From assembly GCF_000264995.1 (NCBI RefSeq), contig NW_006767433.1, forward strand, positions 1,954,876 to 2,018,875: a DNA stretch of 64,000 nucleotides. The letters run 5' to 3'. Origin of the DNA: Punctularia strigosozonata HHB-11173 SS5 (taxonomy: Eukaryota; Basidiomycota; Agaricomycetes; Corticiales; Punctulariaceae). Positions 1 to 64,000 of the stretch are shown piece by piece. Position numbers and translations under genes: made by a program. Position 1 is the first letter of the stretch; the number at the start of each line of letters is the position of its first letter. The notes beneath the pieces are model-generated. The model worked only from the letters and a program-made list of their open reading frames with translations. It did not search any database and was not told where the DNA came from.

Positions 1-1422
1 CCGTCTCGCCCACAGCAAGCTCCGAGTCCGCCGAAGTAGCTGCATAGCTATCATGGGACCTAGACTCTTGATCGGATCTTGACAAGATCCGCGTATACAT
101 TCATCGTTGTGTCAACGTGCTGAATCCAATCATATATCGTTCCCGGTTATCATTTACGTTATCCCAATACCTTTACGCATTATCAGCGCTTCATATTTAT
201 GAGACATGCAGCTTGTACTGGTTATAGCATCTATACGCAAACTCGAAGCCTCTTGTGACATTGAACGACAAGCTATGGCCGGTGCCAGGGCGCTAGTGTG
301 CTATCGGTGGACGGCAACGAAGAAGAATCATGTCTGTCCGAGAGCCCATATGATATCGCAGCACAAGCTTTGGAGCAATACTAGATTCATATCATGTCTA
401 CAGCAGTCCAGGATACCGCGTGTTTTTACGGTCCTGCATTACAAACTGACTGCCAAGAGGTACGCTACAGTTATCGCGCAAGCTTCTACGATCGCATGCT
501 ACAGCTACAGAAGGGTTACTGCATGTAGTCCTTTAACCTGTACAGGCCCTCGTTCATATCAGTGAGACAGCAACCAGCGAACGGTTGGATTCAGTCACTG
601 ATTACATCCAACAATTTGGTGCATGCAACAAGGACTTGAGCGTTCTAGCCCAAACGTTGCAATAGCGGCTCTCGTCAACACGTACAAGTATACAGGTACA
701 TACCTCGTTGATTGCTGCCGATTACTTCTCCACTGGGTCGCCCCTGATGCATATCGTGAGCGCAGCGGTGGTGGAGGGTGTTGCAACCTATGGCATCTTT
801 GATGGGTACCAGCTGAGTATCAATCAATCGTTCCATGTTTGCAGAAATTCGCTGACGACAAGGCTGAGGATAGAAGTTCTGTAACTGAGGCCATCCATTG
901 CGGACCAATATGAAGCCCAAGTGAGTGTCTTTTGAGATTCTCCCCACGCTGCTGGCCTAGCCAGTCCAGTCGTCAGAAGAAGAAAGGGAAGAAAGTGACC
1001 ACAAGAGGAACTGCATGGGCGACAGGAAGCAATTTCAAGGAATCGCCACCTGTCGTTACAGCATCCGTTGGGATGGGGCAGCAAACTGCGCATGAGACTG
1101 ATACTGCGAAGAACTCCACGAAGTCGGGTTGCTCCCGCGGCGTGAAGAATGGAGCTTCCAAAAGATTTTCAGAACCAGAATTCATTTCAACGGCTGTTGA
1201 GGGCCGAAGCACGCGCACAAAAGGTCATTGATGGTCACGGCACATACTCGGTTCAAAAGTGAGACGGAGCGCTAGTCTTCGAGCACAGTAGCGGAAGCAT
1301 TGCGTGACTGTAAGGATATTCGAATCACCACGTGAGTCATAACGCAGGTAGCGCGCCAAGAAGATAATTTGAGCAGAATGAGTGAGCCTCATCTGAACCC
1401 TATCAGCCATCTGCAAGCAGCT
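1..1422. other. Left-edge region without a resolved gene
   Basis: No gene can be assembled here with confidence. On the + strand several short open stretches look protein-like rather than random: one near 290-400 (reading DGNEEESCLSESPYDIAAQA), one near 553-648 (ending YIQQFGACNKDLSVLAQTLQ) and one near 838-900 (FADDKAEDRSSVTEAIHC), followed by a Lys/Ser-rich open segment to 1231. They lie in different frames, which would fit a multi-exon gene running left to right and perhaps starting outside the window, but I could not join them at sensible splice sites. The family is not recognised. It could equally be a decayed gene. Confidence 0.25.
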
Positions 1423-2776
1423 TCATGCTACGGTTGCCGGCGGGCTACTCTTGAACATCCAGACCTCCCGCCGACCGCCGAGACCAAACAAGCCTTTCCG
1501 CCCCAGCGGAACACTTGCATCGATATAGTAGCCTTCGTCGCACAGGTACTTGAATAGATACGAGATGATAAAATGCTTATCCGTAGGATCTATGCCTGGG
1601 GTAAAAATCTAGAAATCACTCATACTTATCATCTTGCTCACCATCCAGGGGCTTGATTCGGATACTACAAACATTGCTGTCATCTACCGATGCATCCAGC
1701 TTGTTCTTGAATGTCGCTCGCATGGCAAGGCTGAGTCTGATAGCCAATTGTTGAGGAGCGTGGTAAATCATCACGTTGTACCCGTCATTTGCAAGGGCGG
1801 CACAGAAGAAATCGAGGGGGGAGGCGATGTGCATATTGGCAAATACGAGTCTTGGAGGCTTCATCTATAGATCACCGTGAGGTCTCCGAGCGATCGTGGA
1901 TCTGGACGAAAGCGTACCGTATGTCCGGCGTCGATCGTTGTCACGTAGTGGAATCCCTGGACCAATACTCACGTCAGCACCCAGACTCACAACCCGTAAA
2001 TTCTTACTTCTTCCGCCAGGATCATGAATAATCGGCATATGACCTTGTATGTGCTAGGCGAACGATCAGGCTATTGCCAAGGGTATACCTCAGGAACACA
2101 TACCGTCGAGCATCATCACCACGAGCATCCCATAGTCTATGGGGAAATAGTAGTTCATAGCTAGTCCGCCCATGATCGGATGTTGTTCCCGCAAGATCGG
2201 ACATGGAGATGAAGTAGTCATCGAACCGATCACACATATCCCGACGAACAACGTTATCGACCCGAAGCTTGTTGGTACCCTGGAAGGAGACAAATATATG
2301 ATCTAAAGAGCAATCAGATACTTGAACGCGGACACTCGTGTATGCTCACCAGGGACATACTGTGCGGCATTGGAGTTGGTGCGTTGACGGGATAGGGTTT
2401 GAGTACGCTGCCTTGCGCCTGAGCCCGTACGCCGTCGGACTAGCGGAACAGCTGGTGCGGAAGCCATCTTCGGTTTCTTCATTGCAGATTTGAGCGTCTT
2501 TTTCGTATCTTGCTCCAATATGTACTGGGGTCTACCGAGACGCGGAGGTTGCATCAACGGTAACTGTACGTCCGTTGCTTGTAAGGGAGTAACATATTGC
2601 GCCGCCGTTACTGGGTAAGCTCCAGCTGGAAATGGTACGCCATTCTGAGGCTGGGGGGTGTCGCCATTCTGGAGAAACTGGGCGTTCACATATGGCGTCG
2701 CAGATTGGGCATAGTACTGGTATGGCACGTAGCCACCCGGATACTGAAATGTGGATGGACCGGCATAGTTCTCCAT
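1423..2776 (-). CDS. Conserved Agaricomycete hypothetical protein, six exons
   Basis: Function unknown. Six exons join in phase: 2776-2350, 2302-2104, 2053-2008, 1956-1918, 1864-1642 and 1595-1423, giving 368 residues. Residues 1-80 are Tyr/Pro/Gln-rich (start MENYAGPSTFQYPGGYVPYQ) and a basic Ser/Arg stretch follows. The conserved part then begins with QYVPDHIFVSFQGTNKLRVD, continues through WDARG, the ICRLFMILAEE helix, YVTTIDAGHT, KPPRLVFAN and a TLIHAP-like strand (VMIYHAPQQLA), and closes with SVPLGRKGLFGLGGRREVW near the C-terminus. From memory, this order matches a family repeated in many Agaricomycete genomes without an assigned function. No signal peptide or membrane segment is seen. 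The gene is divergent from MPC1 across 138 bp. The tiny 46- and 39-nt exons explain why the gene looks broken if introns are missed. I am confident of the coding nature and not of any function. Confidence 0.8.
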
Positions 2777-2914
2777 AAGGTTAAGTTTCGTGAAGAGATA
2801 CTAGCGAGGGTGTCAAGGCAGGACGAAAGCTCTCAGATCATCCTGGGCTGAGGCGAGGAAGGTCCGTTCGGTCTGCATAACGCACCTTGACACTCGCCTT
2901 CACCGCATACCACC
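2777..2914. promoter_or_regulatory. Shared divergent promoter, orphan gene / MPC1
   Basis: Only 138 bp separate the two start codons, which point away from each other, so both promoters and 5' leaders must lie here. I see no clear TATA box. This is inferred from gene layout alone. Confidence 0.5.
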
Positions 2915-3542
2915 ATGGCCTCCACATTCGTCAACTGGTTGCGTTCACCCAAAGCTCGGGAATATTTCTTCAGTGAGCACCTCATGATGTTATTTAGGTG
3001 TCCTGTCTGAAGTTCGGACTTAGGCACGCATTTCTGGGGGCCGGTCAGTAATAGCCATTGCCTCGGTGGAGAGGTGTTGTAATTCTTCGTTCAAAGGTGG
3101 CGAACTGGGGGCTACCTCTGGCTGCCCTTGCGGACTTGCGCAAGGACGAGGAGGTCATCTCTGGCACCATGACCACTGCCCTGACCGCCTACTCGTATGT
3201 GACAATTATGTCGCCTATGTACCCATGCTGATCCGCTCTTACCAAGCATGGTGTTCATGCGGTTTGGTGAGTCATGACGCCCTCTACCGCACCTCATACT
3301 GAACAAATTGCGTTGTTACCCTAGCTTGGAGGGTCCAGCCGCGAAACTATCTACTTTTTGCTTGCCACGCGACAAACGCGACTGCGCAATTGATACAAGA
3401 TGCGCGCTTCGTCAATTACTGGTACAATGGAGGACGGGAAGCAAAGTTAACTGGTTCGACTGTGGAGGCGGTCAAGGCCGGTGCACAAGAGGCGGTAGAT
3501 CTCACGAAACAGGAGGCGTCGAAGGTTGCGAGCTCGAAGTAG
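2915..3542 (+). CDS. MPC1: Mitochondrial pyruvate carrier subunit 1
   Basis: Subunit of the inner-mitochondrial-membrane MPC heterodimer, which imports cytosolic pyruvate. Five exons join in phase (2915-2972, 3024-3043, 3097-3194, 3247-3266, 3325-3542) to give 137 residues. The family signature is clear: N-terminal amphipathic helix with REYFFSTHFWGP, then [14 protein letters not shown], the [12 protein letters not shown] segment, [17 protein letters not shown] and [14 protein letters not shown]1 proteins are usually 105-140 residues. The C-terminal Ala/Lys-rich extension ([19 protein letters not shown]) is longer than in yeast and is common in fungi. Two exons are only 20 nt long. The start is the Met preceding [17 protein letters not shown], as in relatives. 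Its partner MPC2/3 is not in this window. Confidence 0.95.
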
Positions 3543-3666
3543 AACGGCCGCTGGAGTATCCAGTTATATCTGGTTTGCTGTCATACACGCACGGACAATA
3601 ATTGTTGAAACAGTCTTTTCGCACGAGGCTGAGCGTTGGGCATACAGTGTTCGCCGGGAGCCGGTA
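3543..3666. other. MPC1 downstream region
   Basis: Short non-coding stretch between the MPC1 stop and the first terminal repeat of the MITE. It presumably holds the MPC1 3' UTR. Confidence 0.5.
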
Positions 3667-4304
3667 CTATCATCGAACCAGTGTTCCTATCGAAAACAGT
3701 ATTTTGCGTGGGCTTCAAAAGTGTGCCAAGTAATCTCGGATTTTGTAGGTGGACATGATATGTCCTCACATGGGGCATAATGACATGTACTCTACTGATT
3801 TTTATGTGAGGGAGCAAGGCTGCTACGAATATTTTCCTGCACGAAGAGGATGGAAGACCCGGAGATCCTATCGCTGTCACAGCTCGGTAACGTCGCAATT
3901 GGCGGGAGAATAGGGGCTATTTGTGACACTTTGTGACGAAGCCTCTGTTCATGTTGCACATTATCTGCGTCCACCACAGCACATAGGTCACTGAAAATTA
4001 GATGAAAGGGGTCCCTTTTATGCCTATTAGTGCCCTATTGTAGCCTTGTCAGCCAGAAATGCCTCCTCGTAAGGATGCTCTGCCAAGTCAACACCCGTGA
4101 GAAAATGGGATCTTCGGGCTCTTTCCTCCTTGACGTTGCTCCACCTGTATACTTCCCTCTAATAGCGACACAGGGGTATGTATGGTACAAATAGCTACTA
4201 AAGGAGCATTTTCTGGTGATTTAAGGTGGGGTGTGGACGCGTTGAGAATCAAAATGGTCAGAATAGGACGCGGGGTACCGATAGGAACACTGGTTCGATG
4301 ATAG
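3667..4304. mobile_element. MITE-like DNA element, 638 bp, TA target duplication
   Basis: A 26-bp sequence starting CTATCATCGAACCAG at 3667-3692 recurs as its perfect reverse complement at 4279-4304. Both ends are flanked by TA (3665-3666 and 4305-4306), the target duplication of Tc1/mariner-type transposases. No transposase reading frame lies between them, so this is a non-autonomous element (MITE) or a deletion derivative. The perfect terminal repeats suggest fairly recent insertion. It fills the space between MPC1 and the 3' end of DNA ligase I, ending 26 bp past the ligase stop codon, so the ligase transcript probably terminates inside it. Confidence 0.7.
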
Positions 4305-4329
4305 TATAGAAATACCCATAAAATTACAA

Positions 4330-7300
4330 TCACCAAAACCCATCATCAGGATCACCACTCCGTTTCTTCTTACCGGAGTTTCCTTGTGCAAGAGCTTGCC
4401 GCTCGTACATCTCAGCGATCTGAGAAGAGCATGCGTCAAGGGGCAACATCGCACTCGGCGCTTGCATCTTACCTGCTCCGGCGCAGTTGCATCCTCGGCG
4501 TCCTTGTCGTCTCTCACACGAATGAACCTAGGAAATCGTAAGGACACGCCGCGGTCCTCCACCTGCACTTTGGTCAGATCAGATTGTTCAAGATGGAATG
4601 CAGGACACATACCAAACCTTGAGCGGCGGTGTATATAGGACTCAAGCTGAGGTCCGCAGCCAGCACTTCCCACACCACCTTGGGCTCCAGCCAGACATCC
4701 GGTTTGGCGCCTCCGATCTTTATGTCCCCTCGCGGTTTGCTTTGCTCCAGCGGTTTCAAGGTATCATAATGTTGCTGTAGAGCATCCTCAGAGAATCCTG
4801 TACCGATCTTGCATATCGTCTGGTATTCTTCGGAGTCCGCGTCGTAGCATGCAAGGAGAAAAGCACCATAAACATTGGTTCGTTTGCCTTTGCCATAGTA
4901 TGCGCCCACAACAACAAGATCAAAGGAATCGCCAACACCGGCAAGATAATCTTTCTTGAGCTGCAAACACATGTCGCCACTGAGAAGTCAGAATAGCATT
5001 TTTACATGGCCTCTTACCTTTAGCCAATTAACACTGCGTCTGCTGGGCTCATAGAAACTGGCTTCCGTTTCAAGCATCTTGACCATGAGGCCTTCACAGC
5101 CATCTTTGACCGATTCTTCCAGAAAGGATTGGATATCCTCCGTGGACTGACTATCCGACGATTTCGCGAATTGAAATTCGCCGTCAACTGGATGAAAATG
5201 TTCTCGCAGTAAACCGCGCCGCTCGGACAAAGACTTTCGAAGTAGCGGCTGGTGGAAGATGAGTTACAAGACATCGACAAGAGGTTTCCGCACTAACTTC
5301 GCCATTCAAATAGAGAAGATCGAATCCAAACAGGCAAACCCGTACTTGGATGTCTTCAACCTTGACGTCCTTCCGTTTCCGGCGACTCAGTTCCTGGAAC
5401 GGCATGAGCTTCTTGGTCGTCTTGTCGATAGCCACGGCCTCTGCATCCAGAACAAATGATTTTGTCGTTTCCTTGATACACTTCAACAGTGTCAGTAGAT
5501 TGCGCTGCATGTTTGAGCAGGAGTACAGCGTACGCGGGGAAGCTGTTCTACCAAATCTGGATACTTCTTGCTCATGTCCTCCGAGTTTCTGCTGTACACG
5601 CGAACCGAGCCGTCTTCCAGGCGATGTACCTGCGCACGCTCGCCATCGTATTTGTATTCACAAGTGAAGCGCTTATTCTCAAAGCGATCTAGGACTTCTC
5701 CGATAGCCTTGGTTGGCTTGGCGAGCATGGGCTTCAATGGTACACCTGGGGTGAGCTTGCAATGTTCTTTCAAACCATCAATACCGTGCTCAAGAAGAGC
5801 AGGTATGACCGCATCATACGTGGGTAATTCACTGGGCTCTTCAGTCAGAGGCGATCACGGGACAATTCACTGAGGCCTGACCTGTACACGGATTTGATGA
5901 TGTTCGCGCCTTCCTCCAAACGAGCAGTTAACTTCTCTTCGCTCCATTTCTTGCTCCCTATGGCATCGTTAGAACTCGCAGCGGTCACAACGAGCGCTAC
6001 CTACCGCGCTCCTTCTCTGCAAGCACGACAGCGTGAGCCAGAGCAACCAGTACCGTCCGCTCCGCATTGCCAATGCGTAATTTTCCTTCCAAGCTTCGTA
6101 TGATATATTTTGCTTCGGATCCTTGACAAGCTGCGAGCAACTTCGTGATGACAGACACTTTTTTCTGCTGGCTCTGTGAAAACATGAGAAACACGTAAGA
6201 TGCTAGCAAAAGGTGTAACAAACCGAGTGACCAGTGCTGAGGGCGATTTCACGCAGATTTGAGAAAACGTAAGGAACGGTAAGTGCTTTAGGTTTGAACA
6301 GAGTTTTCTGGCTGTTCTTGGAGTGCTGAGCAACCAGCCCTAGGTCACCTTCCTTCTTCAGGTCCGCCTTAACGACCGCAAGGCTGCGACCGGTCGACTC
6401 GCTGATTGCTTTGACAAGCAAACTTTCACCGATTCCGAGTTCGACGCCGACGTAATCAGGGCTCAACTAATTAAAAGAGGGAATATAAGGAAGCTTGGCC
6501 AGGGAAAAGCAATAATCATGCATACTCGGTTTATGCAAAGGTAGACCGTTTGCAGGAGACTTTTGGTATCTCCTTGCGCGCTGCGCCGGATAACCAGGAG
6601 AAGAAAGGAAGTGAGAATTGATGTCTTCTCCAGCCGTTTCGTGGTTGCTTCAATGAGAGCAAAAGCCTTGGCCAGAGCGGCATATGGTACACTTCGATAT
6701 GATGAGTTTTCAGCACGATTAAGAGGTTTAGCAACATACGCATCCCCTGTCTTCCACCCGCCTTTGATATCTACTTCCTCGATGCGGGATAAGGCAGCGA
6801 GGGCGCTGAGACTAGTTGTCAACGGTTCGCTATAAGTAATGGCACAGATGCACACCTCTCTTCAGCTACGTTCTCATCCTCATCCACGGCATCTTCACCC
6901 TCGTCCTCTACCTCGGCTTCAGCAGCCTCGTCTGCACTGGACTCAGCTTCGGTATCCTCCGGTACCACAGAGCCACCATCGATGTCTTCTGCACCCTGCA
7001 CGGTCCTAGATGGAGATTTGGTTTTGTCACTGGATTTGCGTGTCGCTGTTTGCTCGGCGGATAATCTTCGTGCAGTTGGTTTGTGTCGCCCGGAGGAAGA
7101 TGTTGCAGGTATGCTCTCTGACTCCTCGTCAGACTCCAAAATCCGACGCTTCTTGCGTTTCGTAGGTCCCTCTGAGGAATATGAGACGCAAGACGCGTCA
7201 CATGGAAACATATGCTCACCTTCAGGGGCGGGGCGGGCACCTGCAGTCGAGCTGCTTGAGCTTGCCTCTAATGGCATGGTATTTAGGATAGGCGCGTTCG

Positions 7301-7577
7301 ATTCCAATCATAACATGCCTCTCTTTTCCGGATGGTCGACCTCCATATTATCATCCGAGCCCTTGACTGCCTTTTCCTTCGCGCCTGTCCTCCCCTGACT
7401 TGTCCACAACTCCGCCAAACTGGCTTGTTGCGGAGGTGCTGGTTTGACTCCCCTTGGCATGTCAAAGAATTTCCCTATACCAAGGTCAGCATATACCGTA
7501 GCCCGCAGAGCTCGCGTACCTAGAGTTTGCTGGCGACCCATACGAGAACATGCAACACCGAAGACGCGGGAGAGCAT
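4330..7577 (-). CDS. LIG1/CDC9: DNA ligase I (replicative, ATP-dependent)
   Basis: Seals Okazaki-fragment nicks and serves base-excision repair. About fifteen exons join in phase. In order: a short leader [12 protein letters not shown]; a PCNA-binding PIP box QQTLGKFF; an acidic/basic linker ([12 protein letters not shown]); the DNA-binding domain ([32 protein letters not shown]); the adenylation domain with active-site Lys in [21 protein letters not shown]; motif [34 protein letters not shown]; and a C-terminal IAEMYERQA helix ending DDGFW. Two starts are possible, at 7577 and 7541 (MGRQQTL). The longer adds an Arg-rich mitochondrial-type presequence, the shorter begins next to the PIP box, as known for yeast Cdc9. 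One intron (7268-7318) needs a GC donor to keep frame. The gene is divergent from RPS11. Confidence 0.95.
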
Positions 7578-7594
7578 AACATGGTCAGCCACAG

Positions 7595-7607
7595 ACGCGT
7601 GACGCGT
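7595..7607. promoter_or_regulatory. Paired MCB-like ACGCGT boxes upstream of DNA ligase
   Basis: ACGCGT occurs at 7595-7600 and 7602-7607, just upstream of the 7577 start, and again at 7814-7819. In yeasts ACGCGT is the MluI cell-cycle box bound by MBF, which drives replication genes at G1/S, including the ligase gene CDC9. The close pair and the identity of the gene make this plausible, although the position is near the start codon. No binding data. Confidence 0.45.
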
Positions 7608-7622
7608 CCAACTCGCGTCCAT

Positions 7623-8604
7623 GACTACAGTCTGCTGCGTCCCATTGTCAACTTCAGACCTATGTCAACTTCAGACTAACTATACAGTGTAACACAAAAC
7701 ATATATGTACAAAGTATTGACGGGCAACTATCTATGTATCCAGTCAAGTAGTCCACTTACCCGAGACAATGCCGCGTATGCAGCACGAAACCAAGCCGCC
7801 AGCAATCGCGCGTACGCGTCTGATCACGAAACGATTATGACATTTAGCATCAGAGATTCAGAACCAGAAAGCTCGGGCGGCTCATAGTGGGCTGCTTGAC
7901 GCACATGTAGTAGAAATCAGGTGCCATCGTTGCGACTAGTTAGGGGATTTTGCTGTGACTAAAGTACGCGAAGACATGCGCAGCGGAGTACATACACGTC
8001 GTGGTTGGTTCGGCACGCGGTGGACGCTTGAAGGTAGAAAGTCACAATCAACATGGATGTCTGATATCATCCTAAGGGACGGGAGCACGGCGTAACGCTG
8101 GGTTTACGAGACTTGCAACGGCAGAATCGGGCTAACAGCATTAAACAGCTCCGTAGTAGGAACACATTTGATGGGTCGTTCTCAAGGGATCATGTGTAAG
8201 CGTAGGAGACTGTGCTGTATCGCGAAACTGGTGGCAGTAATATATGCTACGTATGGTGCCCCCTTCATCCGAGGAAGTGCATGGGACTATTGTCGTTGAC
8301 AGTAAAGCCGCAAGCGACGGTTGGTGAAAACCTCGACTTCAATACCGTATCCGGTTGTCGGTCTATGCTGGTTGGGCAGAACACTAGTAGAGCGTAAAGT
8401 AATCCGAAGCGGCCAAAGAAATTGGGCGGCTGCTAATAATCGTTCGCTCCAAGACAGATGGTTCGAAGGAGACAAGGTGAATGAATGCGTGAGAAACTAC
8501 ATAGTTTACCGGATTTGGACATCCCACCTGGCTCTCGTTCAGAATCTCTCCAAGGCCGCCCGACATCTTGCCAGCCCTCGCTTGTTCGAATTAATCCCGT
8601 TGCC
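7623..8604. other. Intergenic region between DNA ligase and RPS11
   Basis: About 980 bp between divergent genes. Apart from the ACGCGT box at 7814-7819 I see no coding segment, repeat or RNA gene. It presumably holds both promoters. Confidence 0.5.
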
Positions 8605-9423
8605 ATGGCTGAGCAAGTGCGTTATACGGCAGGGCCGCTACGATTCAGGATCTCTGAACTGAGCCGGCTTGTGCTGTAGATCGAGAAGGCCTACCAGAAG
8701 CAACACCTCTTCCAAAACGCCAAGGTCAAGGGTACGTATTACTGTACTGTTTATTGCGTATACTGGCTTGCTGATAATATGCAACGGCGTTCTCATCATC
8801 GATTACAATCTGACCTATAACAACGACAACTCAGGCGGCAAGAAGGTTTCCACGAAGGAGAAGCGATGGTATAAGGATGTGGGATTGGGCTTCAAGATAC
8901 CTTCAGAGGCCATTACTGGCACCTACATCGGTACGTCTCCTGTATCCCCACCAGGGCTAGCGTGTTTATGCTGTTTGTCGCATGCTCGGATGGCTCGTAT
9001 AGACAAGAAGTGCCCTTTCACTGGTAACGTCTCGATTCGCGGACGCATCTTGACCGGCCGTGTCGTGTCGACTAAGATGACCCGCACCATCATCATCCGC
9101 CGAGACTACCTCCATTACATCCCCAAGTACAGTGAGTTTTCACATGCTCCTCACATTGAAATACACGCTGACACGCGTACTCTTAGACCGTTACGAGAAG
9201 CGGCACAAAAACCTGTCTGTCCACTGCTCTCCCGCCTTTCGTGTAGAGCTGGGCGACATCGTGACCGTCGGTACGTGTTTGGCTTAGAGTGGTCCACCCG
9301 AGCTTCCATTCATTGCCCGTATGCGCTGCAGGCCAATGCCGACCCCTGTCGAAAACGGTCCGTTTCAACGTCCTTAGGGTGTCGAAGAACAAGGCCGCTG
9401 CGAAGGCTTTCGGCAAGTTCTGA
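8605..9423 (+). CDS. RPS11: 40S ribosomal protein uS17 (S11)
   Basis: Component of the cytosolic small ribosomal subunit. Six exons join in phase (8605-8616, 8680-8731, 8835-8930, 9003-9131, 9187-9270, 9332-9423) to give 154 residues, the normal eukaryotic length. The first exon is only four codons (MAEQ) and is followed by [20 protein letters not shown]. Conserved blocks include [74 protein letters not shown] and the closing [15 protein letters not shown]. The short first exon with an early intron is typical of fungal ribosomal protein genes. Divergent from DNA ligase I; the PPZ phosphatase lies 550 bp downstream on the same strand. Confidence 0.97.
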
Positions 9424-9969
9424 TTGGCCTGCTGGGTGATGGGATGCGCGCATTTTTTTCGCCAGCGAGGCGATGTTTACTATGGCACTTCTTTGTATGC
9501 ATATGCGACAATGACACTTGCGATTATGCTACTGTCGTGCTGGGCTTGCAAGCCAAGCGAATACGTGTTCATGCTGTGTACGATAACCTTGCGGCCCAGA
9601 CACGGATGGGCGGCTGATACGACGGAGTCGATCACCGTGATCGTTGGCTCCCCCGGCTCTTCCCACGCTTTGCTCCCTACACACGGGCACCGTCGAGGTC
9701 ATCGTCCCATCCCTCGAAGGGTCCGCGCGCTGCTCTTCACAGCCGTCACCGCCTTTCGTTCTTGCCGTCTACCTTGTTGAAGCGCTCCCTTAAGCGCCTT
9801 CCTCCCCGCACAAGCCCCCGCTCGCAGTCGGGCGACAGCATTCGACCCGGACGACGTCCGCCCTCAGTTCACCCTGGCTCCCGCACTCTTCTCATTCCTG
9901 GGCAGGTCCAAGACCAGATCCAGCTCGCCCCACCCTAGCTCTCCTCAGGCGCAAGCCCATGCCCTGCCG
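9424..9969. other. RPS11 to PPZ interval
   Basis: Non-coding. From about 9640 the strand becomes C/T-rich, as expected for the promoter and 5' leader of a highly transcribed fungal gene. No RNA gene or repeat is recognised. Confidence 0.45.
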
Positions 9970-11547
9970 ATGGGCCAGCAGCCGTCGACCGCCAACAAAA
10001 AGAGCAAGAAGCACGGCAAGGACAAGGACAAGGATGCCTCTCCAGACGCGGGACAAGATACTAACAAGCCCGAGGCGAACGGCAAGTCACCACATAGCAG
10101 CCTGTCCAAAGGAACAGCCGCACCGCCGGACGCAGCAAAGGAGTCGTCCGCCTCCAACAGCAATGGGCACCCCACCATCAGTGTCTCCGACTCGGATGGC
10201 ATGACCGCCACGTCCAGCGGGAGCAGTATGCGACCGCCCGGGTCCCCGCGACCAGATCAGTTGTCCATACAATCACCCGTCGACAGTTCACCCGTACTCG
10301 GGAACAAACCATCACCCGCCCCCCTCGACATCCCCGCAGCACAAACCATCCTCTCGAACGGCGCTGCTTCCACGCCCTTATCCGCCCCATTCTCCACTCC
10401 TGGCTCCGTCTCGAGTAGCATGCCAGGGCCGAATACGCTGAATAGTGTCAACAGCCTCGGCAAGCTCGATGTGGACGACATGATCCAACGTCTGTTGGAC
10501 GTCGGGTACACGGGCAAGATCAGCAAGTCGCTATGCCTGAAGAACGTGGAAATCACCGCCATATGCACGGCTGCACGAGAGGTTTTTCTGAGCCAGCCAA
10601 CGCTTATAGAACTCTCGCCGCCCGTCAAGATCGTCGGGGACGTTCACGGACAGTACTCAGACCTCATCCGCCTGTTCGAAATGTGCGGGTTCCCTCCGTC
10701 TGCCAATTATTTGTTCCTCGGAGACTACGTCGACCGAGGCAAGCAAAGTTTGGAGACAATATTACTTCTCCTGTGTTACAAAATCAAGTACCCGGAGAAC
10801 TTCTTCCTGTTGAGGGGAAATCACGAATGTGCCAATGTTACCCGAGGCAAGCATCATTTCTGGCGTATCTCCTCTTAATGTTGATATTTGTCCAGTCTAC
10901 GGTTTCTACGACGAATGCAAGCGACGGTGTAATATCAAGACTTGGAAATGCTTCATCGACGTTTTCAACTGCCTCCCTATTGCTGCTATCGTGGCGTCCA
11001 AGATATTCTGCGTACACGGCGGCCTCTCTCCCTCGTTACATTCCATGGAGGATATCCGCCGGATACAGCGACCTACCGATGTACCGGATTACGGTTTGCT
11101 GAACGACTTACTATGGTCAGATCCGTCAGACACGGCAGTGGATTGGGAAGACAACGAACGAGGTGTCAGCTATTGCTTCGGGAAAGCCATTATCAACGAC
11201 TTCTTGATGCGATACGACATGGACCTGATATGTCGAGCACACATGGTCGTTGAAGACGGCTATGAATTCTGGAACGACCGAACACTAGTGACGGTGTTCA
11301 GTGCGCCAAACTATTGTGGCGGTGAGTTCACGTCAGTGCGCTACCAAAGTCACTTTGCTCAATGATGTTCTAGAGTTTGACAACTACGGCGCTTGCATGA
11401 GGTTGGCCATCATTTGTATTTATCGTGGGCGGTCGCTAATCAGGGCGCAGCGTCTCCGAGGATCTTCTCTGCGCCTTCGAGCTGCTCAAGCCTTTGGATG
11501 GAGCAGCATTACGCAAAGAGATGACCAAGGCTAAACGGAAAAGGTGA
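9970..11547 (+). CDS. PPZ1: Serine/threonine protein phosphatase PP-Z
   Basis: PP1-like metallophosphatase; in yeasts Ppz proteins act in salt tolerance, K+/Na+ homeostasis and cell-wall integrity. Four exons join in phase (9970-10846, 10896-11321, 11374-11401, 11451-11547), 475 residues. Residues 1-160 are a low-complexity Ser/Pro/Lys-rich tail beginning [11 protein letters not shown], where Gly2 fits an N-myristoylation site as in Ppz1. The catalytic domain starts near [15 protein letters not shown] and carries GDVHGQ, GDYVDRG, RGNHE, HGGLSP and [10 protein letters not shown], the metal- and phosphate-binding motifs of the PPP family. The N-terminal extension separates it from PP1 itself. 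The first intron (10847-10895) begins with GC (GAG/GCAAGC). Convergent with the SLC35F-type gene. Confidence 0.93.
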
Positions 11548-12225
11548 ATACATCGAATATCAGCAGCAATGTGCCATTCTGACCATGTTCAGCATTATGG
11601 CGTCGCCTGCTTCGGCTTGAGGGACGCGGTCACCCATGCGAGGGAACGTGCCTCAGTCGTGTCCTCCCAGTTCTGCTGTGCGGTGCGGTCGCCTGAACTT
11701 GCCGTCGTCCCACTTACATTGGCGCTTGCTATGAAATGCTACCCTTGCAGGTCGCTGGTCTCCACGAAACGCATTCGTGCTATATTCCCGTGCCCGCGCA
11801 AGGTGGTTAGTCGCAGCTCGTCCTGCGATCAGGGCCAGATTCCTCTCGCGGCGAATAGCTTCTTTCGCCATCGCCGTGCCACTCCGTCTCGTTGTGTCTC
11901 TTGCTTCCCTCTGTCCTTCGCCTTTTGTCTTTGCTCTTTCTGTGGCACAGGACAGTGTCTGTGTAGTAGCATCGATCTCTCTCCATCAACCTTGTACATT
12001 GATATCCCTCGCACCTCAGCTTCCTTTTAATTTGGGTGGTTCGTCCCGTTGATTACGTGTGATGCATACGCTCGTTTTAGTTGCCCTGTGCAGTACGCGG
12101 AAATAACGAGCTTCGTTGCCAAAGACGCGGGGGTATGCAGCGTGCGATGACCTCAGCGAACCAGCCTGTTGCCTAAGGCCCAAGAAACTCATGACAGGGG
12201 ATATATATCCGATGTACACACGGAT
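11548..12225. other. Convergent intergenic region
   Basis: About 680 bp between the stop codons of PPZ and the SLC35F-type gene. Open stretches here are arginine/cysteine-rich with no recognisable motif. Probably two 3' UTRs. A pyrimidine-rich block lies at about 11870-12030. Confidence 0.45.
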
Positions 12226-13805
12226 CTAAGTTGACTTTAGCATGTCTACGGCGAGGACACCAAACGCAACGACAATAGCAGCAGCTCCAGATATGCTCCA
12301 GAGCGTCACAGTCTATCCATGAAGTCAGTTTATATGAAACCAGGATTGTTCAGAAAGAAGCCCCACCTGCCACGCATCCCCGAATACCATGTCCGACAGG
12401 AAAACAAGCACGATAACCAAGAGGTATCCCACGGATACTACTATGGGTCCCCAAACGCCTAACAAAATCTTTGAAACTTTCCTTAGTGAGAGAGCTGCAT
12501 GAGATATCCGAGCAGACGCACCATGAAGCCCGCATTAAACACCATACCGCTCACCGCGATACCAGCGATCGAGAAGACGGTGAGCATATTTGCTGGCAGA
12601 GCAAACTCTTCGATGCCCGTCCAATGCAAAAACGGGAGCGGGATCCAAAGCACCAGGAACGTGCATAAGCCAATGGCACAGGTAAGCAGGTTGGCATACA
12701 GGCCGAACGGCAATGGATCGGTGGCGTCCTCGATCGGTCTAGCCGGTTGCTCATCGCCGTCCGTATCTGCGTCTGGCAATGCGGAGTAATGCACGGCTGG
12801 TGGTATGACTTCATCCGGGTCAGAAGGGAGGGTAGCGTGTTTCTGGGTGGTCTTTGAGTTCATCGAAGGAACTGCGGCGCGTACTGCTGCTAACCTTGTA
12901 TAATGGTTGGTAAAGGCCATATCCGACGCTCGCGCACAGGGTGAGCAGATCGCCAACCAGAGGTGCGGACGGCTTGTATTTCAGCGAGAATTGGGCTTCG
13001 CTACCAGCTGCCTCTTCACCTGGTGTCTCGATGACTGAGCCACCATATACCACAGCGAGCACACCCAGGGTAGCCAGTACGACGGCGGCGAGTTTCCGGC
13101 TCTCCCATTTCAGTTTAAATATCTTCACGCTGAACACGTATGCAAAGAAAGCGTTCGCATTCCATATGCTGTGCGTTCATGGTCAGAGCATTTCCGGCTG
13201 TACGCAACAAAACTCACGCAGTGACATCGCTCAATCTATATGGATCAGATGAATTTATGGACGGGGTGCGGCAAAATGAAATCTCACGGTGCCATAGATA
13301 CGGCGGCGAACCACAGTATGCCCGGTGTCGTAACCGCCATCGTAAGCACAAAGACAAAAATGCCAAATCTGGCGACAGGGACAGTAGGCGGTCGACGGGT
13401 AGGAGCCTTACTGGGCAGCATATGTCGACTGAGCGCACTAGCCAGATTCTGTGTGATATCTTGTATGGTGTATCCTTGATTTGATCCCAGCAAAAATGCT
13501 ACATGCAATGGGAGTATTAAAGCGAACGCAGAGTGGACTATGTAGCTGCCGTTTTCTCCCAAGTTAATGAATGATATCACACCGTTGATGATACTCACAA
13601 GAGGAAGAAAGGATGCCGGTAGGTCAGGGTGGTCTGAACATACTATTCCGCAACCCTGATCATTTTACTGTAAGCAGGTGATGTGTACATCGTGACTGAC
13701 CTGGCTCAATTGCGATTCGAGCACGAAACCGACGAGGGTCGCGACGAAGAGAATGATTGCTGCCTTGCCGCCCACGAGCGGAGTGCTGACGGGTGCCCCG
13801 GCCAT
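12226..13805 (-). CDS. SLC35F/EamA-type membrane transporter
   Basis: Multipass drug/metabolite-transporter superfamily protein of the SLC35F5/Thi74-like group; the substrate is unknown. It starts MAGAPVSTPLVGG with a first membrane helix AIILFVATLVGFVLE. It continues with YVQTTLTYRHPFFLL, YIVHSAFALILPLHVAFLLG, RFGIFVFVLTMAVTTPGILW, a conserved WNANAFFAYVFSVKIFKLKW helix pair, KLAAVVLATLGVLAVVYGG, GDLLTLCASVGYGLYQPLYK, LLTCAIGLCTFLVLWIPLPF, ANMLTVFSIAGIAVSG and VFNAGFMILLGVWGPIVVSV, and ends with a TVTLWSISGAAAIVVAFGVL helix: about ten segments in all. Exons are joined through short introns, and an Asp/Pro-rich loop (HATLPSDPDEVIPP) sits mid-protein. Divergent from bL36m across about 210 bp, which may be a shared promoter. 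Confidence 0.85.
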
Positions 13806-14014
13806 TCCTTCCCCGGTAAATTCAGAAATGCGGTCCAGATTCAGTGAAAAAAGAGTTGATTGAAGTACAGTATATGTTGCAGGATTGATCTAAGCGTGGG
13901 GGCAGAAGGTCCAGACTCAAAGAAGAACGTGGTTGTGGTCAAGCACCGCGCTGCGTCTTCTCCCGCGACCTTTTCTAGGCACTCCAGCGCTTCCACCTCA
14001 TCCGTCCCGCAGAC

Positions 14015-14308
14015 ATGCTGCGTCCTTTGTTGGCATCCAGTCGACCGCTCATCGCAAGATTTCGTCAAGCCGCGTTGCCTCTGACTCATCCCCACCCACA
14101 TCATGCCCATGCCCCATCTGCCACACCACCTCTCGCGCGCGGCATGAAAGTGCGCTCCTCGGTCAAGCCCATGTGTGAAGGGTGCTCCGTCGTTATACGG
14201 AAAGGCCGGGTATACGTGATCTGCAGTCGGAATCCTAAACACAAGCAGGTGCGCCCGTTCCCGGGGGAGGGTTCCAATCTTCTTATGCCTTCGTAGCGTC
14301 AGGGATAG
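14015..14308 (+). CDS. RTC6/MRPL36: Mitochondrial ribosomal protein bL36m
   Basis: Large-subunit mitoribosomal protein with a zinc-ribbon fold. Two exons: 14015-14248 and 14297-14308, 81 residues. Residues 1-43 form a mitochondrial presequence ([20 protein letters not shown]). The mature bL36 core begins at [14 protein letters not shown] and runs to [17 protein letters not shown]. The Cys-X2-Cys pair, the later Cys (VICS) and the His (KHK) are the usual zinc ligands. The second exon is only four codons, reading RQG then stop, which reproduces the canonical HKQRQG ending of bL36. Reading through the intron instead gives an unrelated tail. Convergent with DHFR, 104 bp away. Confidence 0.93.
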
Positions 14309-14412
14309 TATGAAGGGCCCAGGGAGAACGGGCGTTGTTTCCGTTGGCAACGCTCGTGCATACGAAGGCATAACTATATACACCCATAATGTGAAGACAT
14401 GCGCTACTACCC

Positions 14413-15091
14413 TTACTCAGTTGCTCGGATCCACATTTGAAACTCGTATGCCATTCCGTTCTCTTCTTGGGGGCCCTCCGGCACCTCCCAGTTCACCCAT
14501 GTCCTCAAGTCCTCATGTGTCGCTCTCCTCCACGCCTTCCCCTCCGCTTCGCCCTGGAAGTCAGGCATGAACACGTCGCACTCTTCGAACTCCGGCGAGA
14601 TGACCCGCGTTAGAAGAACGCGGTCGACGTATACCGGAGATGTCGGCGGCAGGGCCAGGGCTTCCCTGTAAATTGAGGCCCCTCCAATCACGAAGACGCG
14701 GTGTAGGGAGCTGGGTGTTGCCAACTTGTTGATCACAGCCTGCAGGCTCGGCTGAAGGCTGATCGGTGCGGTCACAGCGGCTCCAGGTGGCATCCTGATT
14801 CCTGCATCAGACAATACGTTCCTAGCTCCCAGATCATCGGACACACAGCTGATACTCCTTCTTGCTGCTGATGATGATGTTCAGCCGTTGCTTGAGCGGC
14901 TTGAATTTAGCGGGGATACTCTCCCAGGTGTTCCTCCCCATCACGACCGCATTCAGTTCGCCCTCTGGCGCCTCTGACGTGACCCGAGCGAAGTACTGCA
15001 TCTCCTTTGGTAACCTCCACGGCAATGTGCCATTTTTTCCGATGCCGTTGTTGACGGTAGCGGCTACGATGAGAGTGAGGCGGGTTTGCAT
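14413..15091 (-). CDS. DFR1: Dihydrofolate reductase
   Basis: Reduces dihydrofolate to tetrahydrofolate with NADPH, feeding thymidylate and purine synthesis. It starts MQTRLTLIVAATVNNGIGK. Conserved parts are the substrate loop GTLPWRLPKEMQYF, VVMGRNTWESIP (NADPH site), LNIIISS, HRVFVIGGASIYREAL and DRVLLTRV, with a C-terminal FQMWIR strand. A 51-nt intron links EYQL to MPPGAAVTAP; without it the frame closes early. An in-frame Met farther upstream (15166) would add an Arg-rich leader; I prefer 15091 because the family's first beta-strand starts there. About 200 residues, normal for fungal DHFR. Confidence 0.93.
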
Positions 15092-15398
15092 GCCGTTGAC
15101 GCGACGAGGAGGCAACGTGGCGGTGTCGCACCCTAGTCTCGAAACCAGCCGCCTCTGCCCGCGCACACGCTTTCCCGCCTCTTTCCCGCCTCCCTCGAGT
15201 CCAGCATCTCACAGCGCCCCTGGGATCGCGCAGAGAAACTGGGTCTCGAGTCTACGCCCGCCCTCTCTAAGCTCTCTACGCGGCGATCATAGATATCCTG
15301 TATGTATTTCTCGTTGGAGGCCCAAAACTAACGTAATATTACATGGCGGGTAATGTAAAGTCCACAAATGCGATCCAGTCAGGGAATGTCGAATGCGA
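15092..15398. other. Upstream region of DHFR
   Basis: About 300 bp between DHFR and the stop codon of the RTA1-like gene. It probably carries the DHFR promoter. No coding or repeat signal seen. Confidence 0.45.
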
Positions 15399-16816
15399 TC
15401 AGGCAACGTGTGAGGTGTGTCGTTTCGACATGTTCAAAAGGACACCGGGATGGAAGAAATTGAGGCAGAACATGGCTGCTGTGATCATGCCGCCGTCAAG
15501 CACGTTGAAGTAAACTTGCGTTTGTATGATGCGACCCGTCCATCCATCTGCTAATTCAATAGTTCGATACACCGACCTGCACGGCGAGCGCGATCAGAAA
15601 TGCATCGGAGGACTAGCAGGCAGCCGATGCTCACCGGATGAAAATCAGTGTTGTGCTCAAAATTAAGCCGATGATCATCAGTTGAAGCTTCCGGTCCAGA
15701 ACGGGCTGAGTGTCCGATTGACCCTTTAACTCGGTTTCGCTCGATTCGTGTTGCACCTTCCGAACCGGTCTGTGTGCCAAGAAGCGCATGAAAAATTCTC
15801 CAGCGCAAGCCACATAGACAGATATTGCCACTATGAGCACGTCAGCAACACATCGCGGGCATGCAGGGACAAACGTACCCATCTGAAAAACAATACCGCC
15901 CAACATGATATGGCCGCCCTTAAGGTGCTAAAGTTAGCATGAGGCATCGACTTACGCGCACACAAAACAGACCTTGGCAGGGTTCATGTTCTGCTCGGCG
16001 GCTCGAGAAGCAGATGCGCCGCCGACCGCTTGGACGACCAAGGCAACGAAATCCTGTAGAGGTGGATGAACGAAGGGTTGACGAAAGGGCGAGGGCGATA
16101 ATAGACTGACGAAGCACAAGAAGACGACGGTATCTGAAAGCATCGCAAGAATGAGCACCGCGCAGATTGGTGACTATGCGGCCTTCGACTCACACGTCTT
16201 GGGTCCCAAACGGCTGTATTCACTGCCCAATCGTTGTATGATACGTCCCAGGATGATAAAGTTTGCGGCAACGAGGGGCGTGGGTGCAATAATCGTGGTC
16301 GTGATTCTAGAAGGTCGAGGTTCAGGAGGCAATGTACGAATCCGAATTGCATCATGAAACTCACTGCATGAGATAGGGGTCAAGCAGTAGAGGATTTTTC
16401 GATGACCACAAACGACCAGACCAGCCTGACAACCGGATGAGCACGGGGAGGGCGCATGCAATCATGAACCTCACCAATAATCTCAGTGAAACCAGCGAGT
16501 ACCGCGGTCGGGAATAACCACCACATCCTGAAGTAAATCGCCTGACCGAAATGGATGACTACATATACAGTGTCATTAGCTGGCCTTGATCGTCCGTAAG
16601 ACGATACGTACGAGTCGACAAGCCAAACAAAGCTATGAACAGAGCGCATATCCATAACGTCGGTACATAGCCATATGGCGAATGGTGTCTTGGCGGGGTC
16701 TGAGCGAGAATAGTCGCATTCGTTGCGGCGAAAGCTACGGGCGTGGTTGAAAGTCAAGAAGCCGAGTCTAATACGAGAAGTCGGCGTTTAGGGTGGCACT
16801 CACAAGAAGCTTCCAT
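15399..16816 (-). CDS. RTA1-like (lipid-translocating exporter family) membrane protein
   Basis: Fungal-specific seven-helix membrane protein. In yeast RTA1-family members are linked to resistance to sterol biosynthesis inhibitors and sphingoid-base export; the role here is inferred. A split first exon (MEASS) joins FAATNATILAQTPPRHHSPY and then the RTA1 blocks: YGYVPTLWICALFIALFGLS, YFRMWWLFPTAVLAG, APTPLVAANFIILGRIIQRL, VVQAVGGASASRAAEQN, HIMLGGIVFQM, VAISVYVACAGEFFMRFLA, LQLMIIGLILSTTLIFIRSV, YRTIELADGWTGRIIQTQVY and FNVLDGGMITAAMFCLNFFH. The ExxxGxxG-like and VYRTIELADGW motifs are diagnostic. The multi-exon model needs about nine short introns; most were checked for phase, not all. Confidence 0.88.
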
Positions 16817-17397
16817 TGGCGTCGCCCAAGTGCAACGAGCACCTACTGAGCTCTGCGTCGCTTAAGGGGACCAAGAGTGCCTGCAACGACGGATCAACAA
16901 GCTGCTGATTTTATACACTCCCCAAAGGGGCCAGGTGGTAGCGTATCCCAGCATGCGTGCACACTGCAAGCATTATTTCATTGATCGGGAACCGATGGCC
17001 GTGTGAAAATCTGCCTAAAACGCCGGCAACGTTGCCGGTCTTGCGGACCTTGCACGATTGGCGGAAAAACGGGGACCATTGGTGAACTACTGGATAACTC
17101 ACTGATAGGCACTTGATGATCAACTCGTTAGCTTCCGTCATAGGCTGGGCTGGAGTGTTCCGAGCCGCCCGGTTCAAGACCCGGAGCTGCTACATGAGAA
17201 TTCTGCCACTGTGCGCAGCTTCGTGGGGTCGAGGTGATGACTAGTCTCAATGGGTTTATGTGCACCGGCCATGAGGCAGTTAAGCAACAAGTGCATTCCG
17301 ATACGTAAAATTACAGCCCATGCAATCGAGAGCCCGCAGTATGCAAAGAGAGAAACAAGGAAGATCGACGCTCACTGGTAGTTATTCCAGACTGAAC
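16817..17397. other. Intergenic region with a 16-bp palindrome
   Basis: About 580 bp upstream of the RTA1-like gene. The only structure noticed is a perfect 16-bp palindrome, CCGGCAACGTTGCCGG, at 17023-17038. No gene recognised. Confidence 0.45.
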
Positions 17398-18826
17398 TCA
17401 CAGATACCCATCCAACGCGGCAGCGGCAGGATTGGCCCTCGCATCAATGGGCATGGTCATCGGTATCGTGTCAATCAGCCTCGTTCCGACGCTCGTCCGG
17501 ATCGTGCTCTCCCAGTTCCGGAACCACTCGCCTTCCCTGACGCCCACCAGCTTCCGGGTGCCGCCCTCCTCGCGCACGAGCGCACTGGTCTTAGCGTCCT
17601 GTCCGAAACGGCCGACGTCTTCCTCGTCCGCCTGTTGCCACTGTTTCATCGCGTATGCACCGCCGCAGACTTCCCAACGCCCGCCTCCGCGAGAGTGGAA
17701 GCGCTTGTAGAGCCAGATGAAGGGCAGGATGAGGGTGATGAAGAATAGGACCTTGAGCCATTTGTTGGACAGAGCGCGACTGTATGGGGCGATGAGACGT
17801 CTGCGGTCGATATCTCTCAGGGAAGGAAGCGGTCCACTAACCTGAGTCGGTTGTCTGACCGTACGCAGATCTTCGAATGCGACATATCGAAGGAGACCAT
17901 TATTATGCCCTTGTATCCTGTCGACAGTATGGCGGCCCGTGTGGCGGCCTCAAGGGCGCCCACGTTCCAGCCATAGACCACCTGTCAATACCATGACTTC
18001 AGCACCGTGAATTAACATTGAGGTAGACCGCCCCGGACCTTTTCGTAAACGAACTCCTTGAGGTATTTGTCCGAACCGCAATAATCATCTGCCCATTCCC
18101 TCAAAGTCTTGGATGACTTGAGCACGCCGACATGATGTGTCTCGTCCGTAACCGCCAGACCGCCTGCATCCCCAAGCCCGACCCAAGGCGGGAGGCCTTT
18201 CGCTGCTCGTTCTTTCCTCCAGGCCTGGGCCGCTTTCCGTTCGCGCCGCGCCGCCTTCGTCCGGCCGCCGAACAGGCTGTCCACTTGCTGAAACATGCGA
18301 CCGCGGTACGCAGGCTCGTTGTCAGCGATAGACCAATGCACGGGGCCGCTGACGATGTGTTGGCCGACGTCGATGGAGAAGTTAAAGTCCACCACGGTCT
18401 CGTTGTAGTGCTCTGTGCGCGTTGTGCTGCGACCGTTCGAGTCATGACCGTGGATGTAGCGCGTGCGCGATTCGGTATGTTCGCCCTTGCAGTGGACCAC
18501 GTATGTAGGAGGTGCAGCGGCCTGAGAGATGAGGAAGCGATACAAGGCCTCGCCTATATGACTCGTTCGGCACGAGTACTGAGCGATGTTGTTCCACGCT
18601 TACCGTCAGTGTTCAAATGGGGATCGTGCGAGACGATGACTCCGCCGGAATGGATAGAACATTCTGCCTCATAGGGGGTAAAGTCCGGTGGTGCATCCTC
18701 GCCACCTGGGAGCAAACTGAAAGCCTCAGAGTCGTTCGTCCCACCAAGCTCAACTAGAGTGTGCCCGACGCTCTCCTCGAAACTAGGAGGAGGAGGAAAG
18801 GCGTTCGAAGCGGATGGGCCGGCCAT
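17398..18826 (-). CDS. Conserved basidiomycete hypothetical protein with C-terminal membrane helix
   Basis: Function unknown. It starts MAGPSASNAFPPPPSFEESV (an in-frame Met at 18868 would add 14 residues). An acidic Pro-rich part contains LLPGGEDAPPDFTPYEAE and SHDPHLNTDG, then an intron leads to ALYRFLISQ, VVHCKGEHTESRTRYIHGHD, NFSIDVGQHIVSGPVHWSIA and DNEPAYRGRMFQQV, a basic linker, REWADDYCGSDKYLKEFVYE, VVYGWNVGALEAATRAAILS and SFDMSHSKICVRSDN. Near the C-terminus is one hydrophobic helix, KVLFFITLILPFIWLYKRF, followed by a conserved Trp-rich tail. From memory, very similar proteins occur across Agaricomycetes, so it is a real orphan family, probably membrane-anchored. The histidine-containing GPVHWSI and CKG motifs could be functional. 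Divergent from GT31 across about 700 bp. Confidence 0.8.
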
Positions 18827-18868
18827 ATGCTCGCGCGAGAGGTCGTCGTCGTCCTTGGTGAGGAGCAT

Positions 18869-19528
18869 GACCGTTAGTGTCTGGCGGTATATGAGCCAGA
18901 TCTATAGGTGGGTTCGGTCTCTGGTCTCTCGGTATTGCCAGCGAAGATGACTGCGAACAGTGCGAGTCGGCGCTGCGGACCTGCGGCGCGGTCCAGGGAA
19001 GGATAGCGGTACGGCGACATGATCGCCGTTGAGCACCGCCGCAGGACGGAATATTCCCAGGCCTAAACATACACTCAGGATCAGCTCAGGATGTATCCAA
19101 ACCAAGCCATCACGATGTTCTGGTGCTGGTCCATTTGCGTGGGTCATTCATAGAGTACAGTATCACGGATAGTGTTATCTCGTTGCCAAGTAGACTCGGC
19201 GCTGTGAATTGTTACCGCAGTCCGCATGTCTCTATAAAGAGGGTTTCGCATCGAGAACGGGGTGTATCCCCGGGTGCAGTGCGGGGATCGATGGATATAG
19301 CCACAGCGAGATCAGTTTTGCGGACCCAATGGCTCGTACATGGGCGCATTGCGATCAGAGTGAGGCCGTCTGGACTCTGAGGGTGCGAGAAAAAGAACGA
19401 AGCGTTGATGGACCCGTATTGAAGCGGGCCTGCAGCTTCGCGCGTCACGACACTAACTTAGACCAAGCTAACTCCCCCCATCCCTGTGCTCGCCTGCCCA
19501 GCTGCTGCAGCGGCAGCCTGAGACGACC
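18869..19528. other. Divergent promoter region
   Basis: About 660 bp between the hypothetical gene and the GT31 gene, pointing away from each other. Long open stretches here are in a GC-rich context and show no motif. Presumed to hold two promoters. Confidence 0.45.
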
Positions 19529-22158
19529 ATGCCCGCCTCCCTGGGTCCCTTCGACGCCCCCAAGGCCCGCTCCTCGCCGCCCCCGGGCCCGCCCCGCGAC
19601 TACGACAGCGCGTCCCGCTCCGACTCGTCCGCCACCGCCGCCCGCCCGTCCTCGTCCTTCATCGCCAAGCGCCAGTCTCCGCCCCACTCCGACTCGTCGG
19701 GCTCCCCGCGCTCGAGCGGCTCGCATACCCACGCCCCGCCGTCCCGCTCGGACTCGCCGTTCCCGCAGGCGTACCCCTCCGCCGTCAACCTCAGCGCGCC
19801 CCCGCCGCCATGGTCCTCCGACAGCGAACCCGGCGAACCGTTGCTCGGCTGGGCGCAGCGCAGCCTCCGCCATAGAGGCGATCGCCCGCGCTGGTGGGCG
19901 ACGGACGATGCGTCGCGGCGACGCCGACGAAGAGACGGATGGTATCTTCAAATCCGCAGGCTCTACAGGAACGTTCGTCGAACGCTCCGACATCCATGTC
20001 TCCCCTCCCAGCCCCTCACCATCGTGAGCGCATCCATCCATAGTCTGATCTAACGCTGTCTTGCTAAATCGGAACGATAGTTTTTGACGGCGCTGCTTTT
20101 CATCGCATTCGTCGTCTCCGTCACGCTCCTCTTGATGCACATCTTGAACCCGGATAAGGAACCGCTGCCATGGCGCGCCTACTGCTCTGTACCGTCCCCC
20201 TACTCTTCCCCGCATTACCCACATATTCCTTCCGCTCCCTCTGCTCTACCGCACACCGCGTCCCTATATGCCGTGCCGTTTCCCCCACCCAACTTGGAGA
20301 CGTTCGCGCCCGTCGGTCTCTTCGTCGGCATTTTCTCCATGGACTCGTATTTTGAACGTCGCATGCTCATTCGGACGACATGGGCCAATCACCCACGCAG
20401 TCGGGAGGGTGCAGGAGAGGGCGACGGAGGTCGCGGGACATCTCGTACGATCGTGCGCTTTATTTTGGGTCAGCCGCGGAAAGGAGATTGGGAGCGCAGG
20501 ATAAAGCTTGAGATGGAGAGTGAGTGCTTCCAGTGGTTTTCTGCATGTCGTGTGCCCTCAACGCCGCTTTGGCAGAGTACAACGATATCATCATCCTCCC
20601 CATCCAAGAGAACATGAACTCGGGGAAAACCCACTCGTACTTCAGCTGGGCAGCCGAGAATGCATGGGTCCCGCCCGTATCGCCCGGCAATGACCTTACA
20701 ACTCCTCCGCCCTTTTCCTACTCGGACTTTCGGGGACCCGCCCCCCCTCGGGCAGAGCACGATCCTTCGCCGACGTCCAACGGCTCGTGGGTCCGTCCTG
20801 ACTTTGTCGTCAAATGCGATGACGACTCCTTCGTGATGCTTGCCGAACTGGAAGCTCGCTTGCGCATCGAGCTCCACACCACCGGAAGCAACCTCACGAA
20901 CAAGCCGACGTTGCTCATGCCGTACGGGGACATTGGGTCCTCTCTGCAATCACCCCTCGCGACGCCAACTCACGTCCCCGCTGACGACAGTTCAGCGACG
21001 TCTCCGCCGTATCCTATCGACGCGGAGCGCGCCGTGATCCCGCCCACGGCATTGACATCCTACGTGCGCGCACCACCGCCGGACACGCCGCCACCGCCGG
21101 CGCACCCCCCGTCGTCTCTCGACGATCCACTCATCTACTGGGGATACCTTGTCAAGAATCGTTTCATGGGCGGCGAGCTGTACGCCCTCTCCTGGGCGCT
21201 CGTCGACTGGGTCGCGACCGATCCTGGTGTGAAAGGCCACCTGCGCGGGGCCGAGGATAAACAGACGGCCAAGTGGATGAACGCGCATCCGCGCGCGCAT
21301 GAGATTCGCTGGAAGAGCGAAAGGTGTTGGATGTACGATCACCCCAGATCGGGGACCGTGTAAGGGCTCCTCTCTCGTTCATTCCGGTCGCAAAGTAATG
21401 ACGAGCGTATCATCGCAGGTATTCGCATGGCTTCCTTTTCCCTTCGGAGGTGACCCGTGTACGGCATTCCATTATGTCGTACCTCGGTAAGAGTGCGCAG
21501 GACATCCTTGGGTCGCCATGGGTGCCTGCCATCGCCGTCAATGCGCCTACGCCCCCGCAGTGGGCACATTCGAGCGTGTCGACGTTCGGCGTGCGATACA
21601 ACGAACCGGTGTGGAATTTGACCACGGCGCAGAGTGTGGAAGCGATGGTGGAAGGTAGCTCCATGAGCATGCTGCAAAACGGTGTGTTGACCTAGATTCT
21701 ATGGACCGCGGAGCATGATTTGCTCAACGCGCGCTTTTCGGTCTGTAGGAAGCCCGATGACCCCAGAGTACGCGTTCGCTCGCCGTGAAGGCAGGCGAAA
21801 GCGATACGAAGGCGCCCGTGTGGGCGGTACGGTCGTGGTACATTTTATCAAGAAGCACATGTGGTTCCTCGAGACCGCACTCGCGCTGCTTGAGGGCGAT
21901 GAGGTTACGGAGCTGGAGCATACCGAGGACCTCATTGGCCTGGGCAGGACACGGCCGAACAACATGGCGAGCGCCGCTTCGGACGAGGCGACGCCAACCT
22001 CTATTTCTACTACAACGTCCCAGAGCGAAGGCGACGCAACGCTCACGGACAGCGAAAACGAGTCAACTTCCACGGACATGATCGACCAAAACCAGGGCGA
22101 GAACGTCGCCCGGCATACCTCGCCCTGGGCGAACAGGAGGAAGTACAAGCAATCATAG
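19529..22158 (+). CDS. Glycosyltransferase family 31 (beta-1,3-galactosyltransferase-like), type II membrane
   Basis: Likely Golgi enzyme adding beta-1,3-linked galactose or a related sugar; donor and acceptor are inferred from family only. Five exons join in phase (19529-20023, 20081-20519, 20576-21359, 21419-21681, 21749-22158), 796 residues. A long Ser/Pro-rich cytosolic tail is followed by one membrane anchor, FLTALLFIAFVVSVTLLLMH. The luminal GT31 domain shows LFVGIFSMDSYFERRMLIRT, FILGQPRKG, YNDIIILPIQENMNSGKTHS, the DDD-type metal motif in VVKCDDDSFV, and YWGYLVKNRFMGGELYALSW. A Ser/Thr/Asp-rich tail closes the protein after VVVHFIKKHMWFLETALALL. Much longer than animal GT31 enzymes, as usual for Agaricomycete members. 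Confidence 0.9.
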
Positions 22159-23124
22159 AGACATATCTATTTTCATGGTCTTTAATACGCACCCATAACA
22201 CCTCACTTTCTTATTGGCACATGTAGCATACTTTCCTTTGTCCTTGCCTACGCACTTGTCTGGCTTCGCATCGCGTCCTCGTCTAAGGACTTGGTCCGTG
22301 TTTGTATTGCAAGGCTCAGCGTACACTTTTTCTCGTCTGTCTTTATTGCTCGCATCTGCCGTCTTAGTCCATCCTTTGGGTAGCATATTCTGAACATTGC
22401 ATACTGGAACAATTCATCACTCTGAACGCATCTATGAACGTCTTGCCGTTAGTTGCCTCTCGCCTGTGGTGCATCACAGACGCGAGCGCATCGAAGGGTA
22501 GCAAGCACGAGCAAACAATTGCGTTGATCTCTCACGGCCCTGGAACTATATAAGCCTCTCCTCAGGATCCGAACAACTCATACTTACCTTGAAGGCGTGC
22601 TCCCCTTCATGTCCTGGGAGTGCGGGCTGTCGGGCCTTCCCAGAGCACGGCGACCTTGTCCATACAGGAAGGAACGGCGGCTTGTATGTGCTTCGGCGCA
22701 TGCACTTTCTCAATATTTCCCTGTCCTGCTTCGGCCCTCGGGCTGGGCAGGCCATTTTTTTTTCGTCCGTTCTCCCTCCTAACCCTAACCCTAGTGTTGT
22801 CTAAAAAAGGTGTAGTAGTCTGAGCAAAGTAATTCCTTCACACCCTTGCAAGTCAATGTGAGCGTGAGATGATGCTATCTGTAATGGTAGCGGTAGATAG
22901 ATAAGATCTAATCTAAATGTGTTACCGATAAGATAAGAGTAAGGTTCTTGATCAGTCAGCGAGGCCTTCAGTTTGAGGGAGACGATAGTTAATTCAGTGA
23001 GTATTCAACTAATCTAAGGATGCTTCATACAACGAAGCACACAATAGAGTCAATTGATTACTATCTAAGTTATACACGGGAGCTCCGAGAGCTCGATCAG
23101 CGCGAAAGCGCAGTTTATATCCTA
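22159..23124. other. AT-richer intergenic region with telomere-like motif
   Basis: About 970 bp downstream of GT31. On the minus strand a 77-codon open frame (22153-22386) has a Cys-containing end (CVGKDKGKYATC, CYGC), but no signal peptide exon can be joined with confidence. At 22774-22794 the sequence contains CCTAACCCTAACCCTAG, two and a half copies of the fungal telomere unit. The stretch to 23124 is AT-rich and shows nothing coding. Confidence 0.45.
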
Positions 23125-23796
23125 CAGTGTTCAATCACTCCTTGATGCAGTCACGTGAGAGGGGTCCATAGCGCCTGCAATACCGCAGTTCATGGCAAAG
23201 TAAGCCTCTCATATGAAAGCTGCGAGCTGTAGCATCCTGAGGAATATTTTCTGGAGCAAAACGAACCGGAGGGCAGCGTCAGTGAGGCATTTTGTAAACG
23301 AGGTCGCCAGGTCGCCTCTATCACTCCTTGATGCACCGCTTACTGATCCCTCCGGTTACCCGGTGTGACTGTTCGAGTCACAGAATGTATTGGCGCGCGG
23401 TCAGTTGGCCGACGCGCGTCGGGCTCAGATGGGGTTCAAGTCTGAAAATGCAAGCTATGGACCCGGCATCGACGATTTGGAACTTGGTGTCATATCAAAA
23501 AATGTAGCCAGGATGGTGTTTCATAAGGAAGAGTCGAAAAAATGTGACTGCCAGCGATGTTGAGAGCAGTTCTGGGCCCAACTCCTTAGCGCAATGTGCC
23601 AGAATGTTCATTCTCAGGCACTCGATGATTTTTCAAAAATCGACCATTTGCCCCACGGACTAGAAAACTTGATACATTCTTGCAACAGTATGAAGGTACA
23701 CTATGAATTAATTATAAGAGGGTTCTGAGCCAGTGAAAGGCGGGAGAGCCGATTGCATCAAGGAGTGATAGTGCATCAAGGAGTGATTCAACACTG
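23125..23796. mobile_element. MITE-like DNA element, 672 bp, with nested inverted copies
   Basis: A 25-bp end starting CAGTGTTCAATCACTCC (23125-23149) is mirrored by its reverse complement with one mismatch at 23772-23796. TA flanks both ends (23123-23124, 23797-23798). A 17-bp core of this terminal repeat (TATCACTCCTTGATGCA) is also present inside at 23319-23335, and inverted at 23754-23770 immediately inside the right end. There is no transposase frame. The ends and TA duplication fit a Tc1/mariner-related non-autonomous element. The internal pair suggests a second, nested or rearranged copy. It lies 190 bp past the stop of the GST-like gene. Confidence 0.7.
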
Positions 23797-23985
23797 TAAT
23801 GGTCAGTCATCAAGTAAGTCAGTACAAGTAGATGATACGCCGATCTACGATAGACTACGCTAATCGAGGGCGTTCTACCCTATTCTACTTGTCTCTACTC
23901 ACGCTCGTGACACTATCAGTAAGATGCTGTTGCGATCCTTGTTTTTTTCATGTACATTCTACAGCGGCGCTCTCTCTAATCGTTC

Positions 23986-25512
23986 CTAGTGCAATCCTTC
24001 CTCATAAATCTTTGCCCAGCTCGGCCTTTCCCGGATGGCATCCCAGAATGCAGCGAGTTTGTTGACTTTTACCGGTGGGCGGCTGTACATCGCTTGTCAA
24101 TTCCGGTCCAACGAGCATAGCGGGGAAACGATACCTGTCCGACGGAGTAGAGTCAAGAGTTGGCGTGTTCTGTGGCGGCAGGACGGCGAAATCCTTCGGA
24201 AGCCCGAGAGACCCATCTGGATGGCCGTCAGACAGTGCCGGTGAAAACAGGTTTCGCAGATAACGCTCACCAGGTGCCACCTGAGACTCGAGCTTCGCGA
24301 TGGCCAAAGGACCTTGGTCTCCAACCGAAGAACCTACGAGCTGTAGGACGCGGGAGAGCCACGCGGCAAGGTGCAAGTCAGCTAGAGAAAGCTGATCACC
24401 TGGTGGCAATAAAAGATGCGTTCAGACCGACGGCCCACCCCCCCGGATCCGCTACGACCTACCGAGGACATACGGCCCAATGATCTCCTTGTTGAGCGCT
24501 ACAAGCGGCGCCTTGACGCCATCCCACACTTTTTTCGCTTGCTCAAAGTACTCCTTCCTCCGTTGCTTGGCCGCATCGTCGAGCTCTGCTTCGGACTTGG
24601 TGCCGTACCGGAACACCTCCCAGAACGCGACGCTCGCGAGCCGCTTCTCGCGCCAGAGCGCCTTGACCTTCTCCGTGACGTGCAGGCCGCCGTCCTCCTC
24701 CGGGCGCTCGGACTCGGCGAGGAAGCCGTCGAGCGCGGCGATGCGACCCTCGAGGAAGGGCAGCACGGCCGGTGTTGCGGCCGCGAGCTGGTCCGGGTTG
24801 CGCGCGGCGAGGTAGAAGAGGCTGTTCGGATCGAGCGCGTCCGAGTGCAGGAGCGCGATCACAGAGTTGGAGGCGGCGAGGAAGGCGGGCGTGGCGGGCG
24901 AGAGCGACGGCGCGGGCGCGGTCGAGACGGTATGCGTGCGTGACCTCGCGCTGCGCGATTTGTCGAGGAACTCGGCGATGGCCTGTGAATTGAGCATCAG
25001 CGTCTGGCGATCTGCGTACGGACGGCCAGACGCACAATGGAATCGGTGAGCGCTTTATAACGGCTCTCGATATCAGACGACAGGGTCTTGTCCAGAGGAA
25101 CGACGAGCGTGGGCACGGTCGCTGCGCACAAGGTAAGTGTGGAGTGTATGTCAAGTCACTGCCGCGTACCCTTGGGGTTCAGCCGGAGGAAGGACGGCGC
25201 GAAGTTCTCGCCTTTGGCTGCAGAGTCGCGGGTCAAACTAGGATCTAGGATCGATCCCGGGAGCACGAACACAGATCGACGACTTTGAGATCGACTTCTT
25301 CGGGTCCATACCCTTTTTCTTCCCTGTCGATTCGCGGTTTAGCAGGCTATCGGTGGAATCGGACGCAAATGACTTACAGGGCGAGAAGGGCTGATAACGC
25401 GTTTGTGAGCCCCGACGCGCGTAGATCAAAGTAGTGGTCGCGTACCTACTGAGGCCCAGATAGATCCAGGATAGTAGTAAAGCGAGGCTTTGGGGATCGG
25501 AGGCGTACTCAT
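23986..25512 (-). CDS. Glutathione S-transferase-like protein
   Basis: Thioredoxin-fold GST N-domain plus helical C-domain; catalysis and substrate are not established. It starts MSTPPIPKASLYYYPGSIWA. Short exons then give ALLALEEKGYGPEEVDLKVV, KGENFAPSFLRLNPKATVPT (the cis-Pro VP-T glutathione-binding loop), LVVPLDKTLSSDIESRYKAL, and AIAEFLDKSRSARSRTHTVS. A long helical domain follows with EIIGPYVLGDQLSLADLHLA, the N-capping Asp/Ser-rich motif of GSTs, then FPKDF-like LPKDFAVL, and ends with FWDAIRERPSWAKIYEEGLH. About nine exons; junction phases were checked. The relatives I remember are Agaricomycete-expanded GST-like proteins. Divergent from the SGT1-like gene across 347 bp. Confidence 0.87.
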
Positions 25513-25859
25513 CGCGTACCAAGGTGAAGATGCGGAGATGCGGGGCTGGGGCTCGCATTCGTACTATCGCATGACGTAATAACCCATCTGGGTGCGTCTG
25601 GTCACGGGTTTGGTATTTTGCAGCTCGGGGCTTGCACGCAATACGCGGTTTGGACGACCTGATCTCGTTGGCATCGTATTCGGGGCGACCGAAGGGGAAA
25701 GATCACCACCTTGATACCACCGACGCCTACAGACGTAACAGCACCCCACACGTGATCGCGGTCAGAGCCCCTATTATCGTTCTCGAAGCTTCCGTGCGCG
25801 ATATACCTCCTCGCGCCGCCCAACAACCCTACGCTCCGTTTCCTCTCTCCTCTTCCACC
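25513..25859. promoter_or_regulatory. Shared divergent promoter, GST-like / SGT1-like
   Basis: 347 bp between two start codons pointing apart. A C/T-rich leader precedes the SGT1-like start. No specific operator recognised; the assignment rests on gene layout. Confidence 0.4.
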
Positions 25860-26652
25860 ATGGCCACGCTCCGACACGAATTCTACGAGTCCGACGAGCG
25901 ATTGACGCTCTCCATCTTCGACAAGGGCGCCGACCCCGACAAAGTCCAGGTCGCGTTCGAACCCCGCAAAGTGCGCCACACAGCGGCTCCCCCGCTGTAT
26001 CCTGTCCGTGAGATCGTGCATATACCGACCGCGTTTGGATCGTGTGTGTGCGCGCGCGCCCCAAATAGGTCACGTACACGCATGGCGACAAGTCGCTCGT
26101 GCTCGAGCCGCTGAAAGGCCAGATCGACCCCGCGAAGAGCGATTACACCGTCGGCAAGGTCAAGGTCGAGGTCCGCCTCGCGAAGATGGCCTTCGGTCGC
26201 TGGGGCGGCATCACAGGCGACGCACCTGATCGTACGTCTCTTTGCAGTCCTCCCCCCCGTTCCACCTCGGCGCCGGGGTTATTCTGATGGTAATCGGTTT
26301 CTTTCACGCACGGTGCGCAGCCCTCGCCAACTCTTCGGCGCCGACGCCCACGGCCGCGGTCGCCGCCGCGCGGCAGCAGCGCAAGAATTGGGACGCGCTC
26401 ACGACGCAGATCCTCGAGTCGGAGAAGGAAAAATCGTCGACGGAGGACCCGAACGTGGGCGGGGACGCGTCCGTGAACAACTTCTTCCAGCAGCTGTACG
26501 GCAACGCGGACGAGGACACGAAGCGGGCCATGCTCAAGTCGTACACCGAGTCGGGCGGGACCACGCTCAGCACCAACTGGTCCGAGGTCGGCAAGGGCAA
26601 GGTCGAGGTCAAGCCGCCGGAGGGCAGCGAGTGGAAGAAGTGGGGCGTGTAG
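25860..26652 (+). CDS. SGT1: SGT1-like co-chaperone (CS and SGS domains only)
   Basis: HSP90 co-chaperone type protein; in other eukaryotes SGT1 links HSP90 to SCF ubiquitin ligases and kinetochore assembly. Three exons in phase (25860-25970, 26069-26231, 26321-26652), 201 residues. The CS domain begins at the very N-terminus (MATLRHEFYESDERLTLSIF), continues through THGDKSLVLEPLKGQIDP and YTVGKVKVEVRLAKMAFGRW. The SGS domain follows: KNWDALTTQIL, EDPNVGGDASVNNFFQQLY, TKRAMLKSYTESGGTTLSTN and VEVKPPEGSEWKKWGV. The N-terminal TPR domain of yeast and plant SGT1 is absent, and the upstream 347 bp leave no room for it. Confidence 0.93.
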
Positions 26653-27255
26653 CTGACCCCACTTTGTCTGTCGTCCCGTTTTAGTTCCTTGTTTTTGCTG
26701 TCGTCATCTGCTGTCCAACGAATGCTCGACTAACCATCCATCTCCGAGCAAATCAATACACATTTTTTTTGCAAGCCTGGTCTACGGATTTAGGTGATAG
26801 TAATGTACCCGAACGCAACGGGAGCGCGGGGGAGATGCCGGTGATAATAAAACACGAAAGGAAAGATGATTATGATATAGAGAGCAGAAAGGAGTGAGAG
26901 TGTCTAGGGATCAGCGTCGGCCTGTGCTACTGCTATGTACACACCGTCCGCGTATATGGGGGTCATGAAGGAGCGTCCGAGATGGATTGATCGGTAGCCG
27001 AGTCCGTCGATAGGATTGTGGGAATGAGAGTATATGTGACAATGCAGAGGGGGCCACAGCGCACGACGGTCCGTCGTGCGTGGCGAGGGTCGTGAATGTG
27101 ATTGTGTCCGAGGCCCGACAGATGAGATAGCATACACAGCATAGCACGATGCGCCAGCTCGATAGCGAGGGGGAGAGGAGAGAAAAAAAACCTGAGCATG
27201 CGTTGTCAACCCACGGGCCGAAGAAGCCAAGCGTCGCTCGTATCCTCACCCGGGT
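26653..27255. other. Convergent intergenic region
   Basis: About 600 bp between the SGT1-like stop and the stop of the first Ser/Thr-rich membrane gene. Presumed 3' UTRs; no repeat or RNA gene seen. Confidence 0.4.
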
Positions 27256-29855
27256 CTAATCGTCCTTCGATTTGGTCGACGTCCTGGAGAGATAGCTCGC
27301 CGCGCCGTCCGGCATATTCCTCACCTCCAATCTCCGCGAATAATCCTCCTCGTCCCGCGGCTCGTCGTCCACGTCGCCCAACCGCGCGTCCTGCCCGCCG
27401 CTCCCGCTCCCGTCCCCGCTCTCGTCCGAATACACGCTGCTCGCCCGCCTCTTGTCCCCGGAAGGGCCGACGACGGCCACCGGCGGCGGCCCACCGAGCA
27501 ACGCGCTCGCCGGCGCTCCGCCACCGGGATCGGCCAGCCCGCGGTCGACGACGCGCTGCGGATTTCGCGGCGGCGGGCTCGGCGCCGCGCTCCCTTGACT
27601 GTTCGCGCGCGCGTGGCCCGCACCGAGCAACGGCTCGATGCTCCCCGCGCTGGGCGTCGGCGCGTGCCCGCTTCCGGTAGACGTCGAACCCGTCGGCCGG
27701 TGTCCCTGCCGTCCGTCGTTCTCCGAACCGTCGAGCGCGAGCCCGATCAGCGCGGGCGGCATCGCCCCCGGGGGCGGCGGAGGCGTGGCCATGAGCGCCT
27801 GGCGCTCCGCGGGCGTGCCGGCCGGCGTCGCGAACGGGTCCGCATACCGGTCCGCGTAGCCGCCCTCGACGCCGGGGGTCGTCGGGCCCGTGCTGGGGAG
27901 GTGCTGGGTGAGGGTCGAATAGCTGACGTTGCCGTACCGCGCGTTCGTGCCGAGGCCGAGGTTGGGGATCGTGGGCCGCGAGGAGGACGAAGGGTAGTTG
28001 AGGACGGAGGACGAGCGTCGCTGGCGCATGTCGCCGGACCCGTCTGCGTCCGCGTCGTCGTCACCGTCGTCATCGTCGTGCAGCGGACTGCGTCCGAACC
28101 CGGCCGCGGCGAGCTCGGCCTGCACGGCGGTGTCGTGTTCGAGCCGCCGTGTGCGACGGCGACGGCGGATACAGAAGAAGAGAAAGAGTGCGGCGGCGAC
28201 GAGGGCGACGCCGATGCCGGAGAAGAGACCGGCGACGGCGCCGTGGTTGGCGAAGAAGGTGTTCGAGGAAGAGGGCGAGTCGGTGGACAGGTGCGGGTTC
28301 GCGATGGCGGTGGTGGAGATCATCGTCGTGACGTCGCCGTTCGGTTCCGTGCTGTTGAGATTCGTCGTCAGATCTGGAATCGCGACCGGAAGCAGAACGG
28401 AGGCGTACCTGACCACGGTCATGAAGCTGGTGATCTCCGCCGGGGTGGAGGTGATCGTCGCGCCTGCCGCATTGGTGGTGATGATCACGACCGTGGACTG
28501 GAACGTCGATCTGAGAAGCGCGTCGTGAGTGAGACCGGCGCGGAAGCAGTTTCACGTGAAACAGGACGCACCCCGCAGGAATGATCGTCACCGCCTGGGT
28601 TTCGGTAGCGATCGCCGTGACCTATGGAAGGACGGTCAGGGGCCAATAAAAAGGGTGGCTCATGACCGGGTGCCGCTCACAAACTCGGTCGACGCCTCGG
28701 TGCCCAACACCGTGCTGCCCTGCGCGTCCGTGGAGGTGATGACGGTGGTGACAACGTTCGCGTGGGTGCTGGTGATCGTGACCGGTTGGGAAGTGACCCT
28801 CAACGTGCTCGTCTGGCCGTGTTCGCTCGACACGACCTGGGTCGTCGTCCCTCCGCTCACGATTTCGGTGGTCGTCCCGCCTTGATCGCTGGTCACCTGC
28901 GTGGTCGTCGTCGGACCATCGGTGGTCACTTCCGTAGTGGTGGTGGGCCCTTCGGTCGTGATCTGGCGGGTGGTGGTCGTGCCGCCGTTGGAAGTCGTGC
29001 CGCCTTGGTTGGTGGTCGTAGTGGGCTGCGAGGTGGTTTGCTGACTGGTCGTCGTCGTCCCGCGGTCGGTGGTGACCTGGGTGGTCGTGGTGGTCTGTTG
29101 CGTATTTTGGGTGGTGACCTGGGAGGTGGTGGCGGCGGAGGAGGACCCGGTGGTGGGATCATTGGAAGACATGACCGTGGTCGGGGACTGGGAAGAGGCG
29201 GAGGTGGTGGGATCTGAGGAGGATGTGGTCGGGCCGGAAGATGCGGAGGTGGAATCTGCGGGGGATTGGGCGGTCGAAGTGGCGAGGCTGGTCGTGCTGC
29301 GTGAAGGGTATGAGCGCGATGAATGGGACGAAACTAGGTGGACGACGCTCACGAGGCTGCGGAAACAGTCGAGGCCGTGGTGGTGTCGTTCGGAGCGGTG
29401 GTCGTGACGGAGGCGGAATCCAGGGTGGCAGAGGTGGTGGCAGGAGCAGCAGAGGTCGTAGCAGGGGCAGCAGAGGTCGTAGCAGGAGCGGTCGAGGCGG
29501 CCGTCGTGGCAGAGGTCGTAGCAGGGACAGATGTGTCGAGGGTGGTGATGATCGCGCCGCCGGACGAGGACATGGATTCCGTCGCCGTGCCGGGGTTTCC
29601 AGAGGCCGAGATCGCAGAGGCGGCGGCGGTGGAAGAGGCGGAGGCAGCGTCCGACAGGGTCGCGGTGGCGGTCGTGGCGGCGGCGGTGTTCGTGAGTTGC
29701 GTTTGAGATTGCGTTTGCGAGGCAACAGAGGAAGAGGAGGAGGGAGGACTCGTCAGAACTTGTCCTTGGAAAGGCAAACGGATGAACAAGCTGCCAGACG
29801 AGCGTCCGAGAAGATGCAAAGGAGGAGAAGGCGGCGTGGCCGGAGCGGGTACCAC
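27256..29855 (-). CDS. Ser/Thr-rich single-pass membrane protein, paralogue 1
   Basis: Mucin-like cell-surface protein; function unknown, but the design resembles fungal wall-stress sensors (Ser/Thr-rich stalk, one membrane helix, disordered tail). The ectodomain holds PATTSAA repeats and a long Thr/Gln-rich block (TTTNQGGTTSNGGTTTTRQ), then VVTTVITSTDAQGSTVLGTE and STVVIITTNAAGATITSTPA. The membrane helix follows NTFFANHGAVAGLFSGIGVA and is bounded by CIRRRRRTRR. The roughly 280-residue cytosolic tail is Pro/Ser/Gly-rich and includes DYSRRLEVRN near the end. Four joins between 29350 and 28300 were worked out in phase. The 5' end is unsure: the first exon may begin at 29855, or a signal-peptide exon may lie upstream, near a hydrophobic ASLCAAIAIATS stretch at about 29930. 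Two paralogues follow. Confidence 0.75.
29427..29530. repeat. 21-bp tandem repeat in the membrane protein stalk
   Basis: Units built on GCAGAGGTCGTAGCAGG (plus strand) repeat about four times, with some interruption, and encode PATTSAA on the minus strand. This in-frame minisatellite lies in the Ser/Thr-rich ectodomain, where length variation between strains would be tolerated. Confidence 0.7.
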
Positions 29856-30027
29856 TGGCAGCAGCTGTGGGCCGCTCGTCGGTGGCGGCGGGGGTGCGCT
29901 CGTCGATGGTGGGTGCGCTCGTGGATGTCGCGATGGCTATCGCAGCACAAAGACTGGCGAGCCGGCGCGACGACGAGAAGGGAAATACGAACACCCGGTG
30001 GGCGGCGCACGAGGGGCAGCAGAACAA

Positions 30028-30372
30028 AACAAGGGATGCAGACTCGGAGACTCACCGGTGTCTGTGGAGGAGGCTGGCTGCTGCTGCTGCCTCGGTCGGG
30101 GCGCGCGCTGGGTCATGTCATGTCCCCGGGACTGTGCTGGAGAGAGCGAGCAAGGCAAAAAGGCGGCACAGCGACCACCGCGTGGGATCGGCAACGTCAT
30201 ACTTGGTTCGGCACCACTCGGCACCCACGCCCACGGCTCGCTGCTCGCTATCACCCACGCTCTCGACGCTCTATTCGCAGCCCGCGCATACACGCCCACC
30301 CCCATCTTATCTCGCCATATAGACACCAGCCATGCTCGCCGCCCACGTCGTTGCCCGACCCCGCGCTCGACG
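30028..30372. promoter_or_regulatory. Divergent region, membrane protein 1 / isochorismatase
   Basis: About 345 bp upstream of the isochorismatase start, facing the 5' end of the first membrane paralogue. Reading frames are open on both strands because the DNA is GC-rich, but no motif is seen. The exact 5' end of the membrane gene is unresolved, so the limits are approximate. Confidence 0.35.
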
Positions 30373-31405
30373 ATGGCCAAGCGCCGCCCGCGCGTAGCGA
30401 CCCCGACCCAGTACGGCGAGACGCTTTCCGAATCCGGCTTCTGGGTCGAGTACCCCGACGGCCTCGTCGACCTCACTCGCACCCGCCCGCTCTCTCTTAG
30501 CCTCGCCTCCGATGCCCACCTCCTCGCTTGCGATGACGCCGCCAGCCCACCCCCGCTCGATGCCGACACCCAGATCGAACTCCCCGTCGACGGCGAGCGC
30601 ACCATCCGCCTGACCGGCGCCAACACCGCGCTCGTCGTGGTCGACATGCAAAACTTTTTCCTCCACAAGGACCTGCGCGACCATCCGACGGGGATCGCAT
30701 GCGTTGACCCGCTGCTCGCCGTTGTCCCGGCTTTACGCAAGCACGGCGTCCGCATCATCTGGCTGTGGGTCCTTCCTGTCCTCGTGCATTGCGCCCGACT
30801 TATCATGCCAACACCAGCAACTGGGGCCTCACCCCGCAGGAGCTGCATACCCTACCGCCCTCTCTCGCCCGCCAATTTTCGCGCTCTTCTCGCGGTGGCT
30901 TCGGCTCCCCTCTCCCCGACCCTTTCGGTCCCCTCCTCATGCGCGGCTCATATAACGCCCAGCTTTACGGACCTCTCCAAGACCTCTACCTTGCCGGTCA
31001 CACCGCCGGGACTGACGTCTGGATACACAAGAACCGCATCAGCGGCATCTGGGGCTACCAGTCTGCGCTCGACCTCTACCTCAAGGAGAACGGCATCCGG
31101 AGCCTGCTCTTCGCTGGCGTCAACGCCGATCAGGTTTGTCCCGTGTTCCTGTGTGGGAGCAAACAGTTGATCCCCCAGCGACAGTGCGTGATGGGCACCT
31201 TCTCCGACGCCTACTTCCGTGGCTACGACGTCGTCATGCTCCAGGACGCGACCGCCACCACTTCTCCAGCAGGCGGCCTCGAAAACGTCCTCTACAATGC
31301 GGGTGTACGTCCCTTCACGCATTTCGCTGCCACGCTCGAGTCTCATCGGCCATGCAGAGCTATGGCTTTGTTACAGATACCAAGCGCGTCGTAGAAGCTC
31401 TCTAA
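30373..31405 (+). CDS. Isochorismatase-family cysteine hydrolase
   Basis: Cysteine hydrolase superfamily (isochorismatase, nicotinamidase, N-carbamoyl amidohydrolase); the substrate is unknown. Four exons in phase (30373-30764, 30818-31133, 31185-31304, 31358-31405), 291 residues. The catalytic Asp lies in TALVVVDMQNFFL and the nucleophile Cys in NADQCVMGTFSDA, split by an intron just before the Cys. KNRISGIWGYQSALDLYLKE and SLLFAGVNADQ carry the beta-strand before it. The closing SYGFVTDTKRVVEAL comes from a 16-codon exon. From the third line of exon 1 onward the gene is repeated beyond the N gap. Divergent from membrane paralogue 1. Confidence 0.88.
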
Positions 31406-31538
31406 CGCAGTGTACACTACAATGTATCGATGAATATGGAGCAGCGACGAATCGGAAGAGCGATCATCAACCAAGCGCGTTTATGTCTCATACATAAAAT
31501 GCGGACCCCGGGCCCCCGACCCGAGCCTCTCCCTAATG
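30556..31538. repeat. Left copy of a 983-bp duplication ending at the N gap
   Basis: This block recurs at 31694-32676 with a constant offset of 1138. Wherever I compared the two copies they are base-identical, including introns and the 3' flank. It stops exactly at the first N. Confidence 0.9.
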
Positions 31539-31693
31539 NNNNNNNNNNNNNNNNNNNNNNNNNNNNNNNNNNNNNNNNNNNNNNNNNNNNNNNNNNNNNN
31601 NNNNNNNNNNNNNNNNNNNNNNNNNNNNNNNNNNNNNNNNNNNNNNNNNNNNNNNNNNNNNNNNNNNNNNNNNNNNNNNNNNNNNNNNNNNNN
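31539..31693. other. Assembly gap of 155 N
   Basis: Run of N between two identical 983-bp sequences. The left copy ends and the right copy starts exactly at the gap borders, the pattern expected when two overlapping contig ends are scaffolded without merging. Confidence 0.98.
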
Positions 31694-32543
31694 CTCGATG
31701 CCGACACCCAGATCGAACTCCCCGTCGACGGCGAGCGCACCATCCGCCTGACCGGCGCCAACACCGCGCTCGTCGTGGTCGACATGCAAAACTTTTTCCT
31801 CCACAAGGACCTGCGCGACCATCCGACGGGGATCGCATGCGTTGACCCGCTGCTCGCCGTTGTCCCGGCTTTACGCAAGCACGGCGTCCGCATCATCTGG
31901 CTGTGGGTCCTTCCTGTCCTCGTGCATTGCGCCCGACTTATCATGCCAACACCAGCAACTGGGGCCTCACCCCGCAGGAGCTGCATACCCTACCGCCCTC
32001 TCTCGCCCGCCAATTTTCGCGCTCTTCTCGCGGTGGCTTCGGCTCCCCTCTCCCCGACCCTTTCGGTCCCCTCCTCATGCGCGGCTCATATAACGCCCAG
32101 CTTTACGGACCTCTCCAAGACCTCTACCTTGCCGGTCACACCGCCGGGACTGACGTCTGGATACACAAGAACCGCATCAGCGGCATCTGGGGCTACCAGT
32201 CTGCGCTCGACCTCTACCTCAAGGAGAACGGCATCCGGAGCCTGCTCTTCGCTGGCGTCAACGCCGATCAGGTTTGTCCCGTGTTCCTGTGTGGGAGCAA
32301 ACAGTTGATCCCCCAGCGACAGTGCGTGATGGGCACCTTCTCCGACGCCTACTTCCGTGGCTACGACGTCGTCATGCTCCAGGACGCGACCGCCACCACT
32401 TCTCCAGCAGGCGGCCTCGAAAACGTCCTCTACAATGCGGGTGTACGTCCCTTCACGCATTTCGCTGCCACGCTCGAGTCTCATCGGCCATGCAGAGCTA
32501 TGGCTTTGTTACAGATACCAAGCGCGTCGTAGAAGCTCTCTAA
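31694..32543 (+). CDS. Isochorismatase-family hydrolase, 5'-truncated duplicate
   Basis: Same gene as 30556-31405, starting inside exon 1 at the edge of the N gap, so the first 61 codons are missing. All three introns and the stop are identical to the first copy. It keeps the catalytic Asp (VVDMQNFF) and Cys (DQCVMGT). Because the duplication ends exactly at the gap on both sides, I regard it as a probable assembly artefact rather than a second gene. If real, it would be a very recent tandem duplication. Confidence 0.55.
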
Positions 32544-32844
32544 CGCAGTGTACACTACAATGTATCGATGAATATGGAGCAGCGACGAATCGGAAGAGCG
32601 ATCATCAACCAAGCGCGTTTATGTCTCATACATAAAATGCGGACCCCGGGCCCCCGACCCGAGCCTCTCCCTAATGTCGTCCGTTCGAGAATCTGTGTAC
32701 CGCCAACTCAAGGACCACTCGACCGCCCGCGGCCATGACTACAACTGTACTATTCGCAGCCCGCTGGCAAAACGCAAACGCTGATCTCTCCCGACAGCAT
32801 ATAGAACGAGCCATGGTATCTATCATCACCGATTCAACGTCCTC

Positions 32845-33521
32845 GCGTAACCGTATGGCGAATCTCTCTCTGAATCCCGGTATTGGGTCGAGTACCCCAG
32901 CGGCCTTGTTGACCTCACTCGCTCGCACCCCTTGACTGACGGCGCCGTCGCTCTGCCCCCGCCAGATCTTGACCCCCAGATGGACATTCCCGTCGACAAC
33001 GAGCGCACCATTCGCCTGACCGACAGCAGCACGGCCCTCGTCGTCGTCGACATGCAAAACTTCTTTCTCCATAAAGCCCTGTTCGACCACCCGACGGGTC
33101 TCGCGTGCGTCGATCCCCTGCTGCCCGTCGTTCCAGCCGTGCGGAAACGCGGTGTGCGCATCATCTTGCTGGACTTGTACCTCCCAGAGAACGGTATCAA
33201 GAGCTTGCTCTTCGCCGGCGTGAACGCCGACCAGGTACCGAGTTTTTGACTTTCCTGTCCTAGGTCATAACTGACAGACACCCGCGCAGTGCGTGATGGG
33301 CACCTTCCCCGACGCCTTCTTCCGCGGTTACGACGTCGTCATGCTCCGCGACGCGACGGTCACCACTTCTCCGGAAGGTGGTCTCGAAAGCGCCCTCTAC
33401 AACGCTAGCGTATGTCCTCTGTCATATCCAGCGTGGCGTACTCTTACGGCTTCACCAGCTCTACGGTTTTGTGACGGACACGAAGTACTCCAGTCCGCAG
33501 AAAGTTCATAACGCAACGTGA
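32845..33521 (+). pseudogene. Decayed isochorismatase paralogue
   Basis: Diverged copy of the neighbouring hydrolase. Recognisable parts are ESRYWVEYPSGLVDLTRSHP, TALVVVDMQNFFLHKALFDH, ENGIKSLLFAGVNADQ, CVMGTFPDAFFRGYDVVMLR and LYGFVTDTK. Compared with the intact gene it goes straight from RIIL to LDLYLPENGI, so about 78 residues and one intron are missing. At the 5' end the counterpart of VATPTQYGE is shortened and out of frame with the rest, and no start exon is evident. The Asp and Cys motifs remain and a shortened frame is open from about 32930, so expression of a truncated protein is not excluded. Convergent with membrane paralogue 2. Confidence 0.6.
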
Positions 33522-33631
33522 ATTGTAATGATACATCGGAGGAGTAAACAAAATACCAATAAGTATGAAAAGCGACACTCGATGGAGCGTGTGCTCAGTA
33601 TCGTGTCCGATTCGTCCTTGCCTGCCCGTCT

Positions 33632-35479
33632 CTACTCCGCATACGCAAACGCGTATCCGTCCGAAAGCGGTCTATGTCCCGTCGACCCCGACCCGGACCT
33701 CGGCCTCGTCTTCACGTTCAACACCGTCCTACCCGAATACTTTCTCGCCAGCCCGGTCGCTCCGCCCGCGTCGTCGAATCCCTCGCCCGAAATCCGCCCC
33801 AGAGCCTCGAACGGCTCATGCACCGACGCGGGCGGCGTCGCCAGCTGCTGCCGCATTCCGCCTGGCGGCGGGCTTCGCAGCGGGCTCCTCGGCTGAATCG
33901 GCGGCGGCGAACCGAGAGACGCCGCCGAGAAGCGCGCCAGATCGCGCGTGTCGATGAACGGGCGCGGGCGCGGCACCGGTGCGTGCACACCACCGCCCAC
34001 CGTGTCCTGCGACGCGTGGAACGGGTCGTTCGCCGCCGAAGAAGACGAGGCGGTCGACGGCCGCCGCCCGTGCCCGTGCCCGTGCCCGTGCCCGTGTCCG
34101 GAGCCGCTGTAACGCGATGGGCTGGACCCGCGCGAGCGCGAGCTCGAGCTCCGCGCCAAGCCGACGACCACGTCGGGCGTCCCGCTGTGTGCGCTCACGT
34201 ACGCCGCGCTTGTCGACGTTAGTTCCTCGTCCGACCCGTCTGACGCCGTCGCCGCGCCGGGCACGACGCCTACGCTCCCCTCCGCCGAGCGGTGGTCACC
34301 GGACGGGCCGTCGAACCGCGGCGGCGCCACCCGTCTCGCACTGCTATGCCTCACGTGGGCCGTCGCCGTCGCCGTCGCTGCCCCCGCTAGCAGCCGCTGC
34401 CGCTGAACGCGCTCCGCCATCGGCGTGCTCACGGAGACGGGCGTAGGCAGCTCAGTATGCCGATCGTCCGGCGTCCAGCTGTGCTCGCTCGCCGAGGTAC
34501 CGAGGTACGGGTCGCTGAATGGGTTCGCGCCGCCAAGTTCCAGCGGGCCGCTGATGAACTGCCTGCCGGGTGGGGAACGTCGACGGCGGCGAAGGACGAG
34601 ACAGACGGCGACGGTGCCGCCCACGATCACGAGTGCGATGGCCACGAACACTCCCGCAACCGCGCCTTTGTGGTTCCAGAATCTTACGATCAGGCCATCG
34701 TCAGTCCGAAAGTCCGTGATCATAGGAACGATGTCGCCCACTCACGAGTTTTGGTGAATAACCGCGGCGGAGTTGGAGGACGTCGTCGGATTGAGGCCGA
34801 TCGTGGTGATGGATGTAACCTGGCCATCGGCCAAGGTGGTCGCGACCACTTCCGTCACGGAAGCAGGCGTCTGCACGGAGATATGACCCCTGCTGTCCGT
34901 AGATGTTATTACCACGACGGCCGAGGACGATGCACCGCTGCTTTGCACCGGGCCCTGCCTCTCGGCTGCAGAGGACGAAGCCCCGGCGCCTGAAGAGCTC
35001 TGGCCAGCGGAAGCCGAGCCGGGACTGTGTGGCTGCGAACCAGACGATGTCGTGGATCCCGACCCCGGTCCCGACGCAGACCCGCCGGAGCTGCTCGATC
35101 CCGCGGCTTGCGTTGCCTTCGTCTGTTGCACCGGGCCCTGGGTCACATGCGAGGACGGAGCGCTGGAGACGGACGTACTCACATCGTTACTTTTAACTGA
35201 CGTTGGTTGGGCAGCCTCCGAAGTGCCCCCGGTATGCTGCGTGCTGAACGTGGATGAAGGGGAAGACCCATGGGTCGACGTCGGAGCAGGGGAGGGAGGG
35301 TCCGATGAGGAGGTGGTCGGAGACGGTTTTGACGACTCTGTGCTCGTCATCGTCGTGCTAGCCGATAGTGTACTGGCTGGGGTCGACGTAGTCGTCACGG
35401 GAGGTGAAGTCGATGTCGTCGACGAAGAGGTTGACGTCGACGTCGGAAATGTCGAGGTCGTTGAGTGGTGTGAGCCCAT
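33632..35479 (-). CDS. Ser/Thr-rich single-pass membrane protein, paralogue 2
   Basis: Two exons in phase (35479-34746 and 34682-33632), 594 residues as drawn. The ectodomain is almost entirely Ser/Thr/Pro (TSTFPTSTSTSSSTTSTSPP), ending in AVVVITSTDSRGHISVQTPA and TLADGQVTSITTIGLNP. The membrane helix follows SFWNHKGAVAGVFVAIALVI and is closed by LRRRRRSPPGR. The tail is about 330 residues, disordered, with an (HG)6 run and, near the end, ARKYSGRTVLNVKTR. No signal peptide is seen after the Met at 35479, so one more upstream exon is likely. Closest relatives in the window are paralogues 1 and 3. Its promoter side faces the 3.2-kb palindromic element, 465 bp away. Confidence 0.8.
34067..34098. 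repeat. CCCGTG hexanucleotide microsatellite
   Basis: Five copies of CCCGTG in a row, then CCCGTGTCC; on the minus strand this encodes alternating His-Gly in the cytosolic tail of membrane paralogue 2. Confidence 0.8.
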
Positions 35480-35944
35480 TCTCTGGGGGCTAGACAGCCG
35501 ATGAGCTCGACACTGTGCCCGACGTCAAGGACACGAATCCTTCAAAGAGAGGCGCCGAGGAAATCCGACCGGATACAGCTCGATTTAAACTATGATGTAC
35601 GAAACATCAAATGATCGAGACACTTCGTCACAGCCAGGTGCACTCACGCGCAAGGAGGGGACAATGTCTGATGGATCAGAGCATGCAGATCTTGCAAGGG
35701 GGAAGAAACAGCCAAAGGCAGCGCAAGTTAACGGCAATCCGGAGCAGACAAGGAGCGACGGCGGCTCGAGCGTACGACCCAAAGCCAGTAGCGAGTAAAG
35801 ACAGCTGGCCGTGATTGCGAGGCCCGGTGACCTGGCGCGCGGGGTCGAGCAGGCTGGAGAAGGCACTCGGACACCCGTTGTCAATTGCCAGCGCGACCCC
35901 ATGGGGCCCCCACACCAGAACAAATGCGAATCACATGGAGGACC
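35480..35944. other. Upstream region of membrane paralogue 2
   Basis: About 465 bp up to the palindromic element. Probably holds the promoter and perhaps a missed signal-peptide exon of paralogue 2. The left copy of the GGAGGACC target repeat is at 35937-35944. Confidence 0.4.
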
Positions 35945-38900
35945 AATGGTGTTAGCTGCCTTTGTACAAGGAATACGGCTATTAGCCAGGAATCTACTTG
36001 TAGTAAATCACGGCTATTTAGCCAGGACTTCGCCCGAGGCTGTACTGCGACCCTGCCGAGCCCTGCCGCCCATTACCAATCAATGCATGCCCATTTCGGG
36101 CGTCGGCTAATGCTCCCTCGTGCGAAAGCGGGCTCGGGGCTTGGGTCCCGGGGTGTTCTCCGTGGGAATCACCCATCAGATATGTCCTTCTGGGCCCTCC
36201 GAGTGTGGGAATTGGCCTCTGATGTCATCGGAGGCCCGATATCAGGCACGCCGATGCTTCTGAGAAGCATTCCCAGGCGGTAGTGGTCCTCCGAGGTGGC
36301 TGGCTGCCTAGCGTACACCTTTTGCGGCCTGGTATAATAACAAAAGTTGTATTTATCTGCATATAGAATACTATGGTGTAATATTTTTGAGCATAGCACT
36401 CACGGAAGATTACCAAATAAGGAAATACTCGATGTGGAATCACAGAATATGTGTTTCCTGCTTGCAGACAGATTACACAGGCGGGTCTAAGGTTCCCAGT
36501 GAGTTGATTGCACTCAGAAGACATGTTCCCATAGTTACAGTACAGGTTAATAGGGAACTAATATGTTAAAAAGGCGAAAATAGGGATGGGGAAGACAGAA
36601 ACATGGAACATGATATACACACCTAAGGGTGGTGTCATATAGTGACTAGAAGATAGATAATGCCTGTATTGGTGTATGAGGAGGTTTTTAAGGGGTATGG
36701 GGACAGATTGAGGCGTCGATGAGAGGGAATGTGTGGAAGAGGTGTCAGAAACAGAGATAGTAGAACAGGAAGTGAACATAAGATGATAGGGAGACAGGTA
36801 TGGCTTCCCTGACATGATATTACATAACACATACCTTAGATACGAAGGACTGACGGTGGGGAAATGAGAGACGGAGTGAAAAGGGGATGGGGAGGCCTAA
36901 TCTTCGAGATAGCTCGTGATCGGCGACGTGAACTTCGGATATTATTGCAGAATCAAATTCTTCGGAGAAATCGGGCTCTAGAGAAGCCTGAGATTACGAG
37001 AAAAGGTGGGAAACTCGTTGAGTAATGGAGGGGGGAGGGGGAGGGGGAGAGGAGGGGGGATTTCTATAACGGCTGGAGATTACACCAAACGTGTGTAGGA
37101 GCATGTTAATGACCTAGAAATGATATCAGATATCAAAAACGAGATGAGGTTTATAAGAGGGATGCGTTGGGGAAAACAGGGGGGTAGAGAGGCAAAAAGC
37201 GTGCTACAGGCAAATGTACGGGGAAGGATAACGACAGAAAACAGACAGAGAACATACCTTAGCATCCCACAGATATAATACCCCAGCAATAATACATCTT
37301 AGAACGTCCTACGTGTCAGTATACAACGTTGACTGCGATGAACCCAAATCGTCGAAAAGCGACCGTCGAGCGTCAACGAAGAGCGCCAGCGGATCAACCA
37401 AGATGTCATAAGAAAGCCAAAAATCGTAGCAGTCTATAGAGCCAATAAATATGAGAAAGCGTGCAGTGTAGCATGAGATATGCCCGGAACAGTCGGCGAC
37501 AGGGTGTTGGTGCAGTGAGCTGCATGAGGCGCGGCTGTGTTGATGTTGTCTGGCTGCACAAACTCATCACCTGGACGGTGTCTTTCCCTTCCACTGGCGA
37601 TATCTCATGCTACACTGCACGCCTTCTCAATATCTGTGGCTCTATCTACTGCTATTATCTCTGGCTCTCTTCTGACACCCTGTCTGACTCGCCGGCATTC
37701 TTCGTTGACTCTCGATGACCGACTTTCGATGTTTTGGGCCCACCACGATGAAGTGTGCATACTGCCACGTATACCGTGCTATACCTCACCAAAGCTGCTG
37801 GATTATGATTGGGAGATGCTAAGGTATGTTCTCTGTATGTTTTTTGTCACTATTCGTCCATGTACATGTCCCCGTGCCACATTCTTTCCATCCCTGTCAT
37901 CATGTCTACCCCGGCCCATCCTCCCTATTAATCCCATCTCGTTCTTGATATCTGGTATTTTTTACATGCCCTAAGCCTATTCCTGAAAGAATTTGACGTG
38001 GTGTTCAGCCGTTGTAGAATGCCCCCTCCCTCTCCTCCTCACCCTCCTCCCTCTATTCCTCCACGAGTTTTCCACATTTTTGCGTCATCCTTAACTGACT
38101 TAGAACCTATTTCTCACGCAGATTACGATTCTGAAATAATATCCGAGGTCTCCTTCGCCGATCGCAAGTCATTTCGAGGATTGTGTTGTCCCGTCGACTT
38201 TTCTTTCCTTCCCTCGTCTCCGCACCGTCGGATCTTCGTATTTGTAACATGGAGTGTCCCCCTACATTCCAGGTAAGCTTCCCATGCCGCCTCATTGTTG
38301 ATCCTTCCCTCCTGGTTTCGTCATCTCTGTTTTTGACGCCCCTCCTTCATATTTCCTTCCATCGACACCCCATTTCGTCACCAAACCCCCTCAAACTTTC
38401 CACGTGTGTTAATGAATGTATTTAACGTCCTTTGTATGCTATATGATGTCTCTTTGACCCTTGGGCAACATGGCATATAACCCTTCTCACCCCACCGCAT
38501 TTTCTTGCATTTTGGGTGTTCTTCTGCTTATTAACTTGTCTTCTAACCTTGGGTACATTTGATTGGAATGCAATATACATGTTTAAATTTATCTCTCCGC
38601 TGAAGTAACCAATCTGGAAGCAGAAACCGCTTGTTCTGTGGTCCCAAATCGAGTATTACCTTATTTGGTAAGTCCCCATAAGTGCTATGTCCGAATAAAA
38701 TACACCATTGTATTTTGCATGGAATTATCTACAATATTTGCTATAATGCCTCGCCATGAATCCGGTTCGCCAAAGGGCTGGCAGGCCAACATATGCATGG
38801 GACACAGCCACTGCTACCCGGGAGGAGCACTACCACCCGGGATTGCTTCTGAGAAGCACCGGCGTGCCTGATATCGAGCCGCTGATAACATCAGAGGCCG

Positions 38901-39126
38901 ATTCCCACACAAGGAGGCCCGGGAGCCGAGCCCCGAGCCCGTATTCAACGCTTTCTCACGACTGAGCATTAGCCGACACCCCAAACGGGCGTACATTGAT
39001 TACTAATGGCCCGCAGGGCCGTAATACAGCCTGCGGACCAGTCCTGGCTAATTAGCCGTGAGTTACTACAAGCAGAGCCCTGGCTAATAGCCGCGCTCCT
39101 TGTACAAACACAGCTAACACGGCTGG
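35945..39126. mobile_element. 3.2-kb foldback-type element: one giant imperfect palindrome
   Basis: The left half (35945 to about 37481) and right half (about 37600 to 39126) are inverted copies of each other along their whole length, with a central spacer near 37482-37599. Matching blocks found by eye include the ends (GTGTTAGCTG and CAGCTAACAC), CGGCTATTAGCCAGG, GCTTCTGAGAAGCA, AAATAAGG-AATACTCGAT, GTCGATG with CAGAAACAGAGAT, GATCGGCGA with CGGATATTATT, CAGAGAACATACCTTAGCAT, and the inner 23-bp pair beginning GCGTGCAGTGTAGCATG. Arm identity is roughly 70% by eye. GGAGGACC flanks both sides (35937-35944 and 39127-39134), an 8-bp target duplication as left by hAT-like transposases. No protein-coding capacity was seen. 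I call it a foldback DNA transposon derivative; the family is not known to me. Confidence 0.7.
37026..37062 (+). repeat. G-run tract inside the left arm
   Basis: Four or more runs of five or six G separated by single A bases (GGGGGGAGGGGGAGGGGG) could form a G-quadruplex. The mirrored position in the right arm (about 38016-38056) is C-rich (CCCCCTCCCTCTCC), so the tract is part of the ancestral arm sequence. Confidence 0.55.
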
Positions 39127-39134
39127 GAGGACCG

Positions 39135-39783
39135 GGGTCACCTGCGATGAACACTCGCACTAGAAGAAGCAGACAGTTCGTTCCTGCGCGCGGGATGGAT
39201 GCGTACAAATGGCCCCGCGACGCTTCCTCGAACTCGAAGCAGGGCGGGATATCGATGGCCTGCGGAATGCATTGGGCAACCCGGGCACATATGAGAATCT
39301 AGTTTCACGCCAGTTGCAGAGCCGTGTCCCGAACTACGACGACGGAGGCAGCTGTGCCCGAGAGGTGGTGGGAAGGTGCGAGCTCAAGCCCGGAGTAACA
39401 GAAGCGTCGTCACATGGCTGATGGTGGATGCTCCTCGGTCGGGCGAATCAAGTCTTGCGGGGTGCTCGCACCGTTCACCATCGTCGTCATAAGTCATGGC
39501 ATTGCTATGTAGCAACGATCTACAAATACACCGGTGGTATCGGGTCATGTGGATCGACAGAAATACAGTGGGGGCTTTCTCTAATGTCCCCTAAAAGCAC
39601 AGGTACTGTGTCAATCGTACATCTTGCACTCCCGCGGATGTTGCTCGCGAATCGCCGACGGCATCTAGAACCAGCCTACAGATGGCGATTGCTCGTTGAG
39701 AGTGCTCGAACGAGAACGGGTCATAGTTTTGGGCCGAATCTGCATTCAAACCGTTATCAGCAAGGCACAGGTCAACAAGCGCA
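39135..39783. other. Interval between the palindromic element and membrane paralogue 3
   Basis: About 650 bp, presumably including the 3' UTR of paralogue 3. Open stretches show no recognisable motif. Confidence 0.4.
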
Positions 39784-42443
39784 CTATGCACATACATCTA
39801 GCAAGGTTCGCCGAGAATACTTCCTCGTCAGTGTCCGCGTGCCATCTTCGGGTGAGCTCGCCGCCGCCTCCGATTCGTCCAGTATAGCATCCAAACCAGG
39901 CCGTGGTGTAACGTCGTACGACGGACTGGGTGGCGGAGTGCCCGAGAGCGACGCCGAGCGGTTGTGAGACGACACGGACGGGGGCGGCGTCAGCAGCTGC
40001 ACGTCTTCCAAGGCCATTTTGGGAGGAGGCTTCCGCATGGCACTGCGCGGCCTGATAGGCGGAGGTACATCGCTCGCACGGTGCTCCATGGACATGATAG
40101 GGGGCGGCACCGCGACGACCGGCGCGGGGTCATTGAATGGGTTCGCGGGAGCAGGGTCCTCGAATGGATTCGCCGGCTTGCTACCACGCGCGTAGAACGA
40201 GTCGGAATCGTCGCCCGGTAAAGACGGGCTATAGCGCGACGGACTGGATTCCCGCGACGGACGAAGGGCGGACGCGGGTACCATGGTGGTGGCCGTCTCA
40301 TCTCCGGGATAGACCGTTGCGGTACGTGGCGTCGGCGGAAGCGAGCTATCGATGGCCAGCCCAACCGGTGACGCGGCCGAGTTATAATCGCTGAAAGGAC
40401 CTTCGTACGATGTCGGCGACACCACCCGGCCACGGTCCACCGAGGACCGGGCCATGATAGGCGCATGGTATGCTTCGGACATTGCACCTTCATCGGTGTG
40501 GGCGGCGCGGTAGTTGGAGCTGTTAACGCTCTCGCGACGATTGGCGAAAGGGTCCGTAAGCGAGGCGTTCCATGGGACAGGCACCGGCCAACTGACGACT
40601 CGGCGCCCAGCACGACGACGCCTGTTTCGCCTCGAGCAGTAACAGTAGGTCCCGAGGCCTAACAACGCCAAGGCGAGAAGAGCGACCACAGTGAATACAC
40701 CTGCGACGGCAGCTTTGTTGTGCAAGAACCCGTTGCTATTGGTATACTCAGTTAATTCGTATGAAGCGATATCCAACAGTAGATACTTACGTGTTGTCAC
40801 GAAGTGCGGATGATCCATTCGTAGATGAGGTGACACTCGGATTGGCAGCGACCTGGGTGACAGAGGTCACTTGACCGTCCGGCAGCGTCGACGGAGCTAC
40901 TTTAGTAACGACGGCGGGCGTAGAGACCGTCGTATGCCCTTTACTGTCCGTTACGGTAGTCACGACGTCACTGCTGAACGTGGTGTCCGCAGATGGAACG
41001 GGAGCTTGTATGCGTGCGCCGCCCGAAGACGAGATGGCAGATTGAGCCTGAGTCTCGGAAGAACCTGCCCGGCCTGCTCCGGAAGACGGCGCCGACGGTT
41101 GTTTCCCGGATGCAACCGAAGTCGTTCCGTCTCCCTGCGTCACGCTGGCACCAGTTATTGCCTGTTGCGAAGCAGATGGCAGAGGGGAGCCAGTAGGTGC
41201 TGCCTGGGACGACGGGGTGAGAGATCCAGCGTTCGCGGGCGCGGATTGGCTCTGGGGAGCTGTCTGCACTGGCGCATTCTGTGGCACGGATGTCAACGCT
41301 GGAACGGAGCTAGCGACGAAGGTGGAGCTCGCGACAGGCGCAGAGCTTGCCACAGGAGTCGTGCTCGCGACCGGCGTGGACTGAGCATGCTCGGCCGTGG
41401 ATGCTGGAGTGGACTGCACAGAACTCACGCTTGTACTTGATGGTGCAGATGACGCGGACGGAGAAGAAATTGCAGCAGGCACACTCGAAATCGAGGTAGT
41501 ACTCGGGGTCCCGGACTTCGTGGCAACGCGAGCAGAGGGGGACGAAGTGACGGCCGCGCTTTGCGAAGTGGCTGGACTCGACGATGCAGCTACAGTCTGC
41601 GCGGCGGCCGATGACGTGAATGCAGGCGACGGAGCTGATGAAGATGACTGCCCAGCAACGGGGCTAGAGGGAACAGCAGACTCCACGGCCTTGTTCAATT
41701 TGACGCTGGTTGATGCGCTGATGTATGCTGAGTATATGTCGAACTGCCCGAGGCATATGAAGCGACGCTTACGCCACAATCTTAACAGAGCTGGGGGACG
41801 CTGCCGGTGAGGCCATGGCCGGTGTCGCTCTCGCGTTTGTTGGCGAGGGAGCAGCGGAGGACGGCGCAGTAAAAGAGGAGGCTCCAGACCTAAACGTCAG
41901 AGGTAAGCCATCCAAGAGCTCTTATAACAACGTGGAAACCCCGTACGATGGTCCAGATACAGATGCAGAGCTGAGTATAGCTTCTGTCGAGCTAGCGCCG
42001 ATCCCAGGCACCGTGGCAGATTTCTCCGGCGCACTCAATGAAATGGACAGAGAAACGGTGGCGCTAACGGATGGAGACGCCGCTGCCGATGGAATCGTAG
42101 AAACAGACGCTACAGTCGAAGGGATTGCGTCGGACACAGCCGAAGCTGTACCTGAAGCCGATGACACTGGCGAATCCGTACCGCTGACAGCGACGGATGC
42201 CCTCGCAGAGGAAGCCGAGACGGAGCCTGTAGAAACGGAAGGGGCAAAAGACTGGCTGGGTGTTGAAGCTTGAAGAGACATCGACTGCGATAGCGCACTC
42301 GACGGTGTGCTGCCGGTTATCTGAAGTTGAACGTTGACGTTATATGCCCTGCGGCCAGATTGTATTGCACGTATGACGATGCTCACCGATTCGCTAATAG
42401 TGCGGGACAAGCTGGCCGCAGCAGATGCAGATATGCTCGTCAT
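39784..42443 (-). CDS. Ser/Thr-rich single-pass membrane protein, paralogue 3
   Basis: Third member of the local family. Exons run from about 42443 (Ser-rich, TSISASAAASLSRTISESVS), through SGASSFTAPSSAAPSPTNAR and VKLNKAVESAVPSSPVAGQS, to the membrane-proximal exon starting at 40735. The stalk ends in VVTTVTDSKGHTTVSTPAVV and TLPDGQVTSVTQVAANP, closely matching paralogue 2. Then comes NGFLHNKAAVAGVFTVVALL, the membrane helix, YCYCSRRNRRRRAGRR, a Pro/Ser-rich tail with repeated NPF motifs (ANPFEDPAPANPFNDPAP), and the closing LTRKYSRRTLLDV. NPF motifs are known endocytic EH-domain ligands, so recycling from the surface is a reasonable inference. The 5' end lacks a clear signal peptide; an upstream exon may be missing. 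Confidence 0.78.
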
Positions 42444-43359
42444 CTGAAACCCATTGACTCGGCGTCCGCCTCTTTCCGTCGCAGAGGACCTTAGAGGACT
42501 GCAGGGCGAAAGGTGGACCTCGTCTCCTTCTGGTCGTTATATGCATCCTGCAGCTACAGATTCCGTGAGACCGGGAAATTCTCGCGAGTCTCGGAACGAT
42601 TCTCACCGCTTCGGGAGCCATGGAGGAATCTTCTCACCATGCCGGTCTAATCGAAGCTGGTCATCTGAGAAAGAGATGATCCGGCATACGGGTCAATGTA
42701 GATTCTAGGAACGGCCTGTTCATATCAGTCGGTTAGGCTAGCGCGCGCCCGCCTAAGAATGAAATCAGTATTGATCATGTCACGTGCCTGCCTTTCTGAG
42801 CCTCCGGAGACACGACACGTCGACAAGATGGCCGCCCGACTTCCGGGAATCGCGCCAGCGATAAGGATGATTGGCAAGCTGCGGCGTTTATGAGAATCGC
42901 TGAGAGAGGTCAATCCGCGCGTTGACGAAGTCAGGAAGAGTACCGGCGTGCACGCGGAGGGCTTTCCGGAATAAGGTCACACGGAGCGAGTGCATAGCGA
43001 CGCAAATATCATCCGTTATTGAGGGGACTGAATTACAAATGGCGAGGTACTAGTGGACAATGTAGTTGAGCAAGCAGAACTGATGTGAAAGACCGTCAGA
43101 TCGTGAGTAGACTACGATGATTGGTATACGCACGGTGCGGAGTGAGAGCGTAATCGGGTATAGCATGAATAGTGGTATGTGAACGTGAACCGGGTAGGGT
43201 ACAGAGGGCATGCGGCAATAATCCCAGGGAAAAAGCGACACTGAAACATCGGCCGCGTGAGCACTCGACACGGCTAACGGCAGAGATCCTCCGACTCACA
43301 CATGTCTAAACACCTCGAAAGCGTCCGGTTGTATGTAGTGTACGTCACGATGGAAATCT
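42444..43359. other. Intergenic region
   Basis: About 900 bp between membrane paralogue 3 and the Rab gene. No coding, RNA or repeat signal that I can support. Confidence 0.4.
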
Positions 43360-44419
<1,060 letters not shown>

Positions 44420-44607
44420 GGCGGGACTCGGGAGAGAGGATAAGCAACCGCCGACATCCGTGGACGGTGGTTGTCCCAGGCCGTGCGTCATCCTGGGAAC
44501 ATATTCAACCGCTCGGGAGTCGGAACACTGCCACACCGGACCCAGTCGTCTCGATTTTCTTGGTGACTTCAAATTATTTACATCTCACAAGCATTGACAA
44601 CCCGGGA

Positions 44608-46131
44608 CTACCACCCTTTCCACGGAACCCAAACATCCACGACTGCATTTCCTCCTTCTATGCCGCTGTCAACCACGTAATACCATGGGTACGCCGCCAG
44701 GGTGAGACAAGCATGCTGTCCGACAACCTGCACCACGCTTCCAATCTGCAGTGGCTCCGCACCTGAACTTGTCGGCCGGAGAATACCATGTTCCTGGGAC
44801 ACCTTCGCCAGCTTCCACGGGAGGCCTATGACCTCGCCGTATCCGCCGCTCGGCCCCGTATCCTTGCTCATCGCTATGGCTCCGGCGTCACAAAGTGCTT
44901 CGTCGACTCCTCCTTCGCCTCGGCCAGGATAATACGATATCACTGTAGTCACCACACGCTGTGCGATCCGAGGGTGATCCACTAGGCTGGTATGCACCTG
45001 TTGCAGATCTAGTAAGGGATAATTTCCTGACGAGCCGAGGGTTAGGCGGTTTACAACACTACCGTTATGCCAGCTTACCTGCGTGGAGCTCCAGTCTTCC
45101 ATTCAACACTGCCTCTAGCTTCGCCTTCGTCTCCGCGGATGCTGCATGTGCCGTTGGTGTTGAACCAACAGACAATACGAAAGGATCAGTCCGAGGCTGC
45201 GCTCCTGGAGATCCAGAAAGAATAGCAAGCGCCAAACCAGCGGCAGTGTTCACAGCCTCTACTTCAGACGACAAGAAGCTAGAAGCCTCGTCGAGCGATG
45301 TTGAGGCATAGGAGTTCCCAGCATGACAGTAGAACCCGTAAACTTGGATAGCCGGCGAGAATAGCGCCTTCTGCACGACTGTCTCGAACCTCGCGGAACC
45401 AGGAATTACGCCCGCCCGTCTGGGCGATGGTCATCTCAAACACTGCTGGCGTTAGATACGCGACTCACTTCCCCCCGGCGTCGACTTTGACGAACACTGA
45501 CCAACTTCCCGGCGATGACCTTGCAGACTCGAATCGCTCTAGATGCTCTATCTGATCCGTGTGGTCAATCAGCAATCGCACTACAGCCCCGTTCGACGCC
45601 AGTGTTCCTCTGATTGCGTCCAAATCCGCGATTTTATTCGGCGCTACGGGGAGACCGTACAAGATCTAGCGATCTCATCCATTAGCAGCGGCCAGATAAC
45701 AAGGATACTCGCAGAGAACGCACGTCAGTGACTGTTCCATCGGCCACGAGCCCCGATTCGAGTATCTTCCAGGCCTCCATCAAAGTGGATACGACCACGG
45801 CCGATGTTGAATCCACTGCAGTCCGCAACTGCAACCTTGTTCCTTCGACAGTCTAGGATCAAGGAATCAGCTCCGGAGCGATCAACAGAGAGCGCGAGAC
45901 GTCTCGAACTTTGTGCGACTTGACATGCGCCCTGAAGCTCGTAGCCCATTCTTGCGCCTTCCGATGCATGCTTGCGCAGTTGGCGGCGAACACGGCGCGA
46001 TCAATTACCAGGGCAGGTGTTCGGAGTGCCGTTAGCGGCTTGCCTGCGTATTCAGCAGCCACAGCATGCTTGTCTGGCAGAGATGTCAGTCTATACGGCG
46101 TCGTCGTCTGTTGCGCTTGGTTCGAAGTCAT
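44608..46131 (-). CDS. DSD1: D-serine dehydratase-like, PLP-dependent enzyme
   Basis: Fold-type III PLP enzyme of the eukaryotic zinc-dependent D-serine dehydratase / D-threonine aldolase group; it would convert D-serine to pyruvate and ammonia. It starts MTSNQAQQTTTPYRLTSLPD. The alanine-racemase-like barrel opens with LRTPALVIDRAVFAANC and the PLP-Lys motif AHVKSHK. TEGTRLQL-like, VLYGLPVAPNKIADL, LIDHTDQIEHLE, WSVFVKVDAGGKRAG, IQVYGFYCHAGNSYAS and SVGSTPT (phosphate loop) follow. The C-terminal D-serine-dehydratase domain has GNYPLLDLQQV, DAGAIAMSKDTGP and VVGQHACLTL, whose His and Cys match the zinc ligands. Multi-exon; not every junction was checked. Divergent from the alpha/beta hydrolase across 190 bp. 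Confidence 0.88.
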
Positions 46132-46321
46132 GGTCAGCTACACGAGCGCATACGACAGCGCCGATAACTATATCGCAGCAGATCACATGCTCGTGCCGAC
46201 GGCCAACGCGTTCCGCGATCGGGCTTCCTTCATGCTTTGGGCGGTCTTGGGCGCGCCGTTGTAGCGATATCAGACACCGTTGAGAAATCAATGTCGGATG
46301 CACACAGTGACACTAACCAAC
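46132..46321. promoter_or_regulatory. Shared divergent promoter, DSD-like / alpha-beta hydrolase
   Basis: Only 190 bp separate two divergent start codons, so the two metabolic genes probably share promoter elements. No specific site recognised. Confidence 0.45.
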
Positions 46322-47567
46322 ATGTCGAGCGCGCAACAACCTCAATCCATCCCCACACTTGGGCCAGTTCACCCTGATTTCGTCGACAAACTTGTTCCCG
46401 AGTACGTTGCGTTCCATAACGAACACCTGACCAGCCTGCCCGCTCTCCCCGAGTTACCTTGGGACCCTCGGTTCCGTTCCTTCCCCGCACCTCCGGGAAA
46501 TACGCCCCCGCAGCAAGTCGGCAGCATCAAAGACATCTCCCTTTCTCGCTTCAAGATCCGAGTTTTTACTCCCGATGGGCCTGCTCCAACCAACGGATGG
46601 CCTGCGCTCCTTTTCTTCCACGGCGGAGGATGGACTCTCGGTAATATTAACACGGAGAACAGCCTTTGCACTATTCTCTGTAATCGTAAGCTGCTGAGAT
46701 CACTCAAGCGGAGTTCACGCTGATTCGTATCAGGTGCGCGAGGCGTGGTAGTGTCGGTTGACTATCGTCTCGCTCCCGAAAACCCATATCCAGCCGCTGT
46801 AGAAGACTCGATCGAAGCACTCCGATGGCTTTACGAGAAGGGGCGAGATGAAATCGATGTTGATTCCTCACGCCTGGCTGTTGGAGGATCTTCCAGGTAA
46901 GCGGTATACCAGGTTCCTACGTGTGCTCAGTAGATGAATATGCCTCAGTGGTGGAAATCTCGCTGCCATCGCAGCTTTGAAGGCAGCGGAGATGCAGCCG
47001 CCCATTCCACTTATCTTCCAGATGCTCATTGTCCCAGTGACCGATAATACGGCATCGGAGGATGGCACGCCCCATGCATCGTGGGCCGAGAACGCAAACA
47101 CCGCCTGGCTCAACATCGCGCGGATGATGTGGTTCAGAAGAAACTACTTGCCTAACCCCGCAGACTGGACAAGATGGGACAGTTCCCCTATCTTTGCACC
47201 GGATAACTTGATCCAGAAGGTTCCCACGGCTTGGATCGCTTGCATGGAGTGCGACATCCTGCGAGACGAAGCCATTGCGTACGCCGATAAACTACGCGCT
47301 GCCGGTGTTAAGGCCCACGTCGAAGTCTACAAGGGAGCACCACATCAATTGATGGTTTTAGATGGTGAGCTTCATTGCCTCTGGAACATGTTTGAGGACT
47401 TGCGATATATCATACTTATTCACAATCTATCACGGGTACAGGGTGAGTACATCGGCCATCGTGCCGCGACGAGCATTAACTGGTATCTCAGCGTATTGGA
47501 CCTTGCCAAGAAATTCGTTGCGGACGCAGCGCAGGCACTTGCTAATGCTTTTAACACTGCATCATGA
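46322..47567 (+). CDS. Alpha/beta hydrolase, hormone-sensitive-lipase type esterase
   Basis: Carboxylesterase-like enzyme with unknown substrate. Exons 46322-46685, 46734-46896 and 46949 onward join in phase. The start is MSSAQQPQSIPTLGPVHPDF. The oxyanion-hole motif HGGGW is in LLFFHGGGWTLGNIN, followed by VDYRLAPENPYPAAVEDSIE. The nucleophile Ser lies in GGSSSGGNLAAIAALK, split by an intron inside the motif. The acid residue is likely the Asp in MECDILRDEAIAYADKLRAA and the catalytic His the one in YKGAPHQLMVLDG. After that the frame stays open to 47567 (ending AQALANAFNTAS), but a donor-like GGTGAGC follows LDG, so the last 65 codons could include an intron. Confidence 0.87.
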
Positions 47568-48064
47568 TGAGTACAAGGTGAGAGCCTTGCAATACTGTCA
47601 CAAGGGACAGCAGAATAACCACGACACCTGTGTTGATCATGCCGACGGGGAATAGGGGGGCTGCCGCGATAGCGATCTGCCCGATGTTTTAGTGTCGTGG
47701 TTGATTCTTGAATGTCTGCGATGGTGCCCTGACCGCGTACAAGAAAATGCGAATGATTTCAATGACCTGCAACGGCCCCTGATGTTAGTGACCCTAATCA
47801 AGCACTCGGGCAACGCTACTAGATAGAGCCAAAACGGGGTCCGAATTGATTGCGTCCAATCGATCATCATCTACAAACGGAAAGTCATCCGAGGAAAGCG
47901 GATTGCATGTTCGATAGGTTCGACATGAGACCTGCCTCCGCATACAGTTTCCTCTTTTTGGTCAGAACGCAGCCTGTCCAAAGACATATCTCGGTGTACC
48001 CTATAGAACCTCAGAGGAGTTTAGTGCCATCTTAGGTGCTTCTTATAACGTGAAGTATCCGATA
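47568..48064. other. Convergent intergenic region
   Basis: About 500 bp between two stop codons. Nothing recognised; probably 3' UTRs. Confidence 0.4.
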
Positions 48065-50321
48065 TCACTGCAGTGCCTGCATGAAGGCATCGGGGATGAA
48101 GGTGGCGGTAACCTGCCTGCCACCAAAATAGCGGCCGTTGAGTCCTTCGATGGCCTTTTTCGCGGAGTCAACGGTGTCGAATTTGACATATATTTCTCCC
48201 TGGAGTTGGTGTCGCTCAGAGCGTTTACGAACAATATCACGGCATATGACGAACCTGGGACTCTTTGTCGACCTTGATGAAGTTGACCATGCCGTACTTG
48301 TTCTCGCACTCAACCTTGACATCATCTGCCAGATCCTTGTCCCAATCCTTTTCAGTTTCCCTAGTTGATAGTGAGTAACAGCGAGAAACCGCATCGGAAT
48401 TCACATACTCAGCGGGATCGAACATGTTCTTGAGAAGCACCGACTTCGATTGCAAGGTTTGCGTGATGACAGGCTTGGAGCTACATGGACAGCATCAGCG
48501 TACTGCGAGCCTGTACACAAGCTGAGCACATACACCGTCTCAACTGGAGCCCGAGCTGGTTCAATTCTGGCAAGCTTCTGCATCAGTGCTTGGCGTGATG
48601 CTGCATTCAGATTACCGCCTGATCAACGAATATCAATGCGTTGTTTTCGAGCCAAGTCCAAAGGGGATAACACTCACCATTTTCTTCGAGAGATTCTTGC
48701 TGGGTATACTTCACGGTGCCCTTCTCGTGCACTGTGTTGACGCGCAGCTGGATGACGGTGAGATGTCTGGATACTACGCAATGTACGTCGACATACTGTT
48801 CTACCAGCAAGCTCGAACCCTTCCATCTGCTCGAGAGCCATCTTGGCATCCTCGGCTCTCTTGTACCTGGGTCAACGTCAATCCACGCTCCCAATGTAGA
48901 CGTGTTATTGCGCACTGGATGAAACAGTAACCCTTGCTGCGACCGGTCATTGGGTCTCTATGAAGATCCACAAATTCCAATTCGCCGAAAGGCTCGAAGA
49001 CCTGCTTGATGTCGCTTTCTGTCAAGTTAAAGTGCAACGAACCAACGTAGAGTCTAGGGGAAACGGTATGATGAGCATATTAGTAATGACAGGAAGAGCT
49101 GAAGCGTACTGTCGTGGACCATGAGTGCCGCTCACGCCTGGAGGCAGATTGAGGCTCCTACAAGTAACATGAATAGACAGTCTAGAATGAATGGTGATCT
49201 CCTACCCGTCTCCAGCATGTGTGCGATTTCGCTCCGCTTCCGTATGCTGTACTTTGATCGGAAGACCCATAACCACTGTGCCACTCAAGTTAATCGCTTG
49301 ATCCACGAGTTCAATAGTCTTTAACTCCACGTAACCGATCCTATGAATATTATTTGATATATTATTGTGATGCATGGAAAATTTGATTAGCGCACCCTTT
49401 GGAGCGTCTAGAAAGCCGGTCCGTGACGATCCTGGCATCCATCACTGTGCCTTCGCCGAGTTTGTCCTCGAAAAAGTAGCCCAAATCACGGGCGGTAAGG
49501 CGAGCAGCCAATTGCGACACAAAAACAGAACGAGCTTCGGAATCATCTTCCTTCGGTTCTTCCGGATTGTAGTCTTCGGGTGGGGCTTCGTATGTCGGCG
49601 AAGGCCGCCTGAACGAGGTAACGTTAGCGAGCAGATAGCATATCAGGACTGTAAGACCGTACTTGATGGGTGGAACGCTGCGTCGCGGAGGGGGTGGAGA
49701 CTCCCTTCGTCGGCGATAGCGAGGGTCGTCAAACTCGTCCCGAGGGTCTCGAGCCCGTCTACGATCCTTGTCGTCGTGCCTGCGATCCAGCTCGCGCGAA
49801 AGCTCTCTGCGGTCCGATACCGCCCTGCTGCCGGAACGTGAACGAGGAAGGGCATCTGCCGGCAAGGCTGGCACATCTTCGTCGGGCTTCATCCTCTTCG
49901 AGCGATCCTCGCCGTCTCCATCTTCTTCCTCTCTCCTACGACGCCTCTCGCGGTAGTCTCGTTCATCCCTGTCCCGGCGCTCTCTCTCTCTATCCCGGCG
50001 GCGTTCCCTGTCCCTATCCCTGTCACGGTCTCTGTCCCTCTCACGTTCCCGGTCACGATGCCTGTCCCTAGACCTGTCCCGGTCGCGGTGACCGCGTTCT
50101 CTGCTCCTGCGGCGCTCATGCCCCTCATCGCGATGTCTGTCACGCCTATCTCTGTCGCGGGAGTGAGAACGGTGAGACGAACGTCTGGTCCGCATCGTGT
50201 CGGTCGAGCGATTGCGCACCCTGGGGTAGAGAAGGGTGAGTATAGGCATCATTGTATTGGTTGGCTGTACCGACGATTTGCGGTCGGGCGACGTGGGATC
50301 CACTGCCATGGCGTCCGACAT
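48065..50321 (-). CDS. RSD1: RS/RD-rich splicing factor, RBM39/Rsd1-like
   Basis: Nuclear pre-mRNA splicing factor related to human RBM39 (CAPERalpha, HCC1) and fission-yeast Rsd1. It starts MSDAMAVDPTSPDRKSS. An Arg/Asp/Glu dipeptide-rich region of about 120 residues follows (RDRDRDRDRDRERRRDRERE). RRM1 has DDSEARSVFVSQLAARLTAR and a later IGYVELKTIELVDQAI. The linker reads NLNLPPGVS. RRM2 is TLYVGSLHFNLTESDIKQVF with SKGYCFIQ. The C-terminal UHM-type RRM is SKSVLLKNMFDPAE, NKYGMVNFIKVDK, GEIYVKFDTVDSAKKAIEGL and NGRYFGGRQVTATFIP. That architecture is characteristic of the family. Multi-exon; some junctions are unchecked. The low-complexity region is also a simple repeat at the DNA level. 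Divergent from the large membrane protein gene across 276 bp. Confidence 0.9.
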
Positions 50322-50597
50322 GTGTGCGTGCTGAGAAAGGGGTGAACGCGCTCGCAGAGGAGGAAGAAAAGGCAAGGGGCTGGTAGTGCAGCCGCTTTAG
50401 GGCCGGGTTCCCAGGACCTTGGAACGTGGGCAACGTTCGCCCGCTTCTCGACCGCTTATGGTACGTCCTGGCCCTCTTCTGTCTCATCGGGCGCTCGCTT
50501 TGACCCGTCCTGCGACGCGCTCCATGCTGCTTGGTCCTGGCTGACACCCTGCACAGGCCGCCACCAGGTCACCAGCTGCGGAAGCGGCGCATCCGAC
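50322..50597. promoter_or_regulatory. Shared divergent promoter, RSD1-like / large membrane protein
   Basis: 276 bp between divergent start codons. No specific motif recognised. Confidence 0.4.
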
Positions 50598-53500
50598 ATG
50601 GCCGTCAAGGACATCGTCCGACAGTACGAGCGCTCCCTCTCGATCTCATCTCGCACCGCAGGCACCCAGGATGCCGAATACGAGACTGGCCACGAAGAAC
50701 GGCCCGGAATACCACCTCCAACTCCTGCCCGGTTTCTGCGTCACCCTCTGCTACGTGAGCCGCAGATCGCTTCCTCGCGCAATCCAGGTCCCGAAGTTAC
50801 GGCGGACGCGAGTGCTGACGAACGGGCATGGCTGACTATACCGCACGACACGGATGAAACAGACACGACGAATGATACCTTGCAATCCCATACAATACCC
50901 GGTCTCGGGTCGAGTAACGATGACCTTACGATCGAAGACCTGTCTACATCCATCAATACCAAAGCGTCTACTTCCACTGCAATCGCCGGTTACAAGGCGG
51001 AAGACGAAGACGATATGATTCCTCTTTTGCCTGTTAGAGGATCTGACCTTCGCTCTCGGGTCCCATTCACACATCCTCTCTCGCCGACATTGGAAGCGGG
51101 CATGAGCCAGGGAGTTGGTGCTATCAATGTTCCTGCACCGACGGCACCTACAGCTGCTCAGACACGAGATAACCCGACACATAAACCCATTCCCTTGACC
51201 ACCATCTTTTCTCGAAAGGCTGCACCTCTCTATCTGCCTAAACTGGACAAGGTCATTTCTCTTTTGCCTAAGCCCCATTTTAGACTGCCCCCCAGCAAAG
51301 TGTCGTCAAAACATGGCCAGTTGTTCCCACCCATGGACTTGCTGGCTATGTCAGGTCGCTCAGTGGAAGACCTTGAGAATAATCACCAGGTCACACCCAG
51401 CTGGAGGAATAGGACGAGTATTCTTTCAGGGCTTGTGGATATAATCGTCGGGGTTGCCGTGCGTTACATGCTCTTTATGATACTTGATGGGAATGGCTTC
51501 TAACCAAAGTGCAGAGCTCCAGCGCTCTCGTGACGTTCTACAGCATCCAAGGCCTTGTCAACACGCTGCAGATATTTGCTCTTCTGCTCAGCACTCTCAG
51601 TAGGAACTTAGGTCACTGATTGCGATGACGCAACTGACCGCCTGTATAGCATTTCGAGGTACGGATCTGGAGGATAAATGGCGACAACTCTTCCTGGGCA
51701 CAATGTGAGTGACTTTCGTGTTCACCGTGCTCTCGCATTGACTCTTCGGTTAGCCCCAATGTCCTGGCGCTGAACTTTGCTTCCACTCTAACGCAATCAC
51801 TGATCTTGCTCATGATCTTCATGGCCATCTCGACGGCTCTTCTCTACTATTTCCATCGAGCAACGAAGCTCGTCAAACGATACAAACGCCTAGAGGGCTT
51901 CCAGAAGGTCGAGCAGAAAGGAGGACTTATCGTGTTCGTCACTTTTTTGCTCACCGTGCTATATCTGCCTTTGAGTACCATGGCGGTACATGTACGTTTG
52001 TCAACTATCCCTTCGCTTGTCGTGTTCATGCCTTGCAGGTCCTTGTATGGAGCGATGACCTCTGGGCCGTTCCTAACCCATATACAAATGCAACGACCTA
52101 TCCTCCAGTGGTACCATCTTTGGGACCTGCCGACGAATGGAGAGAGCCACTCGATTTCTGCTACACCACAACAATGAAGCGGAACGAGATAAACTTCGCG
52201 CCTCTTGTCGTAATCCTTTCCGCTATTGTGTTCGGCCTGGTATGTCTCGGTTGCTTCCTTATTCCTGTGATCATGTTTCGATGAGTGTTTCGAAAGTATA
52301 CAGTATGGTTTCCAATACGCCTACGTCAAGTCGTGGAGGAAGGCATTCCGAAGGTTGACAAGTACACCGAGTTGGGAAAGTCGCGCAGCCGCAGTGATAT
52401 GGACCGTGAATACCAGCGACTTCTCGAACGAGATCGTGGTCCCTTCACCTTCCTCTATAGCAGTTTGTCATTTGTTTGTGGCTCCGTCAGTTAAGTTGAC
52501 ACGGCAGTCTTGCACAGGTTTTCGTCGCGGATATGCCAATTTTGAATCCAAGTATCTCTTGGCGAAGCTCAGCTCCTTGCTCATCATCGCTGTCGTGAAT
52601 CCGAACAACTGCCTCTTCCGGACTTTGAACCATGCAACATTAGCTGTCATCAAACAGTCGCTTTTACTTGCGGCCACCATAATCTTCTTGGGACAACAGT
52701 GCTATCTACGCCCCTTTGTGGATCCTGTCAACAATGCTAGCGAAGTTGTCTCCAGAGTTAACTATGTTGTCACCGCTTTCATCGCATTATCGGTCACACT
52801 TCAGATACCCGGCTACAAGATACTCAACGGACCCATGCTTTATCTGTATGGCATCATTTCGATCCTTTGATCTAGAAGCTCACGAAAGACTGCAGTTTGT
52901 ATATTTTAACATATGTCCTTAGCGCATGTGAGGGTCAACAGTTGAGGTTCATGGCTTCTCGCTCATTGTTTACAGATTTTTTAATCGTCCAAATCAGCTA
53001 CGTGCAGCGATTCATCAAGAGTAAGTGTTCACGTTGAGCCAATAAGGGGATGATTGCTCATTACGGCTAGTTGTGACCCGGCGCGTCGATTTCAGTGAGT
53101 CCATGATAGATAATGGAAGTTCAACATACAACATACTGAACGCGCGAAGGCATTGACATATTTTCACCGCGGTATGTGCGTTTAGCGAGTATGGTCCCCG
53201 TGTGTTGAATTTTTCATCACGCTGCGCAGGCTCGATATATCCGCCTCGTCACCTCATACGAGACGGCGAATATGGCAAGAGGCCATCTCAACCCTCATCC
53301 TCACGAGCGAGGAGTGCAAGATTCCAAAGGAGCAAGACATGACATTCGCTCAGGCTCCAGATTCCGAATACCCTCCGTATCTGCTCAACTTCATGAGGAC
53401 CGTAGGTGAACGCCATGTAGAGAATTTGAAGGTTTCGTCTTCATATTCTGTTGACTCGACTCTGTGGCCTAAGCCGTCGTCTAGATATTACGCGAAGTCG

Positions 53501-55268
53501 GGCTTGATTCATATAATCGCGCACTTGCAGTATTGTATGGACCCAATCACAACCGGTTCAGACGTTTGGTCGAGGACATCCAGCGCAACTACTTAGGCCC
53601 GGATAGTTACTGGAGGGATCCGGGTATACCTCCCAAACCAGGTTTCACCAGATACTTCGGCAATTCCTGGTGGATTCCCTTTCCTCCCACACTGGTGAGT
53701 GAACTCGTACTACTTGCCAAGCCAAGAGGCTGAGTAGTGGTAGGTGATGCGATACGACGACGGTCCACTTGTGGTTCTTCAGGATCCTGCGCATCTCCGG
53801 CTATTTCGAGCCCAGAACTCCACTGAGGACATCTTGCGCCGGAAAAGAATACGGATGGCGCTCCGCTCTCTTCACGGACAGATAGTGACATGGCCGTATA
53901 CACATGTTCAGGCAAGGGTCACCAGTACTTACCATGTGAAACCGGTGCTGACACTCCACATCCAGCCCGTAGGTGTAGGCGGATGGATGCGCAGATGGCG
54001 CTACTCTGCCGACAAGACAACTAGGTTCGAACGTTGCGTGTTTGTCCTGAAACACCGAGGTTGCCTTGTATTCGAGGGATCTGACTTCGGGTCCGGTTTT
54101 GACGTGTGAGTTAACAGCACAGAAAGAACGCCAGCCCCGACCTGATAATTCAACAGGGAACTGAAGTACACACATGATATTAGCGTTAATGGCGATATCA
54201 TCGGCATCACTGATGATTACGAGCTCACACCGCAACTGGCACAATTTTTGACGCTTAACGAAGCCCTCGTGGAATCTCTCGTGGAACGAGTTGACATCGT
54301 CCTGACTCGATACCGCGAGGTATACTGGAAGGAGTGCCAGTTAAAATCGCAAACTATGTCATATCTCTTCTTGGCTTTCGTATACGACCGCCCTCGGCAT
54401 CCAGCTGGACTCGCCGAGAGCTCCGTGCAGCACGAGCGGAATCTGATCCTGCGCCAATTGATGGTAGGGAGCGAGGAAGTGTTCAAGCTCACTTGCGACC
54501 GGCTGGCTGCTGTGTCTGAGTCAAGATTGGCTACTTGGTGGTACATCTTCTGGGTGTGTATCCTGCTGAGAATGCTCATTTCATGTAACCTCTGAGACTC
54601 TGTGCAGGATGACTTGTGGAGGCGCAATCACGATTCAATCTCGGGTCTTCAGACACATGCCTCAGACTTCGATCCGCATTCTCCTACTTCCATAGCATAT
54701 TCGCCGTTACCACGGCCGGCGTTGGAAACATTCCTCACACAGCGTGGCTTACTGCCACGCAAGAATGGCTTCTTCCATGCCGGCTTTCTAAACAAGATCT
54801 ACCTCCGTTTGAACGACATCGCATTTCAAGGATCTTCGACTGTGAGTATGATGTACTGGCTTATGATGCTCCTTCCTTCTGATTGTTGTCCAGGCGTTGA
54901 TACTACACCTGGGTGACAACAAGTCTGAGCTCGACATGGCGGAAGCAGACCGGGAAACGCTCGCCGCACCTTCCAGCTTGGGTACAGGTGGTGGAACTGA
55001 TCACGATGACGAAGATTACTCCAGACCGAGGCCAACATACCGTTGGGAGGGAATCTTTAGTGATACTCCACACCATCACCGCCCAACCTTGCGAGCAAAA
55101 CTAATGGTGGCGTTGGGAATCTCACCTCGGTGGCCAACTGCGGAAGTGTCCGCGGGCTTATCCCTCGACGTGCGATTGGACAATGGCCGATATATCCTGC
55201 TGCACCGCGGTAACGAATCTGATAGTGGAGCTTCGACCTATACTACTACAGCTTCAAAATTCATATGA
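50598..55268 (+). CDS. Very large multipass membrane protein of unknown function
   Basis: I do not recognise a named family. It starts MAVKDIVRQYERSLSISSRT; the first 300 codons are Pro/Ser/Thr-rich and cytosolic in character. Then come many short exons with hydrophobic helices: SSALVTFYSIQGLVNTLQIF, STLTQSLILLMIFMAISTAL, GGLIVFVTFLLTVLYLPLST, FAPLVVILSAIVFGLV with CLGCFLIPVIMF, LAKLSSLLIIAVVNPNN, VIKQSLLLAATIIFLGQQCY and NYVVTAFIALSVTLQIPGY. A long soluble part follows with LYGPNHNRFRRLVEDIQRNY, SWWIPFPPTLV, VMRYDDGPLVVLQDPAHLRL, ALVESLVERVDIVLTRYREV and FHAGFLNKIYLRLNDIAF, then a polar tail ending GASTYTTTASKFI. Probably over 1,200 residues. The exon order is clear but many joins were not phase-checked, so two adjacent genes cannot be fully excluded. 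Its stop lies 46 bp from that of RRP36. Confidence 0.7.
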
Positions 55269-55314
55269 AAGGAAACGATACTATATTATACACTATCAAG
55301 TGAGAGCTAAAACG

Positions 55315-56760
55315 TCAAAGTCGGGCTCGTTTCCTTGGGCCGTATCCATCGTCCACCGGACGCTCGCGCCGCTTGCCACGACCGTCGGTAGACTGTGGGG
55401 CAAAAGGGCGGGACTTCTTCTCTTTTTGGCTGACTTTCTTCTGCCTTTTCTCGATCGCCCGTTTGACCGCTTTGGTACCGCCACTGGCCGCCAATGCCTC
55501 GTAGCGTGCCTTTGTTAGTAGCTCTCTCTTGTCCGCTGTTTCAACGCGTCAAATACTGCGCTACCAAGCGAAGTGATGGTTGCACGTACCATTCTTCATG
55601 TACCAAGCCTGCTTTCCTGACTTTCTGCGCTCCTTCTCCTCTCTCGAGACCTTCTCAAGTGCTGCATGCTCGACACGTTCCCGTTTGTCCTTGTTAACGG
55701 CGCTCTCCGCGCGCTTCAAGGCCGCTTCGAGGTTTTTCACCTCCGCCTCTCGCTCAGCGCGAAGATCTCTGGGTGACGATGCGAGCAGTTTTCGCGCTCT
55801 CTTCAAATTTTCACGCAATTCTTTGTGTTCTTGCTCGTGTAGTTCGGCCAAGAAGTCATATTGTTTGCGGAACTTTTCGGGGGCGAATTCTCCTGCAAGT
55901 GGCATGAATCGCGGATCGCGTGCTCGCTGGAACAGATTCAATGTTATTGGTAGAGATTCATATTGCAGCATCACTTGCCGCTTTCGGAACGTCTACCACG
56001 GTCCTCCGGCGAGTGACAGGTTTCTTGGAGGTGATTTCCGTTGGACTAAGGCATCGTCAAGGGATAAACGAACAGGGAGAAGAAGTAGACGTACGCATGC
56101 TTGTTAGGACGCTTGGCCAAATCCTTGCGGGGCCTCGTAGTCCATTCCCGTGTACCTTCTTTGGCCGGGAACGCCATGGTTTCGTCCCTTCTTTCCTCCT
56201 CAGATTCTGAGGTGTCGGACCTACTATCATCGTCGGAACTGCTCTCCGCCTCGGCGTGCGATAGAGCGTGCTGTGCTTTACGTAGTGCGCCGAAAGGCAA
56301 GGAGGCTAAGTCTGCGAGAGGATGACCATCATAGACAGTAAGACCAGCTACAGCTTCAACATACTGTTCTGGACGGAGGTCTGGGGTATCCTGAGTGTGT
56401 GAAGACGTCTGTACGCTGTGAAATACGCACCATATCTTCTTGCGTAATTTCGTACAGTGTAGAAGGTTCCTGTGCTTCACCCTCCGTCATGGAATCGTCG
56501 TCGGTCCATTGGACAAATCTTGGAGCGTCAACATCTTCGTCTTCACTAGCAGCGGAGTCCTCTTGCACAAGTTCTTCATCGCTAGCTTCACTGAAGTCAC
56601 TCTCGCCATCCCTTTTCTGAGCATCACCTCTGGAGTCCGATGAGCCCACTCGCACTTTTCCAGCGGCCTGTTCGCGTTCCCGCGGTGCAGAGCCTGTAGC
56701 AGAATGTGTGGTATGCTGTTGAGGAGATCGCCTGGACTGAGGCCTTGGTCTCCGCGGCAT
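55315..56760 (-). CDS. RRP36: rRNA biogenesis protein RRP36
   Basis: Nucleolar protein of the 90S pre-ribosome, needed for early 18S rRNA processing cleavages. It starts MPRRPRPQSRRSPQQHTTHS. An acidic Ser/Glu/Asp-rich region (SEASDEELVQEDSAASEDED) and a TLYEITQEDMVRISQRTD segment are followed by SDTSESEEERRDETMAFPAK. The RRP36 domain begins RDPRFMPLAGEFAPEKFRKQ, continues YDFLAELHEQEHKELRENLK, a long coiled coil (REAEVKNLEAALKRAESAVN), KQAWYMK, ADKRELLTKARYEALAASGG and AIEKRQKKVSQKEKKSRPFA, and ends with a basic GKRRERPVDDGYGPRKRARL tail. All family landmarks are present and in order. Divergent from the CorA-like gene across 163 bp. Confidence 0.92.
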
Positions 56761-56923
56761 ATTTGGTCGTGAGAGAGCTGTGAAGAGGGATGTTTGAGCT
56801 GAGATGCGCTTTGCACGGCTCGCTCATCATCCTTGTGCTCCTTGGCCGATGGGCTGAACCCCGCCAAACTGGCCCACTATCTGGGCGACTAAACTGTCCA
56901 ATTCTCTTCCGGGCATTACGAGG

Positions 56924-59422
56924 ATGACACCTGGAATTGAAAACGCCGACCCCGTTACCTTCTCCGACGACCATGGGCTTGCTGCTGTCCATAACCTTGC
57001 TGATTTCGACGACGACGACATCTATAGAGGAGAACCTCCTACAGCACCTTCGCCTCCATCTCCACGACCTCGTACAACCTCTGTGAGCTCTTCGAGCAGC
57101 GGAAGTAGCTCCTCCTTTACTGGCCCTGGCGGTCGGCTGGGTACCCTCGCCGCTGTAGTTGAACATGCTATCACCCGATGGGCTCGAGCCAATTGGTCAA
57201 CATCTTCGATAGATTCGACATCGACCTCTTCCTCATCTTCCAGCTCGTCCCACTCCGCTAGGACTTTATCCACGAAACCCGCGCGACCTCGCAGAGGACG
57301 GCGAAACTCGGGTCATGCCACACTGGTCAACGCGCAATCTGAAAGAAATGTAGTCGAATCTATGCGAGTTCGCGAGGAGCTCAGGCAAGCTCCACGCTCG
57401 TTTGCCTTGTATTTGCCTCCGTCCTTGACCAACGTCATTCCCTTGCCTGACGGCTCCATTAATGACCATATGATTCGGACCGATTCGCTCCCCGACATCA
57501 TCTCTCGTCTAGACTCAGCGCTCAAGCGTTCGGGGCGGTTACGCCGGGTGCAAGAACGTGAACGCGCCAGACAAACCTTGGACGCATCTCCCACGTCAAA
57601 TCCCCCTTCTACATCGCGGGATCGGACGCCGCAATCCAGGCAGCCAAACATGCTCCCAGACGCGGGACGAATTCGCAGAATGCGGAAAGGCAAGGACAAG
57701 GAAGGGTTGTCCCCCGTGTCGCAATACGTACAATCGATGGCCCAGCATCATTCCACCCAATTGTATCTTACACCGGATATCTCCTCACCCGACGTCGCAA
57801 GCCGGAAAGCCTGGTTTCTCGATATCACGAGCCCCAATTCTCAAGACATGCGTTCCCTTGGCAAGGTAGGAACAGTTGTGAGATACCAAGACGTCGCTCA
57901 CGGGCGATTCAAAGCTCTTGCACATCCATCCCCTCACACTTGAGGATATTCTTCAACAAGACCCCCGGGAGAAACTGGAATTCTTTCCGAAACTTGGTTA
58001 CTATTTTATTGTGTTTCGGGCGATAGAGGGCCAGAAGACCCGTGATAGGTTCCGGCAAGTACGCCATAGAGAAGGCGATCACACACCCCTGGAGGATCAT
58101 AGTGTCCTTGGACAAATCAGTGTGTACCTGGTGGTCTTTAGAGAAGGTATCTGCGTGGTGTGTAGTCGCGTTCACTTATTCTTTCTGCTCATCAATGAGG
58201 CCGGTAGTTCCACTTCTCGGACATTACAGGTTCGAGCGGCTTTGGGGCATTATCGTTGTATAGCTCATAAATTTTACAGAGCACACGGATCGCGTACGTA
58301 ACAAACTCATACTGCTAGATCAAACTCATGGCAGTTCCGCAGGTGAGTCGCTCTCCTGCTTTTGAATTCGCATCGTCTAAACAATATGCGTAGATTGGGT
58401 AGCGCACGGGATTCTCGATTCGATCGTCGACGACATATTTCCTTTCACCGACGAACTCGAGAGCGAAGTGGCTGCCATTGAGCAGATCGTGACGTTAGGT
58501 GTCGATGAGACCCTTTCTAGTCCATCGAGCGACCCGCGTGCTGCTTCTTCATCTACTTCAAGTTATTCTACTCAACATAATTGGGACCAAGAGGAGAAGT
58601 TTACTCGTGACTCCACGGATGGTGCATTTATCTCCGATATCGAGAAGCAGAAACCCTCGGCACGAGCGCATTTTGCCCTTCCGAGTCCAACAATTCGACA
58701 AATCATCCGGCGATTTTGCAGTGCCCTTCGAATGAAGTTGTCAATGCCTGTCTATGGAAACCTTCGTAGACCGCTCGATGAGAGCTCGACGACCCTAACC
58801 CTCCGGCGAATGGCAAGGACACGCAGACTCGTCACCAATTTGACACGTCTCCTTGCTACCAAGACAGAGGTTATAGCAGGTATACAGAAACGTCTTCTAT
58901 CCGTAGACGCCCGTGGGCCTGGTTCGGAGGAGATCGCGATCTATTATGGGGATGTACAAGGTATGTAGACGTCATCCTTTACTAGCAGTGAGGCTAAGAT
59001 CGATTCAAGACCACATTTTAACTCTGCAGCAATCTTTGATTCACTATGAGCGTATGCTAAGCCAGTCGTATCCTACTTACCTCACGCAATTGCGCCTATC
59101 GGCCTCCAACCTCAACTCGAGGCTGGACAGAGTCCTTGTGTTCCTCACGACGGTCACTGTAGGCGTGTTCTGTATCCAGCCTCTCGTCGGTGAGCCGACT
59201 TGTGTATCTTCGCCGGTCCAGACCTGACCCCATAATCTTCCAGCCTTATTCTCGATCAACGTCAAGATACCAGCCAACGGGCTGACACCAGGACATCCAA
59301 CTATCGTCTTCCCGATAATCATCGTTGGTGCCTTGCTCGAAATCAGCTTCTATCTGGTGGTGGTCAGGTGGTGGTGGAAGAAAGCCAAACGTAGACGGGG
59401 CCGACGGCAAGCATTACGATAG
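56924..59422 (+). CDS. CorA-like Mg2+ transporter family protein
   Basis: Two-helix metal-ion transporter family. It starts MTPGIENADPVTFSDDHGLA. A long Ser/Arg-rich N-terminal region leads to the CorA cytosolic domain: LLHIHPLTLEDILQQDPREK, LGYYFIVFRAIEGQ, VLGQISVYLVVFREGICV, RNKLILLDQTHGSSADWVAH, ILDSIVDDIFPFTDELESEV, a Ser-rich insert, LRRMARTRRLVTNLTRLLAT and YYGDVQDHILTLQQSLIHYE. The two C-terminal helices are FLTTVTVGVFCIQPLV and PTIVFPIIIVGALLEISFYL. The pore motif GMN expected at the end of helix 1 reads SIN here (ALFSINVKIPANG). Joining FRFR to VLGQ needs a GC donor (intron 58055-58102). One segment near 58140-58310 was not fully resolved. Metal transport is inferred from the family. 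Confidence 0.87.
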
Positions 59423-59592
59423 AAGATTGTTAACGACATCGTACTGATCTAATACATATGATACATTTCACGACTATGTACACGGTAATCCATGCCAAAA
59501 AAACCCTCGAAGTCGTCCTTACATCGGTGCGGTTACGTTTGGTTTTCCATGGAGTTGCTGTACAACTCTCTTCGTTTCCTCCAAGACATTAT

Positions 59593-61192
59593 TCACTGTT
59601 GGAGTAACCTATCAGCCACCCGCTTACTGCCACCACCAACATAAGAACCTTTAGCTCGTAGCATCCGATTCTTTTCCTCGAGCTGAATCTCGAATTGTCC
59701 AAGCGCTGCTTCTTGCTCGAGTAGCGCATTCTCCTCGAGTTGCAGTTTATCAAGCTGACCGCGGAGCCACGTGAGCGATTCGTTCATCTTGAGACGTTGA
59801 CCCGTGATCTCTTCCAAACGTTCCTTGAAAATGCCGCGGATTTCTTGACGTTCCTGGTCTGTTGGGAATAGTCAGAAGGACATTGTGATCGGCATAGTGC
59901 TATTAAGTAACGCAAACCAGCTAGTTCGACCTCACGGGCTGCCAATTCAAATTGCGACTGGTCCATGGCCCAAGCGACATTCTTGGCTTGACTGACGTAG
60001 CTCATACGCCCCAAGCTGCCCGACCTCTTGAGACTGCTTCGCCTGCGGGTAAGACCCGGTCGCGAGACTATGGAGGCGTCATCATCACCGGGGCCTCCTT
60101 GTGGCTGCATGGATTCACCAGTCGGCTGCGGAGCTGGCATGTTCATCTGAGGTTCTGCAATAGGCATTTGCGTGGGAAAGCCGGAAGCGTCCATCGTCGC
60201 GGGTGGGTGATGATACGGGTGAGGTAAAGGCTCTGGAGATCTTACTGTACCAGGCAGCGGCACGGTATTTCCAGTGTATTGTGGCCGTAGATGTCCGGAG
60301 TGTTGTGGTTGTATATTAGCGTATTGTGTCGGAGCATTGTCTGTATACTGCTGCTGCATGCCGGGATGGAACTGGGCGGAGGGGTCTGGTATCGGTGTAT
60401 AGGTGCGTGTTGGCTCGAGAACTGGGGACAGACGATCAGAATGGGCTGTCATAAATCGTTGATTATGCGCAGCGTCCGAACCAGCGTCGGATGAGGAAGT
60501 TGGCGAGAGCGGGAAAACGGATGGAGGGACCAGCGGCGGCTCCGGCGCGCTTAAACGCTGCTGTTGATCCCAGACAGGAGTGGTGGTAGTCGTTCGCATG
60601 GACATGCGCTTGCTATCGCGTCGCCCATCCCCCTGAGAAACACGAGGCGCTTTCTCCTGTTGCGTTAGGTCTGGTTTGCCTATCTTGGCACCCTGGTCCT
60701 TGAGCCACCGTTCCATTTCTTTCAAGCGAAAATCGGGTGGGGCGTATACGGTGCGAAAGGACAGTGTAGGCGCCTGAGCAGGGTTCGTATTGGCTAAACG
60801 TTGACATTTGCGGATCATGCGATCTTTAAGGTGCCGGATTGCCATTATACGCTTCCAAGAGGCCGATGGACCATACGCAAGCTCGTCCTTCTCCATTTGA
60901 AGAAGCTGGGAGTACAGCAGTGCCGTGCGAGGCGGTAGCAACACCTTAGGGAACTCCACTTCAGCATAAGCCTGGCAGAAAGGTGCATCCATCCGACCTT
61001 CAGCTCGTTCGGTGTGTCAGTACACTGCGTTCCATATGAGTAAAGGAACGGTGAGAGGTCAGAGAAATCGTGGGTGTTCACCTGAATGTATCTCCATCCT
61101 GTCCGCGTTCCTGATTCGTGGGGCTCTAGCTGCCCACGAACCGGGCTAGCCTGGAAGTAGTGCGCGGGGGGAGCGGTACTGGTTGGGGGCAT
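59593..61192 (-). CDS. Hypothetical protein with C-terminal coiled coil
   Basis: Function unknown. It starts MPPTSTAPPAHYFQASPVRG, then GTRTGWRYIQVNTHDFSDLS and PFLYSYGTQ, and after a junction MDAPFCQAYAEVEFPKVLLP, LLYSQLLQMEKDELAYGPSA, IMAIRHLKDRMIRKCQRLAN and TVYAPPDFRLKEMERWLKDQ. A Pro/Gln/Ser-rich middle contains repeated short QYT/QYA motifs. RPGLTRRRSSLKRSGSLGRM resembles kinase target sites. The C-terminus is a predicted coiled coil: RQEIRGIFKERLEEITGQRL, LRGQLDKLQLEENALLEQEA and FEIQLEEKNRMLRAKG. From memory, relatives occur in Agaricomycetes. I could not place the splice between the first segment and MDAPF in frame, so the N-terminus is provisional. Divergent from PEX16. Confidence 0.7.
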
Positions 61193-61462
61193 ATTGGAAG
61201 TGGTGGTTATGGTATAAGCGGTGTCCAGTAGACCTCTGGAAAGGCGTGTGGTACACGAGCACGTATTGTCCGTCCGCTTTACATACAGAACAGTGTGCCA
61301 ATGCACGGCTCGAGGAGGATAATGGTTGACTTTGTAACACAGCCACATCAGTACAGTCCCATACAGCCACGCTACTGCCTTTGCATCGATTTCACGCGCA
61401 TACGGGGCCGGCTCGCCTGTTCCCGCGGGCGCGTTTCATTCTGACCGTTGGCTCCTGCTCCC
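61193..61462. promoter_or_regulatory. Shared divergent promoter, hypothetical / PEX16
   Basis: 270 bp between divergent starts. No site recognised. Confidence 0.35.
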
Positions 61463-62843
61463 ATGTCCTCAGTAGCTCGTTACGAATCGTTTCTCGTCCA
61501 CAATGCTTCGACGATATCTGGACTGGAATCTACGCTCCGCTCCCTCTCCTGGCTACTGCCTGGTCGCTTCAAGGATGCAGAGCTAGCGACCGAACTCCGT
61601 TGGTCCCTCATATTTCAGTGGTGACGAGGCATTGACGCCCCTGCACATATATGTATGCACAACGACAGTGTCGGCCTCTCTCAATGTATTGAGCATGTAC
61701 CACGACACAATTCTCTCCCGCATCGTCAACGCCGATCCGAAGCACAAACCCCTATTGCCCTCGTCCCAGCACTCGCGTTACACGCGTTCTTGGACCGAGT
61801 CGAGCCAACTTTACAGATGGGCAGCCAGGACCCTAGAGCTCATCCGATTTACGGAACTGTTGGTGGAGATGGGTTTACGCCGGAAGGTTTCTGTCAAAGT
61901 GAAATGGAGAGCCATTGTTCTGATTGAGACCATAAAGTCAGTTTATATCCCCTGACAACCGTCTCACCGTGCGACTCAATCTTGGCAGAGCGCTCCTCCG
62001 TCTTTTAATCCTGCGCATCACACGCCGGCCATTAGTGTCCCCCCTGATTCCCGAGCGGGAATATGATCCTTCGACGCTTCCTCCTTCAGGAGCCTCGTCG
62101 CCGACTCTGGCCCCTTCTTCTCCCCCAGATTCCGCTCCAGCCACGCCCGAGCACTTGAAAAACAATCATGTTCCCTTGCCTCTGCATCCTCTTCTATTGC
62201 CTTCTGCCCCTGGACAATCCGCTGAGGATTATCTTCTCTCGAAAGCATTGACAACATCGGCCGTGCGGTCTCCCGTGAACCTCGTGAAACCGCTAACTTC
62301 ATTATTGGAGTGGGTCGCTGAGATCATCTATATCTGTCGGCCGCTCGTCTATGGTGCCCATTCCACTAAATTAGCATATTGCCTATTGATGTGTTTTGAT
62401 ATTCTTGTAGCTGCCATGCTGGCTCGTGACCGACGATCGAGCCGCCCTATGACCACTCTCGTGGCCCTTGAGATTTTGTCTCGTAACCTTCGCCGCACTC
62501 CCTCGCCTTCCTCGTCCCTTGAGCGTTCTGAGTATGCACGTCGTGATCGAGATATCCTTTGGTATCTCCTTCGGGGACGGATCTGGCAATCTTATACTCG
62601 GTACGCATTGAGTTTTGCTATTTCCTGCACTTTTACTTGTTTTGTGGTCGTTAAACCCTATGCGCAGGCCGAAACTGGACTCTTTCGCGGAGAAGGCTTC
62701 CCATTCGTCCTTCCTCTCAATTGCAGGGGGGCTCGTCAAGGATTGGTTGCCTCTGATTGATGAATATTACTATTGTGCGCGCAGGTCATCCTTATACATG
62801 CCCACAGTACTAACCAGCTAACATTATAGATTCCGCGCCCTAG
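61463..62843 (+). CDS. PEX16: Peroxisomal membrane protein PEX16
   Basis: Peroxin that in other eukaryotes recruits PEX3 and membrane proteins during peroxisome formation. Six exons in phase. It starts MSSVARYESFLVHNASTISG, with LESTLRSLSWLLPGRFKDAE and, across the first intron (donor GTTGGT), TELLSASLNVLSMYHDTILS. Then YTRSWTESSQLYRWAARTLE, LIRFTELLVEMGLRRKVSVK, KWRAIVLIETIKALLRLLIL, a Pro/Ser-rich insert, IIYICRPLVYAAMLARDRRS, SRPMTTLVALEILSRNLRR, LWYLLRGRIWQSYTRPKLDS and VKDWLPLIDEYYYYSAP. The last exon is only four codons after the split Tyr (SAP, stop). The ending YYYYS-P is a known feature of fungal PEX16. The order and spacing of all conserved blocks match the family. Confidence 0.93.
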
Positions 62844-63742
62844 TCTCGGGTCTTCTTCACTCCGACGTCTCGCTAGCTGTAACCTCGTCATCATATCTAC
62901 GCATCGTACTCTATATATGCTCCTGCCGCCGCTGCCGCCTCAATGAACGGTGGTAACTACAACAAACCTCAACTATGCAATTCAGTGCCAATGGTTTCTC
63001 TGCATCACATCGAGAAGGCAAGGGAGATCATCGTCGCAGTATCCTCCTTGAATATTCCCAACGAGCCTAATCCGTGATCAAGCGCCAGGACATGGGTTTG
63101 CCAGCGCATACAATATTATATTTCTGCTCCGTAAATTGTAAGGTTCTCACCCTTACGGCACTCGAAGTTTTGTGGCACATGCAACAGACGATCTGTCCCA
63201 GCAACCCTGTTGGATCCCTCCTCCAATGGGCCAACTCTGAATGCCTCCGCTCCGAACCTGCAACGCTCATTCTGCTCCTGAACCACTAAGCATAAGTATT
63301 GGGCTGCAGACCTGAGCTGCGACGCCATCTCGATCACGCTTATAAACTACACCCTTGACATGGAAATCACTAGGCCTACCTAGCAGTGACCTTGATGCAA
63401 ACGTCCATGCATATCGTTATTAGCAGGGGGTCAACAGAGTCGGACAGGCGTGGAAATGCCACTATTGAATATTGAATCTCGAGGTCTCGATCTCTTAATC
63501 CGTCGCGAAGCTTCTATCGCCTGCCCTGAGTCCTGAGGTGCCGAATCACCAACTGACGCCATGCACATCACGGCTTTTGTTCTGCGGCGCGCCCGGTACC
63601 GCGACCAAGAATACGTATCTTGCATTTCGGTGTATATAACCCGCGCGTTGCACAATCAGCTTAGCGCACCATCCTCTCAAATCCGAAGTCCAGGTCCCAA
63701 TCACTCCACTGCCGTCCCTGTGGGCAATATCGCTGGAACACT
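62844..63742. other. Intergenic region before the cupin gene
   Basis: About 900 bp. A 71-codon open frame at 63074-63289 has no recognisable motif. Presumably PEX16 3' UTR and the promoter of the cupin gene. No RNA gene seen. Confidence 0.4.
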
Positions 63743-64000
63743 ATGGGTCCCCTCGTCTCGAAGTCCGTGAATGCAGCGGATACGCCCCAGCTACTCCCAA
63801 ACCCTCGTCGTATCGTGACCGCTCACGATGCGAGGGGCAACGCTGTCGTGCAGAGCGACGGGCTGATCCCAGCAGAAGTGGGTTCTCCTGCATTTGGCAC
63901 AAGTACCACGAGAGGTGTTGACCTTGGCACTGCAGGCGAGCAAAGAGCCGGGACTGCGAGGGGCGGCTCTGTGGGTATGCCTTACAATTCACTATGGTGA
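63743..64000 (+). CDS. Cupin-domain protein, N-terminal part (cut by window edge)
   Basis: It starts MGPLVSKSVNAADTPQLLPN. The next segment, PNPRRIVTAHDARGNAVVQS followed by DGLIP, matches the N-terminus of a widespread fungal single-domain cupin family (small beta-barrel proteins, often near secondary-metabolism genes), known from memory. The final bases read ATG/GTGA, which fits an intron donor at 63997 rather than a true stop, so the cupin barrel itself (with its His metal ligands) should lie beyond the window. The region between LIP and the end (GTAGEQRAGTARGGSVGMPY) is more Gly-rich than usual. Function cannot be stated. Confidence 0.6.
   Translation: MGPLVSKSVNAADTPQLLPNPRRIVTAHDARGNAVVQSDGLIPAEVGSPAFGTSTTRGVDLGTAGEQRAGTARGGSVGMPYNSLW

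Follow-up and report, generated by a model that had tools for sequence, protein, structure and literature searches.

A 3.2-kb imperfect palindrome in a fungal genome, probably a non-autonomous foldback-type DNA transposon

Is a palindrome of 3.2 kb in a fungal genome a mobile element, and if so, of what kind? We analyzed the locus within its window, a whole stretch of 64 kb of DNA. The first-pass annotation had described a near-complete, imperfect palindrome of 3.2 kb, and both blastn and a global alignment bear this out, with the arms aligning from the tips to the spacer. Its parts are as follows (positions in the window).

35944..39125, no strand: whole palindromic element, delimited by arm alignment, blastn, flanking duplication and outer-block identity (start at 35945 in the 8-bp reading of the duplication)
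35944..37481, + strand: left arm, from the repeat finder and the global arm alignment
37600..39125, - strand: right arm, an inverted copy of the left arm, from the repeat finder and the global arm alignment
37482..37599, no strand: central spacer of 118 bp, GC 0.60, with a self-match not clearly above shuffles

The two arms, each ∼1.53 kb long, are very long inverted repeats that make up most of the element. The repeat finder returned nine successive inverted pairs leading from the tips to the 118-bp spacer, which it placed at 37482-37599 as had been annotated. In a blastn comparison of the element with the window, a single inverted match paired 36840-39120 with 38241-35949 (66.7% identity with gaps counted, 658 bits, E=0.0); its 2,357 columns count the inner part twice, once from each side. 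Global alignment of the arms gave 1,086 identical positions among 1,471 aligned columns, with 206 transitions and 179 transversions, and an alignment with the ends reset gave 73.8% identity over 1,472 ungapped columns. When the alignment was repeated with slightly shifted ends, it contained 37 gaps, 7 of which are multiples of three. Divergence between the arms is thus ∼26% overall, 29% in the interior and 16% in the outer blocks, so that an earlier figure of roughly 30% describes the interior and is too high for the whole arm and for its outer blocks. The two halves of the spacer show no clear match to each other (149 of 2,000 shuffles reach the score), and blastn found no second copy of the element elsewhere within the 64-kb window. 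The palindrome is real, well delimited and mobile-element-like.

The ends of the palindrome are marked by the following sequences.

35937..35944, + strand: left target duplication GGAGGACC (35937-35943 in the 7-bp reading)
39126..39133, + strand: right target duplication GGAGGACC (39126-39132 in the 7-bp reading)
35949..35958, + strand: perfect terminal repeat GTGTTAGCTG, left copy, from blastn
39111..39120, - strand: perfect terminal repeat GTGTTAGCTG, right copy, from blastn (the + strand reads CAGCTAACAC)

The target duplication flanks the whole unit. When flank positions were paired at random 200,000 times and compared with offsets of up to 5 bp per side, the chance of such a match was 0.00061 for at least 8 bp and 0.0025 for at least 7 bp; in 20,000 plain random comparisons of 16 by 16 bases, a match of at least 8 had a chance of 0.00145. 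The element can be read as 35945-39125 with an 8-bp duplication or as 35944-39125 with a 7-bp duplication (GGAGGAC). In the 8-bp reading four bases (AATG) lie between the left duplication and GTGTTAGCTG while five (GGCTG) lie between CAGCTAACAC and the right duplication, which makes the ends asymmetrical. The 7-bp reading gives the tips CAATGGTGTTAGCTG and CAGCCGTGTTAGCTG, whose first 60 bases align gap-free, and these tips are symmetrical with 5'-CA...TG-3' termini. On this one copy we slightly prefer the 7-bp register because of that symmetry. The 8-bp duplication originally annotated stands as an exact GGAGGACC on both sides, with the 7-bp reading fitting as well, while the boundaries given with it (35945-39126) ran one base too far on the right, where the element ends at 39125.

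Further features are concentrated near the tips.

35944..36300, + strand: outer block of the left arm, better conserved than the interior (83.6% versus 71.3% identity)
38813..39125, - strand: matching outer block of the right arm, likewise conserved
35976..36115, no strand: left cluster of three GGCTAA/TTAGCC sites, two of them inside the small palindromes GGCTATTAGCC and GGCTATTTAGCC
38964..39093, no strand: right cluster of four GGCTAA/TTAGCC sites, with GGCTAATTAGCC and GGCTAATAGCC

In the outer 310-360 bp, 254 of 304 positions are identical (83.6%), as compared with 833 of 1,168 (71.3%) in the interior (Fisher p=1e-5, a value that is flattering since the boundary at 36300 was picked after the sequence was seen). 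A test that needs no boundary agrees with this contrast: identity in 25-column bins was uneven beyond shuffles over the whole arm (20 of 2,000 reached the observed value) and within the shuffle range in the interior alone (537 of 2,000). The word GGCTAA, counted on both strands, occurs 17 times in the window, with 7 occurrences in the arm ends (375 bp), none in the interior (2,807 bp) and 10 elsewhere. The 7 at the ends compare with 0.06 expected from the rate outside, an expectation that also flatters because the word was selected after the ends were read. Several of the sites sit inside short palindromes, of which GGCTATTAGCC and GGCTAATTAGCC are examples, and the sites are likely candidates for transposase binding. 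Special conservation of the short palindromes themselves is not supported (36/40 identical positions versus 218/264 in the rest of the left outer block, p=0.36). The pattern would be most simply read as selection on the tips for transposition, with drift of the interior; gene conversion could be an alternative source of the similarity of the tips.

This uneven divergence bears on when the arms became different. It had been proposed that they differed before the element moved, on the argument that the target duplication is still perfect. The proposal gains support from the similar tips and drifted interior, but the argument itself is weak, as luck alone would leave an 8-bp duplication intact in 7-9% of cases at 26-29% divergence (0.7385^8, 0.7132^8). 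A stronger case comes from the uneven divergence, since decay that followed the last insertion should have affected the tips as well. The evidence favors an element that was mobile during arm divergence, which probably went on throughout the history of the lineage and not solely after the present insertion. As causes of the divergence we rejected both RIP and CpG decay: the rates of C/T differences (CpA 0.26, CpC 0.28, CpG 0.34, CpT 0.30) show no CpA excess and a merely slight excess at CpG. CpG observed/expected is 0.81-0.83 in the arms versus 1.18-1.27 in the flanks, and this reduction allows some past methylation.

We found no sign that the element encodes a protein. Its longest open frame, 148 aa, is within the range of 200 shuffles (mean longest 122, 95th percentile 175), and none of the ten longest of its 14 open pieces has a Pfam match at the curated cut-off, in agreement with the annotated absence of coding capacity. 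The best Pfam score was to a proline-rich model (E 0.004, 17.4 bits versus a cut-off of 38.6). In seven ungapped blocks the arm mismatches did not follow a clear period of three bases; together with the lack of a Pfam match at cut-off and the ordinary open frames this led us to reject a coding ancestry of the arms. Scans of 20 frames of the window and 10 pieces of the element detected no transposase, and the window holds neither a tRNA nor an Rfam match at gathering score. Purine content is 0.62-0.69 on the left at 36544-37543 and 0.32-0.38 on the right at 37544-38543 (five 200-bp bins each), so that the inner arms, read outward from the center, are pyrimidine-rich. The peptide likeness between the arms probably results from this pyrimidine-rich outward strand.

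Could the palindrome have formed by some means other than transposition of one unit? Two related 1.5-kb elements might have inserted independently and head-to-head, 118 bp apart, with the outer word match arising by chance. The spacer, with a GC content of 0.60, resembles the flanks (0.57-0.60) and differs from the arms (0.47-0.48), as captured host DNA would, but the outer parts of the arms have a GC of 0.56-0.61 and composition is thus not decisive. Furthermore, the match between the arms is unbroken up to the spacer. Two separate insertions would each leave their own duplication, whereas neither arm has one at its inner end: the longest word shared by an outer flank and the adjoining spacer edge is 3 bp on each side, against 8 bp shared by the two outer flanks. 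In 20,000 random comparisons of equal size, shared words of at least 3 arise in 89% and words of at least 8 in 0.145%, and the 3-bp inner words therefore speak for one unit. This bears on a possibility named with the original annotation, that two unrelated insertions happen to face each other, and we regard a double insertion as improbable. A second possibility is that local, non-mobile DNA was duplicated in inverted orientation, for example by a hairpin-capped break or a replication template switch, and has decayed since. This would agree with the presence of only one copy in the window and with the even divergence of the interior, which is what neutral decay would give. Such an event predicts neither the flanking direct duplication nor conserved tips nor site clusters confined to those tips, and we consider it very unlikely.

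It is also conceivable that the locus is one whose hairpin RNA has been selected as a source of small RNAs. The central 661 nt fold at -311 kcal/mol versus a mean of -190 for 20 shuffles (z -18.6), and the folded full element has 1,131 pairs between its halves; this strong fold is no special sign, because any palindrome folds so. Selected pairing would leave more G-U than A-C mismatches between the arms, and the counts of 105 G-U versus 99 A-C show no G-U bias and hence no sign of selection on a hairpin RNA. Uninterrupted helices of 22-23 bp number just three, with the next longest at 18. While a small-RNA role of the element is possible, a locus maintained by selection for that role seems to us highly improbable.

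The palindrome, its duplication, the site clusters and conservation of its tips and the absence of visible coding are all observed, and from these we infer mobility, a helper transposase and a binding role for the sites. We consider it probable that the element is a non-autonomous foldback-type DNA transposon moved by a transposase encoded elsewhere. The same designation as a non-autonomous foldback element had been given from the letters alone; such an element, inserted in one piece, is well supported by the outer duplication, the lack of inner duplications and the conserved, motif-rich tips. In the mechanism that we propose, the two arms would act as long terminal inverted repeats spanning the entire element. 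A cut-and-paste transposase supplied from elsewhere would bind to the GGCTAA/TTAGCC sites close to the tips, cut the element out and join it into a target opened by a staggered cut of 7 or 8 bp, leading to duplication of GGAGGACC, while the interior would drift freely. A more speculative proposal, to which we give only a small chance, is a fungal foldback family, perhaps of the KDZ or of an undescribed superfamily, in which the whole long palindrome is what moves. Transposase selection would keep the tips as the arms drift by ∼30%, and each copy would carry a long imperfect hairpin that might evade palindrome instability as well as RNA interference.

Several known systems share part of this design. 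The Drosophila FB family has internal tandem repeats in its arms; no tandem array with a score of at least 50 was found inside 35944-39125, and lacking such repeats the element is foldback in form but not an FB family member. The hAT transposons usually produce 8-bp duplications, and the element has 8 or 7 bp depending on where it starts; their inverted repeats are usually short, unlike the ∼1.53-kb arms seen here. The name KDZ stands for Kyakuja, Dileera and Zisupton, and the 7-8 bp duplication is within the KDZ range (4-8 bp in Cryptococcus). The KDZ1-3 elements of the basidiomycete Cryptococcus have 4-8 bp duplications and inverted repeats of 139-241 bp, are ∼9-11 kb long and encode a transposase (PMC12810828). 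Kyakuja elements of Laccaria have 7-bp duplications and 5'-CA..TG-3' termini, the two Kyakuja families there being described as without inverted repeats, and in rust fungi a Dileera has an 8-bp duplication and hAT7 a 7-bp duplication (PMC12730594). In its 7-bp reading the element is like Laccaria Kyakuja in duplication length and CA...TG termini, but it has inverted repeats, and those KDZ elements encode transposases. Galileo, a Drosophila member of the P superfamily, has mostly 7-bp duplications, with 8 bp in three copies, and 124 of 191 copies in D. willistoni consist of two inverted repeats without transposase (PMC4168063); its long repeats contain several transposase-binding sites (PMC3688188). 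The element shares with Galileo the foldback form, long inverted repeats and a 7-8 bp duplication, while the Galileo target consensus is GTATTAC as opposed to GGAGGAC(C) here and Galileo is from Drosophila. Tm1, a Mutator/Foldback element of root-knot nematodes, has composite foldback-type repeats with MITE-like members, 9-bp duplications and arms that are on average 93% alike within one element (PMC3169594). As in Tm1, the arms differ within a single element, but the tandem motif units that make up Tm1 arms are absent. The hAT link suggested at first is hence not established: the 7-8 bp duplication fits hAT, but KDZ and the P-superfamily Galileo fit too. By duplication length, as given in published descriptions, KDZ and hAT are both candidate superfamilies.

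No exact match to patterns of 23 and 25 bases was found in bacterial and archaeal genome contigs, nor to three patterns of 19-21 bases in viral contigs, and megablast against plasmids gave no match to the element. Two shorter patterns matched in 20 and 5 viral contigs. We rejected these 25 viral loci as relatives; among the matches listed (E<=1) they cover 16-38 bases with a best E of 0.003, and they were judged to be chance because the loci had been picked for that very word. As the collections are bacterial, archaeal, viral and plasmid, without a eukaryote genome set, absence of relatives from them says little. A search of full-text literature, in titles and the starts of abstracts of mostly non-subscription papers, found no description of a fungal foldback element, which is weak evidence of novelty. 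The element is ordinary in kind and unusual in form and host. If other copies exist, comparing their conserved tips with their drifting arms would give a measure of how long palindromes persist in a fungus, and could show whether imperfect arms lessen palindrome instability or small-RNA silencing.

Regarding the surroundings, the window encodes a Pex16 protein and a Ppz-like serine/threonine phosphatase (best PDB matches 5jpe and 5jpf); Ppz-type phosphatases are fungal, which makes a fungus the probable host and a basidiomycete a tentative guess. The element is flanked by minus-strand open frames at 33635-35524 and 39787-42536, each set taken by us as one gene, that encode related serine/threonine-rich proteins with one hydrophobic stretch as judged by eye. 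By tblastn these are 28% alike over 366 columns (E 1.3e-23) and 33% alike over 276 columns (E 1.5e-32), values inflated by running with the low-complexity filter and composition correction off. The element lies upstream of the first frame set (33635-35524), ∼0.4 kb beyond the edge at 35524, and could affect the promoter of that set. Together with 27463-30347, the two flanking sets form an apparent minus-strand tandem array of serine/threonine-rich, probably single-pass membrane proteins whose low-complexity similarity is partly compositional, and the palindrome is located between two of its members. Elsewhere in the window, two 983-bp copies that are 100% identical (30556-31538 and 31694-32676) directly border the sole N run, 31539-31693, and this pair looks less like a genuine tandem duplication than like an artefact of assembly at a scaffold gap. 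Each of the two contains a partial isochorismatase-like domain (E ∼1e-4, below the Pfam cut-off). An older, real duplication of this unit is probably present as well, since a third copy of parts of it, 76-79% identical, lies at 32853-33417.
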